DNA of 64,000 nt, from NCBI GenBank assembly GCA_006503475.1, contig RSEH01000074.1, forward strand, positions 1-64,000. The letters run 5' to 3'. The stretch is from Stentor roeselii (lineage: Eukaryota > Ciliophora > Heterotrichea > Heterotrichida > Stentoridae). A program made the position numbers and the translations under genes. Positions 1 to 64,000 of this stretch are shown here, piece after piece; position 1 is the first letter of the stretch; each line of letters opens with the position of its first letter. Below the pieces are notes generated by a model. That model made no database searches. It saw only the letters and a list, made by a program, of their open reading frames with translations, and was not told the origin of the DNA.

Positions 1-711
1 CGTTTAGTTATAAATGAACTGAGAAAGAGTATATTATCAGAAGATTATATTGTTTGAATCTTTGTGAATTCGATTTTTGAAAAAAAAAGAATCAATGAAA
101 TTATTTTAGTTATTTCTGTTATGATCTCTTATCTTGAATCATGAATTATTGTGTTCATATCTGAATTACCTTCAATTCATGAGAAAAAAATTTGAAAGAA
201 TAAAATGATGATTTAATGTTACCACAAATACGTGATTTTAAATTCTCTTAAACCTTTATATAACCGAATTTTCAAATTTAATTCTTTTTATGTGAATGGT
301 AATTATTCTAAATTGAAATAATTCTTTCTAGTATTAAACTTTTTATTATTGAATAAGTTTACCCTTGAAAGAATTCAGTTTAACTTTCAAAGAATTATTC
401 CTCAGCTTTAAGCCTACAATTTTACTAACTCTTTATATATCAATTAAAATCTTAATTAATTTCACTCTAAAGAAATACTCAACCTTCAATATTTTAACCA
501 AACTTTATTAAATTTATCACATCTATTTATTCCTGTAAATACCCATCATATAAAAAATACTAAAATCAATTGATAATTTTTGATTTCTTTAATTTTTCAT
601 TTTCAAATTATCTCAAAAATCCATTTTCATTATTCAGAATCCAAGCAATTCCTTCAACATTAAAATCAACCAAAACCCTTAAAATTCCATCCAACCTAAT
701 AATTAATATAC
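1..711. other. intergenic, no gene seen
   Basis: Very AT-rich sequence with stops in every frame, lying downstream of the minus-strand MYB gene. I found no open frame of useful length, no tRNA-like cloverleaf, and no repeat beyond short A and T runs. Confidence 0.6.
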
Positions 712-1386
712 TTAAAACAGCTGATCACCAAATATAAAACTATTTGGCGAATATTGAAAAACATGAAACATCGTCCAACACTTAATGAAATTTTCAACAT
801 CATTACAAACTGCCCAGTCATTGTAAAGCGTTTCAAAACTACGTAACTCCATATTTTCTAACCCCTCCTCCTTTTCCCCTAAAACCTCTTCCTTCAGCAA
901 TTCCCCATCAGAGTTTCTTTTAAAATCAAAATTTTCCTTTGAAAATTTCCTGATTTTCTTCTTCAACTTTTTACTTTTCCTTCTAAACCTTTTTCTTTTT
1001 TGAATTGATTCTAAGTTTTCCTTAGCTTGTTGTCGTGTAAACTTCCTCAAATTGCTATAATAGAAGTTTTTAACAGAATTGTCAGAACGACCAGGCAAAT
1101 GTTTTGCTATTTTCGACCAGTGATTCCCGTAAACTTCATGAAGCTGGTACATCAGAGTGCTTTCTCGTTCAGTCCAAGTGGTTTTAGTCACTTCTGGGTC
1201 TAGATGGTTGTGCCAGCGCTCTCTACACTGCTTGCCTGTTCGTTCTTCTCCGTCATTTTTCGAGTTGAGGACTCTGGCGATATTTCCCCACTTTGAAACT
1301 CCCAGTTCTCTGATAACAGATTTAAGGATTTCGTCTTCCTAGATAAGCCTTACATTTGGAGACCACGGGCTACGATTGAAAGACAT
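712..1386 (-). CDS. R2R3-type MYB DNA-binding protein
   Basis: Probable nuclear transcription factor of about 219 aa. Joining an 11-codon first exon (1386-1354) to the main exon (1338-712) across a 15-nt intron gives two MYB repeats. Residues about 5-60 start SPWSPNEDEIL, with Trp at the expected spacing and a RERWHNHLDP end. Residues about 64-112 hold TTWTERE, HWSKIAKHLPGRSDNSVKNFYY. Repeat 1 carries a short extra loop before the recognition helix. The tail is basic (Lys/Arg-rich, residues about 115-145) and otherwise featureless. Without the first exon the first repeat would be cut in half, which supports the intron. The role is inferred from the family; the target genes are unknown. Confidence 0.9.
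1339..1353 (-). other. 15-nt intron in MYB gene
   Basis: Read on the minus strand it is GTAAGGCTTATCTAG, phase 0, with A at position 10. Its last codon, TAG, would stop translation if it were retained. Removal joins SPWSPN to EDEIL, the normal start of a MYB repeat. Confidence 0.9.
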
Positions 1387-2013
1387 TTTTACTGAATGGA
1401 GTAAAATCATTTGGAATTTGATTGTCTTTGGTTTTTGCAGAGGAACCTTTTGGAAAAAATTAAAATGGGAATAGGAAAGTTATATTCGGGAAAAGTGATG
1501 GAATTAGGGATTTTGGAAATTTTTGGGGTTAATTTTAGAAGGTTTTTTGAGGGTTTTTTGAGGGGTTTTGGGGTTTATTGAGTTTTTGGAGAGAGGTTGG
1601 TAATTGTCTTGTGAGGAGATTTTTGGGGTAAGGATTTTGGATTTGGTTAGGGATTTATGATGAAAGTTAAGATGAAAAATAACTAGAAATAAGATTATTG
1701 ATTGTGAAAGAAAGAATTTTTCGATAGTTTTAAAGTAACTTGGAAGTAGATTTTCTAGATTAAATCTTTTGTTATTATTAGAAATTTGTATTTTTGATGA
1801 GATTTTTATTCAGTTTTTAGGATGGAGATGAGGTGTTTCAAGTCCTTTTCTCGACAGAAATATTGTAAATTGTTAATCTTATAAGTAAATTATTTGATTT
1901 GAAATGGACTGAATAAGCATCTGATTATTCTAAGAATTTTTTACTATAGAATTTTACTATAAAATTATACTAAGAGGTTAAAACTCCAAAAGGATTAATT
2001 AACGGGTTTAATT
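1387..2013. other. intergenic, 5' flank of MYB gene, G-run tract
   Basis: No gene seen. The plus strand is T/G-rich, so the MYB coding strand is C/A-rich here. G-runs lie at 1525-1528, 1551-1553, 1562-1565 and 1570-1573. The rest is AT-rich with stops in all frames. Confidence 0.6.
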
Positions 2014-5000
2014 TTACTTTGTGTTACTATCTTTTATTTTCTTTGCTATTTTTTTAACTGCACTCTGAACAGGAATAGATAAATAAAAGTGGATTTTGAA
2101 GCTTCTCCAAAAATCATCATTCATTATCCAAAGAATATCTTCAAAAATTTCTCTGAGCTGAATATAATAGGTGATAACCCAAAATCTAAATCTCTTCAGT
2201 TCATTTTCATTATCAATAAAAAAATACCTGAAGTGTTTTTCACATGGATAAAACTTAGAATATCCCAAAATGACTCTATTTTTCTTAAAAACCAAAATTT
2301 GTTTATTCTTTTGTTTGATTCCGAACAAAAACATCAAAAGTTTATAGCAAGCAAAAGATTCAACAATATCTTTAAACTCAAACGGCCCATGTTCCAAAAC
2401 TTCATAAATCAACGCATATTGATTTTTATTTTGAATAGAACTAAGCTCGACTTTAGGAATTTTTACAAGTTTTCCAATATTTTTAAGCTTGAGATAATTG
2501 ACCATGATCCTCATAACATAAAAAACACTCACTGACTTGATTTCGATAGTTTTGATATTGAAAGCTAAAAACTTTTCCTTGTTTTTTTCATTCCTCATAA
2601 CAAAAAGCTCGACTCCTTGAACCTTCCTGACCTGAAAACTTAAAAACTTTATGAAAAATCCAGGATTTACTGAAATTTGAAGATCTTTATACAAATCTTC
2701 TTCATTTTTAAAGATTCTCTGAAGTCCTTTTTCAAGATTCCCTTCCTCAACAATAAGTAAAAGATTATTAAAAAAGCTGAAATTTTCAACATAATCCTCC
2801 CAAAACCAGCTGATTTTTTTAATACTCTTTTCAATCGATTCAATCATCAAATAAACAACAGACGTTCTAAAGTTTTTCATATAAATTCCTAAAAGTTTCA
2901 AATACCCAACAGCAGCAACAGCGCAAATAGGAGAGCTTAAAGCGATTTTAACAATCAAAGTCAACAAATTTTCAGTAAAGCTAACTCTGGGTATATCAAA
3001 TTCATAAGTTTTAACCATTTTCACCAGAAAGTTTAAATAAAAAACCCTATTTTTTTCAGGTGCTCTTAAGAAATGTTTAACTGCAAAGCTAGAGCTGGAG
3101 TCAACAAAGCTTGTTAAATATTGAAGAAGTTTAGGATACCCTGGATTTAATGAAAACAAATAAGCTTGCTTTTCATATTCAGGGTCTTCTTGGCTTGGAA
3201 GGTCAGGGATAATCGAATAGGCCATGCAGATCATTTTATAAATTTCTGGAAATTTCTCAAGTTCTTCTAAAGCTTCTTTTGAAATGCTTGGACTGAATAA
3301 AAGTCACAGTTTGTTACTTCCTTCTGTTGAGTTGAACAGGTTGAGAGAAAGCACGTACATTAGAGACTCTTTGTATGAATAAGTCATTTCAGAGGACTCG
3401 ATTGGTGAAGTTATTACAAGCTGGATAATTATTACTTTCATCAGCTTTAAGTACTTTTTTAACAGGAGGTTTTCGGGAGAATATGAAGCAGGATTGAGAC
3501 GGAAAAGAATTTTTATGCTTAGAATGTAAAGAGATTCGGAATTTTTTAAATTGTGGATCGGGTCTGATATCTTTAAGGATAGTTCGCAGAGGTTTAGAAT
3601 TGTTTCTGGGGATCGAAGTGAGGAGGTTTGGAGAAGACTTTGGAATATTTGAGATACTTGAAGAATTTCTGGTTTTTTTTGAAGGGCATTTAGATTGAAT
3701 TGGTTTTCGAGAAATTTCAGGATTGAGATTAGGAAAGTGTCTGGAAGGATTGATTTTTTTGTAGGGATAATCGAAATTTTGTAATTAAACAATAGATTTT
3801 CCTGTTCATTAAACTTCGCAAAATAAGCTATTCCAAGATTTTTCAACAAAATAATATGAAAAATATAATAAATAATTTTCGTCTCCTTTGGATTATTCGC
3901 AACAATCCCAGACAAAACAAGTAACCTTTCATTAAACCTTTCAAGATCCCCACATTTCCTTGCATCCTCAAAAGTATCATCAACAAACAAAAACAATTCA
4001 TGAGAAAACTCAAATCCATGAATCTCTCCACTAATCAATTTCTTGCAATTCTGACTAACAAGTCCATTGACTCCTAAATAAACATCAACAACTTGTGCGA
4101 TTTCCTTTTTACACCTTCCAATTTTCGCTTTATTTTTCCTCTTCTCCTGTTTAAAAACTCTATCATTCAACTTTTCAAACCATTTATGAAACCCAAGCAA
4201 ATCATAAAAAACCTTCGCATTCAATTTAAACCTCTGAAAAATCGAAGCAGTTTTATAAAAAAAGTCAATAGCAAAGGAATCTTCTTTACTTTTATCAGAA
4301 TTTTGAACAAATTTCGAAAAACTTAAAAAAGTTTCATTTCGAGCAACGACTAAAGCAAGTCCCAATGTTTTTTTCACGAATTTTCTAAGAAACATGAAAA
4401 AATTCTTAGGATCTGAAATGATTAACCTGATTTTAACATGATGTAAAAAATGTTCTCCTTTGATTTTTAAACTTGCGACTCCTAAAAGGTTCAGCAGGTA
4501 GATTAAAAGAAAAGAGTTACTTGCACAGTGGATGAATTGGTAGGAATAACAAGAGCTTAGACTTGAAATTACTTCAGAGTTCAACAAGGCTTCTATAAAA
4601 TCTCTTTTTTCATGATTTGCGAGATATTGTGTTAAATATTTTATATCGTTTGTCACCTTGTCTTGGTTGAAGGTCTGAAGCTTTAGGTGTTCAAAGTAAG
4701 ATGAAAGAAGAAGGTCTTGGACTTGACTTGGAAGACTGCTGTTTAAACATGATTCAAGGAAATCATCACAGTCATACTGAAGAGACAAAATAATGCAATT
4801 CACGAAGACATTCAACAGTTCAATATAAGACTCTTTAGAGGAGTAGTTAAAAGAATGGCTTAGTCTTTGTTTCAACTTATGCAGATTTGAAGGAGTTGAT
4901 GAAATGGAAACTTTTGTATATGACCAGGCAGTCACTCGAGCTATTAAGGACAGTTGAGAAAAAATATTATGAAAATTTCTCCCTGTTTGAAGGAAAAAGT

Positions 5001-6447
5001 GACATAAAAACATCCAAAACTTGTTGAAAGACCTGCTGGGTTTCACTGAATTCGTTTTCATTCCCATTACTTTAACCATCAAAGTTAACTTCTCATACAC
5101 TTCATTCAAAGGGTTGAACAAATCAATCCTAGCACATTTTTTTATCAAGATTTTTACACATTCTGCTATAAACTCAATGATTTCTTCATTTAGGCTGATC
5201 TTAGATAATTCATTTAAAATCAAATCGAGTTCATCATAGCCACAAGTTGTTATCACATTGCTCAGCACTCGAAAAACATGAAGAGCTTCTTCTTTCGATT
5301 GAAGGTTTTTAAAAGAGTCGATGATAACCCTTGGAACTTCTTCATCTGTGAGTTTTAAATAAACATAAGCCCATTTTGCATCTTCTTTTATATAATTCGG
5401 TAAAGTCGAAATTTTCATCTCATACAATTCAAGACATCTAGGAAAATTTCTTGCATTTTCAATTGAAAGCATTAAAAGTTTATCACTAAATTCTTTTAAG
5501 TAAATCTGGCAACTTTTAATCAGGTCTAAGTAACTCATTGTCAAGTGATATGCAAAGTTTTCATCAATTTCTGGAAGGTAACTATTGAACATCTCAAGAA
5601 TCTCCATCAAAATCCTGACATTTAACAGCTGTAGCAGCTGAACACTATAATAAGCCCAACAGTTAATCGACGGGTACTTCCCATAAACACTCTTTAAATT
5701 AAAATCTTTCATATTTTCCTCTAAAAACTCATGAAAAGTGAGACTGTAAAATTGAAAATCAATGCAAACACTAAAAAGTTTCTTCGATCCAATTTTTTTA
5801 TTAACAAATTTGTTGGCTAGTTTAAAAGTTGTTTTAAAAACATCTATGACAACAGAGTTATTTTCTTGTATGATAGAAGGTTGACTTTTAATGATTGCCA
5901 AGATTAAAGCAATGAGTTTTGTATGGACTTCAGTGAATTTTATGTCGATTTTCAGACCTCGAAGGTATCGATAATAAATAGTTTCGAGAAGTTTTCTTCC
6001 TAAGTCCGCGCTAAGATGAGTGTTTTGGCTCCAGGCTTCGATTTCAACGCCAAGCATCTGATGTTTCGTTGGATTGTTGATAAATTTTCCGATGACGTCA
6101 TCTCGGTGCTTATGAATATGACTTGTGATTGAATTCTCGACGTACTTAGTCGAAATATCAAGTTTTTCTTGAAGAAGGTTCAATACTTTGTAGTACTCTA
6201 TGATGAAGTGATTCAGTACTTTGTGTCCTATCGCTTCAGGAACTCCTGTTATTATAACTTGTTGGATTTTCGGTAAAAAAGTCAAAAATCTTTTTAACAC
6301 CTGAACGTCAATCACACAAATCAAAGCTTGACCAACAAGAAGGACTTTTTCTATTTCCGTGATAGTAAGTTCGAACTTTTCAGGAAGAAGAGGAAAAATT
6401 TTAAAAGCGTTTTGTTTGTTGATGACTAATTTCATATCCTTGTACAT
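2014..6447 (-). CDS. large predicted helical-repeat protein, unknown function
   Basis: About 1472 aa, encoded by exons 6447-3308 and 3292-2014 joined across a 15-nt intron. Both halves are Leu/Ile/Phe/Lys-rich with helix-loop periodicity along their length, like HEAT/ARM or TPR-style solenoids. I see no catalytic motif, signal peptide or clear membrane segment. The open frame continues upstream to 6486, but that extension has only a GTG and overlaps the end of the preceding gene. The ATG at 6447 stands in an AATAAATATG context 10 nt after that gene's stop, so I chose it. I do not recognise the family. Large helical scaffolds such as transport receptors or kinase accessory factors are possible, but nothing here decides between them. 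Confidence 0.75.
3293..3307 (-). other. 15-nt intron in large helical-protein gene
   Basis: Minus-strand GTGACTTTTATTCAG, phase 2, A at position 10, ending CAG. Retention gives an in-frame TGA. Splicing links ...GSNKL to PSISKEALEELEKF and stays open for about 425 further codons. Confidence 0.8.
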
Positions 6448-6457
6448 ATTTATTAAG

Positions 6458-7405
6458 TTATCCAAATATGAAGGAACTCTGACCACCTGGAGGATTTTTT
6501 ACTTTGACTGAAGTCTTCGGTTTGCCTTTAGCTCCAGGTTCATAATCATCTTCAGGGTAGTTTCTTCTTTCATTGTTCCGAGTGTTTCTGGGTTCATAGT
6601 CATCTTCATACCCGGGGTCATAGTTTTTTTTGTTTTGAGAATAGTTTTCTCTTCCATAATCGCGATCATAAGTATCCCTTTCATAAGTGTCTCTTTCGTA
6701 TCCCCGGCCGGCTTCTCTTCCTGCATCTCGGGAGTACTGGTCTCTTGAGTAGCTGTCGCCAGGTCTTGAATAAGAGTCTCCGGCCCTGCTGTACCCGTCT
6801 TGACTACGGCCGTAGGAATCAGTCCCTCGTGAATAGGAATCAGTCCCTCGTGAATAGGCTTCGTTGTTCCTGGAGTAAGGATCAGTTGTCTTCCCGTAGC
6901 CTTCATTTCGATCAGACCCTCTTGCGTAAGGGTCACCCCTTGAGTCACCTCTTGGATCACCCCTAGAATAATCCTGTGCCCTAGGCTTCGAATACGAGTC
7001 ACTTTTATAGTCTGGCCTGGAATTCGCTGAGTACGGGTCACGAGAGTACCCATCACTTCTGGCATAATCATCTTCATAGTCATCATATCCTCTTGAATTC
7101 CCTTTATACGCATCTCTTGAGTACTCCTCCCGCTGTTCATAGTCAGTCCTTCTATAGTCAGATTCATTAATCCTGTTATTTCCGCCTCTTCCCGAAGCCT
7201 TCGGCTTCGAACTGTAATATTCGTCTTCGTAAGTCTGCCCTCTTGACTGCGAGTTCGAATAGTCCTGCTTCGATGCTGCCGGTCTTGAGTACTTCGACTT
7301 TTGCTGAGGCTCCCACCCGAGGTTGATTGAAGAGTTCCCTCCTGGCACTTGCTTTACCTTCACTGAAGTGTGATCGGTTCCGTATTTGAGTTGTTCTCTA
7401 TCCAT
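6458..7405 (-). CDS. disordered Tyr/Arg/Ser/Asp-rich protein with terminal PPGG motifs
   Basis: 315 aa, almost entirely low complexity, built on SYSR-G/D-type units with many charged and Tyr residues. Both ends carry a short related motif: TSVKVKQVPGGNSSINLG near residue 14 and TSVKVKNPPGGQSSFIFG at the C-terminus. Such PPGG-x-SS-x-FG motifs are known from the HN1/Jupiter and SPIRAL1 microtubule-associated families, so a cytoskeletal role is plausible but is inference. The start ATG at 7405 is the only good one. The next gene on the strand begins 10 nt after the stop. The repetitive middle would allow length variation between alleles. Confidence 0.75.
   Translation of the reverse strand: MDREQLKYGTDHTSVKVKQVPGGNSSINLGWEPQQKSKYSRPAASKQDYSNSQSRGQTYEDEYYSSKPKASGRGGNNRINESDYRRTDYEQREEYSRDAYKGNSRGYDDYEDDYARSDGYSRDPYSANSRPDYKSDSYSKPRAQDYSRGDPRGDSRGDPYARGSDRNEGYGKTTDPYSRNNEAYSRGTDSYSRGTDSYGRSQDGYSRAGDSYSRPGDSYSRDQYSRDAGREAGRGYERDTYERDTYDRDYGRENYSQNKKNYDPGYEDDYEPRNTRNNERRNYPEDDYEPGAKGKPKTSVKVKNPPGGQSSFIFG
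6816..6857 (-). repeat. perfect tandem 21-nt repeat within the disordered gene
   Basis: Two identical 21-bp units (6816-6836 and 6837-6857) encode a seven-residue YSRGTDS unit twice. The flanks from about 6730 to 6990 hold degenerate relatives of the same unit. Confidence 0.85.
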
Positions 7406-7772
7406 TGGTTTATTTGTTAGACTTTGAAATGAATTCCAAGAATTTTGAATTTTTTTGTTTGAAGAGGATTTTTTTAAGATTTTAGTGATTTCAGAGTTTT
7501 TGACTTTTGAAAGATTTGAAGATTTTAGAGAATGGGAATGATTAGGGAAGATAAGAGATTTTTACTTAGGTTTGATGAAATTATAGGAAAATTATAGTTT
7601 TTCTTATTATTCAACAATAATCAGCACCTAAACCTTCACTTTTCTATTTAACTTGTAACTTCTCTTTTCATCATTATCATGAATAAACCATCTGAATCCT
7701 TCTAATGAACATTACAAGACATTCTATTAACCCTCACAAATTCAAAACAATTAATTCTCCCAATAATAATAA
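7406..7772. other. divergent intergenic region
   Basis: 367 bp between two divergent starts (7405 minus, 7773 plus). The left half is T/G-rich and the right half C/A-rich on the plus strand, so both coding strands are C-rich and G-poor upstream of their ATG. No gene seen. AATAATAATAAATG directly precedes the plus-strand start. Confidence 0.6.
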
Positions 7773-8015
7773 ATGGGTTGTTGCCTTTCGAACCTAACAG
7801 AGGAAAACTTTTGGTCAAAGCACAACAAGCTCGGATCAATCGAAATAATAACCCCTAAAGATCATTCATTTTTAGATAATTACCCGCTCGAAAGCAGCTC
7901 ATCAATCATCATGTTCGAGAGCCACCCGACCGAGGACGGTCTTCCATCAAAAACTTTAAATTCAAGCAGTCAGGCAAGTTCCAAGAAGACCAGCGACACG
8001 CAAGTTCATATTTAA
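7773..8015 (+). CDS. small MGCC N-terminal (myristoylation-type) protein
   Basis: 80 aa, beginning MGCCLSNLTEENFW. Gly2 followed by two Cys is the usual setting for N-myristoylation with nearby palmitoylation, so membrane association is likely. The rest is Ser-rich and shows no fold I recognise. The ATG lies in a TAATAATAAATG context. The stop is 11 nt before the next gene on the same strand, and an in-frame TAA separates them, so they are not one gene unless spliced in a way I cannot see. Its function is unknown. Confidence 0.65.
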   Translation: MGCCLSNLTEENFWSKHNKLGSIEIITPKDHSFLDNYPLESSSSIIMFESHPTEDGLPSKTLNSSSQASSKKTSDTQVHI

Positions 8016-8026
8016 ATAATAATTAA

Positions 8027-9517
8027 ATGTTAGGAAAATCCTTGGACAGGACTCTTTCACAAGAAGACATCCTAACCGGAAACAACGAGTGGCTCAACAT
8101 TCAAGAAATAGTTCGAGTTACCTTCAGAAGCATGCAAGGCACCCTTCAAGCCCAGGACCGAGCCATTCAAAACCTCGAGCGTCAAATTTCCTTAAAGGCT
8201 TCGAGGTCAGAAATTCAAGGCCTGTTCAACCAGAAGCTGGATACAGAAGAGTTTCATGTGGAAATCCACAACTTGAGAAATGTGATGCAGGCCATTAGGA
8301 CTGACACTTCTGACTTGATTTGTGCGAATAGGGAAGACTATATAAACGACTTTCGTAAGATCGTTGCTGAACTTGATACAAAAACTGGGAAGTCAGAAGT
8401 TTTTTCTCAATTGAATGAACTTGACTATCAGAGGAACTTGTTAAGTGTTGAGGTGAAGGACTTGAGAAAAGATATGGAAAATCGATTTTTAGCTTTGAAA
8501 AGTCAATTTGTGAAAGATATGGATTATACTCGAGAAATGAATATGATCGAATTTGATAAGATCCTGGAAGGAAATAAGGCCATTTTGCAGGAGGTGCAGA
8601 AGAATAAGATATCAGCTGATGATAACTTGCAGAGCTTATTTAGTAAAGTGAAAAATGTTGAAAGAAACCTGGAACTGGCAAATGAGATTCATTTAAAATC
8701 AGAAGAAGACACGAGGAAACTTTTTAATTCGAACCTTTCGTCGAATCACAGTGAGTTAATGGAGGAGATAAGTGCTTTGACTGAGAATCATAATCGACTT
8801 GCTAAGGAACTCGAGCATTTACGTGGAACGAAAGCTGATAACTCTCATATGGTCTCTATGTTTTCTGTTAAATCTGAAGAAATCCAGATGATTCGTCAAG
8901 ATCTTTCATATCAAAACGGCCAACTCAAGTTAAAAGCTCTTCAAAGTGACCTGGAAAAAGAAGTCAAGGCTCTAAGAGACTCTTTAGAAATCAATAAAAA
9001 AGAAACAAATTTGAAATTTGATAAAAAAATCACTGAAGTTCATGAATGTCTTGATACAAAAGTAGGAAATGATGATCATGGAAATAATCTCTCGAAACAA
9101 GAAGAAATCAATGAAACTTTATGCTCGGAAAACACTGTTGCTCGATGGGTGCTTGAAAATAAGAGAGGAATCAGTGGTGAAGTAAGATGGGACCAAGAAA
9201 AAATTAATACTTGTCCTGATTTGTTTTTGTTGGAACTGGAAACTGGAATCGTTTCTGTTGTTAAAGCTGGATGTTATGAAGTTTCACTTGGATTCTTCGC
9301 TGATAGACCCCCTTTTGTACAGATCGTCGCTAATGATCAAGTTGTTTACTCTTTGGTCAATCGGCCTGTGTAAGGATTATTTAGATATGCTGCCCAACAG
9401 GTTTCTACTGGAGTCACTTTAACTGAATATCTTTCATTGCCTGAAAACTCGGTGATTAAAGTGCTGTGTGAAGGTCAACAAGTTACTTTCGCATTTTTAT
9501 CCATTAAAAAACTTTAA
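8027..9517 (+). CDS. coiled-coil protein with C-terminal C1q-like domain
   Basis: About 491 aa from exons 8027-9369 and 9385-9517. Residues about 10-370 are heptad-rich coiled coil (for example the IQNLERQISLKASRSEIQ stretch). The last about 110 residues change to beta-rich sequence: GCYEVSLGFFADRPPFVQIV, NDQVVYSLV, and, after the intron, STGVTLTEYLSLPENSVIKV ending TFAFLSIKKL. That alternation resembles the C1q/TNF-type jelly roll often found after coiled coils in ciliate and bacterial proteins. The resemblance is by eye only. No signal peptide or membrane segment is visible, so an intracellular oligomer is the simplest reading. Confidence 0.75.
9370..9384 (+). other. 15-nt intron in the coiled-coil/C1q-like gene
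   Basis: GTAAGGATTATTTAG, phase 2, A at position 10. Retention gives an immediate in-frame TAA (GTG TAA). Removal adds 44 codons that complete the beta-rich C-terminal domain. Confidence 0.9.
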
Positions 9518-9705
9518 TAGATAGGTTTTTGGATGTGATTGTTTTTATGAGAGGATTATTGTATTAAATATCTCTACTTTCTCAAAATTATCAGTAATAA
9601 AATTCAATACCCTAAATCCTTCAACCTTAACATTCAAAATAAGGACTTGAAACATCAAGACTTACCCAAAACTCAGGAGTATCCATTATAGATAACGATC
9701 CTATT

Positions 9706-10464
9706 CTAAAACACCAAGCACCCAGAGCAGATCTTCGAACTCTGTTCTTCAACTTTTCTAGTTTCCACCCTGTTATACTCAGCAGTGGTCCTATTTTTCT
9801 TGGCACTGACGAACCCAGTAGTATCTTCAATGACGACTGAAATGGTCCTTTCACCTAAATAATTAAGTATAAGTCCAACCAAAAACGCATTTTTTCCATG
9901 AACGATCGTCATTTTATTCGGTTTATACTCAATTTCGTTCTCCTTAAGTATCTTCACCAAAGCATTCTGCGATAAAATCTCTCCACTTTTATCAGTAATC
10001 TCTAAATTCACCCTTCGAGCTTCTAAAACCTGTTCATGATACGCTTCTTTATGTTTAAACTGCTGAAAAGTCATAGCAACCGACTCATTAAAAGGCAGAG
10101 AAGGACTTTCTCCTCTTTTAATCTCAGAGATATTCCCAGAGATCATGTTAATTTTGAACCTTTCACAATTTCTGGCACCTCCCAAAAGGACTTTAACGTC
10201 ATCATGGCCAGTGGCTTTAAATCCCCAATAAGCTTTACAAGCATGATGCAGTTCTCCATTGTCATAGCAAATGATTGTCTTGTCCTCATCAATTTCAAGT
10301 GAGCTGCAAGTAGCCGTGAAGACTTCCGCATTATCAGAAACATGGAAGAAGTAAGACCTTGGAATGAATTTTTCAGGTAAGGCTGGAGTGTTACTGCAGA
10401 AGACGACAAGGAGGTTGTCTTGAGGATGATAAGAAAACTCTTGTAAAGAAATAAATGGGTTCAT
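9706..10464 (-). CDS. double rhodanese-like protein, catalytic Cys not evident, CaaX-type end
   Basis: 252 aa. The N-terminal half shows the sulfurtransferase pattern ICYDNGELHHACKAYWGFKATGHDDVKVLLGG. The C-terminal half has a second, weaker copy (TIVHGKNAFLVGLILNYLGE). The active-site Cys loop of the second domain, where 3-mercaptopyruvate sulfurtransferase has its nucleophile, reads HGKNAF without Cys, so catalysis is doubtful. The protein ends CSGCLVF, a CaaX-like box with another Cys three residues upstream, which suggests prenylation plus palmitoylation. Its ATG overlaps the stop of the upstream ankyrin gene (ATGA). A TAA directly precedes the ATG in frame, so the start is firm. Confidence 0.7.
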   Translation of the reverse strand: MNPFISLQEFSYHPQDNLLVVFCSNTPALPEKFIPRSYFFHVSDNAEVFTATCSSLEIDEDKTIICYDNGELHHACKAYWGFKATGHDDVKVLLGGARNCERFKINMISGNISEIKRGESPSLPFNESVAMTFQQFKHKEAYHEQVLEARRVNLEITDKSGEILSQNALVKILKENEIEYKPNKMTIVHGKNAFLVGLILNYLGERTISVVIEDTTGFVSAKKNRTTAEYNRVETRKVEEQSSKICSGCLVF

Positions 10465-10934
10465 TTAATTGTTTTATTTAGATTATAAATGTAGGTTAAT
10501 CCGTACCTTTGAAAAACCAAATAATAATCTCTTGATTTTGATTTAGGAATGTAGTCGATTATTGTACGGTGGTTTATGTCTTGTCCTTTTATTTTCGCCT
10601 TTCTTTGAAGGCAGAGCTCGATGAATCTAATATCGCCTCGCTCGCATGCTGTGAAGGTTGGAAGGACTTTGTATCTGTCTTCTTTGTTTAGGTCTGAATC
10701 TAGGTTGACGAAAAGTTTAAATGTCTCGAATTCACCGACTTCTGCTGCGATGTGGGCACAGGTTCTGCTGAAAAAGTGAACCATTTGATAATCCTTGTCA
10801 AAACCTAAGCCTAGAAGTTTGTTGATCTTTTTATGGTTGTTACTGAGGATTGCTCCATACATTTCGAATTGGTGATTGAAACCGAAGGCTGAACCTGGAA
10901 TTCGTTTTTCTAAGGAACTATCTGAACACCCCAT
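10461..10934 (-). CDS. short ankyrin-repeat protein with MGCS (myristoylation-type) start
   Basis: 157 aa. MGCSDSSLEKR at the start fits N-myristoylation and palmitoylation. Residues about 25-140 contain ankyrin-like units (THIAAEVGEFETFKLFV-type, with ACERGDIRFIELCLQRKAKI as the next helix pair), probably three to four repeats. The last four bases are shared with the start codon of the rhodanese-like gene. Both proteins carry lipid-anchor signals, so they may act together at a membrane; this is inference from adjacency. Ankyrin units bind proteins and give no substrate. Confidence 0.7.
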   Translation of the reverse strand: MGCSDSSLEKRIPGSAFGFNHQFEMYGAILSNNHKKINKLLGLGFDKDYQMVHFFSRTCAHIAAEVGEFETFKLFVNLDSDLNKEDRYKVLPTFTACERGDIRFIELCLQRKAKIKGQDINHRTIIDYIPKSKSRDYYLVFQRYGLTYIYNLNKTIK

Positions 10935-11935
10935 TAAAAATGAATAACCGTAAGATTTAATTTTTAAATTTTTTAGTTAAAATTAAGGATAAACTCTAAT
11001 CGCGTGTATCTTATCAATACCTAAAATTTCCAGTCTCACATTAAGTTAGAGGCTTTTCAAAATTACTAAGTATTAAAAATTTATATCAAAAATTTTTAAA
11101 TACCAATAGATCACAATCTTAAAATTTTTAAAAAGAGAAAATATCAAGTAACCCACTATATCCCAAAAATTATAATAAACATTAATTTATACTTTTTATA
11201 TCAATCTGAAAACATTTTAAATAAACACTCTGCTTCTTTAATCTCAGTCTTCTGGTTACCTTGTGAATAAGACCTTCATCAGAGAATTCCTCTTTTATCC
11301 CCAAACTAACACCCTACTGCCAGGCAAGTCCTTATCAAGATTTCTAAAAAACTTTGACATAACTTCCAATTTTCGCCGAGACTTCTAACATCTTAAAATC
11401 AAGATCTTTAAACTTTTTCCCATTTTTTCATTGAAGGCATCCTCCTTCATTGATGTCACTTTTACTACCAACAATGATGATGATGAAATCAGTTTTTCTT
11501 TAAAAATCTCTGTTTTTAGTAATATCGAAGACAATGACTCCATGGAGTAATCTCGAATGCAAGAATTAAAGACCTGAAGCCTTCCTGGCATTCAGTGTCC
11601 CTAAGTTAAAGTTGAATGGTTCTGTCATCAAAAATATGTCTTTTGATAAGAAGTTTATTCTGATTATTGACTGATGAACAGGGTCAAAAAATCCATTCAT
11701 GAACTGGTCGATTTTTTAAGTCTTTTCCCACTCAAGTCACCTAAAAAAACAATTTTTTACTTTTTCTTAGCTTAAAAGCCTGATCCTTGAAGTCCTTCGA
11801 CTTTTGTAATAATAATAAAAGGCTAAGATAATAATTGAATATAAGATTTTATTTTTAGAATTCACTAGATTCTAAATTAACATGAAAAAGTATAAAGTGG
11901 ATGTATTTTTAAAAAGATATTTGAATATCGCTTAA
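10935..11935. other. 1-kb intergenic region with possible gene relic
   Basis: The flanks are ordinary AT-rich spacer. About 11222-11750 is less AT-rich and reads in short protein-like bursts on the plus strand (for example NTLLPGKSLSRFLKNFD near 11310), repeatedly broken by stops. A 68-codon minus-strand frame at 11385-11591 opens with an ATG but has no recognisable content. No 15-nt intron rescues a longer frame by eye. It may be a decayed gene, an RNA gene or chance. Confidence 0.35.
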
Positions 11936-14900
11936 CTAATGCATTTTACTCGCAAGACTCTTGAATTCACTGTCTTTGGACAGTAGTTCGCTAGGTTTTC
12001 CCATTTCCAAAACTTTTCCATCTGCAAGCAGTACAACCAAGTCACTTTCAACAATTGTAGCAAGTCGATGAGCGATAGTCAAAATAGTGCATCCTGTAAA
12101 CTTCCCCTTAATAACCTCTTGAATTTTTCTATCATTTTCAGGGTCAATCCCAGCAGTGGCTTCATCAAAAAGAATGATTTTAGTATTGCTTATAAGAGCT
12201 CGACTCAAGCTAAGCAATTGTCTTTCTCCAATGCTGATATTTTTTCCACTATTTTTAACTTCATAATCAAGAGCGAATTTGAGTCCAACTTCTTTCAAGA
12301 CCTTTTCAATTGTTTTTTCATCAAACAATGAGAAAGGGTCAAGGTTTTCCTTCATAGTTCCATTAAATACAAGTGGATCCTGAGGTATCAAAGTAATTGC
12401 TTCCCTCAACTTCTTAAGTCCTAACAAGGCAGTATTAACGCCGTCTATCGTAATAAGTCCAGACTCGATTTCAACGATTCTAAGAAGTCCCAAGAAAAGT
12501 GAAGACTTTCCACTTCCAGTCCTTCCAGTGATGCCAACTCGCAACCCTCCAGGAATATTTAAACTGAGACCTTTAAGGACCAGGTCAGTATTCGGACGGT
12601 ATCTCATAAAGACTTTATTGAAAGAAATACTTGGACTTTCAGGCCATCCCAGATGATTCTGGTCTTTAACAGTCACCAGTTCTCTTTCTTTCGGAAGGTC
12701 AGTGAAAGCTTTCACTCTTTCCACAGAAACCATCTCATTTTCAATACTCGTCAACGAGACCAACAGTTCATTCAAGCTATCAGGAAGAGGAATCATGTAA
12801 GTCAAAGTCAACCCAACAATGCCCACAGAGATATCATTACGGAAAACGATAGCAGCGATGAAAAGCGCTGACAAAAACAAGGCAGATAAAAGTCCTAAAT
12901 AAAGTCTCATCCATTGTTCACATCCACATTTCGAGTAGTTAAGTTTCATGTTTTCATTGATTTTCAGCTGGTTCTGAATGATAAAGTTTTCAACTTGTTT
13001 AAAGCATCTGATGAACTTCGCCCCTGCAAGGGTTTCAGTGAAATGATTCAACATTGGTGACCTTGAAATGCTTTCAAGACGGGTAAGTTCACGAGAAGTT
13101 TTCATGTAATAACGACTGATGAGTCTTCCAGGCACCAGGATGAGCGGAACGACGACCATCAAATAAGGAAAGTAAATAAGTCCCATTAATATGCAAGAGG
13201 CAGTCGAGCAGACATTAGCCAAGACAGAGCCAACAGTGAAGCTAATCTCATCATCAATCATATTGATATCTTTCGTCAGTCTATTCAAAAGTCTTCCAAG
13301 AGGCGTCACATCATAAAACAAGTTAATCGGCGCTTTTAGAAAAGCCTCCATTAACTTACTATGCGCATTTTTGCTGATGATCGGCGACATGATGACACTC
13401 AAAATAAAAGACCTGAGGAAAATAAAAATACAACCGCCTAGTCTCAATGCGACATAAATCGGAAGGTAAAAACTTACATCTGAAGGATGTTTCGTCCATT
13501 CTTTCAAGAAAATATCGCCGGCCATTCTTGTAGTCATCCAAAGGGCCAGGGCGAGACAAGCCATGCCGAGCCAGAAGAAGCCTCCTGAGAACTTGAAGTA
13601 ATCTTTATACACTTCTCTGTCAACTTCTCCTACTTCTCTATCTTCTTCTTCCATCAGTTTGTCCTCAGGTTTGCTTTCATTTGCTGCAGGTTCTTCTTGT
13701 TCTTCTTCTCTTGATGCATTAGCGAAGGTGCCTTGAACGATGTTTTGAATTCTTCCGTCTTGGATCTCGACGACTCTTTCAACTTGACTTAAAAAGTTGT
13801 GACGATGAGTTACTAAAATGCGGGTCTTGCCTTTGAGAAGTCTTAAAAAACAGTTGTTGAAAATGTGAGAAGCCACATGATTATCAACTGAACTAAGAGG
13901 ATCATCTAGCAAATAAACATCTCTATCTGAGTAAACTGCTCTAGCAAGACAAACTCTTGCCTTCTGCCCTCCACTTAAGTTAATTCCTCTCTCACCTATT
14001 TCAGTTTTATCTCCACTAGGCAAGGCGACAATATCAGGCATTAAGCAACAAGCATCAAGTACTTTCCAATACCAATCTTCCTTGAATTCCTTTCCCATTA
14101 AAATATTTTCTCTTAAAGTCGCGTTGAGTAGCCAAGAGTCCAAAGAAGGTGCATAAGCGATATTAGGACTTGCTCTTAACTCTCCAGAACTAACAGCGAT
14201 TTCTCCCATCACTCCTAATAAAATACTTGACTTGCCTGACCCCACTGGTCCTATAATCGCGATGAACTCGCCTGGAGCCACTGAAAGGTTTATGTTTTTT
14301 AATACTGCTTTTTCACCGTAGGACAAAGTGCAGTTCACGAATTCTACACTTTCACTTGTTGGAAGCTGTTTAAAGGGCTTTGAGTCGATCAGCTCGTGAA
14401 CTCTTCGGTGACTTACGACTAGCTGAACGCATTGAGAGGCAACGATTGGGATACCGATTAGTGGAATTTGAAGAAGGAAAAGAGTTGTAAGGGTTATGAA
14501 AGCTTTTTCTGAGTTTATCTCTTCACCCATTACTACTGTGTAGTAAGCGAATACTATTACTACTACTAGACTTGGAAGGGTCCAGAAGTAAAAGAGGTTG
14601 CATGAGTAGAGAACGTTTAGACTTCGCATCTTCGAAACTTCTAGGCTACGGATTTTCTGGATTTTTTCGAAGAAGTGGTGCTCCCAACTGTAGGCTTTTA
14701 TCATTTTTATCTCTGTTAGCAGTTGGGTAGAGTGTTCAATTCTTTCATCTCTTAACTCCATGATCTTCTCAGTAAATCTAGTGCAAGTAGAGCTCAACAA
14801 GAAATTCGAAATCATAGCCAAAAAGATAGTAGCAATAGCGATCCAAACCGCATTTCCAACCTGTTTATAAACCAAATAAACCGCGAATCCAATCTGAAAA

Positions 14901-15517
14901 GGAATCGACATGATATAAGGCAAGAACCAAAAAAACTCAAAAATTTTCGTGACATCGACTTGCAACAAGTTGATTCCAAGTCCATCAGGCAAGTTAGCCG
15001 ATCCAAGACTTTTATTATAAACCAAGTTAAACAATGAGTTCCTCACTCTTATCGCGCAAAGTTCAGTGTAAAAGTTCCTCTGCGCTGAAAGAATCGGGTA
15101 CATCAAGTTCGCGGCACAGAAAAATCCTGCTAAAATCGCTCCTTGACTCAAAGGTTTTTCATCTTGTCCGATGTAGTCCATTAAAAGTTCCATGAAGACC
15201 GGTCCTGAAAATTCAAGAATGACGCATAAAAAGGATAGAACGATGCCGAAAGCAAGAATTGATTTGTTTAGAAGGATTATTGAGAAGAATAAACGATGAT
15301 GCTTTAAGTAAGGGGATAATTTTTCTTCTGATATTCTTTCTGTCGCTGGTAGGGGAAATGCGTGCTCTGATTCTAGCCGCGATGTTGAACCGATTTTTAA
15401 AAGTCTTTGAACCCATGTGAAAAAAAGCTGGGATGCCAAGGAAACTTTGACTGGCTCTTGAGAAAGCTTGGTGTACTTGATTGGAGTTGAAGACTTTCCC
15501 AGTTCTTGAAGTTCCAT
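11936..15517 (-). CDS. ABCC/MRP-type ABC transporter, full length
   Basis: 1193 aa, a complete two-by-two ABC exporter of subfamily C without the extra N-terminal membrane domain. Membrane domain 1 spans about 70-345. Nucleotide-binding domain 1 has Walker A GPVGSGKSS (about 420), signature LSGGQKARVCLARA (about 510) and Walker B DVYLLDDPLSSVD. An acidic linker (EEEQEEPAANESKPED) precedes membrane domain 2. Nucleotide-binding domain 2 has GRTGSGKSS (about 995), a divergent signature SIGERQLLSLSRAL and IILFDEATAGID. The first domain has Asp after Walker B where the catalytic Glu sits and the second has Glu, the usual asymmetry of MRPs. Family members export conjugates and drugs; the substrate here is unknown. 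TTATAAATG precedes the start. Confidence 0.95.
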   Translation of the reverse strand: MELQELGKSSTPIKYTKLSQEPVKVSLASQLFFTWVQRLLKIGSTSRLESEHAFPLPATERISEEKLSPYLKHHRLFFSIILLNKSILAFGIVLSFLCVILEFSGPVFMELLMDYIGQDEKPLSQGAILAGFFCAANLMYPILSAQRNFYTELCAIRVRNSLFNLVYNKSLGSANLPDGLGINLLQVDVTKIFEFFWFLPYIMSIPFQIGFAVYLVYKQVGNAVWIAIATIFLAMISNFLLSSTCTRFTEKIMELRDERIEHSTQLLTEIKMIKAYSWEHHFFEKIQKIRSLEVSKMRSLNVLYSCNLFYFWTLPSLVVVIVFAYYTVVMGEEINSEKAFITLTTLFLLQIPLIGIPIVASQCVQLVVSHRRVHELIDSKPFKQLPTSESVEFVNCTLSYGEKAVLKNINLSVAPGEFIAIIGPVGSGKSSILLGVMGEIAVSSGELRASPNIAYAPSLDSWLLNATLRENILMGKEFKEDWYWKVLDACCLMPDIVALPSGDKTEIGERGINLSGGQKARVCLARAVYSDRDVYLLDDPLSSVDNHVASHIFNNCFLRLLKGKTRILVTHRHNFLSQVERVVEIQDGRIQNIVQGTFANASREEEQEEPAANESKPEDKLMEEEDREVGEVDREVYKDYFKFSGGFFWLGMACLALALWMTTRMAGDIFLKEWTKHPSDVSFYLPIYVALRLGGCIFIFLRSFILSVIMSPIISKNAHSKLMEAFLKAPINLFYDVTPLGRLLNRLTKDINMIDDEISFTVGSVLANVCSTASCILMGLIYFPYLMVVVPLILVPGRLISRYYMKTSRELTRLESISRSPMLNHFTETLAGAKFIRCFKQVENFIIQNQLKINENMKLNYSKCGCEQWMRLYLGLLSALFLSALFIAAIVFRNDISVGIVGLTLTYMIPLPDSLNELLVSLTSIENEMVSVERVKAFTDLPKERELVTVKDQNHLGWPESPSISFNKVFMRYRPNTDLVLKGLSLNIPGGLRVGITGRTGSGKSSLFLGLLRIVEIESGLITIDGVNTALLGLKKLREAITLIPQDPLVFNGTMKENLDPFSLFDEKTIEKVLKEVGLKFALDYEVKNSGKNISIGERQLLSLSRALISNTKIILFDEATAGIDPENDRKIQEVIKGKFTGCTILTIAHRLATIVESDLVVLLADGKVLEMGKPSELLSKDSEFKSLASKMH

Positions 15518-15802
15518 TTATAAGGAATTTTTTATTCGGGGAAAGTATCAAGGGTTTTGATTTGAAGAGATTGAAATTTTTAATTAATCTGGGATTATTT
15601 AAAGATTAGGAGTTATTCGATTTAGAGAGTTTAAGTCCAAAAATCTGGAATTAAAGAAAATAAAAATTATAAGAATTTAGATATCTCTAAGATATTAATA
15701 TAATCTTTCCACTGATTAGAGATAAAATAATCCTAATCATCTCTACTTCTTCCAAAGCAACCCAATTCCAATCAAATCACTTTCCATCCTCAATCCTTAA
15801 TA

Positions 15803-16537
15803 ATGCGTAAAGAACTAACAATGCAAGAGATGACGAACTACCTAATCTCTAAATCAAAGCAAGATCCATTAACCTTCCATCAATATCCAAACTTCAGTCC
15901 ATGCAAATCAATCGAGCCAAGTAAAACCGTTGCATTCCTTCGTAAATCTTTTATCTTGCCCAACCCTAAGCACCTTCCCTCATCTCACTACATCGAGCAT
16001 CGTTTCCAGCCCTATCTTCGAGCGAAAACATTCAAAAAGTCCCTCTTCAAGAACCTAGTCCCGAACAACGCCTTGACAGACCGTGAATCAACATCCACCC
16101 GATTTAAAACTTCAAGATATCCTCAAGTCCCTTTAACTAAAGAGTTAATTCAAAAAGTCGAGTCAATCAACACTTATCGCAAATGCGAGAAAAAAACTTC
16201 AGCGGCTCTTACTCGTCCTTGTTCACAACTTTCATGCAGTCGAAAAGGTTTTGATAAACTTGAGAACTGCAAATCGGATAAACTGATTATTTCTCTACCG
16301 ACGAAGAAGATCTGGAGAAAACAGTCGATTTTTGATAGGGAATCTGAGGAAAGACCTGTAAAAAGTGAAAAAATCGCAGGGGATGAAGATGAGATCTTTG
16401 CCAGGCATGAGGAAGGGTTAAGTAAAAGTTCTGATAACGTTAAAAGTGACTCGAGGATTATAAGAGAACTTTTCACGTTTAAACCTCTTGACCCGAAAGC
16501 CTCAGAAAGCGCTTTGAACCCGTTTCGACCGCGTTGA
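15803..16537 (+). CDS. unknown basic Ser/Lys-rich protein
   Basis: 244 aa, rich in Lys, Arg and Ser, with no membrane segment and no domain I recognise. The C-terminal third is charged and looks disordered. The start ATGCGTAAAG lies in an AATAATG context. It ends in TGA only 6 bp from the stop of the convergent Cx9C gene. It is kept as a gene because the frame is long and its codon use matches its neighbours. Confidence 0.6.
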   Translation: MRKELTMQEMTNYLISKSKQDPLTFHQYPNFSPCKSIEPSKTVAFLRKSFILPNPKHLPSSHYIEHRFQPYLRAKTFKKSLFKNLVPNNALTDRESTSTRFKTSRYPQVPLTKELIQKVESINTYRKCEKKTSAALTRPCSQLSCSRKGFDKLENCKSDKLIISLPTKKIWRKQSIFDRESEERPVKSEKIAGDEDEIFARHEEGLSKSSDNVKSDSRIIRELFTFKPLDPKASESALNPFRPR

Positions 16538-16543
16538 ACTTAA

Positions 16544-16795
16544 TTAGTTACTGTAATCTTTCTCATCTAGATATATCTTCATCCTATTCTGCTTATTAAA
16601 GCAACTATAGTACTTTTTCAGCAGTTCTTCTCGACACTTACTATCATTAAACCCACAAGTCTCAACACATTCCTGCCATTCTTTATGTTTTTTAGAACAT
16701 TTCAAAACTTGCCTTTCAAACTCATCCTTACTGCACTTTAGAGGGTTTTCAGAAGTCCTTTTCGATTTCCAGGCATCAAAAAAGTTCCAAGACAT
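16544..16795 (-). CDS. small Cys-rich (Cx9C-type) protein
   Basis: 83 aa, starting MSWNFFDAWKSKR; the longer open frame upstream has no ATG. Cysteines fall as C-x11-C-x9-C, then C-x6-C-x10-C, in predicted helices (LKCSKKHKEWQECVETCGF). Paired Cx9C helices mark the CHCH proteins of the mitochondrial intermembrane space (COX17/COX19/CMC relatives). The spacing is only partly canonical, so the assignment is tentative. The start codon lies 12 bp from that of the divergent PCF11 gene. Confidence 0.65.
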   Translation of the reverse strand: MSWNFFDAWKSKRTSENPLKCSKDEFERQVLKCSKKHKEWQECVETCGFNDSKCREELLKKYYSCFNKQNRMKIYLDEKDYSN

Positions 16796-16807
16796 AATTA
16801 TCACGAA
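16796..16807. promoter_or_regulatory. 12-bp divergent spacer between Cx9C gene and PCF11
   Basis: Only AATTATCACGAA separates the two ATGs. Any promoter for either gene must extend into, or lie within, the other coding region. Confidence 0.5.
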
Positions 16808-17881
16808 ATGAACCAAATAGACCCAATTTGGAAGTACAACCAGCTTCTCGATCGTTTGACTCGAAACGACCGTCGCATAATCGACTGTATCACTGCAATA
16901 GCAAGGGACTACCAACACCTTGCGCCGACCTTCGTGGAAAGACTTGAGTCGAAGTTATTTTTATCAATCGAGCCATTCCGAAAGCTGTTGTTTTTATATG
17001 TTGTTGACTGTCTCACATTCAACATTCCGATAATGCGTGAGTACCTCTCGCTTAGGGTCAGTTCAATGTTCGCTCATTCTTACAGGATGGCGAATTCCGA
17101 GTTGAAGATTGAAATGGAAAAGCTTTTAGAGATCTGGGAGTCTCAATATCGCTTTCCTATGGAAGTCCTTGAAGACATTCGAGAGAAGATGGCACCAACA
17201 CCGCCTCTTATCTCTTCTCCGATCAACTCGCACCATGCTTACTGCTTATTTGACTTGTCTGAGATCAATGACTGGCTAAATCAAAACTCTTATGCGCCAC
17301 TTTCACTTCTACAGCAGGTTTACGATGAGAACAGTCAAGGTCTCTTCGACAAGTTGCTTGACAACCAAAGAAGTAAAGCAGAATTCGAAAAGCTTACTTC
17401 AAAGCTCTCAGTAGTTGACCCTAACGGCCTTCACGCTTTTCTATTGTATGAACTTTACGAAGAACTCCCGAAACAATGCCTGATGTGTGGACTTCGCTTT
17501 AGCCTTGACTCAGAAATGGACACTCATCTTGACCTGCATTTTGGAAAAAACAATAAAAAAGAACTTTTAAGGACCTGGCTTCCTGACCCTTCACAATGGG
17601 TGGACCCGAGACTGCATCGTGGACTTTTGGCTGACGACTCTCCGAAGAAGGTGGACAAAGAAGTCACTTCTTCTGCACCTTGCAACCCTGACCAGCTTAA
17701 TTGTCTTTTATGTGGAGAAGCTTTTGAGATTGTGCCTAGAGATGCTGCTTGGTTCTGCAAAGACGCTGAAAGAGTCTTTGTGGAGAATCAGGGACGAGAG
17801 GTCATTTTACATTGCGCTTGTGTTGAAAGTATCACAAATTTACAGTTTAACAACTTGCAGGACGGAGATATAGTTATTTAA
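16808..17881 (+). CDS. PCF11: PCF11-like pre-mRNA cleavage/termination factor
   Basis: 357 aa. Residues about 10-130 fit a CTD-interacting domain (eight-helix fold, with RKLLFLYVVDCLTFN and the segment around it). A C2H2-type finger CLMCGLRFSLDSEMDTHLDLHF follows near residue 223, then RTWLPDPSQWVDP, matching the Trp-containing CLP1-binding region, then a second metal site (CLLCGEAFEIV ... WFC ... HCACV). This order is that of Pcf11, the factor linking the RNA polymerase II tail to 3'-end cleavage. It is shorter than yeast or human Pcf11 and lacks the long Gln-rich middle. Its last 8 bp overlap the end of the convergent ADAT3 gene. Confidence 0.88.
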   Translation: MNQIDPIWKYNQLLDRLTRNDRRIIDCITAIARDYQHLAPTFVERLESKLFLSIEPFRKLLFLYVVDCLTFNIPIMREYLSLRVSSMFAHSYRMANSELKIEMEKLLEIWESQYRFPMEVLEDIREKMAPTPPLISSPINSHHAYCLFDLSEINDWLNQNSYAPLSLLQQVYDENSQGLFDKLLDNQRSKAEFEKLTSKLSVVDPNGLHAFLLYELYEELPKQCLMCGLRFSLDSEMDTHLDLHFGKNNKKELLRTWLPDPSQWVDPRLHRGLLADDSPKKVDKEVTSSAPCNPDQLNCLLCGEAFEIVPRDAAWFCKDAERVFVENQGREVILHCACVESITNLQFNNLQDGDIVI

Positions 17882-18623
17882 GTTGGTATTTAAAAATTCG
17901 GTACATGTAGTTTAAAGACCTTTCATGGAGCTTGTGATGAGTGAAGGCTCCTTCTTTAGAATCTTCAGAGAAGTAAACGTGCTTCACACGTGAGTGGACT
18001 AAAGCCATTGCACACATTATGCAAGGCTCTTCGAATAGAACTGCAACTGCCTTTGTGCAGAGATAGTCTTCTTCAGGTACTTTGAACTGATTAATGCATT
18101 GTAGAGTTGAATGCTGCCAGACTTCCTCGCCGTTTAAAGCTTTCACTAAATAAGAAGTCTCTGCAACGAATAACTGTGTTGAACCTGCCTCTGATGATAA
18201 AAAAACTGGCTCTAGTGATTTTTTCTCCTCTTCGCTGTGTGAATAAGGAAGAATTGAAGGTTGGACTATGTTGCAAGGCCAGTACTTGCTCCAAATTACC
18301 ATCTGTGCCTTTGTGAATGGAGGGATTGAAGGAACTTGCACCTCTTCATATCTGGAACATGACTCGCATGACTCGGAATAAGCGTCGAAATCTTCAGAGT
18401 TTATTTCTTCTGAAGGACCTAAAAGTAATTTTAAGTGATTTGGACAGATTTTTCGGGCTCGCTTCAGGTGGTGAAGGTTGTGCTTTGATAGTGGATAATT
18501 TTCACTGAGATAGGAAATTATATCGCTTGCCCGCTTTGGAGAGATTGACATTGTTTGGACTGATAGTAAGTAGGGATGTTTTAAAGTTGTACTGTGTTGA
18601 AGGAGCTCGGTTAATGAATACAT
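17874..18623 (-). CDS. ADAT3: tRNA adenosine deaminase subunit 3 (ADAT3/TAD3)
   Basis: 249 aa. The C-terminal half is a cytidine-deaminase fold: zinc His in VWQHSTLQC (about residue 168) and the PCIMCAMALVHSRVKHVYF Cys motif (about 201). The proton-shuttling Glu of HAE is replaced (H-S-T). That loss, together with PC..CAMAL, marks the non-catalytic ADAT3 partner of the ADAT2-ADAT3 enzyme, which converts A34 to inosine in tRNA anticodons. The N-terminal about 110 residues match the extra tRNA-recognition domain in position but are divergent. The catalytic ADAT2 partner is not in this window. Confidence 0.88.
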   Translation of the reverse strand: MYSLTELLQHSTTLKHPYLLSVQTMSISPKRASDIISYLSENYPLSKHNLHHLKRARKICPNHLKLLLGPSEEINSEDFDAYSESCESCSRYEEVQVPSIPPFTKAQMVIWSKYWPCNIVQPSILPYSHSEEEKKSLEPVFLSSEAGSTQLFVAETSYLVKALNGEEVWQHSTLQCINQFKVPEEDYLCTKAVAVLFEEPCIMCAMALVHSRVKHVYFSEDSKEGAFTHHKLHERSLNYMYRIFKYQLK

Positions 18624-18763
18624 TTTGGATTTATTGGGTTTTGATTGCTTTGAAGGGTTTTGATGATGGATTTGGGGTTAATTGATAGTTAGAGCAGGGT
18701 AATTAGGTTATTAGAGATTTAGTATGGGTAATTTTCTTATTTCTTTCTTTTGTAGACATATAA

Positions 18764-19843
18764 ATGGAAGTTAGATGTAAAGAGAAAAATTGCACTTTGA
18801 ATGCTTTTGAAACTAGTTGTGCAATGTGCGCTTTAAAATTTTGCAATTTTCACAAGGGGGTTCACAGATGTGGAACCTCAACACAATCAATGACAAGAAG
18901 TATCCCACAGACATTAAAAAATCAACATTGTCCTTATAGGCCTGCAGAAATCAAACAAATAATTTCGCTTGTTACAAATGAAATGAATACTTTAAGGACA
19001 TCACTACTCAAGAAAATAGATACTTTGAGTAATACTTATTTGGAAATTGTATCAAAATTAAACAAAATTCAAGAAGGTTTAAGAAATGAAAACGAAATGG
19101 TACATCATTTAAGAAATGTTATCCAAGATTTTGAAATAAGAGATCATACAGATGAATCTATTAAGTTAAGGAGGTATTTCATAATCACGTTAAAGCAAAT
19201 GGTTGGATCTGAAGAAACATCTAGAAATGATACAAATCTTGTTAATGGAATTCAAAAAGGAACAATACCAAAAAGTAATGTTAATGCTCCTATTGGTAAT
19301 AACAGAAAAAATAATGGTACTGGAACTATTTCATTAAACAAAAATAAAAAAGAATCACTTATATCAGATACACTTAACATAAAATATAACCTAAATAATT
19401 ACAATGGAAAGTTTGTCAGTTTGAAAAATGGATTTGAGTATTTAAGAGTTTGCAAAACAGGCCTAGTTGAAAGTATTATCGTTGCCATAATTGAAACTAT
19501 TAATGTCAGAATTCATGTTCTAGATGATTATCAGAAAATCATTAATTCTTTACAACAAATAACTAATTTACCATTAGAAGCTTATCTTCGAGTAAATTTT
19601 GAGTATGATGAAGCATTAATATATGAAATGTTAAAAGATGCTTATAAATTCACAAAAGGAGATATTATAAGATTTCAAAACATATGCGGGATTTACGTTA
19701 TAGATTCAGGGAATAGACAACTATTTTACCCCTCTGAAAATTCAAAGTTCGATATATTTATCGAAGAAAGTGAAATTGGATGCATGATCTTCATACCTTA
19801 TCAACAACTAGCCAGCACTTTAAGATTCATAATAAAAATTTAA
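18764..19843 (+). CDS. B-box-like Cys/His N-terminus with coiled coil, Asn-rich
   Basis: 359 aa. The first about 35 residues carry Cys and His in a B-box-like array (RCKEKNC, SCAMCALKFCNFHKGVHRC). Heptad-rich helix follows at about 65-130, then an Asn/Lys-rich linker and a C-terminal region with no recognisable fold. Codons are more AT-rich and Asn is far more common than in neighbouring genes, a possible sign of fast evolution or a different origin. TATAAATG precedes the start. The function is unknown; B-box plus coiled coil suggests protein-protein contacts. Confidence 0.65.
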   Translation: MEVRCKEKNCTLNAFETSCAMCALKFCNFHKGVHRCGTSTQSMTRSIPQTLKNQHCPYRPAEIKQIISLVTNEMNTLRTSLLKKIDTLSNTYLEIVSKLNKIQEGLRNENEMVHHLRNVIQDFEIRDHTDESIKLRRYFIITLKQMVGSEETSRNDTNLVNGIQKGTIPKSNVNAPIGNNRKNNGTGTISLNKNKKESLISDTLNIKYNLNNYNGKFVSLKNGFEYLRVCKTGLVESIIVAIIETINVRIHVLDDYQKIINSLQQITNLPLEAYLRVNFEYDEALIYEMLKDAYKFTKGDIIRFQNICGIYVIDSGNRQLFYPSENSKFDIFIEESEIGCMIFIPYQQLASTLRFIIKI

Positions 19844-19884
19844 TACCCTTATTTCCTTACTTCCAAATAAACCATAAAACATAT

Positions 19885-21546
19885 CTATTTACTTAACTTC
19901 AATTTTTCAAACATGTTAAGTATCCTTTTAGTTCCCTCAGTATAATTAACAGGATAAACACTCCCAATAGTAAATTCATTCCTAGTCCCTTGGTTAGTTC
20001 TCTGCAATTCAGCGATCCGAATACTAAAAACAAACTGTAAAAACGAAGAACTTCTAACAATACTCAACTTTTCCTCATCATTTTTCTTCTCAAATTCAGC
20101 AGCTTTCATTTTCAACAAAAATTCAGCAGGTTCATTAAAAGCAGTGGCAAAAATCGACCCAGTAGAATCTCCTAACATGACACCCCTCAACAAATACTTA
20201 TAAATGCATTCACGACTGAATCCTCCACAAGATATACAATTAAAAACACCTTCTTCATTAGCATCTACCTTTTTATTGCATTTGATACAACTTGGATAAG
20301 TTGCTTTTTCGACTTGTTTCGGGAACTGAACTCTGCAAATGACGAAATATTTCTCATTTCCAGGAGGTTTATTCTTGATTTGTTCAATGGTGTGATAAGG
20401 TTCGTCATCTCTGTTATTTTCTTTTCTTTGAGTGAGGTCAAGTATTTGCACTGAGTCTTTATCCAAATTTTTAAACCATTTCATAATTCTACCTGCATTT
20501 TCATTCAAAGGGTTGAACTCAAGTTCAGTCATTGCCCTGACACTAGAGAGGTAAAAGGCTTCATTATAAATTGTGATATTTACACTTTTCGCGTAAAGAA
20601 TCGAATCATTCACTCTAAGCTCTGATATTCGTGAGTCACTCGCGTTTTCATTCCACAAGGACAAGTCCACCCTCGCTCCGGAGTCATCAAGGATCTTGAT
20701 CACTCTTTGATGTAAAATTTCACCCTTCTGCTTCGAAACCTTTTCAGTGACTAGTCCGACGTCGACCACCACGCCCATCACGTCGACCATGGTCCTTGAA
20801 GACATTTCTTTTAACTTGTTCAAAGGCGTGACTTCTCTCGTGATTTTCCTCTGTTCAAAAGCTTGGTCCTCGTCTAAAGTAATATCTGCTGAGTTGCTAA
20901 AGTTTAACTTGTAGTTCGAATCTGAAGTCCTGTATTTCTTATCTGCTAAGCTGATATTCCCTCCTGAAAACAGGTAAACTTTTCCTATTTCAATCAAGGT
21001 GTAGAACTTTTCTGCTGATTCACCGAAAAAAGATCCTGAAATCTGTGCACCTGCAACATCAGTTATCAGAATCGTCATGTATTTATCGGTTTTTGATGTT
21101 TTTGGATTCGTGTATTCAGCAAGTTCACTTTTTTTTATTACCTTCGCTCTTAAGGTCCAGTCATAGAGAAAAGTGCTCAAGGCGCTGATGGGTGTGTAAG
21201 ATTCATGAAGATGTTGCATTATTTTATTCATTGGTTTCGGAGTGCCTAACTTTGGAACACCCTGCATAGCGGTAAGTGAGTTAATATTTAAAACGTATCG
21301 CTTTTCTAAATTCATTATCGTGAAATCGTTCAGTCTGACCAGCTGTAGCTCTTTTAACTCACCTGACTTGATCTTATCAGCGAAAGACGAGTCAAGGTTA
21401 GCCTCGATGTGGTGCTCGCCATCAGAAAGCAGTGCAAAAATCGTGTCATTTCCCATTAACTTCATTTCAAGCACCTGGAGAATAACGTCTGTCGACCTGT
21501 CATTCTGATTTTTTAACAGAGTCGTCAAGATGCCTGTGCTTATCAT
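19885..21546 (-). CDS. RPA1: replication protein A large subunit (RPA1/RFA1)
   Basis: 553 aa. The N-terminal OB domain (about 1-105) is followed by tandem OB folds binding single-stranded DNA (about 120-350, with WTLRAKVIKKSELAEYTNP and a GKVYLFSGGNISLADKKY segment). The C-terminal OB fold carries the inserted zinc ribbon C-x2-C-x13-C-x2-C (SCIKCNKKVD ... FNCISCGG). Order and length agree with RPA70, somewhat short. The protein coats single-stranded DNA in replication, repair and recombination in the nucleus. A frame this long without an intron and a start in a TTATAAATG context make the limits firm. Confidence 0.95.
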   Translation of the reverse strand: MISTGILTTLLKNQNDRSTDVILQVLEMKLMGNDTIFALLSDGEHHIEANLDSSFADKIKSGELKELQLVRLNDFTIMNLEKRYVLNINSLTAMQGVPKLGTPKPMNKIMQHLHESYTPISALSTFLYDWTLRAKVIKKSELAEYTNPKTSKTDKYMTILITDVAGAQISGSFFGESAEKFYTLIEIGKVYLFSGGNISLADKKYRTSDSNYKLNFSNSADITLDEDQAFEQRKITREVTPLNKLKEMSSRTMVDVMGVVVDVGLVTEKVSKQKGEILHQRVIKILDDSGARVDLSLWNENASDSRISELRVNDSILYAKSVNITIYNEAFYLSSVRAMTELEFNPLNENAGRIMKWFKNLDKDSVQILDLTQRKENNRDDEPYHTIEQIKNKPPGNEKYFVICRVQFPKQVEKATYPSCIKCNKKVDANEEGVFNCISCGGFSRECIYKYLLRGVMLGDSTGSIFATAFNEPAEFLLKMKAAEFEKKNDEEKLSIVRSSSFLQFVFSIRIAELQRTNQGTRNEFTIGSVYPVNYTEGTKRILNMFEKLKLSK

Positions 21547-21639
21547 TTATAAGCCATTACTTGGCGGGAAAGTTTCTGTATAAAAATTTCTAAGATACTA
21601 GATAACTAGATCCTTGAGAATCGCGGATTTTGATTATAA

Positions 21640-22113
21640 ATGCTGCAAGATCTGACCAATCTTCCTATTCTTAGACCCAAGGTGAAGAAGCCTATTGATT
21701 GTACGAAGTATAAGACTGAAATGTGTCGAAATTGGATTGAAACTCATGTTTGTCAATATGCTGAAAAATGCAACTTTGCCCATGGATTTGATGAACTTAT
21801 TGAAAAGAATCCTGCGAATGAGAAGTATAAGTCGAAAAAATGTATACCTTTTCATTCTAAAGGAGTTTGTACTTATGGACATCGGTGCTTGTTTCTTCAT
21901 GAAACAAGGAGTTTAGAGGAGATTCCTAGAAGCTTTTACAAGGCTAGACTTATTTACAACCCCTTTCCTGTTAAGAGGCTACCAGTTTTTGAAAAAATCA
22001 CTCAAAAAACATCTTTTGAGTATTATTTTGAGAAAATCTTGGAAGATGAAGAAAGCATTCAACAGCTGATACTTCAAACCGGTATGACAGAAGATGTAAT
22101 AAATAAAAAATGA
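21640..22113 (+). CDS. tandem CCCH zinc-finger protein (TTP/ZFP36-like)
   Basis: 157 aa with two C-x8-C-x5-C-x3-H fingers (about residues 29-49 and 68-88). Each is preceded by a lead-in like the TTP RYKTEL motif: KYKTEMC and KYKSKKC. The family binds AU-rich elements in 3'UTRs and promotes mRNA decay. With an AT-rich genome and very short 3'UTRs, its targets here could differ. The C-terminal about 60 residues show no known domain. It starts in a TTATAAATG context, 93 bp from the divergent RPA1 start, and 31 bp lie before the next gene. Confidence 0.9.
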   Translation: MLQDLTNLPILRPKVKKPIDCTKYKTEMCRNWIETHVCQYAEKCNFAHGFDELIEKNPANEKYKSKKCIPFHSKGVCTYGHRCLFLHETRSLEEIPRSFYKARLIYNPFPVKRLPVFEKITQKTSFEYYFEKILEDEESIQQLILQTGMTEDVINKK

Positions 22114-22144
22114 ATACTTTCTTAAAACAACCCCCTAGTTATAA

Positions 22145-23977
22145 ATGTCCATTCGCACCTCTGACCCCCTTCTCGAGCCAAAAACCTCTCAAGACTCGAA
22201 ACCCAAACCGAAAAGCCTGATTTCCAAGTACCTAAGCAATGACATCAAGAAACTGATGGAACTTGATGAAATCGAGGAGGAAAACAGCAAAGAAAAGCAA
22301 CTGGCAGCGAATCTTCGTAAACAAAAGAAAGGCTGGATGATAAACGAAATACTTCAAAGGGAACAAATCGAAGCAAAAAAGTCTTTATCACCCAGACCTT
22401 CAGCAGTAAAGCAAAACACTTCAGAGCTCGATCCTCTGGGCTTCATGTTCGAAGGAACTCGCATCAAAACCTCAGAGGAGCAGAAAATTCAGGAAAAAAA
22501 TGAAGAAAGTTCAGAGATTGTAAAAGAATTGAAAAAGGACTCTCCTAATCAACAGGTCAAAACTCAATTACTTCCTTTTGAACGACCTGCAGAATCATCG
22601 AATTCTAAAAAAAACATCTCGAAACAGCCATCGAGACACAGTGTCCAGGAAAAGTCTTTTGTTGAGAAAAGGTTTTCAAGGGAAGATAGAAACAGGCCAA
22701 GTCAGTCGAAATCTTTTTACAAAAAAAATGAAGACTTGGATAAGCGGGAGTGGGAATCAACAAATGAAAGTAGAGGAAACTTTAAAAAAAACAGTCATTC
22801 AGGAATTCCAAGATGGGCTCAAGACAAGGCACCAGAAAATGAAAAAAGTTTTAGAAAAAGCTTGAGCAGTGCGAGACCCTCAGAAAATTCTAAAAAATTT
22901 TCTATTCAAAGAAGAAGTTACAGCATTTCTTCTGATTTCGACTTCAGACTGGAGGATATCAAGGAAAACGAAAGTTATAAAAGGCACAATTTCGGACCTA
23001 TCAACAGCTATGAGAAGACTGAAGAAACTGGTTATTCCAAGTCAAATGATGGTCGAGGGTACATTATGATTGAAGAAGAAAGTCAAGACTTTCAAGAAAA
23101 AAGGAGAAAATTTGAAGCGAAACAGGGAACTTCGAAAAAAACAGCGAACTTGAAATCTTCTAGCTTTGGAGGCAGAAATCGCCAGTTTGACCCTTCGGAG
23201 AATAAAAAATCAAAATACTCTAAAAAAGAGCAAAAACGCCCCCTGATGCCGACCCCAGTTGAAATAATCGACCTGACTTCAGACAACGAGAGTTTTCCTC
23301 AGCTCAACAAACAAACCCCACGAGTTTCTTCTTCACTAAGTCAAAATACTTCAGCTCCTTCTTCATCCAACCCTCATCTTCCAAGAAGGTCTCATCAATT
23401 CCTGGAAGAATCTGCAAAGTCGCCTTCTTTAAGCCCAAGTAAAAGATTTTCAAACATTTCTTCCACATCTTCCAACAACTTAAGTGATACCTCGAATGAC
23501 TCTTGCTTCACATTCAACCCTTTTTCGAAAAATTCGATGAGGATGATAGAAGGAAATGAAAAAACGATTTCTTTTTTTGATGATTTTTCACGTGAAAACC
23601 TTGAAGCTTCTGAGAACAGAATGAAAAGATTTGGGGAAGAGATCAGTTGTTTAGTGATAGAAAATCAGGACTTGCCACAAAAACGTTTTTTTCAAAGAGA
23701 AAATGATGGTGGCCCTCACAAAATGATGAAAAAAGCAGAGTTTGATGACCAAAATATTCGGCCTAATAATAGCTTTTCTGATACGAGTTACAAACAGGCT
23801 AATTCTACAGAGTCTCCAAGTTCTCAGTGCTCAGTCGTTCAACATAAAAGGGAGAACCGTTCAAGAAAACAAGATGCGAAGCCTTGGTCCACGCGAAAGT
23901 ATTTTAACAATAAGAAGCCGCAACGTTATATCCCAGAATATATGAAAGAGTCTCAACACAATCAAAGCCGCCGCTAA
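22145..23977 (+). CDS. disordered Ser/Lys-rich protein with SUMO-interacting motif
   Basis: 610 aa, Ser, Lys, Glu and Asn-rich, almost certainly unstructured. One strong SUMO-interacting motif, PVEIIDLTSDNE, lies near residue 378: a hydrophobic core followed by Ser and acidic residues. No enzyme motif or membrane segment is seen. Basic clusters suggest a nuclear protein. The start is TTATAAATG, 31 nt after the CCCH gene. It could be a scaffold at SUMO-rich nuclear sites; that is inference from the motif. Confidence 0.65.
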   Translation: MSIRTSDPLLEPKTSQDSKPKPKSLISKYLSNDIKKLMELDEIEEENSKEKQLAANLRKQKKGWMINEILQREQIEAKKSLSPRPSAVKQNTSELDPLGFMFEGTRIKTSEEQKIQEKNEESSEIVKELKKDSPNQQVKTQLLPFERPAESSNSKKNISKQPSRHSVQEKSFVEKRFSREDRNRPSQSKSFYKKNEDLDKREWESTNESRGNFKKNSHSGIPRWAQDKAPENEKSFRKSLSSARPSENSKKFSIQRRSYSISSDFDFRLEDIKENESYKRHNFGPINSYEKTEETGYSKSNDGRGYIMIEEESQDFQEKRRKFEAKQGTSKKTANLKSSSFGGRNRQFDPSENKKSKYSKKEQKRPLMPTPVEIIDLTSDNESFPQLNKQTPRVSSSLSQNTSAPSSSNPHLPRRSHQFLEESAKSPSLSPSKRFSNISSTSSNNLSDTSNDSCFTFNPFSKNSMRMIEGNEKTISFFDDFSRENLEASENRMKRFGEEISCLVIENQDLPQKRFFQRENDGGPHKMMKKAEFDDQNIRPNNSFSDTSYKQANSTESPSSQCSVVQHKRENRSRKQDAKPWSTRKYFNNKKPQRYIPEYMKESQHNQSRR

Positions 23978-24012
23978 TGTAATAATTAATATCCTTCTAG
24001 TATTCGATAAAA

Positions 24013-25425
24013 ATGGAAGACATAATAACATCGTATAACAAACAATCCGTAAATCACATAAAATCCCAGAAGTACCAGCAAGCTTTCTCAGTGCTGATGA
24101 AATGTTTAAAACTCTTAGATTCCATAAAAGACACTCAAGTGAGCTACCCTCTTCTTTCAATGACCTACTCCAACTTCTCAGCCCTTTACAAAGAAACAGG
24201 AAAGCTAAAAGAGTCCAACAAGTTCTTACTGAAAGTCATTGAAATCGAGAAAAAGTTCCCTGCAAATAAATACAACTCAATTAACGCTTATCTCAGTTTA
24301 TGCTCTAACTTTTCGCTATTAAACGAACATGAAATCGCCCTTCGCAACGGGTTGACAGGTTTGATGTTGCTTCAAAAGGAGTTCCCTTTACCTGAGATCC
24401 TAGTTTCAACGACAGTGATCGCTTATCACAATGTCGGCGTTGAATACGAGTACCTTTCAAGAATACAAGAAGCGGTTGACTCTTACTATAAAGGCTGGAC
24501 TTTGGCGAAAAGTCGACTTGGACTGACCCATTCTTTGACCTTGTCAATAAAAAACTCGTTTTTGGCTTCAAGTAATTCAAATAAACTTCCAGGAGTGACA
24601 GTAAGGACTAACTCGCAGTATGCTTATAAAAGAGCTGATCTTGCTGAACAAAGTATTCATACTGGGTCTACTTCTTCAAGTGGAGCCACTGAAACTAGAA
24701 ATATTTTAACACCCAGGTTGGGGGGGAATAAAAGAAGAATTGCGAGGGGATTTGATAAGTTTAAACCTAAAATCGACCTCATTACGCAAAGAAATAATGA
24801 AAAAAATGCAGCTGTTACTATTCAGGCTTGGTGGAGAGGAATCAGGCAGAGAAGAATTTTTAAAAAAGTGAAAATGAAATTTCAACTCAAAAAAGCTGCT
24901 GTTAAGGCACAGGCTGCGTATCAAGAATTTAAAATGCTTAAAGAACAATTTTCGAAAAAGAATATCAGGATGTCTTTGGATGAAATTCAGAATTTTAGTA
25001 AAAGAGTTAAGAGCAAATCGATCAACCCTCCTGGAGGCCACGCAAGAGCCAAATTTAAAAATGTGAATAAATCAGACGATTTTCCTCCTTCCAAAAACTC
25101 AAACGCCCTGCCTGAAAAAATCTTCCAAATAAAATCAACCAACAATCAAATTCCCAGTTTAAAGTCAAGAGCAAAGAAAAAAAATCCAATAAGTCTTCAA
25201 CAGTTTCATAAACTTCACTTAGAAAAAGTAGTGAAAATTCAAGCTTTTGCCAGAATGATTGGTGTTCGGGCAAAATATGAAAAAATTCGATCTGCAGTGA
25301 TAATAATTCAAAAAAACTACAGAATGTATCTTTGTTTTAAAGTTTTTAAATCGATTTCAACCTCTTTGCATAAGATTAAAGGTGATTTTAGGGTTTATAG
25401 GCAGAGATTTGTAAAGCAGGAATGA
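24013..25425 (+). CDS. TPR and IQ-motif protein
   Basis: 470 aa. Residues about 1-180 are TPR helices (YSNFSALYKETGKLKESNKF and similar). The middle is basic. IQ motifs occur near residues 260-280 (AVTIQAWWRGIRQRR) and 405-450 (VVKIQAFARMIGVRAKYEK, VIIIQKNYRMYLC), which bind calmodulin or related EF-hand proteins. A PPGG element (SKSINPPGGHARAKF) lies between them, echoing the motif of the 6458-7405 protein. This build suits a cortical or ciliary scaffold regulated by calcium. TTC24-like and IQ-TPR ciliary proteins are possible relatives. Confidence 0.75.
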   Translation: MEDIITSYNKQSVNHIKSQKYQQAFSVLMKCLKLLDSIKDTQVSYPLLSMTYSNFSALYKETGKLKESNKFLLKVIEIEKKFPANKYNSINAYLSLCSNFSLLNEHEIALRNGLTGLMLLQKEFPLPEILVSTTVIAYHNVGVEYEYLSRIQEAVDSYYKGWTLAKSRLGLTHSLTLSIKNSFLASSNSNKLPGVTVRTNSQYAYKRADLAEQSIHTGSTSSSGATETRNILTPRLGGNKRRIARGFDKFKPKIDLITQRNNEKNAAVTIQAWWRGIRQRRIFKKVKMKFQLKKAAVKAQAAYQEFKMLKEQFSKKNIRMSLDEIQNFSKRVKSKSINPPGGHARAKFKNVNKSDDFPPSKNSNALPEKIFQIKSTNNQIPSLKSRAKKKNPISLQQFHKLHLEKVVKIQAFARMIGVRAKYEKIRSAVIIIQKNYRMYLCFKVFKSISTSLHKIKGDFRVYRQRFVKQE

Positions 25426-25687
25426 AGAATTAAATATAATTGATTATTGCATGACCATCTTTATACTGATGAATTTTATTGTTAATAGTGTTAACCAATG
25501 ATCATTAATTTAATGAAGGGGAATAAAATTATTAAAATAATCAGATATCTAAATTGCCCTTAATACCTCTTTAATTATAAAATAACTTATATTAAACTAA
25601 TAAAACTTATTACCTTATCATTTAAATTCCAGATATCACTAACTGAATTCAAAATATTTCCGCGACCCAGTTTTACACTTACTTAAT

Positions 25688-27088
25688 CTACTGATATCTT
25701 AAAGTATGCATACTCAACAGAGCTAAAAACTCCATATAGTCAATCTGTCCATCGCCATTAGTATCAGCATCATGAATCATTTTCTCAACCTTCTCATCAA
25801 TATGAATGCTAATTTCTTCATTATCAAACAAAGCCTTTTTAAGTTCATCAGCAGTGATGAAGCCATCCTTATCCCTATCAAAATAGTTAAAAGCCGCAGA
25901 AGCCCTTACAATATTTCCATAAATATGCCTTCCAAGACAAGAAGCAATAAACTCAGTATAGTCAATCTGCCCATTTTTATTGATATCAACTCCAGAAACA
26001 ATATACTCAAGTCTTTTCTGCGGTATTTTCGTATTAACAGCAAGAGCATTATCCAGTTCTTGCGCAGTAATGACTCCATCGCCATCTCTATCAATCATCT
26101 TAAAAATTTCCTTTAAACTATGCAGTTCCTGTTCAGTTAACTTGCAAGCCATGTACATCAAAACTGCTTGTTTCATTTCTTTTGCATCAACAAATCTTGT
26201 GATATTCGAAATGATCTCCTGTGGAAGAGGTTGACCAGCATTAGGATTTAATCCTTGAACCCACTTATGCTGAAAAGCATCATGAGCAGAAAGTCTTAAA
26301 TCAATATTCTTAACGAGAAGTTTCGAAATCAAGTCCTTAGCCCCTGCCGAGACTGATTTAAAAGTTTTTGACCGAAAGCTGAACCTTCCACTGTAGACAC
26401 TTGTCAGTATTTCTTTTATAGTGTTTCCGGTGAACGGGTACTGTCCTGAAAGGAGGACATAGATGATAGCTCCCAATGACCACAGGTCAGACTTAAGAGA
26501 AAATGAATGATCTAAGACTTCAGGTGCAATGTAATAAGGAGTTCCTTTGATTTGATTTAAAATTTCTGATTCAGTTGGAACTTGCGAAGCGAAGCCGAAG
26601 TCGATTACTTTGATGTCACTGTCGGGGGATGAGTCGACGTACATGATGTTTTCTGGCTTTAGGTCCAGGTGGCAGATGCCCAGGTTGTGACAGTAAATTA
26701 ATGCTGATAAGATTGAACGTGTTATGTTCGCTGCTTTTAGTTCACTGAAGGATCCTTCTGATTTTATCCTTTCTATCACGTTGCCACCTGAGCAGAACTC
26801 AAGCACGAGGTAAAGAAAGTACTCGTCTTCGTATTTCTCGATTATGTTCACGATGTTTGGATGGTCTAATGATGTCAAAGCGTTCACTTCTGCTTTGAAA
26901 CTTTCTGTCTGTCGCTGGTTTTCTTTTATTAGGATCTTCACTGCTCGTTCTATATTTGTTTGTTTGTGAACTGCTTTGAATACTCGTCCGAATGGACCGT
27001 GGTAGATTTGTTGCACGAAGAAGTACTCTGATTTGATATTGTGAGTTTTAGATTCGATGAACCACTTTCTATCAAATCCAACAGACAT
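25688..27088 (-). CDS. calcium-dependent protein kinase (CDPK)
   Basis: 466 aa. The kinase domain spans about 22-280: Gly loop HGPFGRVF (first Gly position not Gly), AVKILIK Lys, catalytic loop CHLDLKPENIM (HLD instead of HRD, Asp kept), DFGFAS, APE. A junction helix leads to four EF-hands with intact loops (DRDGDGVITAQE, DINKNGQIDYTE, DRDKDGFITADE, DTNGDGQIDYME). This is the standard CDPK layout of ciliates, apicomplexans and plants, which couples calcium directly to phosphorylation. There is no N-terminal Gly2, so myristoylation is unlikely. The start lies 169 bp from the divergent SEH1 ATG. Confidence 0.95.
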   Translation of the reverse strand: MSVGFDRKWFIESKTHNIKSEYFFVQQIYHGPFGRVFKAVHKQTNIERAVKILIKENQRQTESFKAEVNALTSLDHPNIVNIIEKYEDEYFLYLVLEFCSGGNVIERIKSEGSFSELKAANITRSILSALIYCHNLGICHLDLKPENIMYVDSSPDSDIKVIDFGFASQVPTESEILNQIKGTPYYIAPEVLDHSFSLKSDLWSLGAIIYVLLSGQYPFTGNTIKEILTSVYSGRFSFRSKTFKSVSAGAKDLISKLLVKNIDLRLSAHDAFQHKWVQGLNPNAGQPLPQEIISNITRFVDAKEMKQAVLMYMACKLTEQELHSLKEIFKMIDRDGDGVITAQELDNALAVNTKIPQKRLEYIVSGVDINKNGQIDYTEFIASCLGRHIYGNIVRASAAFNYFDRDKDGFITADELKKALFDNEEISIHIDEKVEKMIHDADTNGDGQIDYMEFLALLSMHTLRYQ

Positions 27089-27257
27089 TATAATAGGGAG
27101 CTATTGACAGTCACATTAAAATAAAAGCTTTCTATAATCAGTGAAAGGTTTAAGTAATTCTTATTCCCAGTATTTCTTCAATAAAAAAAATCCCCTTAAA
27201 ACTCTAAAAATCCTAAAAAATATAAAAAAACCATCTTTCATAAAAAACTCTAAAAAA

Positions 27258-28196
27258 ATGGTATCAATTCAGCAAAGAGAAGAATTCGACGATTCCAGCA
27301 TTCATTGCATCTCATTCAACTACTTCGGCACCCGTTTAGCAATGTGTTCAGCCGACGGTAACATCCAAGTATGGGATTTATTCGATTCCAAATGGAAAAT
27401 GAGTTGTAAATGGCCAAGCGGTCATTCAGGTGCGATCTTTAAAGTGCGTTGGGCGCATCCAGAGTACGGATCCTTGCTAGCAACATGCTCCTTCGACAAG
27501 ACAGTCATAATCTTCGAAGAAAACCCTTTAGACCAGTCCTGGAAGAAGCTTTCCCAGCTAGTCGAAGGCCACGAGCCAGTAGAAGACATTCAATTCGCTC
27601 CTCCAAATCGTCGCCTTCAACTCGCAGTCTGCTCAAGTAACGGCGAGATCAGAATCTACGAACCTGCCAGTCCAATCAACTTAAAACTCTGGAACAGTCC
27701 TCATTTCTTCGTCGCTTCAAGACTCGGTTCTAATGTTTTAGCTTGGAATGCAAGTCTCGGTCAAAATTTGATGCTTTTAATTGGAAATAACGACCTTTCT
27801 AAAGCAAGTGAAAAATTTAGCAGAACTTTTGAAGAACCTGTCGAAACTCTTCAACTTTGGAGTCCTACTGAAGATGGAAAACAATGGGAAAAAATTTTTG
27901 TGCCGGAAAATTCACATGAAAAAGCTGTTGTTGATATTTCTTGGGCACAACTTATGGGAAGGAATAAACATGTTGTGGCTTCTTGTGACTTGGAAGGGTC
28001 TGTTATTATTTGGAGGATTGATAGTAGGGGGACTATGGAAATTGAGGAAAATTTAAGACATGGGGGAAAAGTTTATAATATTGCTTGGGACTTGATGGGA
28101 ACAACTTTGTCTTGTGTTGGGGAAGACTCGTTGTTGAAGATCTGGAAAAAAAATCTGCAGGGGAAGTGGCAAAAGGTACAGGATATAAAAAATTAG
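27258..28196 (+). CDS. SEH1: SEH1 WD40 nucleoporin
   Basis: 312 aa from the ATG at 27258; the longer upstream frame begins only with GTG. It is a six- to seven-blade WD40 propeller with the SEH1 signature: IHCISFNYFGTRLAMCSAD, VRWAHPEYGSLLATCSFDKT, and VWDLFDS. SEH1 serves in the Y-complex of the nuclear pore and in the SEA/GATOR2 complex of the TORC1 pathway. Length is close to yeast and human SEH1. The stop is only 5 nt before the next gene's ATG. Confidence 0.88.
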   Translation: MVSIQQREEFDDSSIHCISFNYFGTRLAMCSADGNIQVWDLFDSKWKMSCKWPSGHSGAIFKVRWAHPEYGSLLATCSFDKTVIIFEENPLDQSWKKLSQLVEGHEPVEDIQFAPPNRRLQLAVCSSNGEIRIYEPASPINLKLWNSPHFFVASRLGSNVLAWNASLGQNLMLLIGNNDLSKASEKFSRTFEEPVETLQLWSPTEDGKQWEKIFVPENSHEKAVVDISWAQLMGRNKHVVASCDLEGSVIIWRIDSRGTMEIEENLRHGGKVYNIAWDLMGTTLSCVGEDSLLKIWKKNLQGKWQKVQDIKN

Positions 28197-28201
28197 TAAA
28201 A

Positions 28202-30559
28202 ATGGAAAGTTTTTTTACTCAGTTAAATGTTCCGAATACTAACTTGGTTGATTCGGTTTGTCTTTTAGGCCTTTCAGTTGCTAGTCTTAGAAGTAAAAAA
28301 TATTCAGAGCTTTTCTTGACTGGACAAACTTCTGCACCAGCTGAGATCATTTTTCAGTTGCCTCCTGAATCGAAGAAACTCGCTGAAAATCATATTGAAG
28401 TAACAGAAAATTAGCTGATTTTCACTGAAGGAGACATTGTTTTCGATACTGTTCCTCAAGTTCCAAAGCACTTTTCGACGACCTTTACAAATGAAAGTGG
28501 ATCATTCACTCATATTCATTGCTTATTTTCATATGAAGAGATCAGCCCTAAAATCATTCAAAGTTCGAAAGATAGAGAGACTCGGTTGTCAAGTTTCAGT
28601 TTTTTGAAGACTGAAGGAAAGGAAGAGAATGACTTTTGTTATTACATTCCAGTTGCTTTGTGCTTGGTGACTAGTTCAAACTATGTCGATGTTTTTCGTG
28701 AGATCCTTGAAAATCTTTACTCTTTTTTAACAGAAATTTCTCAGTCAGACCGAATTCCTTGTAGCCAGCTCATTTCTTCAGTGGAGTTTATGAGGACTTG
28801 CTGTTTTTTAATCAATGATACAATTATTCCTCCGTATAATGTTCTTTGTTCTTTTAAAATTGGAGGGAATACTGTTGAAATTCCTGTTGAACCCAGCTCT
28901 GGACTACCTCATGTTGAGAAGTGCATCGCGGTTCTTATTGATTTGATTGATATTGGAAATTTGATTAAGGTTTGGGAATGTCTTACTCTTAATCAGAATG
29001 TTTTTATTATGAGTTGTAATGAGTATTTACTTTTTTTGGTTTTGCAGGGACTTAAGGAATTGCTTTTTCCTTTGAGGTGGTCGCTTTATATTGTTCCTGT
29101 ACTGGGACCGAAACTTATGGATTATCTTGCTGCACCTGTTCCTATTCTTATTGGGCTTAACTCGAGATTGATTACGATTAAACAAGCTTTAGCGGAGAAC
29201 CCAAATGCATCAATTCTCGATATCGATTCAAACACTCTTCATTCCCCAATCGAAAGCCAACTCTGCAAATGCCAAAAATCAATTCTAAGTAAAAAGCTCC
29301 AATTTCTAAAGACCTACTATTACGTAGATCGTGATCGTTTCAGGACTTACAAAATGACAAACCTAGAGCTAAGTATCGACGACCTTCAGTTCGTGAACAG
29401 TGTGAAAAGTCTCCTTCTCCGTTCATCATCCGAAAAAGAAAAAGTTTTCATATCTCTAGTAAAGCACATTTTTCTCGAGTTCTTCATTCAAGGAATGGGA
29501 AATTTTGAAGATTATTTCGAAGAAGACATGTTTTCAGACAATTGCGAGTTCAAAACTGAAGAGTTTTTAAAATCAGTCAAAAAATGCGGATCATGTCAGA
29601 TGGAAAAATATTGGCAAAGTTTCGTTGAATCAAGCACTTTTCAGCAGTTTCTAGATTTTCGAGGAAAATACGACGACAGTTATTATAAAAGGTTTAAAGA
29701 TATCTTAACTGCAAGAGCCCAAGGACAGTACCATATCTACGACTCAGACAATCTGCAGAAATTTGAAGTAAAACGCGCGATTGCTCCAAGAAAAATGATG
29801 AAACTTCTGAAATTTGATCAAAGTCAGAAACCGAAAAGTTTTTTGAATGACTCTAGCACGATACTTAGAATAGAAATTGTGAAGGAATTAAGACAGTTTA
29901 AAGAATACTACCGACTTGCGGAGTCGATGAATAAGTTTAAGTTGAGGAAGCCTTCGTTTAGCATTGGTTTTGATACTCGACATGCTGTCAGTTCTCAGTT
30001 GTTTTATGGGAAAAGAGGAATTATTAGGCTGACTTCTGTGTTATTGACGAGAGTGGATCCAACGAATTTCAATGGTTTAAGCACTTTGAATGAAGGTATT
30101 TTTCCTTATCTCAACTCTTTAAAGACTCTTGATGAAAATTTCAATAATTATTTGATTGTGAAACTTTTTTATTCAATCAAGTTTGAGTCAAAATATTGGG
30201 ACTTGAAAAATATTTTCAATATTTTTAAGGAATTGAAAGACTTTCGGCCTGAAGTTGATAATTTTTTTCATATGTTTTCTGGGATTATTCAGAAAATTAT
30301 GAAGGTCTTTCCTGGAGTTGATAAGGATTTGGAGGATATTGGGGGAAAAATTAAGTTTATTACGAAAGCTTTGAAAGGGGAAGTTCTCAGTCCGATTACT
30401 CGAGTTAAATCAGAATATTTTGATAATAAGAACCCAGAGGTGAATAAAAGATTGAATAAGTTGAAGACAACTATCAATGATCGTTTTTCGAATGCACCTA
30501 AATATCGAAGGAAATACATAAAAAAGAATTCTCAAGAATGTCAAAAGGTTGAGATTTAA
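28202..30559 (+). CDS. DENN-domain protein (Rab-GEF type)
   Basis: About 780 aa from exons 28202-28399 and 28415-30559. The upstream DENN half includes LRSKKYSELFLTG-type sequence, and the central DENN core is clear around residues 220-265: IKVWECLTLNQNVFIMS, then RWSLYIVPVLGPKLMDYLAAPVPILIGL. DENN proteins usually activate Rab GTPases in membrane traffic; some act in TORC1 control. The C-terminal about 400 residues are helical without a recognised domain. The first ATG stands 5 nt after the SEH1 stop. The splice joins an otherwise truncated upstream DENN part to the core. Confidence 0.85.
28400..28414 (+). other. 15-nt intron in DENN gene
   Basis: GTAACAGAAAATTAG, phase 0, A at position 10. 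Its TAG would end the frame if retained. Splicing gives ...HIE followed by LIFTEGDIVFD and an open frame to 30559. Confidence 0.85.
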
Positions 30560-30729
30560 TTAAGTTTACTTATTTTCTTATATTTTTAAAGATTAAAATA
30601 GAAGAGTTATCCCTCACCCCACTTAAAATCTAAATCCCAAAACCCAATTAAAAATTAATAATAATTCACCCGCCCCTTAATTTGAAAGTCCCCATACAAA
30701 AATTATTCTAACAATTAATTTTTTTCATA

Positions 30730-33039
30730 ATGGTCGAACGACAGTTTGGAGATCCGATAAGAATAACAACAAATTTCTTCAGCTTACGAAAAACCCCGAT
30801 AGACGACATAATAGTTTACTCCCTGAGCTTCGTTCCAGAGGTAGAACCAGATAACCGAAGTTTGATCGGTCGAATATTCGGAACAAAAAAGCCTGAAATT
30901 GAAGAAGCCCTAGGCCATATAATAAGGTCAGGAAGTGTCGCATATTCAAAAATATTCGTTGCTGAGCCGTTGTCATTCCCTGTAACCTTAGCAGAAGGGG
31001 AAGAGTACGTCTTAATCTTGACAGCTGCAAGAAGAATTTTCAAAGAACATGTTGATTTATACAGAATGTACTCGAATTCAGCTTTGAAAAAGATGCTTCA
31101 AGCGATAGGACTCAAACAAGTAACTAAACTTCCCAAGTACTACGACCCTGCTGCCATTCAGAGGGTGGACCAGCATAGATTAGAAGTTTGGAGAGGATAC
31201 ACTGCAAGTTTTGCACATCATATGAAGGAAATGCTTTTAAATATCGACTTTTCCAGCAAGATAATCAGACATCAAACTGCTTTTGACTTGATGATGAGCA
31301 TCAGGGAACAATGCTCTTCAGCTCATCTTGGAGAAGCCCTGAATATGGAAATGAAAGGTTTGATAGTCATGGCAAAATACGGTAATTTTAAATGTTATAG
31401 AATAGAAAGTGTTGTGCTGAATGAAAACCCAAGCAACTCATTCGATTCTAGAGAAGGTCCAATGACCTATATTGACTACTACCAAAAAAAATACGGGTTA
31501 AGAATCACTTCATCTCGACAGCCTTTGATAATCTCTTTCAGTGAAAGAGGAGATAAAGAAATTCGCCTGGTTCCAGAACTTTGCTTTATGACAGGTTTAA
31601 CAGAAGAAATGAGAAAAGATTTTAGGGCGATGAACGATATCGCCCGATTCACACGTCTTGCTCCGATGGAAAGACTTTCAGTTTCAACGAGTTTATCAGA
31701 TAAACTAGCTCGACACCCTAAATGTAAAGAAATATGTGATGAGTACTCCATTCAAGTGAACCCTGAACCTATTGTTGTTGATGGAGTCGTTTTGCCCATG
31801 GAAATCATCAGGGCTGGAAGGGCTGAATCTGATAGGGTCAATCTTGGAAGAGATGGAGGGTTTTTTTTGAGGGATAATATGTATAAAAAAGTGGAAATTA
31901 AAAGTTGGGTCGTACTTTCTACTGAAAGAGATACGGATGATGCGAATAAGTTGATCAAGACACTTATAGCGAAGTCAAAGAATATTAATGAGTTCTATAT
32001 GAGTCAACCTCAGCTTAGGTATTATAGACCGGATCAGGTCAAAGCGGCTATTCATGAACTTTCATCTACGCGAAATGAACCGCCTCAATTTGCCTTGGTT
32101 ATCATTTCTTTGAACTTTAAACAAATTTATAATGATATTAAAGAAGTCTCGACGCTTCACTCAGGTATTCCAACCCAATGCGTAAGAATCCAAAGTTTAA
32201 GAAACGACAAAAAATTTGACTCAGTAGTAACAAAGCTATTCATCCAAATCGCAACAAAGAACGGTTCAGTTCCATGGGTTGTAGCAAACCAACTAGGTCA
32301 GCCAGTTCCCGGTTTAAGTTTCAAAACAATGGTAATCGGAATCGACGTTTTCCACGACACAGTAAACCGTGCAAAGAGTGTCTTAGGCTTCGTGGGTTCA
32401 ATAACCCCTGACTTCGGCGAGTACCACAATTCAGTTCGTATCCACGACCGAAGTGGTCAAGAAGTAGCAGGTCTTGTTGGCGACTGCTTCCGTGACTGCA
32501 TTCTAGCCTTTTACGCTAAAACCCGAGGAAGGTTCTACCCAGACCAAGTCGTCGTTTTCAGAGACGGCGTCGCCGACAGTCAAATCGAGGCAGTTAAGAC
32601 CTTCGAGGTAGAGGCGATGAAGAAGATCATTCAAGGACTGCAAGGGTGCCAGACACAGCTGATTTACGTGATAGTCAACAAAAAAACCAATGCGAAACTT
32701 TTTCACTTTTCAGGAAGAAGCTACACGAATCCACCCCCGGGGACTGTTGTTGACTCGGTCGTGGTCCCTGAAGATCAGAGCTTTTACCTGATTGCTCATT
32801 CGGCGAATCAAGGAATGGCATCTCCGACTTTATACAGAATAATAAACAACGACTCTGAAACGGAAATAATGGCAATAGCGCGACTTGCCTATCGTCTTTG
32901 TTTCATGTATTACAACTGGACCGGCGGGGTAAAAATCCCGGCTCCTACGATGATGGCTCACAAGCTGGCTTTTATAGTCGGGCAAAGTGTTCATGGGCAA
33001 CACTTGGAACCACTGAGGCTGCTGCCTTGGTTTTTTTAG
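30730..33039 (+). CDS. PIWI-clade Argonaute
   Basis: 769 aa, one exon. PAZ region about 190-310, MID about 440-530, PIWI domain about 530-769. The slicer residues look intact: Asp in VIGIDVFHD (about 537), Asp in VVFRDGVAD (about 611) and His in MMAHKLAF (about 743). PIWI proteins load 24-35-nt small RNAs. In other ciliates they guide DNA elimination or silencing in the developing macronucleus, and that role here is inference. The 5' flank is C-rich. The stop is 40 bp from that of the convergent GBP gene. Confidence 0.95.
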   Translation: MVERQFGDPIRITTNFFSLRKTPIDDIIVYSLSFVPEVEPDNRSLIGRIFGTKKPEIEEALGHIIRSGSVAYSKIFVAEPLSFPVTLAEGEEYVLILTAARRIFKEHVDLYRMYSNSALKKMLQAIGLKQVTKLPKYYDPAAIQRVDQHRLEVWRGYTASFAHHMKEMLLNIDFSSKIIRHQTAFDLMMSIREQCSSAHLGEALNMEMKGLIVMAKYGNFKCYRIESVVLNENPSNSFDSREGPMTYIDYYQKKYGLRITSSRQPLIISFSERGDKEIRLVPELCFMTGLTEEMRKDFRAMNDIARFTRLAPMERLSVSTSLSDKLARHPKCKEICDEYSIQVNPEPIVVDGVVLPMEIIRAGRAESDRVNLGRDGGFFLRDNMYKKVEIKSWVVLSTERDTDDANKLIKTLIAKSKNINEFYMSQPQLRYYRPDQVKAAIHELSSTRNEPPQFALVIISLNFKQIYNDIKEVSTLHSGIPTQCVRIQSLRNDKKFDSVVTKLFIQIATKNGSVPWVVANQLGQPVPGLSFKTMVIGIDVFHDTVNRAKSVLGFVGSITPDFGEYHNSVRIHDRSGQEVAGLVGDCFRDCILAFYAKTRGRFYPDQVVVFRDGVADSQIEAVKTFEVEAMKKIIQGLQGCQTQLIYVIVNKKTNAKLFHFSGRSYTNPPPGTVVDSVVVPEDQSFYLIAHSANQGMASPTLYRIINNDSETEIMAIARLAYRLCFMYYNWTGGVKIPAPTMMAHKLAFIVGQSVHGQHLEPLRLLPWFF

Positions 33040-33079
33040 CTAGTTTTCTATCTTTAAGTTCAGATTCTATTATTAAGAG

Positions 33080-35824
33080 TTAAGACTTGCCTAGTCTTCT
33101 TGTCATCACTCTTCGGTTTTCTTCTTCTGGGAAGTACTGGTCAGTGTTTAGGAATTTTCGTAAACTCTCAGAGGACTTTATTTGATGATTGGAAACTAGA
33201 TGGTTTAAATACTCTTGAAAACGCTTTTTCCTTTCTTCACCGTTTAGTTGGTTCCGGTTGTTGAAGATGCTGCCGGTTTCTCGTGGGTATAGAAGAGAAG
33301 AATCAGGGATTTCTGCTTCTGGAAGTTCTTTTTGAAGAGAGGCTTCTAGGGCTTTGAAATTTTTGAAGACCTTGCTGATGCTCCAGGTTCTGCCTTTGTA
33401 AGTCACTGAAATGAAGTAGTCTGTTGATTGCTTCTGGTCAGTTCCTTCATCTCGTGTTTGGATCTGCGTGACTACAACGATGTATTCTCCTAGTTCACTG
33501 TTACGAGCGAAGTTCTGCTCACAGATGGAGATATGGGCGTGAAATAAGGGAGAGGTAAAGGACTTTCCACACATTTTGCATTGAATATTCGCGGAATAGT
33601 TGAAAATCTTTTGGAATTTTTTTAGTCTTTCTACTTTTTGTTCAAGTTCTTGACATCTTTCTTCAGTTTTTTCTAAAGCGACAGTTAAAGGTTTGGTGGG
33701 GTCTTTAGTTTCAACTGGAGGTTCGTATGACCTGGACTGTAAGGCACTGACAAGGGCTTCTTTAACTGACTTGTTTTCTTCTACTTGGGCTCTGAGACCT
33801 TCGATTTGATTTTTCAAGATGCTTCTTTCATTGAGCCATTCAGCTGAAGGTTCAGCTGGAATTGAATTTTTAAGTTTTTTGATGATTTCTGCCTGGTCTT
33901 CTACTTCTTCCTTCGCCCTTCTCAGTTGACTTCTGAGTTCTTTGTATTCAATTTCAAAGGTTTCACGTCTGATTTTCAGTTCTCGAAGTTCTTTATCTTT
34001 AAATTCAACTTCTTGTCTGCAAAGTGCGAGTTCTTTTTGTAATCGGTTGATGTCATTGTTGTACTTTTCTTGCAGTTCTTGGTAATTTTTTAAGATTATC
34101 TCGTATTTTTCTTTGTATTCTGAAAAACGGTCTTTGAAGTCGTCTTTTAAAGTATCAAGTCTTTCTTGATGTGAAGAGTTAAGTCTTTCTTTTTCGTCTC
34201 GTAACTCATCAAGTCGCATTTCAAGACTAGCTGAAAGTGCCTTCAGTTTAAAATTTTCTGATTCAAGGTCCTGCACCTTTTGCTTAAAATAGTCTTTTTC
34301 CTTGAAATACTCTTCTTTTTTCGACTCAAGAGTCGACTTATAAATCTCGACCTGTTCCTGAAGACGACGATTTGAATTCTTTTGTTCTAAAAGTTGTGAA
34401 CGGCTGATGTATTCAGCTGCTTCAGTCAGAATAGCTGAGGACATTTCCTTGATTTTTGTGTCAGTCACCTCGCCTTCTGGCATAGTTTTCTTTAAAGCTG
34501 CTGCGCGCTTTTCGAATTCTCTTTTAAAGACTTGAAGGTCGGAATATTCTCCACTTTTTAGCTTGTCTTGAAATTCAAAAACGATTTCTTTGCATTCTTC
34601 GTCGCATTTTTCGCCGAGTTTTCGGTCGTTTTGAGTTTTCAGCAGGTTGAAGCGGTCGTTTATTTTTTTCTTTAGAGCTTCGAGGTAAGGGTTTATGTCG
34701 TCGCCCACGGCTTTGTCTTTGAACATGTTTTTTGCTTCATTTTTTATTTCTTTGTGAAGGGCTTTCAGTTCTTTAGCGCCTAGTGGCTGTTTTGAGATTC
34801 GGGATTTTATTTTCTTGTCGTATTCCGAAGTGGCTGCTTCGATTTGTTTCGAGCATTCAGCCGTTACCACTGATTGCCAGGCTCCTTCGATTGTTGGAAC
34901 TGCTCCTTTGTTTATCGCATCGATGTAGGACTGAGCCATGCCTGCAAGCATCACACCAGTCAGTGGCTTTCCATTCAACGACTTGACTTTGACTTTTCTC
35001 ATGATATTCTTCCTCAACTGTCCAATTTGTCGAACAAACTCCGGCCTTAGTTCATTTTCGCTTACATTTTGAAGGTTCGTAAGAGTCTCCTCTGTCTCAC
35101 TGGGTCTAACTAACGCGAAGCAATCTCTATCCTTAAAAAAATGTTTCAGCAACTTACGAATGCGATTTTTCGCTTCAATGGCATCACTCATTCCCCTTTG
35201 ATTCATCAACGAGTTTTCCAGATATTCTTTCGAAGTAATAACCCTTCCCGAAGAATCCAATAATTGAAGAGAAAAATCCCTAAGAATCCAAAGAAAAGTA
35301 GGAAAATAATTAGCCACTTCATCAACATCCAATTCAGAGTCCATCGACCTAATCTGAAGATTTTTCGTTAAATTGACAATAAGACTCAAGTTATTCAAAG
35401 CATTTTCATCAATACTTCCAATCGAGTTATAAATAAAAAAAGAACTCAGCAAAACAGACAACATGAAAATTTTAGTATCGTGATTTGTTTCCTGGTCAAA
35501 AGCACCAAGTCCTTCACTGTCAATAATCAACAAAGCGATATCTTCACCATCAGAAGTCCTGAAGTTGATGGGTTTATTATATATCCAGATGCCTTTGGTG
35601 CAAGGGTTGATAGAAGGACCGACTCCGAAGCCTTTTGACTTGATGTTGAGGATGATTTTGTTTAAAAGATAGGATTTACCTGTGCGGTACTTCCCAGCGA
35701 CGGAGATGACTCCGATTTTCTTTGTTATTGAGTTTAGAAGGTCTAGACCTTCCTGAGTCATTTTGAATCCTTCACGATCCTGGTGTAGGATTAAGGGAAT
35801 CGCGTAACCTTCTTCGACTTCCAT
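33080..35824 (-). CDS. GBP-like large GTPase with coiled coil, zinc finger and PX domain
   Basis: 914 aa. The guanylate-binding-protein GTPase covers about 1-290: P-loop GKYRTGKS (44-51), switch DSEG (102-105) and the LRD base-binding motif in WILRDFS. The helical GBP domain and a long coiled coil follow (about 480-735). A C2HC-type finger CKMCGKSFTSPLFHAHISIC lies near 748. The end, about 785-900, fits a PX (phox homology) phosphoinositide-binding domain (STDYFISVTYKGRTWSIS, then RKRFQEYLNHLV). GBPs oligomerise on membranes. A PX domain would replace the usual lipidated tail as membrane anchor, which is inference. The start context is CTAATAAATG. Confidence 0.88.
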   Translation of the reverse strand: MEVEEGYAIPLILHQDREGFKMTQEGLDLLNSITKKIGVISVAGKYRTGKSYLLNKIILNIKSKGFGVGPSINPCTKGIWIYNKPINFRTSDGEDIALLIIDSEGLGAFDQETNHDTKIFMLSVLLSSFFIYNSIGSIDENALNNLSLIVNLTKNLQIRSMDSELDVDEVANYFPTFLWILRDFSLQLLDSSGRVITSKEYLENSLMNQRGMSDAIEAKNRIRKLLKHFFKDRDCFALVRPSETEETLTNLQNVSENELRPEFVRQIGQLRKNIMRKVKVKSLNGKPLTGVMLAGMAQSYIDAINKGAVPTIEGAWQSVVTAECSKQIEAATSEYDKKIKSRISKQPLGAKELKALHKEIKNEAKNMFKDKAVGDDINPYLEALKKKINDRFNLLKTQNDRKLGEKCDEECKEIVFEFQDKLKSGEYSDLQVFKREFEKRAAALKKTMPEGEVTDTKIKEMSSAILTEAAEYISRSQLLEQKNSNRRLQEQVEIYKSTLESKKEEYFKEKDYFKQKVQDLESENFKLKALSASLEMRLDELRDEKERLNSSHQERLDTLKDDFKDRFSEYKEKYEIILKNYQELQEKYNNDINRLQKELALCRQEVEFKDKELRELKIRRETFEIEYKELRSQLRRAKEEVEDQAEIIKKLKNSIPAEPSAEWLNERSILKNQIEGLRAQVEENKSVKEALVSALQSRSYEPPVETKDPTKPLTVALEKTEERCQELEQKVERLKKFQKIFNYSANIQCKMCGKSFTSPLFHAHISICEQNFARNSELGEYIVVVTQIQTRDEGTDQKQSTDYFISVTYKGRTWSISKVFKNFKALEASLQKELPEAEIPDSSLLYPRETGSIFNNRNQLNGEERKKRFQEYLNHLVSNHQIKSSESLRKFLNTDQYFPEEENRRVMTRRLGKS

Positions 35825-35840
35825 TTATTAGAATTCATAA

Positions 35841-36179
35841 TTAGAGGATTGTCTCTGGAATGTGGATCGTCAAACCGTTGAAACGATGGTCGCAGATTAG
35901 TTGACAGGACATTCGCTTTGTATAGTCTTTTTCTGGGTATTTTGAACTGTTTGGAAGCTCGCATAAGGTGTCTAGTTCTGCCTCGCTTGCTTTTGGAAGT
36001 AGCTTTGTGTACTTATTCTGGATGTATACTCGACAGGTTGTGCAGGCCAGTTGACCGCCGCAGTATCCAAAGATTTCGCCTTGTTCGTTCGCGAGTTCCA
36101 TGATTTTCTTTCCTGCTGATGTGTAGGTTTCCCAGTTATTTTTCCCTTGAACAAACTTAATAAGAATGTTTTTACTCAT
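35841..36179 (-). CDS. 2Fe-2S ferredoxin, adrenodoxin/YAH1 type
   Basis: 112 aa from the ATG at 36179. Cluster ligands are Cys40-x5-Cys46-x2-Cys49 (YCGGQLACTTCRVYI) and Cys92 (RMSCQ), the mitochondrial-ferredoxin pattern used in Fe-S cluster assembly and heme A or steroid pathways. The sequence begins almost at the mature domain and shows no clear presequence, which is odd for a mitochondrial protein. The divergent gene starts 6 bp away, leaving no room for an upstream coding exon without overlap. It lies 16 nt upstream of the GBP start on the same strand. Confidence 0.88.
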   Translation of the reverse strand: MSKNILIKFVQGKNNWETYTSAGKKIMELANEQGEIFGYCGGQLACTTCRVYIQNKYTKLLPKASEAELDTLCELPNSSKYPEKDYTKRMSCQLICDHRFNGLTIHIPETIL

Positions 36180-36185
36180 AATAAT
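36180..36185. promoter_or_regulatory. 6-bp divergent spacer, ferredoxin / 58-aa gene
   Basis: The two ATGs face away from each other across AATAAT. The block CATAATAATATG contains both start codons and is close to a palindrome. Promoter elements for each gene must sit in the other gene. Confidence 0.55.
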
Positions 36186-36362
36186 ATGAACGTGTATCAA
36201 GAGTATCTAAGCCATATCGAAAAACTAAAAAAAAGAATTGAAACCAAGGAAACAATTCGCAATAATCTAGTCCCAAAGGACCTGTTCCTTATGTTAAAGT
36301 TCGGAAACTATACTAAATTATCAGGCAATATCATCCAGCTAAAACCTGAACCATCAGAATAA
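36186..36362 (+). CDS. 58-aa unknown protein
   Basis: MNVYQEYLSHIEKLKKRIE begins a predicted amphipathic helix, followed by a short beta-like segment (LMLKFGNYTKLSGNIIQL). The frame is short, but it starts in AATAATATG, fills the whole gap between two genes and reads like protein (balanced charge, few rare residues). I do not recognise it. It stops 2 bp from the stop of the convergent channel gene. It could be a small subunit of a larger complex. Confidence 0.5.
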   Translation: MNVYQEYLSHIEKLKKRIETKETIRNNLVPKDLFLMLKFGNYTKLSGNIIQLKPEPSE

Positions 36363-36364
36363 TT

Positions 36365-39300
36365 CTAATTAAAATCAATCAAATTCTCATCTTTTTTCTG
36401 ATTTCCAATCATCTTAACGCAGTGATCATTGAGTTGGATCATTTTCGCCTTTAGATTTCCGATGCTTTCCTCAACCTGCTCAACTTCTTTAAAGAACTTC
36501 TCCCCCTGGTCCTTTTTATTGCCTCTCATCTTGCGAAGTCTCGAAGTACTTCCTACTTTTTTCTGAAAAATTCTAATCCCCTTGAAAATATAAGGAAGTC
36601 TGAAATACTTGAATCTATCAATATAACTTTCATCATAATTTCCTCCAGTGACTTTCGGGAACAAAGACTTAATTTTCGCACAGTCAATTTTTCCTTCAAG
36701 GTCCGGATGAGAAAACTGTGAAATAAACAGTCGAATATCTTCATTTCTCTCTTCAGAGCTTTCCACAAAAATCTTATCAAGTTCTTTAAAAGAATTGAAA
36801 AAATCAGAAATCGTCACAAATTCCGCCTGACACTGACTTAAAACTTTATGAAAGCTTCTAATAAAAGTTTCATCAACTAATGTAGAAACTTCAGACTGAT
36901 TTATATTTAAATTCAAATAAGCAAGTTTCCAGAACTGTCCACAATCTCTAAAAAATGCATAAAAAAGCCGAGGAATTCCAGTAAAAGTCCATTCGATTGA
37001 TTTTAAATAGCTGAACTTTTTGACTAAAGCAGTTTCTGGATTTTCTTCAGCAATATCGAATATTTTAACAGGAGCCTCTTCAGGTACTTCTTTTCCGACC
37101 CTTCCAATGATGATGAATCCTTCAAGGTAAGCGACAGGGATAGCAAGAAAGTTGATAGCAATGAAAAGAACAAAATAAGGTATCAAATAAACACAATAAA
37201 AAATATTAGAGAGAATCCTGTTGTTCCTCTCTGAGTTTTTAATGAGGACTAAAGGCGAAGTGATTAAAGCCAAGGCATTAGCAGGAGGAGGCAACATGAC
37301 AAGCACTCCACAGTCATCATTCCACCGGTCTTCATAGTACCTGGTGATCAGAACTGACCGATGTTCACTTTCAATCCTCTGCTGAAAGACAGTGAAAACA
37401 TTAGTCACAATTCCTACAAGCAGATTTAATAACAAAACATGAAACATCAGCAAAAAAATCGCAAGCATAACAGCTCCAAAAGCAACTTTATTCTCAGCAA
37501 AACTGTCAATCACAAAAGGACCAATAGTCGCCATATACAAGGTCCTGAAAGACAAGTCCAGCCTTTGATACCCAGAAGTCGCTTCAAACAATAAGGTGAA
37601 AATTGCACTTGAACAAAGAGAAATTCCTAAAACAATCACGAAAAACGTGTAAATTTCATTGAATATCAGTAAAGTCATGCTAATAAATGGACCGATAGAT
37701 TTGTTGGTCATCATAATATTTCCGAATTTCGTGACTATCAAGGCCAACATGATACTGTGCAATATCCCGCTGCCGAGATAAGCGGATTCGTATTCAACCC
37801 ACCCATTTTTATAAGCTTTAAGAGGTATTTCCGCAGATATGAAAATAACGAGAAGGCCGATTACCCAGTCATTGATTTTCCACATGTTGATTCGGATTTT
37901 TCCACGAGTTTTCAAACTATACATAATTCCTAAGATCTGCTCACAAGAAATCCCAAATATAATAGTTACGATTATTCCAAATAGACTTGCTTCAGTTGTT
38001 CCACTTTTTATCTCTAAAATGCTTTGACTGGAAATGGAATTATAAAGAAATATTTTGTACAGGATGATAAGAGCTAAAATCGCCAAACCATTTGAAAAGA
38101 TTCTAGAACCGCAAGACTCTCGAAGGTAAGCAAGTTGAAAATTATAAGGTCTGGCCATGTCGATTCCTTTTGTGAACTGAAGACTTTCCTCTGAGCCAGA
38201 AGGGGCTAAAACAGTAGTAACGATGCTGGAAGCATGATAAAAGCTGTAATAGTTCTCTGAGCCTACCCAGAGCTTAGTAACTAAAACTCCTACGTTGTCA
38301 TCTTCGAGCAGCTGATAAAACTCGTGTTTTGCGATGATTTCTAAAACTGTTCGACCTAGACTGTCCTTTTGAATCATGTAATGTTTCAGTGAGTCTTCAT
38401 CAACAAGACACTCTTCAATACAAACTCCTAAAGACATGTAAATTTCGCTTGTATTATTGCAACGAGCGCTGTATTTCGTTGAGTACTTTGAGAGATTTTT
38501 CATTAATTCTAAAACCAGTACACAAAACAACAGAGGACTTCCACAATAAGCGATTTCTTGTCTCTTTTTAATAAAAGTAGATAAAGTCAAGCATAAGTCA
38601 CGAGTATAATCAAGAGTCCAGTACTGTCTTTTAATGCGGTTTAAGATTTCGACAGCTAAGAGACAAGTTGACGAGTTTTCTATCAAACCGATGAGAAGTT
38701 TATGAATATTTTTATTTTTGATTTCTAATGAAAACTTGTAAACTTTTAACATGGTATAACAAACATCGTACTTTTCATTAGTCAGAGCTAAGACGAACTG
38801 TTCAGTAGTCAACCGAATGCCAGAGTTCAAGATATAGTCTTTTGTTAATTCAGAGTTATTCGACTCAATAAGCATGTTTAGGATTTTCAAGCTGTTTTTT
38901 AACATCGACCATGAAATAATTTTTTTTACTTCATTGTAACGTTCTTTGTCCAGGTAGTACTTGATTAAATAAGACGCTTTCATGAAGTTTCGCATGTTTT
39001 GCACTTCTTCTACATCAGAAAAACTCGTTGTTAAGTAATTCCAAATCTCTGACTCGGCTCTTTGAGAGACTATTTTTTCAGGGTCTGTCTGAAGGTCTCC
39101 TGACCAGACGATTTTTAAAAGATTCACGCAACCGGATTCTAAGGCTTTTGTTAGAGAATCGATTGATAAGAGCTTTAGGTTTAAACGGACTAACATGCAG
39201 GCTGCTTCGTCGATACCGTATTTGAGTGCTTGATCGAATGCTGTTTCGGTGAATTCACTTTCGTTTGAAATTCGTTCGAGGGTTTCGGGATCGCTGAATA

Positions 39301-39802
39301 CAAATGATTCGCAGTATTTGTGGAGAGTTGATTCTTTTTCCCAGAGATTTCGGGCTTGGTCTAAAAAACCTTTTTTCAGCAGAAACCAAAATGCCAAATC
39401 GATATTCAAATAAGAATAAAGTGAATGGTTTACAATATTGTTAATCATCTGCAAATCTCTCTTATAAATCGACTCAAATATCAAAGTTGGTGCAATACAA
39501 AACCCTTTTAGTTTCAATTCGTTAGCAAAAAGGAAGTTACCCGATTTGATAGCAGCTTTTATCGGCATTTTTAAGTCAACAACATTCTTTGCAGTCGAAG
39601 GGACAGCAGAAGTCATTTTAGCGATTTTGGGCAATGGTCTTCTGATGAGATTCAAAAAGTTATTGACAAGGACAATATTATTTGCCTTAGCAGCAGTTTT
39701 TCCTTTTCCAGGATGATCAGAATGGATAGATTGATCGAAACTAGGTCCAGGATTAAGTTTTTCATCGTCGATTTCTTCAATCGAATTGTTTCGATGTGAC
39801 AT
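36365..39802 (-). CDS. TRP-like cation channel with long N-terminal helical domain
   Basis: 1145 aa. Residues about 75-530 are helical, ankyrin-like repeats (IKAAIKSGNFLFANELKLKG style). Six membrane segments follow from about 575 to 810, with a pore loop near FRTLYMATIGPFV and a last segment FLLMFHVLLLNLLVGIVTNVF. The C-terminal about 300 residues are cytosolic, with a coiled end. The layout matches the TRPA/TRPV or polycystin type of ion transport family, non-selective cation or calcium channels at the plasma or ciliary membrane. Gating and selectivity cannot be told from the sequence. The start is 90 bp after the OTU-like gene on the same strand. Confidence 0.8.
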   Translation of the reverse strand: MSHRNNSIEEIDDEKLNPGPSFDQSIHSDHPGKGKTAAKANNIVLVNNFLNLIRRPLPKIAKMTSAVPSTAKNVVDLKMPIKAAIKSGNFLFANELKLKGFCIAPTLIFESIYKRDLQMINNIVNHSLYSYLNIDLAFWFLLKKGFLDQARNLWEKESTLHKYCESFVFSDPETLERISNESEFTETAFDQALKYGIDEAACMLVRLNLKLLSIDSLTKALESGCVNLLKIVWSGDLQTDPEKIVSQRAESEIWNYLTTSFSDVEEVQNMRNFMKASYLIKYYLDKERYNEVKKIISWSMLKNSLKILNMLIESNNSELTKDYILNSGIRLTTEQFVLALTNEKYDVCYTMLKVYKFSLEIKNKNIHKLLIGLIENSSTCLLAVEILNRIKRQYWTLDYTRDLCLTLSTFIKKRQEIAYCGSPLLFCVLVLELMKNLSKYSTKYSARCNNTSEIYMSLGVCIEECLVDEDSLKHYMIQKDSLGRTVLEIIAKHEFYQLLEDDNVGVLVTKLWVGSENYYSFYHASSIVTTVLAPSGSEESLQFTKGIDMARPYNFQLAYLRESCGSRIFSNGLAILALIILYKIFLYNSISSQSILEIKSGTTEASLFGIIVTIIFGISCEQILGIMYSLKTRGKIRINMWKINDWVIGLLVIFISAEIPLKAYKNGWVEYESAYLGSGILHSIMLALIVTKFGNIMMTNKSIGPFISMTLLIFNEIYTFFVIVLGISLCSSAIFTLLFEATSGYQRLDLSFRTLYMATIGPFVIDSFAENKVAFGAVMLAIFLLMFHVLLLNLLVGIVTNVFTVFQQRIESEHRSVLITRYYEDRWNDDCGVLVMLPPPANALALITSPLVLIKNSERNNRILSNIFYCVYLIPYFVLFIAINFLAIPVAYLEGFIIIGRVGKEVPEEAPVKIFDIAEENPETALVKKFSYLKSIEWTFTGIPRLFYAFFRDCGQFWKLAYLNLNINQSEVSTLVDETFIRSFHKVLSQCQAEFVTISDFFNSFKELDKIFVESSEERNEDIRLFISQFSHPDLEGKIDCAKIKSLFPKVTGGNYDESYIDRFKYFRLPYIFKGIRIFQKKVGSTSRLRKMRGNKKDQGEKFFKEVEQVEESIGNLKAKMIQLNDHCVKMIGNQKKDENLIDFN

Positions 39803-39892
39803 AATTATTGATGAAAATGGGCAGTTGCTGAAGAAGACAATAAATAATGAAAAAAGAAATTTTAAGGAATTACTAATTTTTTTATAGAGAAT

Positions 39893-40576
39893 TCAATTTT
39901 TTTCAACGAAATTGAAGATTTTTTCGTAGTCTTTTTCGACGGTTTCGTAAGGAACTTCATATAAATAAAGGCCTAAAAGTACCCATAAGACTGTTTCGAC
40001 ATCGCCAACTCCATAATCTCTAACGAAGTACTCTGCATATTCAGTATATTTTTTTTCTCTTGCTTCTTTTGTGTTGTCAGTTTCATAGAAAAAGTAAAAG
40101 TCTCCTCCTGGGTTCTCAGAGTTGTCTGAATAGAATCTGACACTTGCGTACTCTCCACTGGTGTAATGGGCAAGATACACCCAGGGACCATGAGGCCAGT
40201 TGACAATCATTTTAGAATGATCCACAGTGTAAATATTTAAATTCCTTTCAAAAGCCAAGCTGATACTTTCATAAATAATCTTTTTATCCTTCCCTTCAAA
40301 GAAATTAAGTCCAAGTCCTTTTTCAGATTCAGAAGAATCAGAGGTACTTTCAAAATACCTCCTAATCCGATTAAAAACCTCTAAAAATCGATCTTCTCTT
40401 CCAAATACCTGATCACTAATAGCTCTGCACAAAGAATTTCCATCATTTTCTACTTTTTTCGCCTTAAGACACTCATAACTCAACAATTCCTCTAAAAACT
40501 CATCATCATGCTTAATCCTATCCCATTTGCGAGCACTACTTCCAACTTTCCACTTCTTTTTCGAGCTTTTTCCCAT
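39893..40576 (-). CDS. OTU-fold protein lacking catalytic residues
   Basis: 227 aa. The OTU pattern is clear: NDGNSLCRAISDQVFG at residues 44-59 matches the D-G-N-C-L-F-R-A box, and YTSGEYASVRF matches the GEHYDSVR box. At the catalytic Cys position there is Ser48, and Cys occurs two residues later (Cys50). The catalytic His position is missing because the second box is one residue short. The protein is therefore probably not an active deubiquitinase of the usual kind and may bind ubiquitin or a partner. It begins 3 nt after the APC8 stop on the same strand, so co-regulation with a ubiquitin ligase gene is possible. Confidence 0.78.
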   Translation of the reverse strand: MGKSSKKKWKVGSSARKWDRIKHDDEFLEELLSYECLKAKKVENDGNSLCRAISDQVFGREDRFLEVFNRIRRYFESTSDSSESEKGLGLNFFEGKDKKIIYESISLAFERNLNIYTVDHSKMIVNWPHGPWVYLAHYTSGEYASVRFYSDNSENPGGDFYFFYETDNTKEAREKKYTEYAEYFVRDYGVGDVETVLWVLLGLYLYEVPYETVEKDYEKIFNFVEKN

Positions 40577-40579
40577 TTA

Positions 40580-42172
40580 CTAATTAAGTTCTGTTTGTCG
40601 GATATGATAAGTAGCTCGATCCAATTCAGCTCCTCCAAAATCATAAAGTCTCCTTGCATAAGTCGCTGCCTCTTCATTCAAACCCTTCGCCAAATAATAC
40701 TGTTTCAAAAACATAATCGCTTCAACAGTTTCTTCACCCGTATCATTTTCCAAGTCCTTCCTTGCAAGACTTTCCAAAAAGCACTTTGCAGCTTTTTCAG
40801 TAAGTCCAAGTCTTCCATAAAGCCGAGCAAGTCGATGAAGGACGACGCCTTCTCGGTCTTTGAGTCTTTCAGCTTTTTCATAACATTTTGCAGATTCGCT
40901 TGTTTTTCCCATTTTTTCATAGCAAGTGCCAAGAGCCACCCAAAGTCTTGAGTCCTGAGGTCTGGTGAGAATGGCTTTGTAGTAATAGTAAATTGCGTAA
41001 AGGTTCATATCGCTCACCTCGTAGGTCTCGGCCAGCCCGTACCAGGCGCGGTAGTCTTTTGAGTCGAGTTCGATCGCTGTTCTGTAGGATTCTATTGCTT
41101 TTGTCACGTTTTGCATTTCAAGGTACTCGTGCCCCATCAGGATCCAGGCGGGAAGATAGTTTTTGTCGAGCTCGGTTGCACGTTTGAAGTAGACCATTGC
41201 ACGGGTGTGGTCGTTTTTTAGGCTGTAGTAGTTGCCTAGGACGAAACAGGTCTCTGGACGGTATTTGTCATTTTGGAACATTCGATGGGCCAGGTAGCTT
41301 AGTTTTCCTGCTTCTTCTCTCACGTATAGGATGTTTGAGTAAACGTCCATCAATTCATAGCTATAAGGGTCAACTTCTTCAACCTGTTCAAACCAAATAA
41401 TAGCATTAGTATAATCATCCATCAAAAAAAACTCATTTCCTATCTGTGAATAAATAAAAGAACTACTAGGAAAGTACTTCTCCGCCACAAGTGCATAAAG
41501 GTCAATAGACTCTTCAGTCTTCTGCATTTTATGATAAAACTGTGCAATAAAAAAATTTTTAATCCAATGATTATTCAACTTGCTCAAACATTCAGTATCA
41601 CATAAATCAAACAATTCAAGCCAAGCAGACCAATTAATAGGAAACTCATTAAGACTACTCACAAGCAAACTCTTAGCAGCCTGGCTTTCCCCTCGATGTT
41701 TTTTCACAACTCCCAACAAATAAGCACAAAACGCATCAATAGGTTTAAGTTGTGAATCAATGCTAAAAAGTTGTCGATTTTCTACTTCTTTCCCTTCTTC
41801 AATACTTTCTTCTTCCCTTCTGAACTCGCCATACATAAACATCGAGTAATGATATAAAAAGTAAGCTTGAGGATATTCAGGTTTCGCATATTCAGTCAAA
41901 ACAGAAGCGGCTTTGATGTATTCCTTAAGGTCGAAAAGTGTCTTTGCAAGTTGTAAACTATCGAAAGACTTGTCGACGATATCATTGTAAGGAAGTCTCG
42001 AGTTTTCTTGAGCAGGGATGCTTAAAAGTAACTGAGCAGCCCATTTGGCGCTTTGGTAAAGTTTATATGAACTGAGCTTGGAAGATGCGAATCTGAGCTC
42101 GCCTCTTACTTCTTGCATGTCGGTTATCAAAATCGCGGGTTCTGTTATTTTGTTGAAAGGACAAGCTTCCAT
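40580..42172 (-). CDS. CDC23: APC8/CDC23 anaphase-promoting complex subunit
   Basis: 530 aa. An N-terminal CDC23 domain (RGELRFASSKLSSYKLYQSAKWAAQLL) precedes at least seven TPR units. The diagnostic stretch is SNILYVREEAGKLSYLAHRMF, then YRPETCFVLGNYYSLKNDH. APC8 is a TPR scaffold of the APC/C ubiquitin ligase that drives anaphase. The length is that of the family. The ATG is 6 nt after the stop of the preceding coiled-coil gene, and its own stop (TAG) is followed by TAA and the next ATG. Confidence 0.93.
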   Translation of the reverse strand: MEACPFNKITEPAILITDMQEVRGELRFASSKLSSYKLYQSAKWAAQLLLSIPAQENSRLPYNDIVDKSFDSLQLAKTLFDLKEYIKAASVLTEYAKPEYPQAYFLYHYSMFMYGEFRREEESIEEGKEVENRQLFSIDSQLKPIDAFCAYLLGVVKKHRGESQAAKSLLVSSLNEFPINWSAWLELFDLCDTECLSKLNNHWIKNFFIAQFYHKMQKTEESIDLYALVAEKYFPSSSFIYSQIGNEFFLMDDYTNAIIWFEQVEEVDPYSYELMDVYSNILYVREEAGKLSYLAHRMFQNDKYRPETCFVLGNYYSLKNDHTRAMVYFKRATELDKNYLPAWILMGHEYLEMQNVTKAIESYRTAIELDSKDYRAWYGLAETYEVSDMNLYAIYYYYKAILTRPQDSRLWVALGTCYEKMGKTSESAKCYEKAERLKDREGVVLHRLARLYGRLGLTEKAAKCFLESLARKDLENDTGEETVEAIMFLKQYYLAKGLNEEAATYARRLYDFGGAELDRATYHIRQTELN

Positions 42173-42178
42173 TTAATA

Positions 42179-43342
42179 TTAGAAGGTTTTAAATATACAC
42201 GGACATAACCAGGACTTCCATGTTTTTCTTTTCACTTCGATTTCTTGAGTTTTTTCTAGTGCTTCTAAATCGCTTATCAGGTAAGATGAACCTTTTTGAC
42301 TGCTGTTTAAACCTTCGCCTTGGGTGGGAATTGCAAGGGTGGTCATTATTTGGCTTGGGTCGCAGATTAGCCCGATTATTGTGTCTTCGTCTTGTGATGG
42401 ACTTTTAGGAGCTTCGAAATCACGAGCTGAGACACTTAGTCCTTCGGTGATTAAGTATTTTAAGTGATTTTTTTGAGAGTTTCTAGAGCTTTTTAGTTGG
42501 TTGGGTGAATCGTTTTCGAGTGACTCTGCTTTTGCTGTTCGGCTTGACTTTTCATTGAAAGGTGACCATTCAAGTTTGAAAGGACTAGGAAGAATTTTCT
42601 CATCAAGATGAATGGAACTAGTGAAGTTGTCTTTTATTTCACTATTTTTTAGTTTTTTATCAACTGGTGATTTTCTTGGACTTTCTTGAACCTTTTCAAT
42701 TTTTTCACTTTTTTCAGTCTTTTCAAGTCTTTCATCAGACTGAGTAACTCTTGGCTCTTCACTGGTTTCATCAGAAAATTCCATGTTAGTATCAAAACTC
42801 ATTTCAATCTTCTCCTCAACAGCAGTCAGGGTGTTACCTTCACTAAAACTCGAGTAGTTCTTCAGTTTTTCCTTGATTGAGTCGACAGTTTTCATGAGTG
42901 TCTGGTTAAGAGTAGACTCGCTCCAGTTGCAGGTGGACTCAAGCTGTTGGTAGCTGTTGTTTTTGTAAAGATTTTCCTTCTCATGCTCGTCTGACAGGCT
43001 GAAAAAGCTCATGAGTCTTAGGATCTCTTCAAATGTTTTCTCTTTAGCTAGACGCTTTTTTAGCTGATTGACTTGGAAGATCTCGATTGAGTTTTTTAGG
43101 TTCAGTGATTCTGACTTCCATGACAAACGAATTTCTGAGAGGTAGCATGAAGCTTCTTCGAATCGCTTTTTTAACTGGAGAGAACGAAGAGCGTTCTTGG
43201 ATTTTAATAGGTCGAAAGATTTTCGTAGTTCTAGGGAGTGTTGCTTGCTTTGCTCGATCTCGGATTGAAGGGTTTCTTTTGCTTTTTGTAGCTGATTGGG
43301 ATTTACTTTGGATTTCAGTGACTTTATTTCTTGAGACTCCAT
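42179..43342 (-). CDS. coiled-coil protein, unknown
   Basis: 387 aa starting MESQEIKSLKSKV; the open frame upstream has only a TTG. The first about 120 residues are coiled coil, the middle is Ser/Glu/Lys-rich and disordered, and the end KSWLCPCIFKTF is Cys- and aromatic-rich, possibly a palmitoylated tail. No family is recognised. It heads a run of four minus-strand genes with gaps of 6, 3 and 90 nt (this gene, CDC23, OTU-like, channel). Confidence 0.6.
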   Translation of the reverse strand: MESQEIKSLKSKVNPNQLQKAKETLQSEIEQSKQHSLELRKSFDLLKSKNALRSLQLKKRFEEASCYLSEIRLSWKSESLNLKNSIEIFQVNQLKKRLAKEKTFEEILRLMSFFSLSDEHEKENLYKNNSYQQLESTCNWSESTLNQTLMKTVDSIKEKLKNYSSFSEGNTLTAVEEKIEMSFDTNMEFSDETSEEPRVTQSDERLEKTEKSEKIEKVQESPRKSPVDKKLKNSEIKDNFTSSIHLDEKILPSPFKLEWSPFNEKSSRTAKAESLENDSPNQLKSSRNSQKNHLKYLITEGLSVSARDFEAPKSPSQDEDTIIGLICDPSQIMTTLAIPTQGEGLNSSQKGSSYLISDLEALEKTQEIEVKRKTWKSWLCPCIFKTF

Positions 43343-44017
43343 TTGAGTTTTATTCAAATTACTGTTAATGAAATGAATGTTTGGGAAGAGAAGGAGAAGT
43401 TTTTGATATTTATTTTGGATTTGGATTTTTTTAGTAGGGTTTAGGAATTTAGGTGGTTATTGGAGTGAATCGTGTAGTGATTGACCTTCGTGATTTTATG
43501 ACTTGATGTGATCATGAAGTAGTCTATCCCTTATTAAATTTCTTCGCTTCTGCAATCAGCTCTTCTAAAAGATATTATTGGATAGGTTTAGGTTCGGCTA
43601 ACAGTTTAATATATTTTCTGAATTCAAATTAGTATTTTTGTGTTATGTTTTGAGTTCTTTTGGTTTAAAAGTCTTTATTCTAATAAGTTTTCTGTGTTAT
43701 CATTGAAGAATTATCGCATAGGTTTTAGTATATTTAATTTTTCTGAAAGATTTGATACACTATGTAGTAAAAAAATTTGCTAAGCAATGAAAATAAGTTA
43801 AATCATTACTTGATGTTAATATTTGAGTAAAAATCTTTAACCTGTTTAAATATGCATAGAAATTTTACTTAAAACCTTAAATATCTTGAATTTCTATTGA
43901 AAATGTGACCTAGAATCTTGATTCATTACTAATAACTCCCTAATTTTAGTCTTAAGAAAGTGTTAAAGAATGCATCTATTATCTAGTCAAAAATGCATTT
44001 CTGATCTCAAATAATAA
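43343..44017. other. 675-bp divergent intergenic region
   Basis: AT-rich with stops in all frames. The left part is T/G-rich on the plus strand, as upstream of other minus-strand genes. No tRNA or open frame seen. AAATAATAAATG precedes the plus-strand start. Confidence 0.6.
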
Positions 44018-44791
44018 ATGGAATCAGAGATAAAGTACAATTCAAGCAAAGGGAGCAGCCCAAGCAAAGGAAGCAGCCAGAACAGTAAAACGAATTCTAG
44101 TCCAAAAAACAGCAGTCATAGCAGTTCTTTGCCTCCTATCAAAAGAAGTCCCCGAAAAAGCGTTGATAATTTAAGTGAAATCGATACTCAAGAAATAGCA
44201 TCAGTCATTGTACACCTAAAGAAAATAAGAAAAGCCTTGATCATGAGAAAAAAAAATCTGCACATCAGTGAAATATTCCGAGATGAGTACAACTACCCTA
44301 CTTTTAGGGTGACTATCATGGAGTATGAAGGTCTAGGCTTATTTGAATTCAAGATTTTCGAATCAAGCCTTTGCAAGAAAGAATCAGTCATTTCGGGGAC
44401 TGTGGATGTAATTTTTTTGAAGGAATCAGCTCAAATTAGGGACTTTTTGAAAAGAGAAAGACACTCAAAGTCCCTCATCTACTTCAACGGGTACGATCCA
44501 AATAATCGTATTTTTGACAGTGCTAGCGACTGGGTAGCAGGAGCGATCTGGATAAGGCTGAGTGATCTTGACCAGTGGACTGAAGGCGAGTATGTTTTCG
44601 AAAGGGTGATGAATGAAATCAGGCCGCAGATTTCAAAGATTGACGAAAGGATGAGCAGCGTGGAGGGGACAATCAATGAATTGAACTTGAGGATGAACAG
44701 CATGGACTCAAGGATGAGCACTATTGACCAGACACTTGCCTCGATCAAAGAACTCTTAACATCACTTAACAATAAACATTTATCTAGGTAA
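44018..44791 (+). CDS. unknown Ser-rich protein with C-terminal coiled coil
   Basis: 257 aa. The first about 55 residues are Ser/Lys-rich with a repeated GSSPSKGSSQNSK-type unit. A folded-looking middle (about 60-190) has mixed beta and alpha pattern, including GLGLFEFKIFESSL. The last about 60 residues form a heptad-rich coiled coil with repeated Met/Arg/Ser (NLRMNSMDSRMSTIDQ). I do not recognise the middle domain. Its own start motif and large flanking spacers suggest an independently controlled gene. Confidence 0.6.
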   Translation: MESEIKYNSSKGSSPSKGSSQNSKTNSSPKNSSHSSSLPPIKRSPRKSVDNLSEIDTQEIASVIVHLKKIRKALIMRKKNLHISEIFRDEYNYPTFRVTIMEYEGLGLFEFKIFESSLCKKESVISGTVDVIFLKESAQIRDFLKRERHSKSLIYFNGYDPNNRIFDSASDWVAGAIWIRLSDLDQWTEGEYVFERVMNEIRPQISKIDERMSSVEGTINELNLRMNSMDSRMSTIDQTLASIKELLTSLNNKHLSR

Positions 44792-45394
44792 ATATGACTT
44801 AATTTATAATCTTGGAATTGGAATGATTTAAAAATAGTAGAATAGTTTCTCACTTTAATTTTAGAAGAAAAACCTAGCTTTCATTTCACCAATCCAAGTT
44901 CGCAGTCGACTCTTGAAGTGCACAAGTTTATACAAAAGAAGAAAAATAGAAATTTATTTAAGTGTCGAAAAATACTTTGTGGTATGCCTTAGTAATTTTG
45001 AGTCTAAAGACTGACTATCTCAATCAGTGATCAGCAGGCTATCTAGATCACAGAGAAAGCCTTTTTATCAATAGTTCAGTCCTTGATCCTTATGATGTAA
45101 GTTGAAATTCTAAAAATAGTATCGAATTGATTTTTTGTGAAAAAATGATAGAAATGATTTGCACTAAGATGAAAAATTTGGGTTTTCATTATGAAACCTT
45201 TAGCAATATAAATTTTCCTTAAGTCTATATCAAAAAGCGGGTGTTTCCCATATTGTTCAAGGTGACTACCAGTTAACTAGCAGATCTCTTATCACTGACC
45301 CATTGTTACTCCTAACTCAAAAAGGCACATCTAACCTCATCTTCCCAAATTTCAAAAATACATAAAAAACCTCTAAAATCTAAATCATTATTAC
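44792..45394. other. 603-bp intergenic region
   Basis: No open frame of useful length. Around 45010-45100 composition is slightly less AT-rich, with short inverted matches (ATCAGTGATCAGC), but I cannot assign an RNA gene. Confidence 0.5.
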
Positions 45395-45685
45395 CTAATC
45401 CAAGTTCATCTGCCTAAGTTTCTGGGCAATATTCTTAAACTCCATATCTTCCAGTGCCTGCAAAATATGTTCAGGAGCGACCATAGCTCTTTTTTTCTTT
45501 CCCTGATTTTCCTTAGCGATTTCACTAGCAATAGTAGAAATATACATAACAAAAATACTAGCAGCCTGATTCATGATCCTTTTCACATCTTTGCTGACAA
45601 TAATTCCGTTGGGCAGTGCTTTTTTGGTGACAGCCGAGGTGTTAGACATAGGAAGCATCTTATCCTTGAAACTTTCTTCTTGCAT
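45395..45685 (-). CDS. POLE3: POLE3/DPB4-type histone-fold protein
   Basis: 96 aa, a histone fold of the NF-YB group. LPMSNTSAVTKKALPNG aligns without gaps with the LPNAVITRIIKEALPDG of POLE3/CHRAC17, followed by ASIFVMYISTIASEIA and EHILQALEDMEF. POLE3 pairs with POLE4 in DNA polymerase epsilon and in the CHRAC remodeller. The acidic tail of the human protein is absent. The ATG at 45685 leaves one base between it and the REV7 start. A second Met (45658) would still keep the conserved Leu-Pro. Confidence 0.85.
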   Translation of the reverse strand: MQEESFKDKMLPMSNTSAVTKKALPNGIIVSKDVKRIMNQAASIFVMYISTIASEIAKENQGKKKRAMVAPEHILQALEDMEFKNIAQKLRQMNLD

Positions 45686-45686
45686 A
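45686..45686. promoter_or_regulatory. 1-bp divergent spacer, POLE3 / REV7
   Basis: CAT-A-ATG: the two start codons point away from each other with a single A between them. There is no room for a separate promoter or 5'UTR. Confidence 0.6.
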
Positions 45687-46289
45687 ATGGAGTTTATATA
45701 CTCAGTGCAAGGTAAATTCTAACCAGAAGTAAAAATAACAAGTCTTGTCTTCCTAGAAGCGATGATCCACAGCTGGCTATACCTAAAAGGTCTCTACCCA
45801 GCAGAAGCCTTCGTCTCCAGGAACCTCTTCGGCGTGAATATCAAGTCCGCAGGCGAAAACAGTTTAAAAACTTACATTCACGATTTCATCACATCAATAG
45901 AAGACCTGCACTACAAAGGAATCCTTCATAGTATTTCTTTACTTCTGGTAAAAGACTCAAAAATCCTTGAAAATTTCGTCTTAAGGATCACGTGGATCAT
46001 GAATGTTTACACCTCGGCTGATAATGACAAAGTTCTCAGTCAAGTTCATTTGGAAAACTTTTTTGGAAAGGTTTTGAATGATTTTTATGCGGAATCTGTT
46101 CAAGATAATAAGGATAAAACTTTTCAGATTGTTATTGAAACTGTTAAGGAAGAGGCTTCTGAAGCTGAAGAAGTCCTCAGTAGGGAAAATTGGGTGCTTG
46201 TCAGTCAGGACTGTGAAAAATGTGAAGAATCGAGGAGTGTGACGGGAATTTTTAATTTAGAATGGGGATATGTGAAGATTTTATCATGA
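45687..46289 (+). CDS. MAD2L2: REV7/MAD2L2-like HORMA protein
   Basis: About 195 aa from exons 45687-45711 and 45727-46289. HORMA features are SLVFLEAMIHSWLYLKGLYP near the start, YIHDFITSIEDL, ILENFVLRI, then VLSQVHLENFFGKVL and KTFQIVIET. These align better with REV7 (LLSHVEQLLRAFILKI, CTFTVLVHT and a W-I/V-L near the C-terminus) than with MAD2. REV7 is a subunit of translesion polymerase zeta and of shieldin-type complexes. Without the first exon the HORMA fold would lack its first helix, which supports the 15-nt intron and the start at 45687. The stop is 7 bp from that of the convergent gene. Confidence 0.82.
45712..45726 (+). other. 15-nt intron in REV7 gene
   Basis: GTAAATTCTAACCAG, phase 1, A at position 10, ending CAG. 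Retention gives an in-frame TAA. Splicing builds the first HORMA helix. Confidence 0.85.
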
Positions 46290-46296
46290 TATTAAA

Positions 46297-47415
46297 TTAA
46301 ATCATCAACATCGCTTCTGGCATGTTTTGACCTCTGGCAAGTTGGTAAACTGCTTTGATGATTTTTTCTTGTTTCTTGTAAATGTTCTGCTCTAAAGATG
46401 TCAGCGTGTTGAACAGTTCTCGTCGCTGGGTCGTGCAAAGTTCTTCTAAAAACTCGATTCTTTTACCGAATCCGTTAAAATTATCAATCGCTTTTATCTC
46501 ATTACAAACAACAGAGTTAAAATTTTCTTGCACCCTGTTGAATTCTTCCCATTTTTTCTCAGAAGCTAGGCTAAGATCAATGATTTCTTTTTTAAACTGA
46601 TTCAAATTTTCACTAAATTTAAACTCAGAGGTTAAAACAAAGTCTTTTAAATCCAACATTTCTCTTCGACTTCCAATATTTTCAAGTTCTTTCTCAAATT
46701 TCTTCAAGTTACAATCAAATTCTTTCAATTCACGAAAAACTTTCTCTTCAACAGTTTTATTTTTTTCTTTTTCTTTTTCAATCACATAGTTCAGTTGTTT
46801 CGGCATGATTTCAATTTCTCTGATTTTCAAGGAAAAATCTTTGAAATTTTGAGAAATTTTCAAGACTTGTTCACAGTTTTCCTTGAAAGACTTGTCAAGG
46901 TTTAAATTGACTTCTTTTTGAGAGTCCGCCAGAAGTTGAAAAGATTGACTCAAGGACCGAAAGTCTCTTTGTAAGTCTTCTTGAGATGTTTTTAATGACT
47001 GGATGTGTTGAAAAGCTTGTTTTATGCTAAGTGTCAGTGAAGAGCTGATTTTATTCGAATTTTCTGAAGAAATTTGAATATTTTGACTAAAAGAATCGAT
47101 TCTTTCAAAGACCTGGTCTTTCAATTCGTCGATTTCCGCTCGGTAGTCCTTTCGAACGCCTTCTACCTCGTCGATCATCGCGTCTGCCAAGTCACTCAGT
47201 GCTTTTTTAAGTGTAAAGACCTGAGAATGAAGAGTTGCGAGCTGCTGTTTTTCAAGTCTTTCTAAGTTTTGCGCGGTTGCTGAGTTTTCAATTTTTATCT
47301 CCTCTTTGAGCCCGGAAAGTGCTGAGGAAAGGTTTTGAAGTCGCTCTCCAACGTTTTGAGATTCTCTTGATTTGGCTTTCGTGCTTTTTGTGGGTTGAAG
47401 GTATTGCTTCCACAT
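46297..47415 (-). CDS. long coiled-coil protein, unknown
   Basis: 372 aa, nearly all heptad-rich coiled coil with Glu, Lys, Gln and Leu periodicity (for example LKQAFQHIQSLKTSQEDLQR-like stretches). There is no globular domain and no membrane segment. Its ATG follows TATTATT and lies 7 nt after the stop of the upstream gene. Such proteins are common in ciliate cortex and basal bodies, but the sequence gives no direct link. Confidence 0.6.
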   Translation of the reverse strand: MWKQYLQPTKSTKAKSRESQNVGERLQNLSSALSGLKEEIKIENSATAQNLERLEKQQLATLHSQVFTLKKALSDLADAMIDEVEGVRKDYRAEIDELKDQVFERIDSFSQNIQISSENSNKISSSLTLSIKQAFQHIQSLKTSQEDLQRDFRSLSQSFQLLADSQKEVNLNLDKSFKENCEQVLKISQNFKDFSLKIREIEIMPKQLNYVIEKEKEKNKTVEEKVFRELKEFDCNLKKFEKELENIGSRREMLDLKDFVLTSEFKFSENLNQFKKEIIDLSLASEKKWEEFNRVQENFNSVVCNEIKAIDNFNGFGKRIEFLEELCTTQRRELFNTLTSLEQNIYKKQEKIIKAVYQLARGQNMPEAMLMI

Positions 47416-47422
47416 AATAATA

Positions 47423-48163
47423 TTAGCTAACTAATGGGTCTGATTTACCTTGGGTCGAGTTTTCTAGGTTTTCGGATAGGTTGATGTTTTGGAGCTCGAA
47501 GACTGCGGAGATGTCGGGGATTACTTCAGGGTTTGACTCGTCGAAGTAGTCTTCATTGTACCCCAGAGTCTCAAATATCTCATTTTGAAGGTAATACTTC
47601 AAACACTGCCACTTCTCAAAACATTCTAAAACATGAGTCTCCGATGTGCAACAATTGAATCCAAATCGCTTAATCAAATTTTTCGGCTTCATTTTCGAAA
47701 AAACCACCTCAAAGAAAAGTCTAAAGCTCTGTCGAACAGCAGGGGTATCAAAGTATTCTTGACAAAATTCATTGTTGAAGCTGCTTTTGTAGTCTTTTTC
47801 TTCTGTTCTTTTCTTGTTTTTTCCATCAGTAAGAGGGCCGGCTTCAGTACTTGATATCATTTCAAGAATAGTTTCGTTTTCATTGAGATGATCATGAAAT
47901 TTGCGATAATGGAAGGATTGTAAATTGTTTCCTAGTTTGAATTTTGCGATTCCTTTCTTAGGAATTGTGTTTTCTATTAAGTTTCGAATAAGTTTCTTAT
48001 GGCCTCGAATCACTTTGCACCGAACGTATTCTTTTTTCGGACAAGGGCTGTTTGGCTTTTTGTTAGTCTGAAACATCTTCATTATCAGGGTTTCTCTTTT
48101 GCGTTTTCTTTGATCTTGCTTGAAAATTAGATGCTTTTTGTTTAACCTCTTCACGCCATTCAT
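47423..48163 (-). CDS. unknown basic protein
   Basis: 246 aa. The N-terminal about 90 residues are strongly basic (KRLNKKHLIFKQDQRKRKRE), with possible nuclear signals. The C-terminal half has Cys and aromatic residues (FGFNCCTSETHVLECFEKWQ) and an acidic end. I do not recognise a family. Its frame ends 7 nt before the coiled-coil gene, which it may share a transcript with. Confidence 0.55.
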   Translation of the reverse strand: MNGVKRLNKKHLIFKQDQRKRKRETLIMKMFQTNKKPNSPCPKKEYVRCKVIRGHKKLIRNLIENTIPKKGIAKFKLGNNLQSFHYRKFHDHLNENETILEMISSTEAGPLTDGKNKKRTEEKDYKSSFNNEFCQEYFDTPAVRQSFRLFFEVVFSKMKPKNLIKRFGFNCCTSETHVLECFEKWQCLKYYLQNEIFETLGYNEDYFDESNPEVIPDISAVFELQNINLSENLENSTQGKSDPLVS

Positions 48164-48522
48164 TTTTTACTATTATGGAAGCCTTTCAAGGTTTTTGGAT
48201 TCTTGGACTGGTCACTCATGCTTCTTGAGATATGAATAGTTTCAAAATTTTCTTCTATATTTTTTTGTTTTATGTAAATATTTCTTTCTTAGTTATGAGA
48301 ATAGGTTAGGATGAGAAATGGAAATTGATTTCTATATTTAGGTATTTTGTGAGATGTAAGAAGAATAATTTGGATTTGGTAGAGATTTATATCAAATTTA
48401 AAGAGAAATTTGAGATTTTTAGATTATGTAAAGATTTGAATTGCTGGATTAGACTTGTGTATTTTGAAGGAGTAAATATAACTAGTGCTGAAGGGATTGA
48501 ACCCATTGATCTCATTAATATA
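48164..48522. other. divergent intergenic region with an open but AT-rich stretch
   Basis: From 48325 a frame is open into the next gene, but it has no ATG before 48523 and is T/G-rich on the plus strand, like other 5' flanks of minus-strand genes. I treat it as flank. An undetected upstream exon cannot be excluded. Confidence 0.45.
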
Positions 48523-48993
48523 ATGCAAAAAAAGAATTCTTATTCTCATAAAGTGCTACCGAAGCATGCTCGAATGTCAGAGATACCCACCCTGAACTTC
48601 CTTCCTAAACTTAAATCTAGGGCAAAGATCTTCCCTGAGGCAGGGGATTCAACAGGATCTAATTCAAAATCAACTAGTTTTATTTTTCCCCCTCCAAGAA
48701 GTTCCCATAAAACGAATTCACTAATAGTAAACACCAGAGAGCACCTTTCAGAATTTTCAGACGTTCTAAGCCTAGAGCAATTCAAGAAATCCGAAATAAT
48801 CCAATCACGAAAGTTCACAAACAGCAAATTTCCCTACTGGTTCATCGACAGTTACTTCGACCTGGACAACACCCGATCAATTCGTGGTCAAAGTTTAAAT
48901 CTCGGAGAAAAACTGAATCCAGCTTTATTAAAAGACTTCGAAGCCTGGGAAAAGATAAAATCCTTTCAAGAACTGACATTAAAATCTACTTAG
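48523..48993 (+). CDS. unknown Ser-rich protein
   Basis: 156 aa from the ATG at 48523, which has an ATTAATATAATG context like other starts here. Residues about 25-90 are Ser/Pro/Lys-rich and probably disordered. The C-terminal part (KFPYWFIDSYFDLDN) looks folded. No family recognised. It lies 15 nt upstream of the next gene on the same strand. The start is the least certain part of the call. Confidence 0.5.
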   Translation: MQKKNSYSHKVLPKHARMSEIPTLNFLPKLKSRAKIFPEAGDSTGSNSKSTSFIFPPPRSSHKTNSLIVNTREHLSEFSDVLSLEQFKKSEIIQSRKFTNSKFPYWFIDSYFDLDNTRSIRGQSLNLGEKLNPALLKDFEAWEKIKSFQELTLKST

Positions 48994-49008
48994 TTAATAT
49001 AATAATCC

Positions 49009-50154
49009 ATGCAAGGAAAAGTGACCAAAACAGAGCCAAAGTCACTTCAAAAAATCACAGCAAAGGAAATAATGACTCCTTCATTTAAAGCGAATCGAGA
49101 AATGTCTCCAAAGTCAAGCACGACCTTCAAAGAAATCCAGAGACTTAAAAGTGAAAATTTGAAACTTGTTCATGAAATCGGGTCACTTAAAGACGAACTT
49201 CGGAGAAAAGACGAGTTTCAAGCTGTTTTCAACAACTTGAATGAAGAGAAGTACGACTTAAGACGAATGTTGTTGTATAAGGCTAAAGTTGCGAAGCAGG
49301 ATAGGATTGTAATTGAAAAACAGATTTACTTGATGCAGACTGCACTTGATGCTCAGCGCGCTCTTTACTTTCAGATGGAAAATATCATCGGCGGTATTCT
49401 CAAACTACTGAAAAATACTGAAAGACCGGAACAAGTCATTCATTCAATTTCTTCAATCATCAAATCAGCCTCAAAAATGCTGAAAGATGCGGAGTCAAGT
49501 TCACAAGTCGCTTATTCTCAACTTCTGTCTTCTCGAAAAGTCTCTGAATGTGTTGAAATCGACTCTTCTAACTTCCCTGATTGGAAAAGCTCTGTGAAAA
49601 TCTCAGGACAAGAGATTTTTGATGTGGAAATCACTTTGTCTGACCTTTTAAGTTGTCTTTTAACTGCTGGAAACCCGGGAATTGTGGGAAAAATTAGAGA
49701 CGCATGTAGCAAGTTGCTGAAACTTGGAATTCAGCTGCCTTTATACGCCCCTGAACCTGAAAATGATGTTTTTGATAATGAAGCTAAGAAAATCATCATT
49801 TTAAGTGTTAAGGCCAGCAGTAAAAATGAAGTAAAAGAAATTATTTCTAAACTTTCTAGTGAAAGAAAGAAGATTAAAATTGAAAAGGAACTATTGGAAA
49901 AAGAACTCGCTTCTAAGGGAAATGAAATTGAAATGCTTGAACTTGCTTTTAAAAATTTGAAGGCGGAATTGGAGATTAAGGGAAAAAATATTAGGATTTT
50001 GTTTGAGGAAAATTTGGCGAAACCTTTTGGGGATATTGTTGAAGTTTTTAGGAATGTTGATGCTTCTTCGGCTTTTCAATTGTTGACGGTTTTTAAAATG
50101 CATGAAGGGAAGATTAGGAAGTTTATTGATAGTTTTGCTGGGTTTAGTGTTTAG
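49009..50154 (+). CDS. coiled-coil protein, unknown
   Basis: 381 aa. Coiled coil spans about 40-130 and 270-345, with a helical, non-heptad middle (about 135-260) that may be a small domain (RPEQVIHSISSIIKSASKML). The N-terminus is basic with Ser-Pro sites. No membrane segment and no recognised motif. It follows the 48523 gene by 15 nt, so the two may be expressed together. Confidence 0.6.
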   Translation: MQGKVTKTEPKSLQKITAKEIMTPSFKANREMSPKSSTTFKEIQRLKSENLKLVHEIGSLKDELRRKDEFQAVFNNLNEEKYDLRRMLLYKAKVAKQDRIVIEKQIYLMQTALDAQRALYFQMENIIGGILKLLKNTERPEQVIHSISSIIKSASKMLKDAESSSQVAYSQLLSSRKVSECVEIDSSNFPDWKSSVKISGQEIFDVEITLSDLLSCLLTAGNPGIVGKIRDACSKLLKLGIQLPLYAPEPENDVFDNEAKKIIILSVKASSKNEVKEIISKLSSERKKIKIEKELLEKELASKGNEIEMLELAFKNLKAELEIKGKNIRILFEENLAKPFGDIVEVFRNVDASSAFQLLTVFKMHEGKIRKFIDSFAGFSV

Positions 50155-50253
50155 TATATTATTGGGATTTCAGTATTTTTTTTTTCTTGGATATGAATAG
50201 GAATTACTGTGTTTATGGAGAGAAATGATTAATACTTTAGTCTATCTACTAAA

Positions 50254-51597
50254 TTATTGTGGAACCTCTTCTAACTCATAAAATCCGATATACCCTTGAG
50301 TCTTCAAAACTTCAGCAATAGTGACTTCCTTAATATTCCTATCATTAAAGCAATACCACTTTTTATCCATATGATTTTTGCAATAACATTTATAATGTCC
50401 CATATTCATAAATCCAACATGTTCAATCATCGCATAAAGATAATAAACAGCTTTAGAATTTTTATTTTCTAAAAATTCCTTCAAATCAACAATTTCCGGA
50501 AAAAAAACATTTGCATTTGACTTAGAGTGTCTTGAATATTTCTTTAAAACAACAATCAAATTTATCGGAGGTTTTTTCAAGAAAGTATTCAATTTAAAAG
50601 GAGCTTTTTCATCGCACTGATAACAGAATCTCCAATTACCCATGTCATTATCACCAATATACACACTTTCAAAGTGAGCTCCAAGGCACACTCCTAAGTC
50701 AAGCCTTTTCCCTTTAGTAAAAAAAGAAGCGATGCTAGTCAATTTAGAAATCCAGATCTTCAGTTTAGTATCTACCTAATACTTACCTTGAGTATCACTC
50801 ACATTTCCTATATCAGGAACAGGAATATTGATATCAAAAAACTTTTCTTCTTTTTGAGTGATATTATTACAATTCAAACAAGTGGTAATCGTAGAAGTTT
50901 CTCCTTGAAAAATCTCTTCAATGACATTAATCTGATGTGTTTTTAAATTATCATTAATATAATCCAGTAAAAACATAAGCAACTCATGTGCATCACTTTG
51001 TTGTTTCCTTATAAACCAATCAGATGTCTCATAAACCACATCCACAAAATCACGAGGCAAGATATTTTCTCCTTTTCTCCAAAGAGACAAAATCAATTTC
51101 TGAAATTCACTTATAAGTTTATTAAATTGATATTTAGGAGGGTCTTGATTCTGATCATCTACAATTTTCTGAAAAAAATTCTTGAGTTTACTGCAGTTGC
51201 TTAAAGATTGAACTACTGAATTAATAAAACAAGTGTTGCCTAAGTTGATAAGGCCTCTTGTCCCTGGAGAATCATTTGTGTTTAAAATGCTTCCGATAAA
51301 TTCAGTGAAGTCTTCTCGAGTGTTGAATCGAGTCTCACAAGTTCTGCACCAGAAGGAGCCATCAGTTAGATTCATGTAAACGCAGGAAGTGTCTTCGTGG
51401 TTTATGTGCTGATCACAGAATAAGATTTTCTCACCTTTTTGATATAAACTCGTCATATTAAGCCATGTGAATGGTTCGGGTGTTAAGTCGTATTTGCATT
51501 GTTGACACCTCGCAGGAATATTTTGAGCGTAGATCTGATTTTTTTCTTTGAAGTAATTGTCTAACATGTCTTTGACTTCTTCACAAAAGTGCTCCAT
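50254..51597 (-). CDS. ubiquitin-specific protease with ZnF-UBP domain
   Basis: About 442 aa from exons 51597-50787 and 50771-50254. A ZnF-UBP domain at about 30-95 (CQQCKYDLT ... FWCRTCETRF) precedes a compact USP domain. Cys box is GLINLGNTCFINSVVQSL (about 115-132), followed by QQSDAHELLMFLLDY. A Cys-pair finger CLNCNNI lies before the splice. After it comes the His box GHYKCY with WYCFND. The catalytic Cys, His and Asp/Asn positions all look present, so it should be active. The UBP8/USP22 and USP16/45 groups share this layout, and the sequence does not decide between them. Confidence 0.88.
50772..50786 (-). other. 15-nt intron in USP gene
   Basis: Minus-strand GTAAGTATTAGGTAG, phase 1, A at position 10. 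Retention gives TAG in frame. Splicing joins the Cys-box half to the His-box half of the protease. Confidence 0.92.
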
Positions 51598-52088
51598 AAT
51601 TATTAGAATATTAGAAGATGATCAGTGTTATTTGAATTGGTTATTAACGTGATTCATTATCATTATAACCTTTGAAGAATACTCAAATACGCGAAAACAA
51701 CCTTTGATAATAATGCTCTATCTCTAGAATTAGATTTTTTGAGTTTGATTGAAACACTTACTTTGAATTATTTGATGCCTTTATTTTACTATTATTCTAA
51801 ACAGTGGTATATTTAGACAATCTCTACCTCCTATCTTTGTGAATTCAAAAAACATTGAAATATCTGTGATTAATACAAAAGCTATTCCTTCCAAATCTAT
51901 TAAACATGGTTAATTCGAAATTAGACTGAAATCTAAATACTCATCTATTCTTCCAAATCCAACTAACAATCACAATTAATTCCCCTTTCCCTTTCCCACC
52001 TCTCATCCATTCCAAATCCCTTCCAATCCCCCCAATCCCAAATCACTGACCAAAATCCAGTCATTTCAAAAATCCCATCCCAATAAAA
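51598..52088. other. divergent intergenic region, C-rich before citrate synthase
   Basis: No gene seen. From about 51950 to 52085 the plus strand is strikingly C-rich and nearly free of G (runs such as CCCCTTTCCCTTTCCC), directly upstream of the citrate synthase ATG. Confidence 0.6.
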
Positions 52089-53417
52089 ATGTTTGGATCA
52101 TTGGTGAAGAAACATTTCGCAACGATGCATCAAAGATTCTCAGAGATCCTTCCAGAAACACAAGAAAGACTTCTAAAGCTTCGAAAAGACCACGGCCAAA
52201 AAGTTCTCGGCACGATCACAATCGACCAAATCATCGGAGGAATGAGAGGAATCAAAGGCCTTCTGACAGAAACCTCTCGACTGGACCCTCAATTCGGAAT
52301 CCGCTTCCGAGGACTGAGTCTTCCGGAATGTCAAATTCGTCTTCCTTCAATAAAGCGAGAGCCTATTCCAGAGTCAATCTTTTATTTGCTGATAACAGGT
52401 GAAGTGCCTTCCAATGATCAAGTCGAAACTTTAGTCAAGGACCTTGAAGAGAGAGCTTCAAGTTTTCCTTCATACGCCGAAGATATAATGAATAGCTTGT
52501 CGAAAGACTTACACCCAATGAGTCAACTCAGCATCGGTGTCTTAGCCCTTCAAAATGAAAGTCTTTTTCAAAAAGCCTATCGCTCTGGCGTCGCAAAGGA
52601 AAAACTCTGGGAAAGTGCTTTAGAAGATAGTTTAAACCTCGTTGCACGTATTCCGAAACTAGCGGCGATTATTTATAGGAACAAGTATCGTGATGGAAAA
52701 CTTGGAAAGACTCGAGAAGGAGCTGATCTTTCTGAGAACTTAAGCAGGATGCTTGGATTTGAAACTGAAAAGTTCTGGGAACTCATGAGACTTTACCTTA
52801 CACTCCACTGTGATCATGAAGGAGGCAACGTGAGTGCCCATACCAGTCATTTAGTAGGTTCAGCTCTTTCAGACCCTTATTTAGCTTATTCCTCTGCTTT
52901 AAACGGCCTGGCAGGTCCTTTGCATGGTCTTGCAAATCAAGAATGTTTGAAATTTATCATAGGAATGAGAGATGCCATGGGTGACAACCCGTCTGAAGAA
53001 CAAGTAGAAAATTACCTAAAGGAAACCATGGCTAAAGGACTCGTCATTCCTGGTTTCGGACATGCTGTGCTCCGAATAACAGACCCGAGATTCACTTGCA
53101 ATATGGAATTCGCGAGAAGATACATGCCTAATGATGTCCTTTGCAAAATAGTCGCTACTCTCGCTAAAGTCGCTCCAAAGGTTTTACAAGCGACTGGAAA
53201 AGTAAGCAACCCCTTTCCCAATATTGACTGTCACTCTGGTGTATTACTTGCTCACTTCGGATTAACTGAATATGAATATTACACTGTTTTGTTTGGAGTT
53301 TCAAGAGCCATCGGGTGCTCTGCTAGTCTTGTTTGGAGCCGAGCTCTTGGACTTCCTCTTGAAAGACCGACAAGTGTGACTCTTGATGAATTAGAAGAAT
53401 ATATTAAAAAGGGTTAG
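52089..53417 (+). CDS. CS: mitochondrial citrate synthase
   Basis: 442 aa. It matches the eukaryotic type I enzyme, which condenses acetyl-CoA and oxaloacetate to citrate in the TCA cycle. Catalytic residues are the His in LTLHCDHEGGN (about 241), the His in GPLHGLANQE (about 278) and the Asp in NIDCHSG (about 379). IIGGMRGIKGLLTETS and FRGLSLPE are further family marks. The first about 20 residues are basic with Phe and Met, a weak mitochondrial presequence. The C-rich 5' flank is the longest in the window. It is a single exon of family length. Confidence 0.97.
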   Translation: MFGSLVKKHFATMHQRFSEILPETQERLLKLRKDHGQKVLGTITIDQIIGGMRGIKGLLTETSRLDPQFGIRFRGLSLPECQIRLPSIKREPIPESIFYLLITGEVPSNDQVETLVKDLEERASSFPSYAEDIMNSLSKDLHPMSQLSIGVLALQNESLFQKAYRSGVAKEKLWESALEDSLNLVARIPKLAAIIYRNKYRDGKLGKTREGADLSENLSRMLGFETEKFWELMRLYLTLHCDHEGGNVSAHTSHLVGSALSDPYLAYSSALNGLAGPLHGLANQECLKFIIGMRDAMGDNPSEEQVENYLKETMAKGLVIPGFGHAVLRITDPRFTCNMEFARRYMPNDVLCKIVATLAKVAPKVLQATGKVSNPFPNIDCHSGVLLAHFGLTEYEYYTVLFGVSRAIGCSASLVWSRALGLPLERPTSVTLDELEEYIKKG

Positions 53418-53940
53418 TTAGATGAAACAGGAAATATGCCAATTCAAAAAGTTGAGAAGGTAGAGTTTCCTGAGTTTTTCTCAGCGTTTGCACAGCATAT
53501 TCTAATGAGAAGTTTGTTGTTGGTACGCTTGAAGATTTGTGTGAATGGTGCAGCCAAGGTAACCCAAATTACTTCAGGTTGTAGAAACTGCGTTATTTTC
53601 AGCAGGTACACAAACGAGTCACTAAGGAGATTATGTTGATTTCCTGCTGGTGAATTTAGAAATGTTGGGTTTTATAAGCATTTTATTAGATTTGGATATG
53701 GGATTTCGGGTTATTGGAATGATTGTTGGGGAATTTTAGAAAGATGAAAATTTTGATTGATTAAGATAAGAATTGAAGATTTTTTTATTTATGTTGAGGT
53801 TTATATTTGGATTATTGTTGGAGTAGATGGAAGGATTTTTTTAGTATTTTTCTTGGAGTAAGATTTAAGGGTTTTTGGATGTAGACTCGTTTTTTATTGC
53901 TCAAGGAATCTATGATCTCATCCATATCTGTGAATAATAA
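53418..53940. other. intergenic region with possible gene relic or structured RNA
   Basis: At 53436-53630 both strands contain broken protein-like frames, such as plus-strand EKFVVGTLEDLCEWCSQGN near 53506, and a nested inverted repeat at 53550-53591 (outer GCAG/CTGC, inner GTAA/TTAC). From about 53640 to 53890 the plus strand is T/G-rich, as in 5' flanks of minus-strand genes, so a small minus-strand unit may start near 53640. No complete gene is supported. Confidence 0.3.
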
Positions 53941-56163
53941 ATGGAATTCATAGAATCTGAGCTTGCAAGTATAAAGAACTCACTGATCCTTAACGTGCAA
54001 AAATACTTAGAAACAGGAAACTTCGAAAATCGCACAAATGCTGCTTATATTGAAGCCTATAGCAAGGTTTTGAACTTAGCGGATCAAGAGGATAATGCAA
54101 AGTATCTCTATGATTACTACAAAAACACGATCAAGACTTATACCAAAAAAACAGTATATCAAGATCTGATCTCAAAACGAGGTCAAGACCTATTGCGTAG
54201 TTTTTCAACAAGATGGGAAAAACACAAGATCCTAGTCTACTGGATGCAAAAAATCTTCTACTACCTTGACCGATACTACCTAAAAAACTCTTCACTTCCA
54301 AGTCTTTTCTTAGCCGGTGTCCAAATCTTCAAAGACGAGATTTTCTCAGCTTTAAAAAACCCTCTTCGGCTGGCCCTATTAGACCAAGTGGCTTCAGAAC
54401 GCATCGGAAACTACGTAGACCGAGACATAATAAAAAACACTCTTCTTTGCTTCGTACAGCTGGGAACCGAGAAGTTCACAATCAACAAAGTGAAAGACAA
54501 CGGCGAGGACAAGTTAGTCTGGGTGGCGTCTCCAGTGATCGCAGTATACAAAACTGAATTCGAATCTCACTTTCTAAGCGAAACAACTCGTTTTTACCAA
54601 GAAAAATCAAAAAAGTGGATAAACTCGATGTCATGCCCTGAATACTTAAAAGAAGTTCAAAAAGCTTTTTCTGATGAAGAAAATCGCCTGAGCTATTACC
54701 TTGACTCCAGCTCTCGAAACGACCTGCTCAAGATCCTGATTGATGAACTAGTTGACTGCAACGCGAAAACAGTTGCTGAGATGCCTGGATCAGGTTGTGA
54801 TGAGATGTTAAAAAGTGATAAAAGAGATGAATTGAAACTTATGTTTAATATTTTTAGGAAAAAGGAAACAACTTTTTTGAATATCACGGAAAAACTGAAA
54901 ATTCATATCGAGGCGAAAGGGTCTGTTATTGTTTCTGATAGCAGACTTCAGGAGGACCCTGTTGAGTTTACTAAGAAACTTTTAGAGTTTAAAGCTGATA
55001 TTGACAAGATGGTTGAGTATTCTTTTGAAAATCACTCAAGTTTTCAAAGGTGTAGAGATATGGCTTTTCAACATTTTATGAACAAGTCTCCACATTCGGC
55101 TCAGTTTATTGCTTCTTATTGTGACCATGAAATGAAAAAAGGGCTGAAAGGGGTTTCAGAGGATGAAACTGAAAGACGATTGGATTCTTTGATTAGACTT
55201 TTTGTGTGTCTTCATGATAGGGATGTTTTCATTAGGTATTATACAAGGTTTCTTGCTAAGAGGCTTTTGGATGAGTTGAGTGTCAGTGATGAGGCGGAGA
55301 ATAATATGATTTCAAAACTTAGGGTTGAATGTGGACATAATATTGTCAGTAAGATATCGAATATGGTTCAGGATAAAAGTCTTTCTGAAAATTTAATGAA
55401 AGAATTCAAGGGACTTACTCATAAAGGAACTCCTGATGGAATAGTCCTAAATGTAAGAGTCCTCAGAAACGGGTGCTGGCCTGAGCAATCACCAGAGCCC
55501 TGCAACCTTCCAGAAGAGCTAAAAAGATGTTTCAAGAAATTCGAAGATTTTTACCTAAACAAGCACCAAGGAAGAAACCTGACAGTCCTGCCCATATACG
55601 GAAGTCTTGAAATCGGTACAACCTTCTGCAGAAAGCCATTTATTTGCATCATAAACCCTTACCAGGCCTGTTTTTTGCTCTTATTCAACAAAAGCAACTC
55701 CTTCACAGTTGCCCAGTTAAAAGAAATAACCCGTCTAAGCGAAAACACTTTAAAGTCCAACCTAATCCCTTTCTTCAACCCGAAATCAAAACTTCTACTG
55801 AAGCAAAGCTCAGGAAAGACAATAAACGACGACGAAGAAATAAAAGTCAACCCAGACTTCAACAGCAGCAGCATAAAAAACACCTTTTTGCCGAAAAAGG
55901 TGAAAAAAGCAGAAGTAGTCAACAAAGAAGACGACAAAGCAATTGAAAATGAGAGAAAATTCATTTTAGACTCAGTAATCGTCAGAATCGCGAAAGGAAG
56001 AAAGACGATAAAGCACACTGATCTGATGACGGAAGTCATGAGACAAGTCACTCACTTTAAACCTCAGCCGCCGATGGTAAAGGCCCAAATTGAAAGTTTG
56101 ATTCAAAGAGAATTCTTGAGAAGAGACGAACAGGACAAATCGCTTTACATTTATTTACCTTAG
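53941..56163 (+). CDS. cullin, CUL1-like
   Basis: 740 aa. N-terminal cullin repeats (about 1-370) hold the adaptor-binding helices. The cullin homology region (about 400-620) includes DVFIRYYTRFLAKRLLDELS. The C-terminal winged helix carries the NEDD8 site IVRIAKGRKTIKH (Lys near 686), ending KSLYIYLP. Cullins scaffold RING ubiquitin ligases, with adaptors at the N-terminus and RBX1 at the C-terminus. CUL1 type is the best fit by length and ending, but CUL2-4 are not excluded. The start stands in GAATAATAAATG. Confidence 0.93.
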   Translation: MEFIESELASIKNSLILNVQKYLETGNFENRTNAAYIEAYSKVLNLADQEDNAKYLYDYYKNTIKTYTKKTVYQDLISKRGQDLLRSFSTRWEKHKILVYWMQKIFYYLDRYYLKNSSLPSLFLAGVQIFKDEIFSALKNPLRLALLDQVASERIGNYVDRDIIKNTLLCFVQLGTEKFTINKVKDNGEDKLVWVASPVIAVYKTEFESHFLSETTRFYQEKSKKWINSMSCPEYLKEVQKAFSDEENRLSYYLDSSSRNDLLKILIDELVDCNAKTVAEMPGSGCDEMLKSDKRDELKLMFNIFRKKETTFLNITEKLKIHIEAKGSVIVSDSRLQEDPVEFTKKLLEFKADIDKMVEYSFENHSSFQRCRDMAFQHFMNKSPHSAQFIASYCDHEMKKGLKGVSEDETERRLDSLIRLFVCLHDRDVFIRYYTRFLAKRLLDELSVSDEAENNMISKLRVECGHNIVSKISNMVQDKSLSENLMKEFKGLTHKGTPDGIVLNVRVLRNGCWPEQSPEPCNLPEELKRCFKKFEDFYLNKHQGRNLTVLPIYGSLEIGTTFCRKPFICIINPYQACFLLLFNKSNSFTVAQLKEITRLSENTLKSNLIPFFNPKSKLLLKQSSGKTINDDEEIKVNPDFNSSSIKNTFLPKKVKKAEVVNKEDDKAIENERKFILDSVIVRIAKGRKTIKHTDLMTEVMRQVTHFKPQPPMVKAQIESLIQREFLRRDEQDKSLYIYLP

Positions 56164-56218
56164 TTAGAGATAATGATTTCTAGTTTAAATGTCACTCATT
56201 CAACTGCTTTTGTTATAA

Positions 56219-56995
56219 ATGGACTTGAAAATTCAGAAATTTAAAGATATTACGCCCGGCAATGTGATTAAAGACCAAATCGATAATATACATAATTGTT
56301 ATCAGGATTTGAAGAATATTTGGAGTGATAATGCGAAAGATCAGGATGATTTTAAGAGAAAGTTTTTTATTACTTTGGGGACTGTGTTTGTTTTTGGATT
56401 TTTAGTGTCACAGATCTTGACGTTTTTGAATTTAACGAGGGAGGAAGGGTATATTCCTGAGACTCTTCAACCTATCAATGTTACTAAAGTTGTTAAAGAT
56501 GTGGATTATTTGATTGATTATGCATCGAGTGATAACGGGGGGTTGGTTAATAAAGAAAATTCAATGCCTGAGTATCTTGGGTGGTTCTCGAGTTTTTCTT
56601 ATAATAGACGAGATTCAGTTATTGATAACAACAACCAGCCAGGCCATTGTTGGCCATTTGAAGGTAACTACGGATTTATTTCATTGAATCTTTCTCATAA
56701 AATCTATCCAAAATCATTTACTTTGGTACACTTGAACACAATAAACTATTCAAACGCTCCGAAATATTTTAAAATTTTTAACTTAAACGGTATAGAAGAA
56801 TGTTTATTACTCGGAACTTTTCATTTCGACTTTGAGATTTCAGGAGAAAATAGAAAAAACTCGCAAAATTTTGAATGCCAGACACACTGCGAAGAACTAA
56901 CAGACGAGGTGCTATTCGAAGTGATAGAAAACTACGGAAGTAGCCAGACCTGTGTATATCAATTGAAAGTTCATGGATCGAGACCTGCTTATTGA
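56219..56995 (+). CDS. small SUN-domain membrane protein
   Basis: 258 aa. One membrane segment (about 48-68, ITLGTVFVFGFLVSQILTFL) leads to a SUN domain that fills the rest: VDYLIDYASSDNGGLV, NNQPGHCWPFEGNYG, ISLNLSHKIYPKSFTLVH, LGTFHFDFE and a final CVYQLKVHG. SUN proteins bridge the inner nuclear membrane to KASH partners in LINC complexes. The usual coiled coil between membrane and SUN domain is almost absent, so trimer formation may differ. The N-terminal about 47 residues face the nucleoplasm. The stop is 8 bp from that of the convergent gene. Confidence 0.9.
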   Translation: MDLKIQKFKDITPGNVIKDQIDNIHNCYQDLKNIWSDNAKDQDDFKRKFFITLGTVFVFGFLVSQILTFLNLTREEGYIPETLQPINVTKVVKDVDYLIDYASSDNGGLVNKENSMPEYLGWFSSFSYNRRDSVIDNNNQPGHCWPFEGNYGFISLNLSHKIYPKSFTLVHLNTINYSNAPKYFKIFNLNGIEECLLLGTFHFDFEISGENRKNSQNFECQTHCEELTDEVLFEVIENYGSSQTCVYQLKVHGSRPAY

Positions 56996-57003
56996 AAATT
57001 ATT

Positions 57004-58485
57004 CTAAGCACTTTTAAAGATTATTTGTTCAGCTCTGAAATCTTGGCAGTTGAATGAAATAAGTCGGTAGTCGTTTAGAAGGATGTAAAAAATACTTTCA
57101 CTGTTGAGAGGAGTGCTCATTGTATGCCATTCCACGTCTTTTACACCTGTTATTTTTTTCTCTTCCCAAGTTTTTAGGTCTTTTGTTAGGAAAACTTTTT
57201 CTCTTTGTAAGAGATAAACTATTCCTTGATAAACCAAAAGAAGTTTAGACGCATTAGTATTCATCTGTTTATACCCAGGTACCTTCTGATACAAGCTTCT
57301 ATCAGGGTCAAACACATACAAGTCTTTCCTTTTATATCCAGCAATCAAAATATTCCCTTCAAAGCTAACCGCCGAGCAAGGTCCAAAACTTTCAGGAGAA
57401 TTAGGAATTTTTTCCCACAAGTCCAGAAACTGTATATACCTTTCACTGAAATCATTATACCCTCCAAAGCTAAAAACAACCCCTTGATGATAAACAAGAC
57501 AATGATTTTTCTTCGGAATGCAAGAAGCGAGTTTCTTTATCTGTTTATCTGACTGAATCAAAAAGACTTCTGAGCTAGCAACATTGTTTTCTTCTCCTCC
57601 CGAGTATAAAATTTCATCTTCTTCTAAAGAACACCAAGCTGCCATCGGCTTCCAAAGAATTTTTGATGAGTTTAAAAAAGTTTCTTCATAAACTGCGCGG
57701 TCTGGGTAGATGTCGATGATTGAATCAACTTTCGGGTGAAATAAAGGAAGCCAGAGAGCTGAACGGATTGATGAAAGTGAAACAAATGAAAGAGAAATTA
57801 GTTGAGACAAGGAAATTTTTAAGGAATCGTCGGAAATTGAATATTGAAGAACTTTTCTCTCGAAAAAAGACTCACGTCGGTAATTTGAACGGAGAAGTTG
57901 ACATGATTTCGTCTTTGAACTTTGAAGTTTTCCTTTAAAAATCTCGTCTTTCGCTTCTTTTATCATTTCCTTTTGAAGAAGTTCAAGATTTTGCTTATAA
58001 GATGTGATTTCATTCAGCTTTACTTTGAAGTGATCATCGATTTGCTTTAAAAGAATATTTTTTCGTGTTAAAATCGCGTCTTTCGCGTTTTCCAACTGTC
58101 TTATCAACATCGAAAAACCTTGCTTCAAGCTGTTTATCTTTTCTTTTATCAGGTCTCGTTTGGGCAGGTCTTCCAAGGTTCTGACAAGATGATGCCATTT
58201 TTTTTGAATGAACATTTTCTCTCCTGTTCGAGTCACTTTTCTGCAGCATTCAAGACAATACTTCTGGAAAGGTTCAGAAGTGATGCTTAAGTAAGAAGGG
58301 GTATCGATCAGGCAGTCAGAGCAGATGTCGTTGTCAGGGTCGATTGTTTCACTGATGGAGACATTGCAGTCAGACTGAGGGTCTTTAAGTGATTTGGAGC
58401 ATTCTGAGCAGAGATAGATTTTTTCAGAGCCACCGATAGGAATAAGTTTTCCAGTTCTTGAACAAGAAGCGCAACTTTTTTCCAT
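57004..58485 (-). CDS. zinc-binding, coiled-coil, Kelch-like propeller protein
   Basis: 493 aa. The N-terminal about 90 residues hold paired Cys knuckles (CASCSR, LCSEC, ICSDCLI, YCLECCRK), then coiled coil at about 110-210. The C-terminal part (about 270-490) has Kelch-like blades: DEILYSGGEENNVASSEVFL, CLVYHQGVVFSFGGYND, NILIAGYKRKDLYVFD. The layout resembles a TRIM-like protein with a propeller. Whether the Cys region is a RING or B-box is unclear. The start codon overlaps an opposite-strand ATG (CATG at 58483-58486) that I do not think is used. Confidence 0.72.
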   Translation of the reverse strand: MEKSCASCSRTGKLIPIGGSEKIYLCSECSKSLKDPQSDCNVSISETIDPDNDICSDCLIDTPSYLSITSEPFQKYCLECCRKVTRTGEKMFIQKKWHHLVRTLEDLPKRDLIKEKINSLKQGFSMLIRQLENAKDAILTRKNILLKQIDDHFKVKLNEITSYKQNLELLQKEMIKEAKDEIFKGKLQSSKTKSCQLLRSNYRRESFFERKVLQYSISDDSLKISLSQLISLSFVSLSSIRSALWLPLFHPKVDSIIDIYPDRAVYEETFLNSSKILWKPMAAWCSLEEDEILYSGGEENNVASSEVFLIQSDKQIKKLASCIPKKNHCLVYHQGVVFSFGGYNDFSERYIQFLDLWEKIPNSPESFGPCSAVSFEGNILIAGYKRKDLYVFDPDRSLYQKVPGYKQMNTNASKLLLVYQGIVYLLQREKVFLTKDLKTWEEKKITGVKDVEWHTMSTPLNSESIFYILLNDYRLISFNCQDFRAEQIIFKSA

Positions 58486-58531
58486 GTTTAATGACTGTGA
58501 ATGTTTTAGGATATTGAAACTAGATAATATA

Positions 58532-59206
58532 ATGTCTGATGATCTCTTGTTTTATGAGTATTTGTATCAACATATTCAAAAAAGATTTTGCTTTGTTTGC
58601 AATATCAGCGGAACGAACTATCGAACATCTTGTGGGCATTACTTTCATTTAAGCTGTCTTGTTAACTACTATCATTATAACCCTGCATGTCCTGAATGTA
58701 GAAATATTATTTGTCTTGATTTCGTTCAAATGAACGAAATTGATAAGTGCTTTATTTGTAGTTCAACTTCATATCTTCAGAAATTTGATTGTTTTCACTT
58801 TTATTGTGCTTTCTGCTTGTTAAGGGAAAAACCGAGACTTGAATGTTGTAAAAAAACAGAGAAGAACTATTTGAAATTTATTTTAAATTGTTCACTTTGT
58901 GAAGAAAAGGTTTCTTTAGATAATTGTTCTTCAGTTACTTGTAAAGAACATGGAATAATTTGTAAGAAATGTCATAATTATAGTTTTTTGAATAAGGAAT
59001 GTATTGGCAAGTGTGGAAGGAAGGTGAATAATGCTTATGTTTCTTATTGTTTCAGCTGTTCTAATCAAGAAGTGATTCACTTCAGCAATAAAAGGTGTAT
59101 CAGTGGCTGTGAGGTCTGCATCAACTGTTTTTTATGGTTTTTCATTAACTTTGGTCCGAGTGAAGCATGTTACATCTGCTCAGAAAATCTAATTGAATAC
59201 AATTAA
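58532..59206 (+). CDS. RING-H2-type Cys-rich protein
   Basis: 224 aa from the ATG at 58532, which stands in GATAATATAATG; an upstream in-frame ATG at 58484 lies inside the neighbour's start codon. The first about 60 residues form a RING-H2: CFVCNIS ... CGHYFHLSCL ... CPECR. Four or five further Cys pairs follow (CFICSS, CSLCEEK, CKKCHN, CFSCSN, CYICSE), so several zinc units are likely. An E3 ubiquitin ligase role is inferred from the RING; substrates are unknown. Confidence 0.75.
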   Translation: MSDDLLFYEYLYQHIQKRFCFVCNISGTNYRTSCGHYFHLSCLVNYYHYNPACPECRNIICLDFVQMNEIDKCFICSSTSYLQKFDCFHFYCAFCLLREKPRLECCKKTEKNYLKFILNCSLCEEKVSLDNCSSVTCKEHGIICKKCHNYSFLNKECIGKCGRKVNNAYVSYCFSCSNQEVIHFSNKRCISGCEVCINCFLWFFINFGPSEACYICSENLIEYN

Positions 59207-59327
59207 CTAATCAAAAAACACATTAAAATCCCTAAAAAACCTTCTAATAAATCCTAAAATCTTATTTACTCTTCCTACTCTAAAATAAAAAAACCTTTAA
59301 CTTCCTTCTTTAGAAAAAGTCCTCTGA

Positions 59328-60767
59328 TTATATATCTAAGTTAGTATCTTCCTCATCCTCACTGCTTTCATTACTCTGATCACCTTCTTCTCTATTAATA
59401 TAAGATCCTCTCTTAGGATCAAACCGAGTTTTCGGCTTTTCCTCCTTTTCCGTATTTTTTTCCTCTTTCGCAGGGACAAAGCTTCCCCTGACAGCATCTC
59501 CTCTAGCCTGTGCAGGTTTCATAACTTCCTGATGACTGACTTCAACAACCGAGTTCATTTCCGCAGTTCTCCTGACACCAGCAGCAGGTAAAGCCATAGG
59601 AACAGGTGACCTCATAACCAACTGAATGACAATAACTGAAATATCATCAATAATAACATCTTCCTCAACACAAATTCCAAACCATCGATATCTTGCTTCT
59701 TCCGCAAGTAAATGCGCAATACTCGAATTCGAATAATTATGAGGATAAGGTCGTGGACTTATACCAGAAAGACATCTTTTTCTAAATTTTTCCACAAAAT
59801 TAACAACTTCGATATTTTCAATGACATCCCAAACACCATCAGAACAAATGACAAGAAATTGATCTCTAAACTTGAAATGAGGAAAATGATGAAAAATTGG
59901 CTCAGCAACGACTCCTAATTTTTTTGCTATCCCGTCACCGACACTTCTTGACATCGCTAATCCTGGCAAAGTGCCGTCTTTTTTCCAGACTCTGAATGGG
60001 CCGACTTTGTTTCCGAATTCATCTGAAAGTTGCATGACACGACCGCCGTATTCGTTGATTCTTTTTAGTTCTAGCTCGTGGTTTGGCTTCTGGTCGACTG
60101 ATAAAGCTATTGGCTTTAGTGTACGGATTGGCTCTAGTCTTCGGGTGTAAATGTTTTTAGCTGGAGGAATGTCTTCGACAATGTCATTTGAGTCGGGGAT
60201 TGTTGCGAGGACTGCTCTGGAGTCTCCTACACTTGATACGTAAAAACTTTCTGAGTCGATTATTATGCAAATCGCTGTTGTTCCTGATAGTCTTGCATCG
60301 ATTCCGCTTTTTTTTCTTAGGAAATTATCACATTTTACTATTGCATCTCGTAGAGCTTTTTGTTTATCTTGTTTGAAAAGGTCGAAGTTTTCGTCGAAGA
60401 AGGTTTTCATGTACTCGCAACAAAACTTTGCTACTTTTGTGCCTTCTCTCCCGTGTCCATCAAAAAGTCCGAAAAGCGCGATATTTTCTCGATGCGCATA
60501 AAAAGTCGCATCTTGGCATTCTTTTTTAACAGTTCCTCTAGGATCAAGTCCAGGCAAGATACAACACGAGACTTCCAAGGTGGTTTCCGAGTCAATATCA
60601 ACTTTTTCATAAGCCTGAAAGCTTGGATAAGTTAGAGAAATTGTGACGTTATCATGATTGAGGGTGTTACCTTTTTCGTCTTTTTCTTTAATACTGATAA
60701 CTTTAAGGTTTTCGTACACAACATCGTCCAACGAGGACTGATCTGAACTCACACAGCATCCTCCCAT
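59328..60767 (-). CDS. PP2C-family protein phosphatase with MGGCC start
   Basis: 479 aa. The PP2C core spans about 85-385: metal-binding Asp in KKECQDA and GLFDGHGREG, then LSGTTA, SVGDSRAVLA, GLAMSRSVGD and CSDGVWD. All acidic metal ligands look present. The start MGGCCVSSDQ fits myristoylation and palmitoylation, so membrane attachment is likely. The C-terminal about 90 residues are charged and disordered. PP2Cs are Mg/Mn-dependent Ser/Thr phosphatases. The SIAH-type gene upstream ends 23 nt before its ATG. Confidence 0.93.
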   Translation of the reverse strand: MGGCCVSSDQSSLDDVVYENLKVISIKEKDEKGNTLNHDNVTISLTYPSFQAYEKVDIDSETTLEVSCCILPGLDPRGTVKKECQDATFYAHRENIALFGLFDGHGREGTKVAKFCCEYMKTFFDENFDLFKQDKQKALRDAIVKCDNFLRKKSGIDARLSGTTAICIIIDSESFYVSSVGDSRAVLATIPDSNDIVEDIPPAKNIYTRRLEPIRTLKPIALSVDQKPNHELELKRINEYGGRVMQLSDEFGNKVGPFRVWKKDGTLPGLAMSRSVGDGIAKKLGVVAEPIFHHFPHFKFRDQFLVICSDGVWDVIENIEVVNFVEKFRKRCLSGISPRPYPHNYSNSSIAHLLAEEARYRWFGICVEEDVIIDDISVIVIQLVMRSPVPMALPAAGVRRTAEMNSVVEVSHQEVMKPAQARGDAVRGSFVPAKEEKNTEKEEKPKTRFDPKRGSYINREEGDQSNESSEDEEDTNLDI

Positions 60768-60790
60768 TATTAGAGATTAATTACCCTGAA

Positions 60791-61660
60791 TTAAAGGATG
60801 TGAATATGCAGCGAAAAGTAACTTGTGTTGTCTTCGACACAGAAAAAACAGAATGTTTCTAACTGCTGTAAAGGAACAATCATCGCTTTACTTGTGTCTT
60901 CTTGTAGGAAATTTGAAATTTCTCCAAAATCCTCGAAATCGTTGGTGACTCCTTCGTAGGAAATGCAATTTTTCTCGTTTTCTCTGTTTAATATAGAAAT
61001 TCGGTACTTTTTTTTCACTTCTTGAATGGTACTACGGAGGAAAAATACTAATAATTGGGAATCGCAACAGTAAAAATGTTCTAATATGAAGGTAAACGGC
61101 TCGCAGTCTATGCCTATCACTTGTTTTAATACTCTGAAGCGAAATCTCCAGGCTTCTTTGTTGGGAGGGTTCCATAAGTATCGGAAGAGAGAACTTCGGC
61201 TGAGCTCTTGAACTTCGTGAACTTTCATGATGTGATCTGGCAGAAGTTCTGGTTTTCCTTTCCAGTCACAATTGTGAGACTTGCTGAAGTAGCAGGTTAT
61301 TAATGGTCTAAACTCACATTTTTCTTCATGTTCTTCTTTTTCATGTAGCCGAGTAAGATGAATGCATCCTCGATCACTCCAAATGCAAGGAACAGAAAAC
61401 TTCGAAAGAATTTCTTCAATAGCATAATTCCGTACTCCTCCAGACATAGGCGATCTGCAGACAGCGCAAAGTTTTTCCCTTGAATGTGGAGTTGTTTTTC
61501 TGACACATGCCTGACAATAGCTATGTCCTTTGCTACATTGAACAACAGGAGGTTTGAAGAAATCCGTACAAATCATACACAAAAGACTTTCATAAAAGTC
61601 ATTAGAAGGTCTTGGTCTTTTTTTCGATATCTGAGGACTTTCTTGTAGCGCTTGGGTCAT
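60791..61660 (-). CDS. SIAH/TRAF-type RING E3 ligase
   Basis: 289 aa. RING at about 28-69 (CMICTDFFKPPVVQCSKGHSY, CAVCRSPM), then the SIAH-type double zinc finger at about 90-150 (VPCIWSDRGC, HEEKCEFRPLITCYF, DWKGKPELLPDHIMKVHE). The C-terminal about 120 residues are beta-rich and stand where SIAH has its substrate-binding TRAF-like domain. The family ubiquitinates proteins for proteasomal decay. Length is close to human SIAH1. The start is AATTTAAAATG, 68 bp after the kinesin stop. Confidence 0.88.
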   Translation of the reverse strand: MTQALQESPQISKKRPRPSNDFYESLLCMICTDFFKPPVVQCSKGHSYCQACVRKTTPHSREKLCAVCRSPMSGGVRNYAIEEILSKFSVPCIWSDRGCIHLTRLHEKEEHEEKCEFRPLITCYFSKSHNCDWKGKPELLPDHIMKVHEVQELSRSSLFRYLWNPPNKEAWRFRFRVLKQVIGIDCEPFTFILEHFYCCDSQLLVFFLRSTIQEVKKKYRISILNRENEKNCISYEGVTNDFEDFGEISNFLQEDTSKAMIVPLQQLETFCFFCVEDNTSYFSLHIHIL

Positions 61661-61728
61661 TTTAAATTAAGAAATTTAAAAATTTGAATTTTACAGTAAA
61701 CTTGAAAATTAAGAATATTCTAACATCT

Positions 61729-63678
61729 TTAAAATCCCGACCCTTTCATCAAAATCTTCGAAAGGGTGGCGATTGCTTCTTGTTTCGTAGAGTCCATGAT
61801 GAAATCTTGTGAAAGAGGTCTAAGCTGTCGCTTATTAGTGGCACTATTATCAATAATATTCCGAAAGTCCTGACTTTTTTCTATAATCAAAGGGTTGCCG
61901 TCCATACTATTTCGATGACTTTTAAAAACTGTTCTTTTTGACTTCCAGTTCCAGTCCTGCTTGACTGTAGAGTGAAAGTCATCCTTTACTTTCAGTTCCT
62001 CTTCAAGTTTATTTATCTTAACCTGCATCTTTTCCCTTTCTTTCTTAATCTTCATCAACTCCTTTCCTTCACTGCGAGCCTGGCTGCGATTCTGAAGATT
62101 TTCAAGTCCTTCAATTTTTTCAAGTAAATCCTGGTTTTCATTAATAAGTTGAGCATTTTCCATTTCCAGGTTCTTTTTACTCAAAGTCAATTCATTTACA
62201 TTTTCCTTTAACTTCTTATTCGAGTTCATCAAGTCCCTGATCATTTTAACGCTATCATACAACTTTTCACTTAAAATCTCAGGACTCAGGGAAAAATTGG
62301 AAAAATCAGAATCAACGAATCTAGAAGTATGAGTCAAAGCTTGTTTTGGAGTAGAAGGAATACTTTCAATTGAACTTCTAAGAGTTTTAATACGTTTCAG
62401 TTGCTCTTCATTAAGTGGAAGTTTTTCTACTTCTTTCAATTTATTGGCTTGTTCATGTGGGTCGAGGTGAAACATTTCACTGAGCATCTGGATTTGTTTA
62501 TTCGCGATTTCTAATTCGCTTTCAAGTGACTGAATTTCTGACTACATGAAAAATACTCGAAGACTTTTTATTAGCTTCGTTTTCGGGTCAAGGTTCTTGA
62601 CGGGCTCGTTTGAGATGCAAGAAGCTTTTGTTGCGTAGGCCAAGGTGCTCAGGTTGTCTTCAAAGTAAAAATCTGAAGGCGCTATGCAGGCGATCATTAA
62701 ACAATAACTGTTTCCCCCGATGCTTTGTTTTAAAAGACTTGTTAGTTTCGAGTCTCGGTAGGGCACGAAGGAAGAGTCTCCTTCTTTTATTGAGGCGAGA
62801 GTTGATATCACTTGGCGAAGGGTGAAAAGTGCCTTGTTGATCTCGATGCTTTCTTTTAAAGCGGCTCCTTCGTTGCCGGTTTGAGAAACTTTTTCACTTC
62901 CGGCTAAGTCGACTAGTTGGAGTTTTGAGTTTAGGATTGTTCCGCTCTCGTTGTCGATTCCTTCGATTGTTAGAGTTAGGATGCAGTGAGACCTTGATGA
63001 GGCTGCGTTTGCGTTGTGGGATGCAAGGATCTTGTTTTTTACACCTGAGTTATAGAGAGATAGCACTTCACTGTATGTGTAGCAGGGATGCATGAAAACA
63101 TTTTCCAGATAAAACTCTTCAGCCTTATTCCATCTCAATTTCAATCCAGGTCCTTTAAGATGAGCAGGATTAAGTAAATCATAAACATTTTCCTTATAAA
63201 CCTGTACATAAGTGCAAAAAACAGTATATTCAACAGTCTTCATCTTATTTTCCTTTAACTTTTCAAACAAAGACCGAGTGATTCTAGGAATAAGTCCAAC
63301 ACGTTCATCATCTTTAATCAAAGGTTTCAAGTTTTTATCATATTCATATCCTTCCATCGTATAAGTCTTCCCCGAGCCAGTAGGTCCATAAGCGAAAATC
63401 GTTGCATTAAAGCCTTCAATGACCCTAGTAAGCATTTCATTAAGTTTAAGGCTCTGAAATAAATTTTCCTGTGAAGTGCTATCATCAAAAACCTCATCAA
63501 ACTCAAACTTTTTCTGTTGCTTCAAATCATGAGAGTGTATTCTACTTAAACTTTACGTTATCGACTTCTGCTCATTTCCAAGTTCAATTCTCGTATTGAT
63601 ATACCCTTGACTGATTTCCTTATTAAGCAAAGGACGAACCCTAACAACAACTCCAATGCGAGTCCCTTTTACTTCCAT
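61729..63678 (-). CDS. kinesin, N-terminal motor
   Basis: About 639 aa from exons 63678-63557, 63541-62557 and 62541-61729. The motor begins at once (TRIGVVVRVRPLLNKE, residues 6-21), with P-loop AYGPTGSGKTYTM, switch I NAASSRSHCI and switch II LVDLAGSEK, ending near 365. Coiled coil follows (about 380-540), then a short tail without recognised cargo domain. The motor at the N-terminus implies plus-end movement. The kinesin class is uncertain. Both introns are needed to give the first beta strand and to join motor to stalk. TAATAATG precedes the start, 5 nt after the upstream gene's stop. Confidence 0.93.
62542..62556 (-). other. 15-nt intron 2 of kinesin gene
   Basis: Minus-strand GTATTTTTCATGTAG, phase 0, A at position 10. 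TAG ends the frame if retained. Splicing joins KSLR to SEIQSLESELEIANK, the start of the stalk. Confidence 0.9.
63542..63556 (-). other. 15-nt intron 1 of kinesin gene
   Basis: Minus-strand GTAAAGTTTAAGTAG, phase 2, A at position 10. Retention gives TAA in frame. Splicing joins the RVRPL strand to the rest of the motor. Confidence 0.92.
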
Positions 63679-63683
63679 TATTA

Positions 63684-64000
63684 TTAACTAAACTTCTTAC
63701 TTCTCGGCGAGCAGACCCGATAAGGCGAAGCCGGATTTTTCATTCTCGGACTAGAACTGGTGAATTTGTTTTTCTTTATCTCGAACTTCGAAACCGCTCC
63801 TTCCAGTTTGTTGAACTTTTCGTCAAGTTCCACTTGAGACACTTGCTGCGCTTTGTACTTCTCGACCAGGTCTTGATAAGCAGGAAGTCTCGATTCAAGC
63901 TTTCCCAGTTTTCCTTCTTGGAACTTAACTCGTGATTTTAAGTCTTTCAATTTTTGTTTCTGCTTTTCTATTATTTTCTCGAGTTTTTGGATTTTTTCAT
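63684..64000 (-). CDS. coiled-coil protein, 3' part only
   Basis: At least 105 codons, open to the right edge of the window, so the start lies outside. The visible part is coiled coil (EKIQKLEKIIEKQKQKLKDL, then LGKLESRLPAYQDLVEKY) with a basic Ser/Pro-rich tail ending SPYRVCSPRSKKFS. No family is recognised. Its TAA is 5 nt before the kinesin ATG, so the two could be co-expressed. Confidence 0.6.
   Translation of the reverse strand, partial: EKIQKLEKIIEKQKQKLKDLKSRVKFQEGKLGKLESRLPAYQDLVEKYKAQQVSQVELDEKFNKLEGAVSKFEIKKNKFTSSSPRMKNPASPYRVCSPRSKKFS

Follow-up and report, generated by a model that had tools for sequence, protein, structure and literature searches.

The heterotrich Stentor coeruleus has a compact macronuclear genome. 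In other ciliates, reported leaders are short, with a median of 19 nt in Paramecium (PMC5485702) and about 18 bp in Halteria, where TATA-like motifs are described at an average of 17 bp before the transcription start (PMC7858049). The published description of the Blepharisma genome is of gene-dense sequence with short intergenic regions (PMC9942806). Among parasites, leaders are described as very short in Encephalitozoon (PMC2803860) and Giardia (PMC3792122), and transcription there as overlapping or bidirectional.

The locus analysed here lies in sequence that is likewise gene-dense, with short intergenic regions and introns of 15-16 nt, as in Blepharisma stoltei (PMC9942806) and S. coeruleus, but unlike Blepharisma, in which UGA is reported to encode tryptophan, the frames in the sampled sequence are open under the standard code. 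As in Paramecium and Halteria (PMC5485702, PMC7858049), short leaders would be expected, the TATA-like motifs of Halteria also lying close to the start; unlike those systems, whose leaders come from transcript data, the junction examined here is described from sequence, and an 18-19-nt leader could fit a 1-bp junction only by overlapping. The crowding recalls that described for microsporidia (PMC2803860) and Giardia (PMC3792122), with their 5'UTRs of one to few nucleotides, yet those organisms are parasites with core signals of their own (a CCC-like motif; an initiation consensus), whereas the present genome is ciliate-like.

Results and discussion

Gene structure and identity

Direct reading of the window (the whole stretch of DNA analysed, 64,000 nt) bore out the arrangement described in the initial annotation, in which the start codons of a probable POLE3 gene on the minus strand and of REV7 on the plus strand are separated by one base (CATAATG, 45683..45689, with CAT at 45683-45685, A at 45686 and ATG at 45687-45689). 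The probable POLE3 gene (hereafter POLE3) is a single exon for a histone-fold protein of 96 aa (45395..45685, minus strand, stop included), detected by Pfam, by a profile of six relatives and by our gene finder. REV7 (45687-46289, plus strand) has a first exon coding for MEFIYSVQ and the first base of the next codon (45687..45711) and a second exon that contains the HORMA domain (45727..46289, stop included; Pfam HORMA, 1.6e-6). Removal of the 15-nt intron between them, GTAAATTCTAACCAG (45712..45726, plus strand), gives a protein of 195 aa; the peptide of a relative, P0012, would fit a read-through 15-nt intron at this site, and the intron scored 0.93 in a matrix trained on 44 introns, itself among them (training range -2.2 to 3.9). 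Neither Rfam, at its gathering threshold, nor a tRNA scan gave a match in the window. Elsewhere in the window, the large subunit of Replication protein A is encoded at 19885-21546 (Pfam Rep_fac-A_C, 1.4e-22), about 24 kb from the POLE3/REV7 pair, and a Piwi/PAZ protein at 30730-33039.

Assignment of the HORMA protein as REV7-like, nearer to MAD2B than to MAD2, is supported by sequence comparison and agrees with the identity first given to it. Its best PDB match was MAD2B/REV7 (3.7e-8, against 1.9e-4 for the best MAD2), and a profile search ranked the two in the same order (MAD2B 2.1e-8, MAD2 1.3e-5). An exon-by-exon search of the 44.4-Mb assembly found REV7 as the sole match to PF02301 (HORMA). 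Matches to B-family polymerases were present at six contigs of the assembly, REV3 not being told apart among them.

The minus-strand protein carries an NF-YB-type histone fold (Pfam CBFD_NFYB_HMF, PF00808, 7.2e-8, 33 bits, cut-off 21.4) and is probably POLE3. The initial identification as POLE3 is made probable by the six-relative profile and by named non-ciliate matches, and loses ground in the single-sequence PDB search, which placed HapC first (39.7 bits), plant NF-YB next and Dpb4 at 31.3. With the profile of six relatives (A1), the best PDB chain was DNA polymerase epsilon subunit D / Dpb4 (49.2 bits), followed by HapC (46.6) and CHRAC-14 (43.7). A larger profile (A3), which itself holds an insect POLE3, gave CHRAC-14 70.5, Dpb4 67.1 and HapC 62.9, and its match to 6wjv, another chain bearing the name DNA polymerase epsilon subunit D, reached only 28.8 bits. 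All three matches with a non-ciliate organism name (P0030, P0034 and P0037) are POLE3, while several relatives bear NF-Y or histone labels. Introns of 15 nt, frames open under the standard code and relatives named Stentor coeruleus and Blepharisma stoltei would place the genome among the heterotrichs. L003 and L004, also from this assembly, appeared NF-YB-like by eye against the HapC alignment.

Tight gaps in the sampled genome

The spacing of neighbouring genes was surveyed in 339 kb, namely contig C490 (171 kb, which includes the window), C122 (88 kb) and 80 kb of C519, with a two-strand gene finder based on codon usage, with 15-nt introns once trained, which called both POLE3 and REV7. At a score of 10 it predicted 192 genes with a coding fraction of 0.78, and gaps of 10 bp or less separated 5 of the 49 predicted divergent pairs, 15 of the 91 tandem ones and 9 of the 49 convergent ones; these gaps can never be negative because the caller forbids overlap and admits only 15-nt introns in its trained form. 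At a score of 30 the corresponding counts were 4/40, 14/78 and 5/40. Tandem genes at 39893-43342 and 46297-48163 show stop-to-start gaps of 3, 6 and 7 bp, so that promoters there too must reach into neighbouring genes.

When the starts were left free, both were unchanged in 44 of the 49 divergent pairs. Three of the five tight divergent pairs retained their gap and two came to overlap (POLE3/REV7 and 131497/131504), while one further pair shrank from 17 to 2 bp, which brings the pairs no more than 10 bp apart, counting overlaps, to six of 49. A gap of exactly 1 bp was found in two of the 49 predicted divergent pairs, both of the form CAT-A-ATG. The second instance lies head-to-head on the same contig as POLE3/REV7 (C490:125305/125307, or L012:1305/1307), between a weak FYVE-like protein on the minus strand (below cut-off) and, on the plus strand, a protein with a hydrophobic start and without a Pfam match, whose start has a poor context (-3.65), yet no other Met in the first 60 residues. 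In the four tight divergent pairs other than POLE3/REV7, the partners show no evident relation, a judgement limited by the 5 of 8 proteins without a Pfam match; the remainder include an adenosine deaminase and a Ras/EF-hand-associated protein. The POLE3/REV7 junction is thus the extreme of a frequent state, and its spacing is not exceptional in the sampled part of the genome.

The reading that best fits these observations, to which we assign a probability of about 75%, is that POLE3 and REV7 are two ordinary protein-coding genes that compaction of the genome has squeezed together, leaving one base between their start codons. Under compaction of this kind, the core promoter of each gene would lie wholly or partly within the 5' coding sequence of the other, and, barring an overlooked 5' exon, the mRNAs would either carry leaders of about 0-1 nt or overlap in antisense at their 5' ends. 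The initial annotation had foreseen leaderless mRNAs or overlapping antisense 5' ends as a consequence of the junction, and the logic is sound: with one base between the starts and no 5' exon in view, either the leaders would be no longer than about 1 nt or the 5' ends would overlap. Were the leaders of the size found in Paramecium or Halteria, the 5' ends of both transcripts would fall inside the opposite gene.

We looked upstream of the predicted genes for a TATA element at a constant distance. TATAWA proved to be enriched near ATGs without a sharp position: 15 of 174 genes have it between -25 and -2, where windows farther upstream give a mean of 3.1; part of the A/T-rich signal near ATGs is the start context itself. 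On the POLE3 strand, TATATAAA (45693..45700, minus strand) lies between -15 and -8 relative to the POLE3 ATG, within REV7 codons 3-5, and is, on the strength of that enrichment, a candidate core element. The pair thereby offers a natural case of two Pol II genes, with starts backed by homology, whose intergenic space cannot hold a promoter, and the roughly one in ten predicted divergent pairs within 10 bp in the sample (5/49) form a group suited to the study of initiation from coding DNA.

Co-control and gene neighbourhood

Divergent genes with adjoining starts are one feature of a shared bidirectional promoter, and the 1-bp gap provides it here. The further proposal of the initial annotation, that one shared initiation site governs subunits of both a replicative and a translesion polymerase, found no support of its own, since gaps just as small separate other pairs, whether divergent, tandem or convergent. 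Co-regulation of POLE3 and REV7 is neither shown nor needed, and the pairing of two polymerase subunits is probably incidental.

A dedicated bidirectional initiation site, selected for in heterotrichs and controlling both genes, is therefore unlikely. In its favour, P0012 (REV7, 53%) and P0020 (POLE3, 52%) are each listed with a single lgn contig of 25,837 bp; the POLE3 and REV7 proteins of the window likewise both report 3,271 bp, and 25,837 is the one match beyond that. P0012 and P0020 may accordingly derive from one and the same contig, a hint of a neighbourhood kept in a second species, by which co-control stays conceivable but is not demonstrated. Against this, the longest contigs of the six other non-self REV7 clusters match those of no POLE3 cluster in length, a weak objection because clusters list their longest contig only, and a second POLE3-like gene of the assembly, 47% identical (L002:1465-1764, contig C345), has no REV7 beside it. 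The eight residues of REV7 exon 1 are all identical in P0012, against 95/181 in the remainder, and TATATAAA falls within this exon on the POLE3 strand, both of which would suit a dedicated site, but fully identical 8-residue windows are present elsewhere in REV7 as well. Scans of genome contigs and viral contigs with the POLE3 and REV7 alignments for neighbouring DNA in other species confirmed no relatives, and a single narrow search found no literature treating REV7, POLE3 and a ciliate together.

It is quite unlikely, too, that the junction is a kept, doubly used heterotrich element, with REV7 exon 1 coding for the N-terminus and also serving as POLE3 core promoter through TATATAAA; its mRNAs would be leaderless or start in the opposite coding region, and it would tie a Pol epsilon to a Pol zeta subunit.

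The REV7 start codon

The compaction reading depends on the two start codons, and that of REV7 is kept at 45687, with support from homology. P0012 begins MEFIYSVQGSFYSEIKTSTL, that is, with the MEFIYSVQ of exon 1, in agreement with the start first chosen. In our own reading of the P0012 peptide through its possible codons, it would comprise MEFIYSVQ, a read-through 15-nt intron and EIKTSTL, and hence the same exon 1 and the same intron site. Exon 1 was visible in one of seven non-self REV7 matches, P0012 alone. The context of the 45687 Met is weak (0.07, a score not reached by 15% of training starts and exceeded by 12.5% of non-start ATGs), and both used starts outscore the alternative POLE3 Mets in context.

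Were REV7 to begin instead at 45573, the two coding regions would overlap by 113 bp in antisense. The REV7 frame is indeed open for 39 codons upstream, with a Met at -38, and runs antisense through POLE3 at 45573-45684; this start was chosen when the gene finder was run strand by strand, and it was slightly preferred in free codon and context scoring without the no-overlap rule (2.97 against 1.19). Its context score (-4.28), however, is lower than that of most non-start ATGs, and P0012 as predicted begins at MEFIYSVQ. Antisense open runs of at least 39 codons also adjoin a start in 55 of 429 frames (143 genes in three frames each; 26/143 for the third register), 26 of the 55 having an upstream Met with a positive codon score. 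We regard this longer REV7 as very unlikely.

Upstream exons

If one of the genes had an untranslated or coding 5' exon farther off, the apparent spacer would not be its promoter. Such an exon would have contradicted the initial annotation, and none of acceptable score was found for either gene among 15-nt introns ending in open upstream codons, the class of introns with coding upstream codons that was scored: POLE3 has no 15-nt GT..AG candidate there, and the sole candidate upstream of REV7 scored -7.4, against an accepted minimum of -2.2. In the unscored size classes, GT..AG stretches of 13-25 nt (15 nt excluded) ending in open upstream codons number two for POLE3 and six for REV7, and GTA..AG stretches of 26-119 nt four and five, respectively. 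A distant 5' exon is given a very slim chance.

The POLE3 start codon

For POLE3, the outer Met at 45685 is favoured on comparative grounds, in keeping with the start first proposed, as relatives and L002, the second POLE3-like gene, carry residues N-terminal to where the inner Met lies. The alternative Met mentioned in the initial annotation is present at 45658, 27 nt inside, and a further one lies at 45649, 36 nt inside. In an alignment of 20 proteins (A3), all 18 other rows with a start Met (17 distinct proteins, P0014 and L002 being the same; P0026 lacks a start) have at least five residues ahead of the LP columns (IP in P0002), where POLE3 has ten from its outer Met and only one from the inner. 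Conservation thus pointed away from the inner Met. The N-termini of P0002 (MQEENIKEKM) and POLE3 (MQEESFKDKM) are alike. In a start-context matrix trained with both POLE3 and REV7 left out, Met1 of POLE3 scored 0.18, Met10 -3.72 and Met13 -2.46, and combined codon and context scores were 15.5, 9.1 and 9.5, respectively; the outer context is itself weak, with 16% of training starts lower and 11.5% of non-start ATGs higher. A true start at 45658, which would open a 28-bp spacer, is highly improbable: the ATG exists and has a free-start score of 9.1, but it is outscored by the outer Met, has a poor context and lies behind residues that the relatives carry.

L002, which this genome encodes besides POLE3, begins MENLEFDEKLLP, with an in-frame TAA directly before its ATG. 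The identity of its product with P0014, from a JGI contig, points to the same or a very near organism in public metagenomes.
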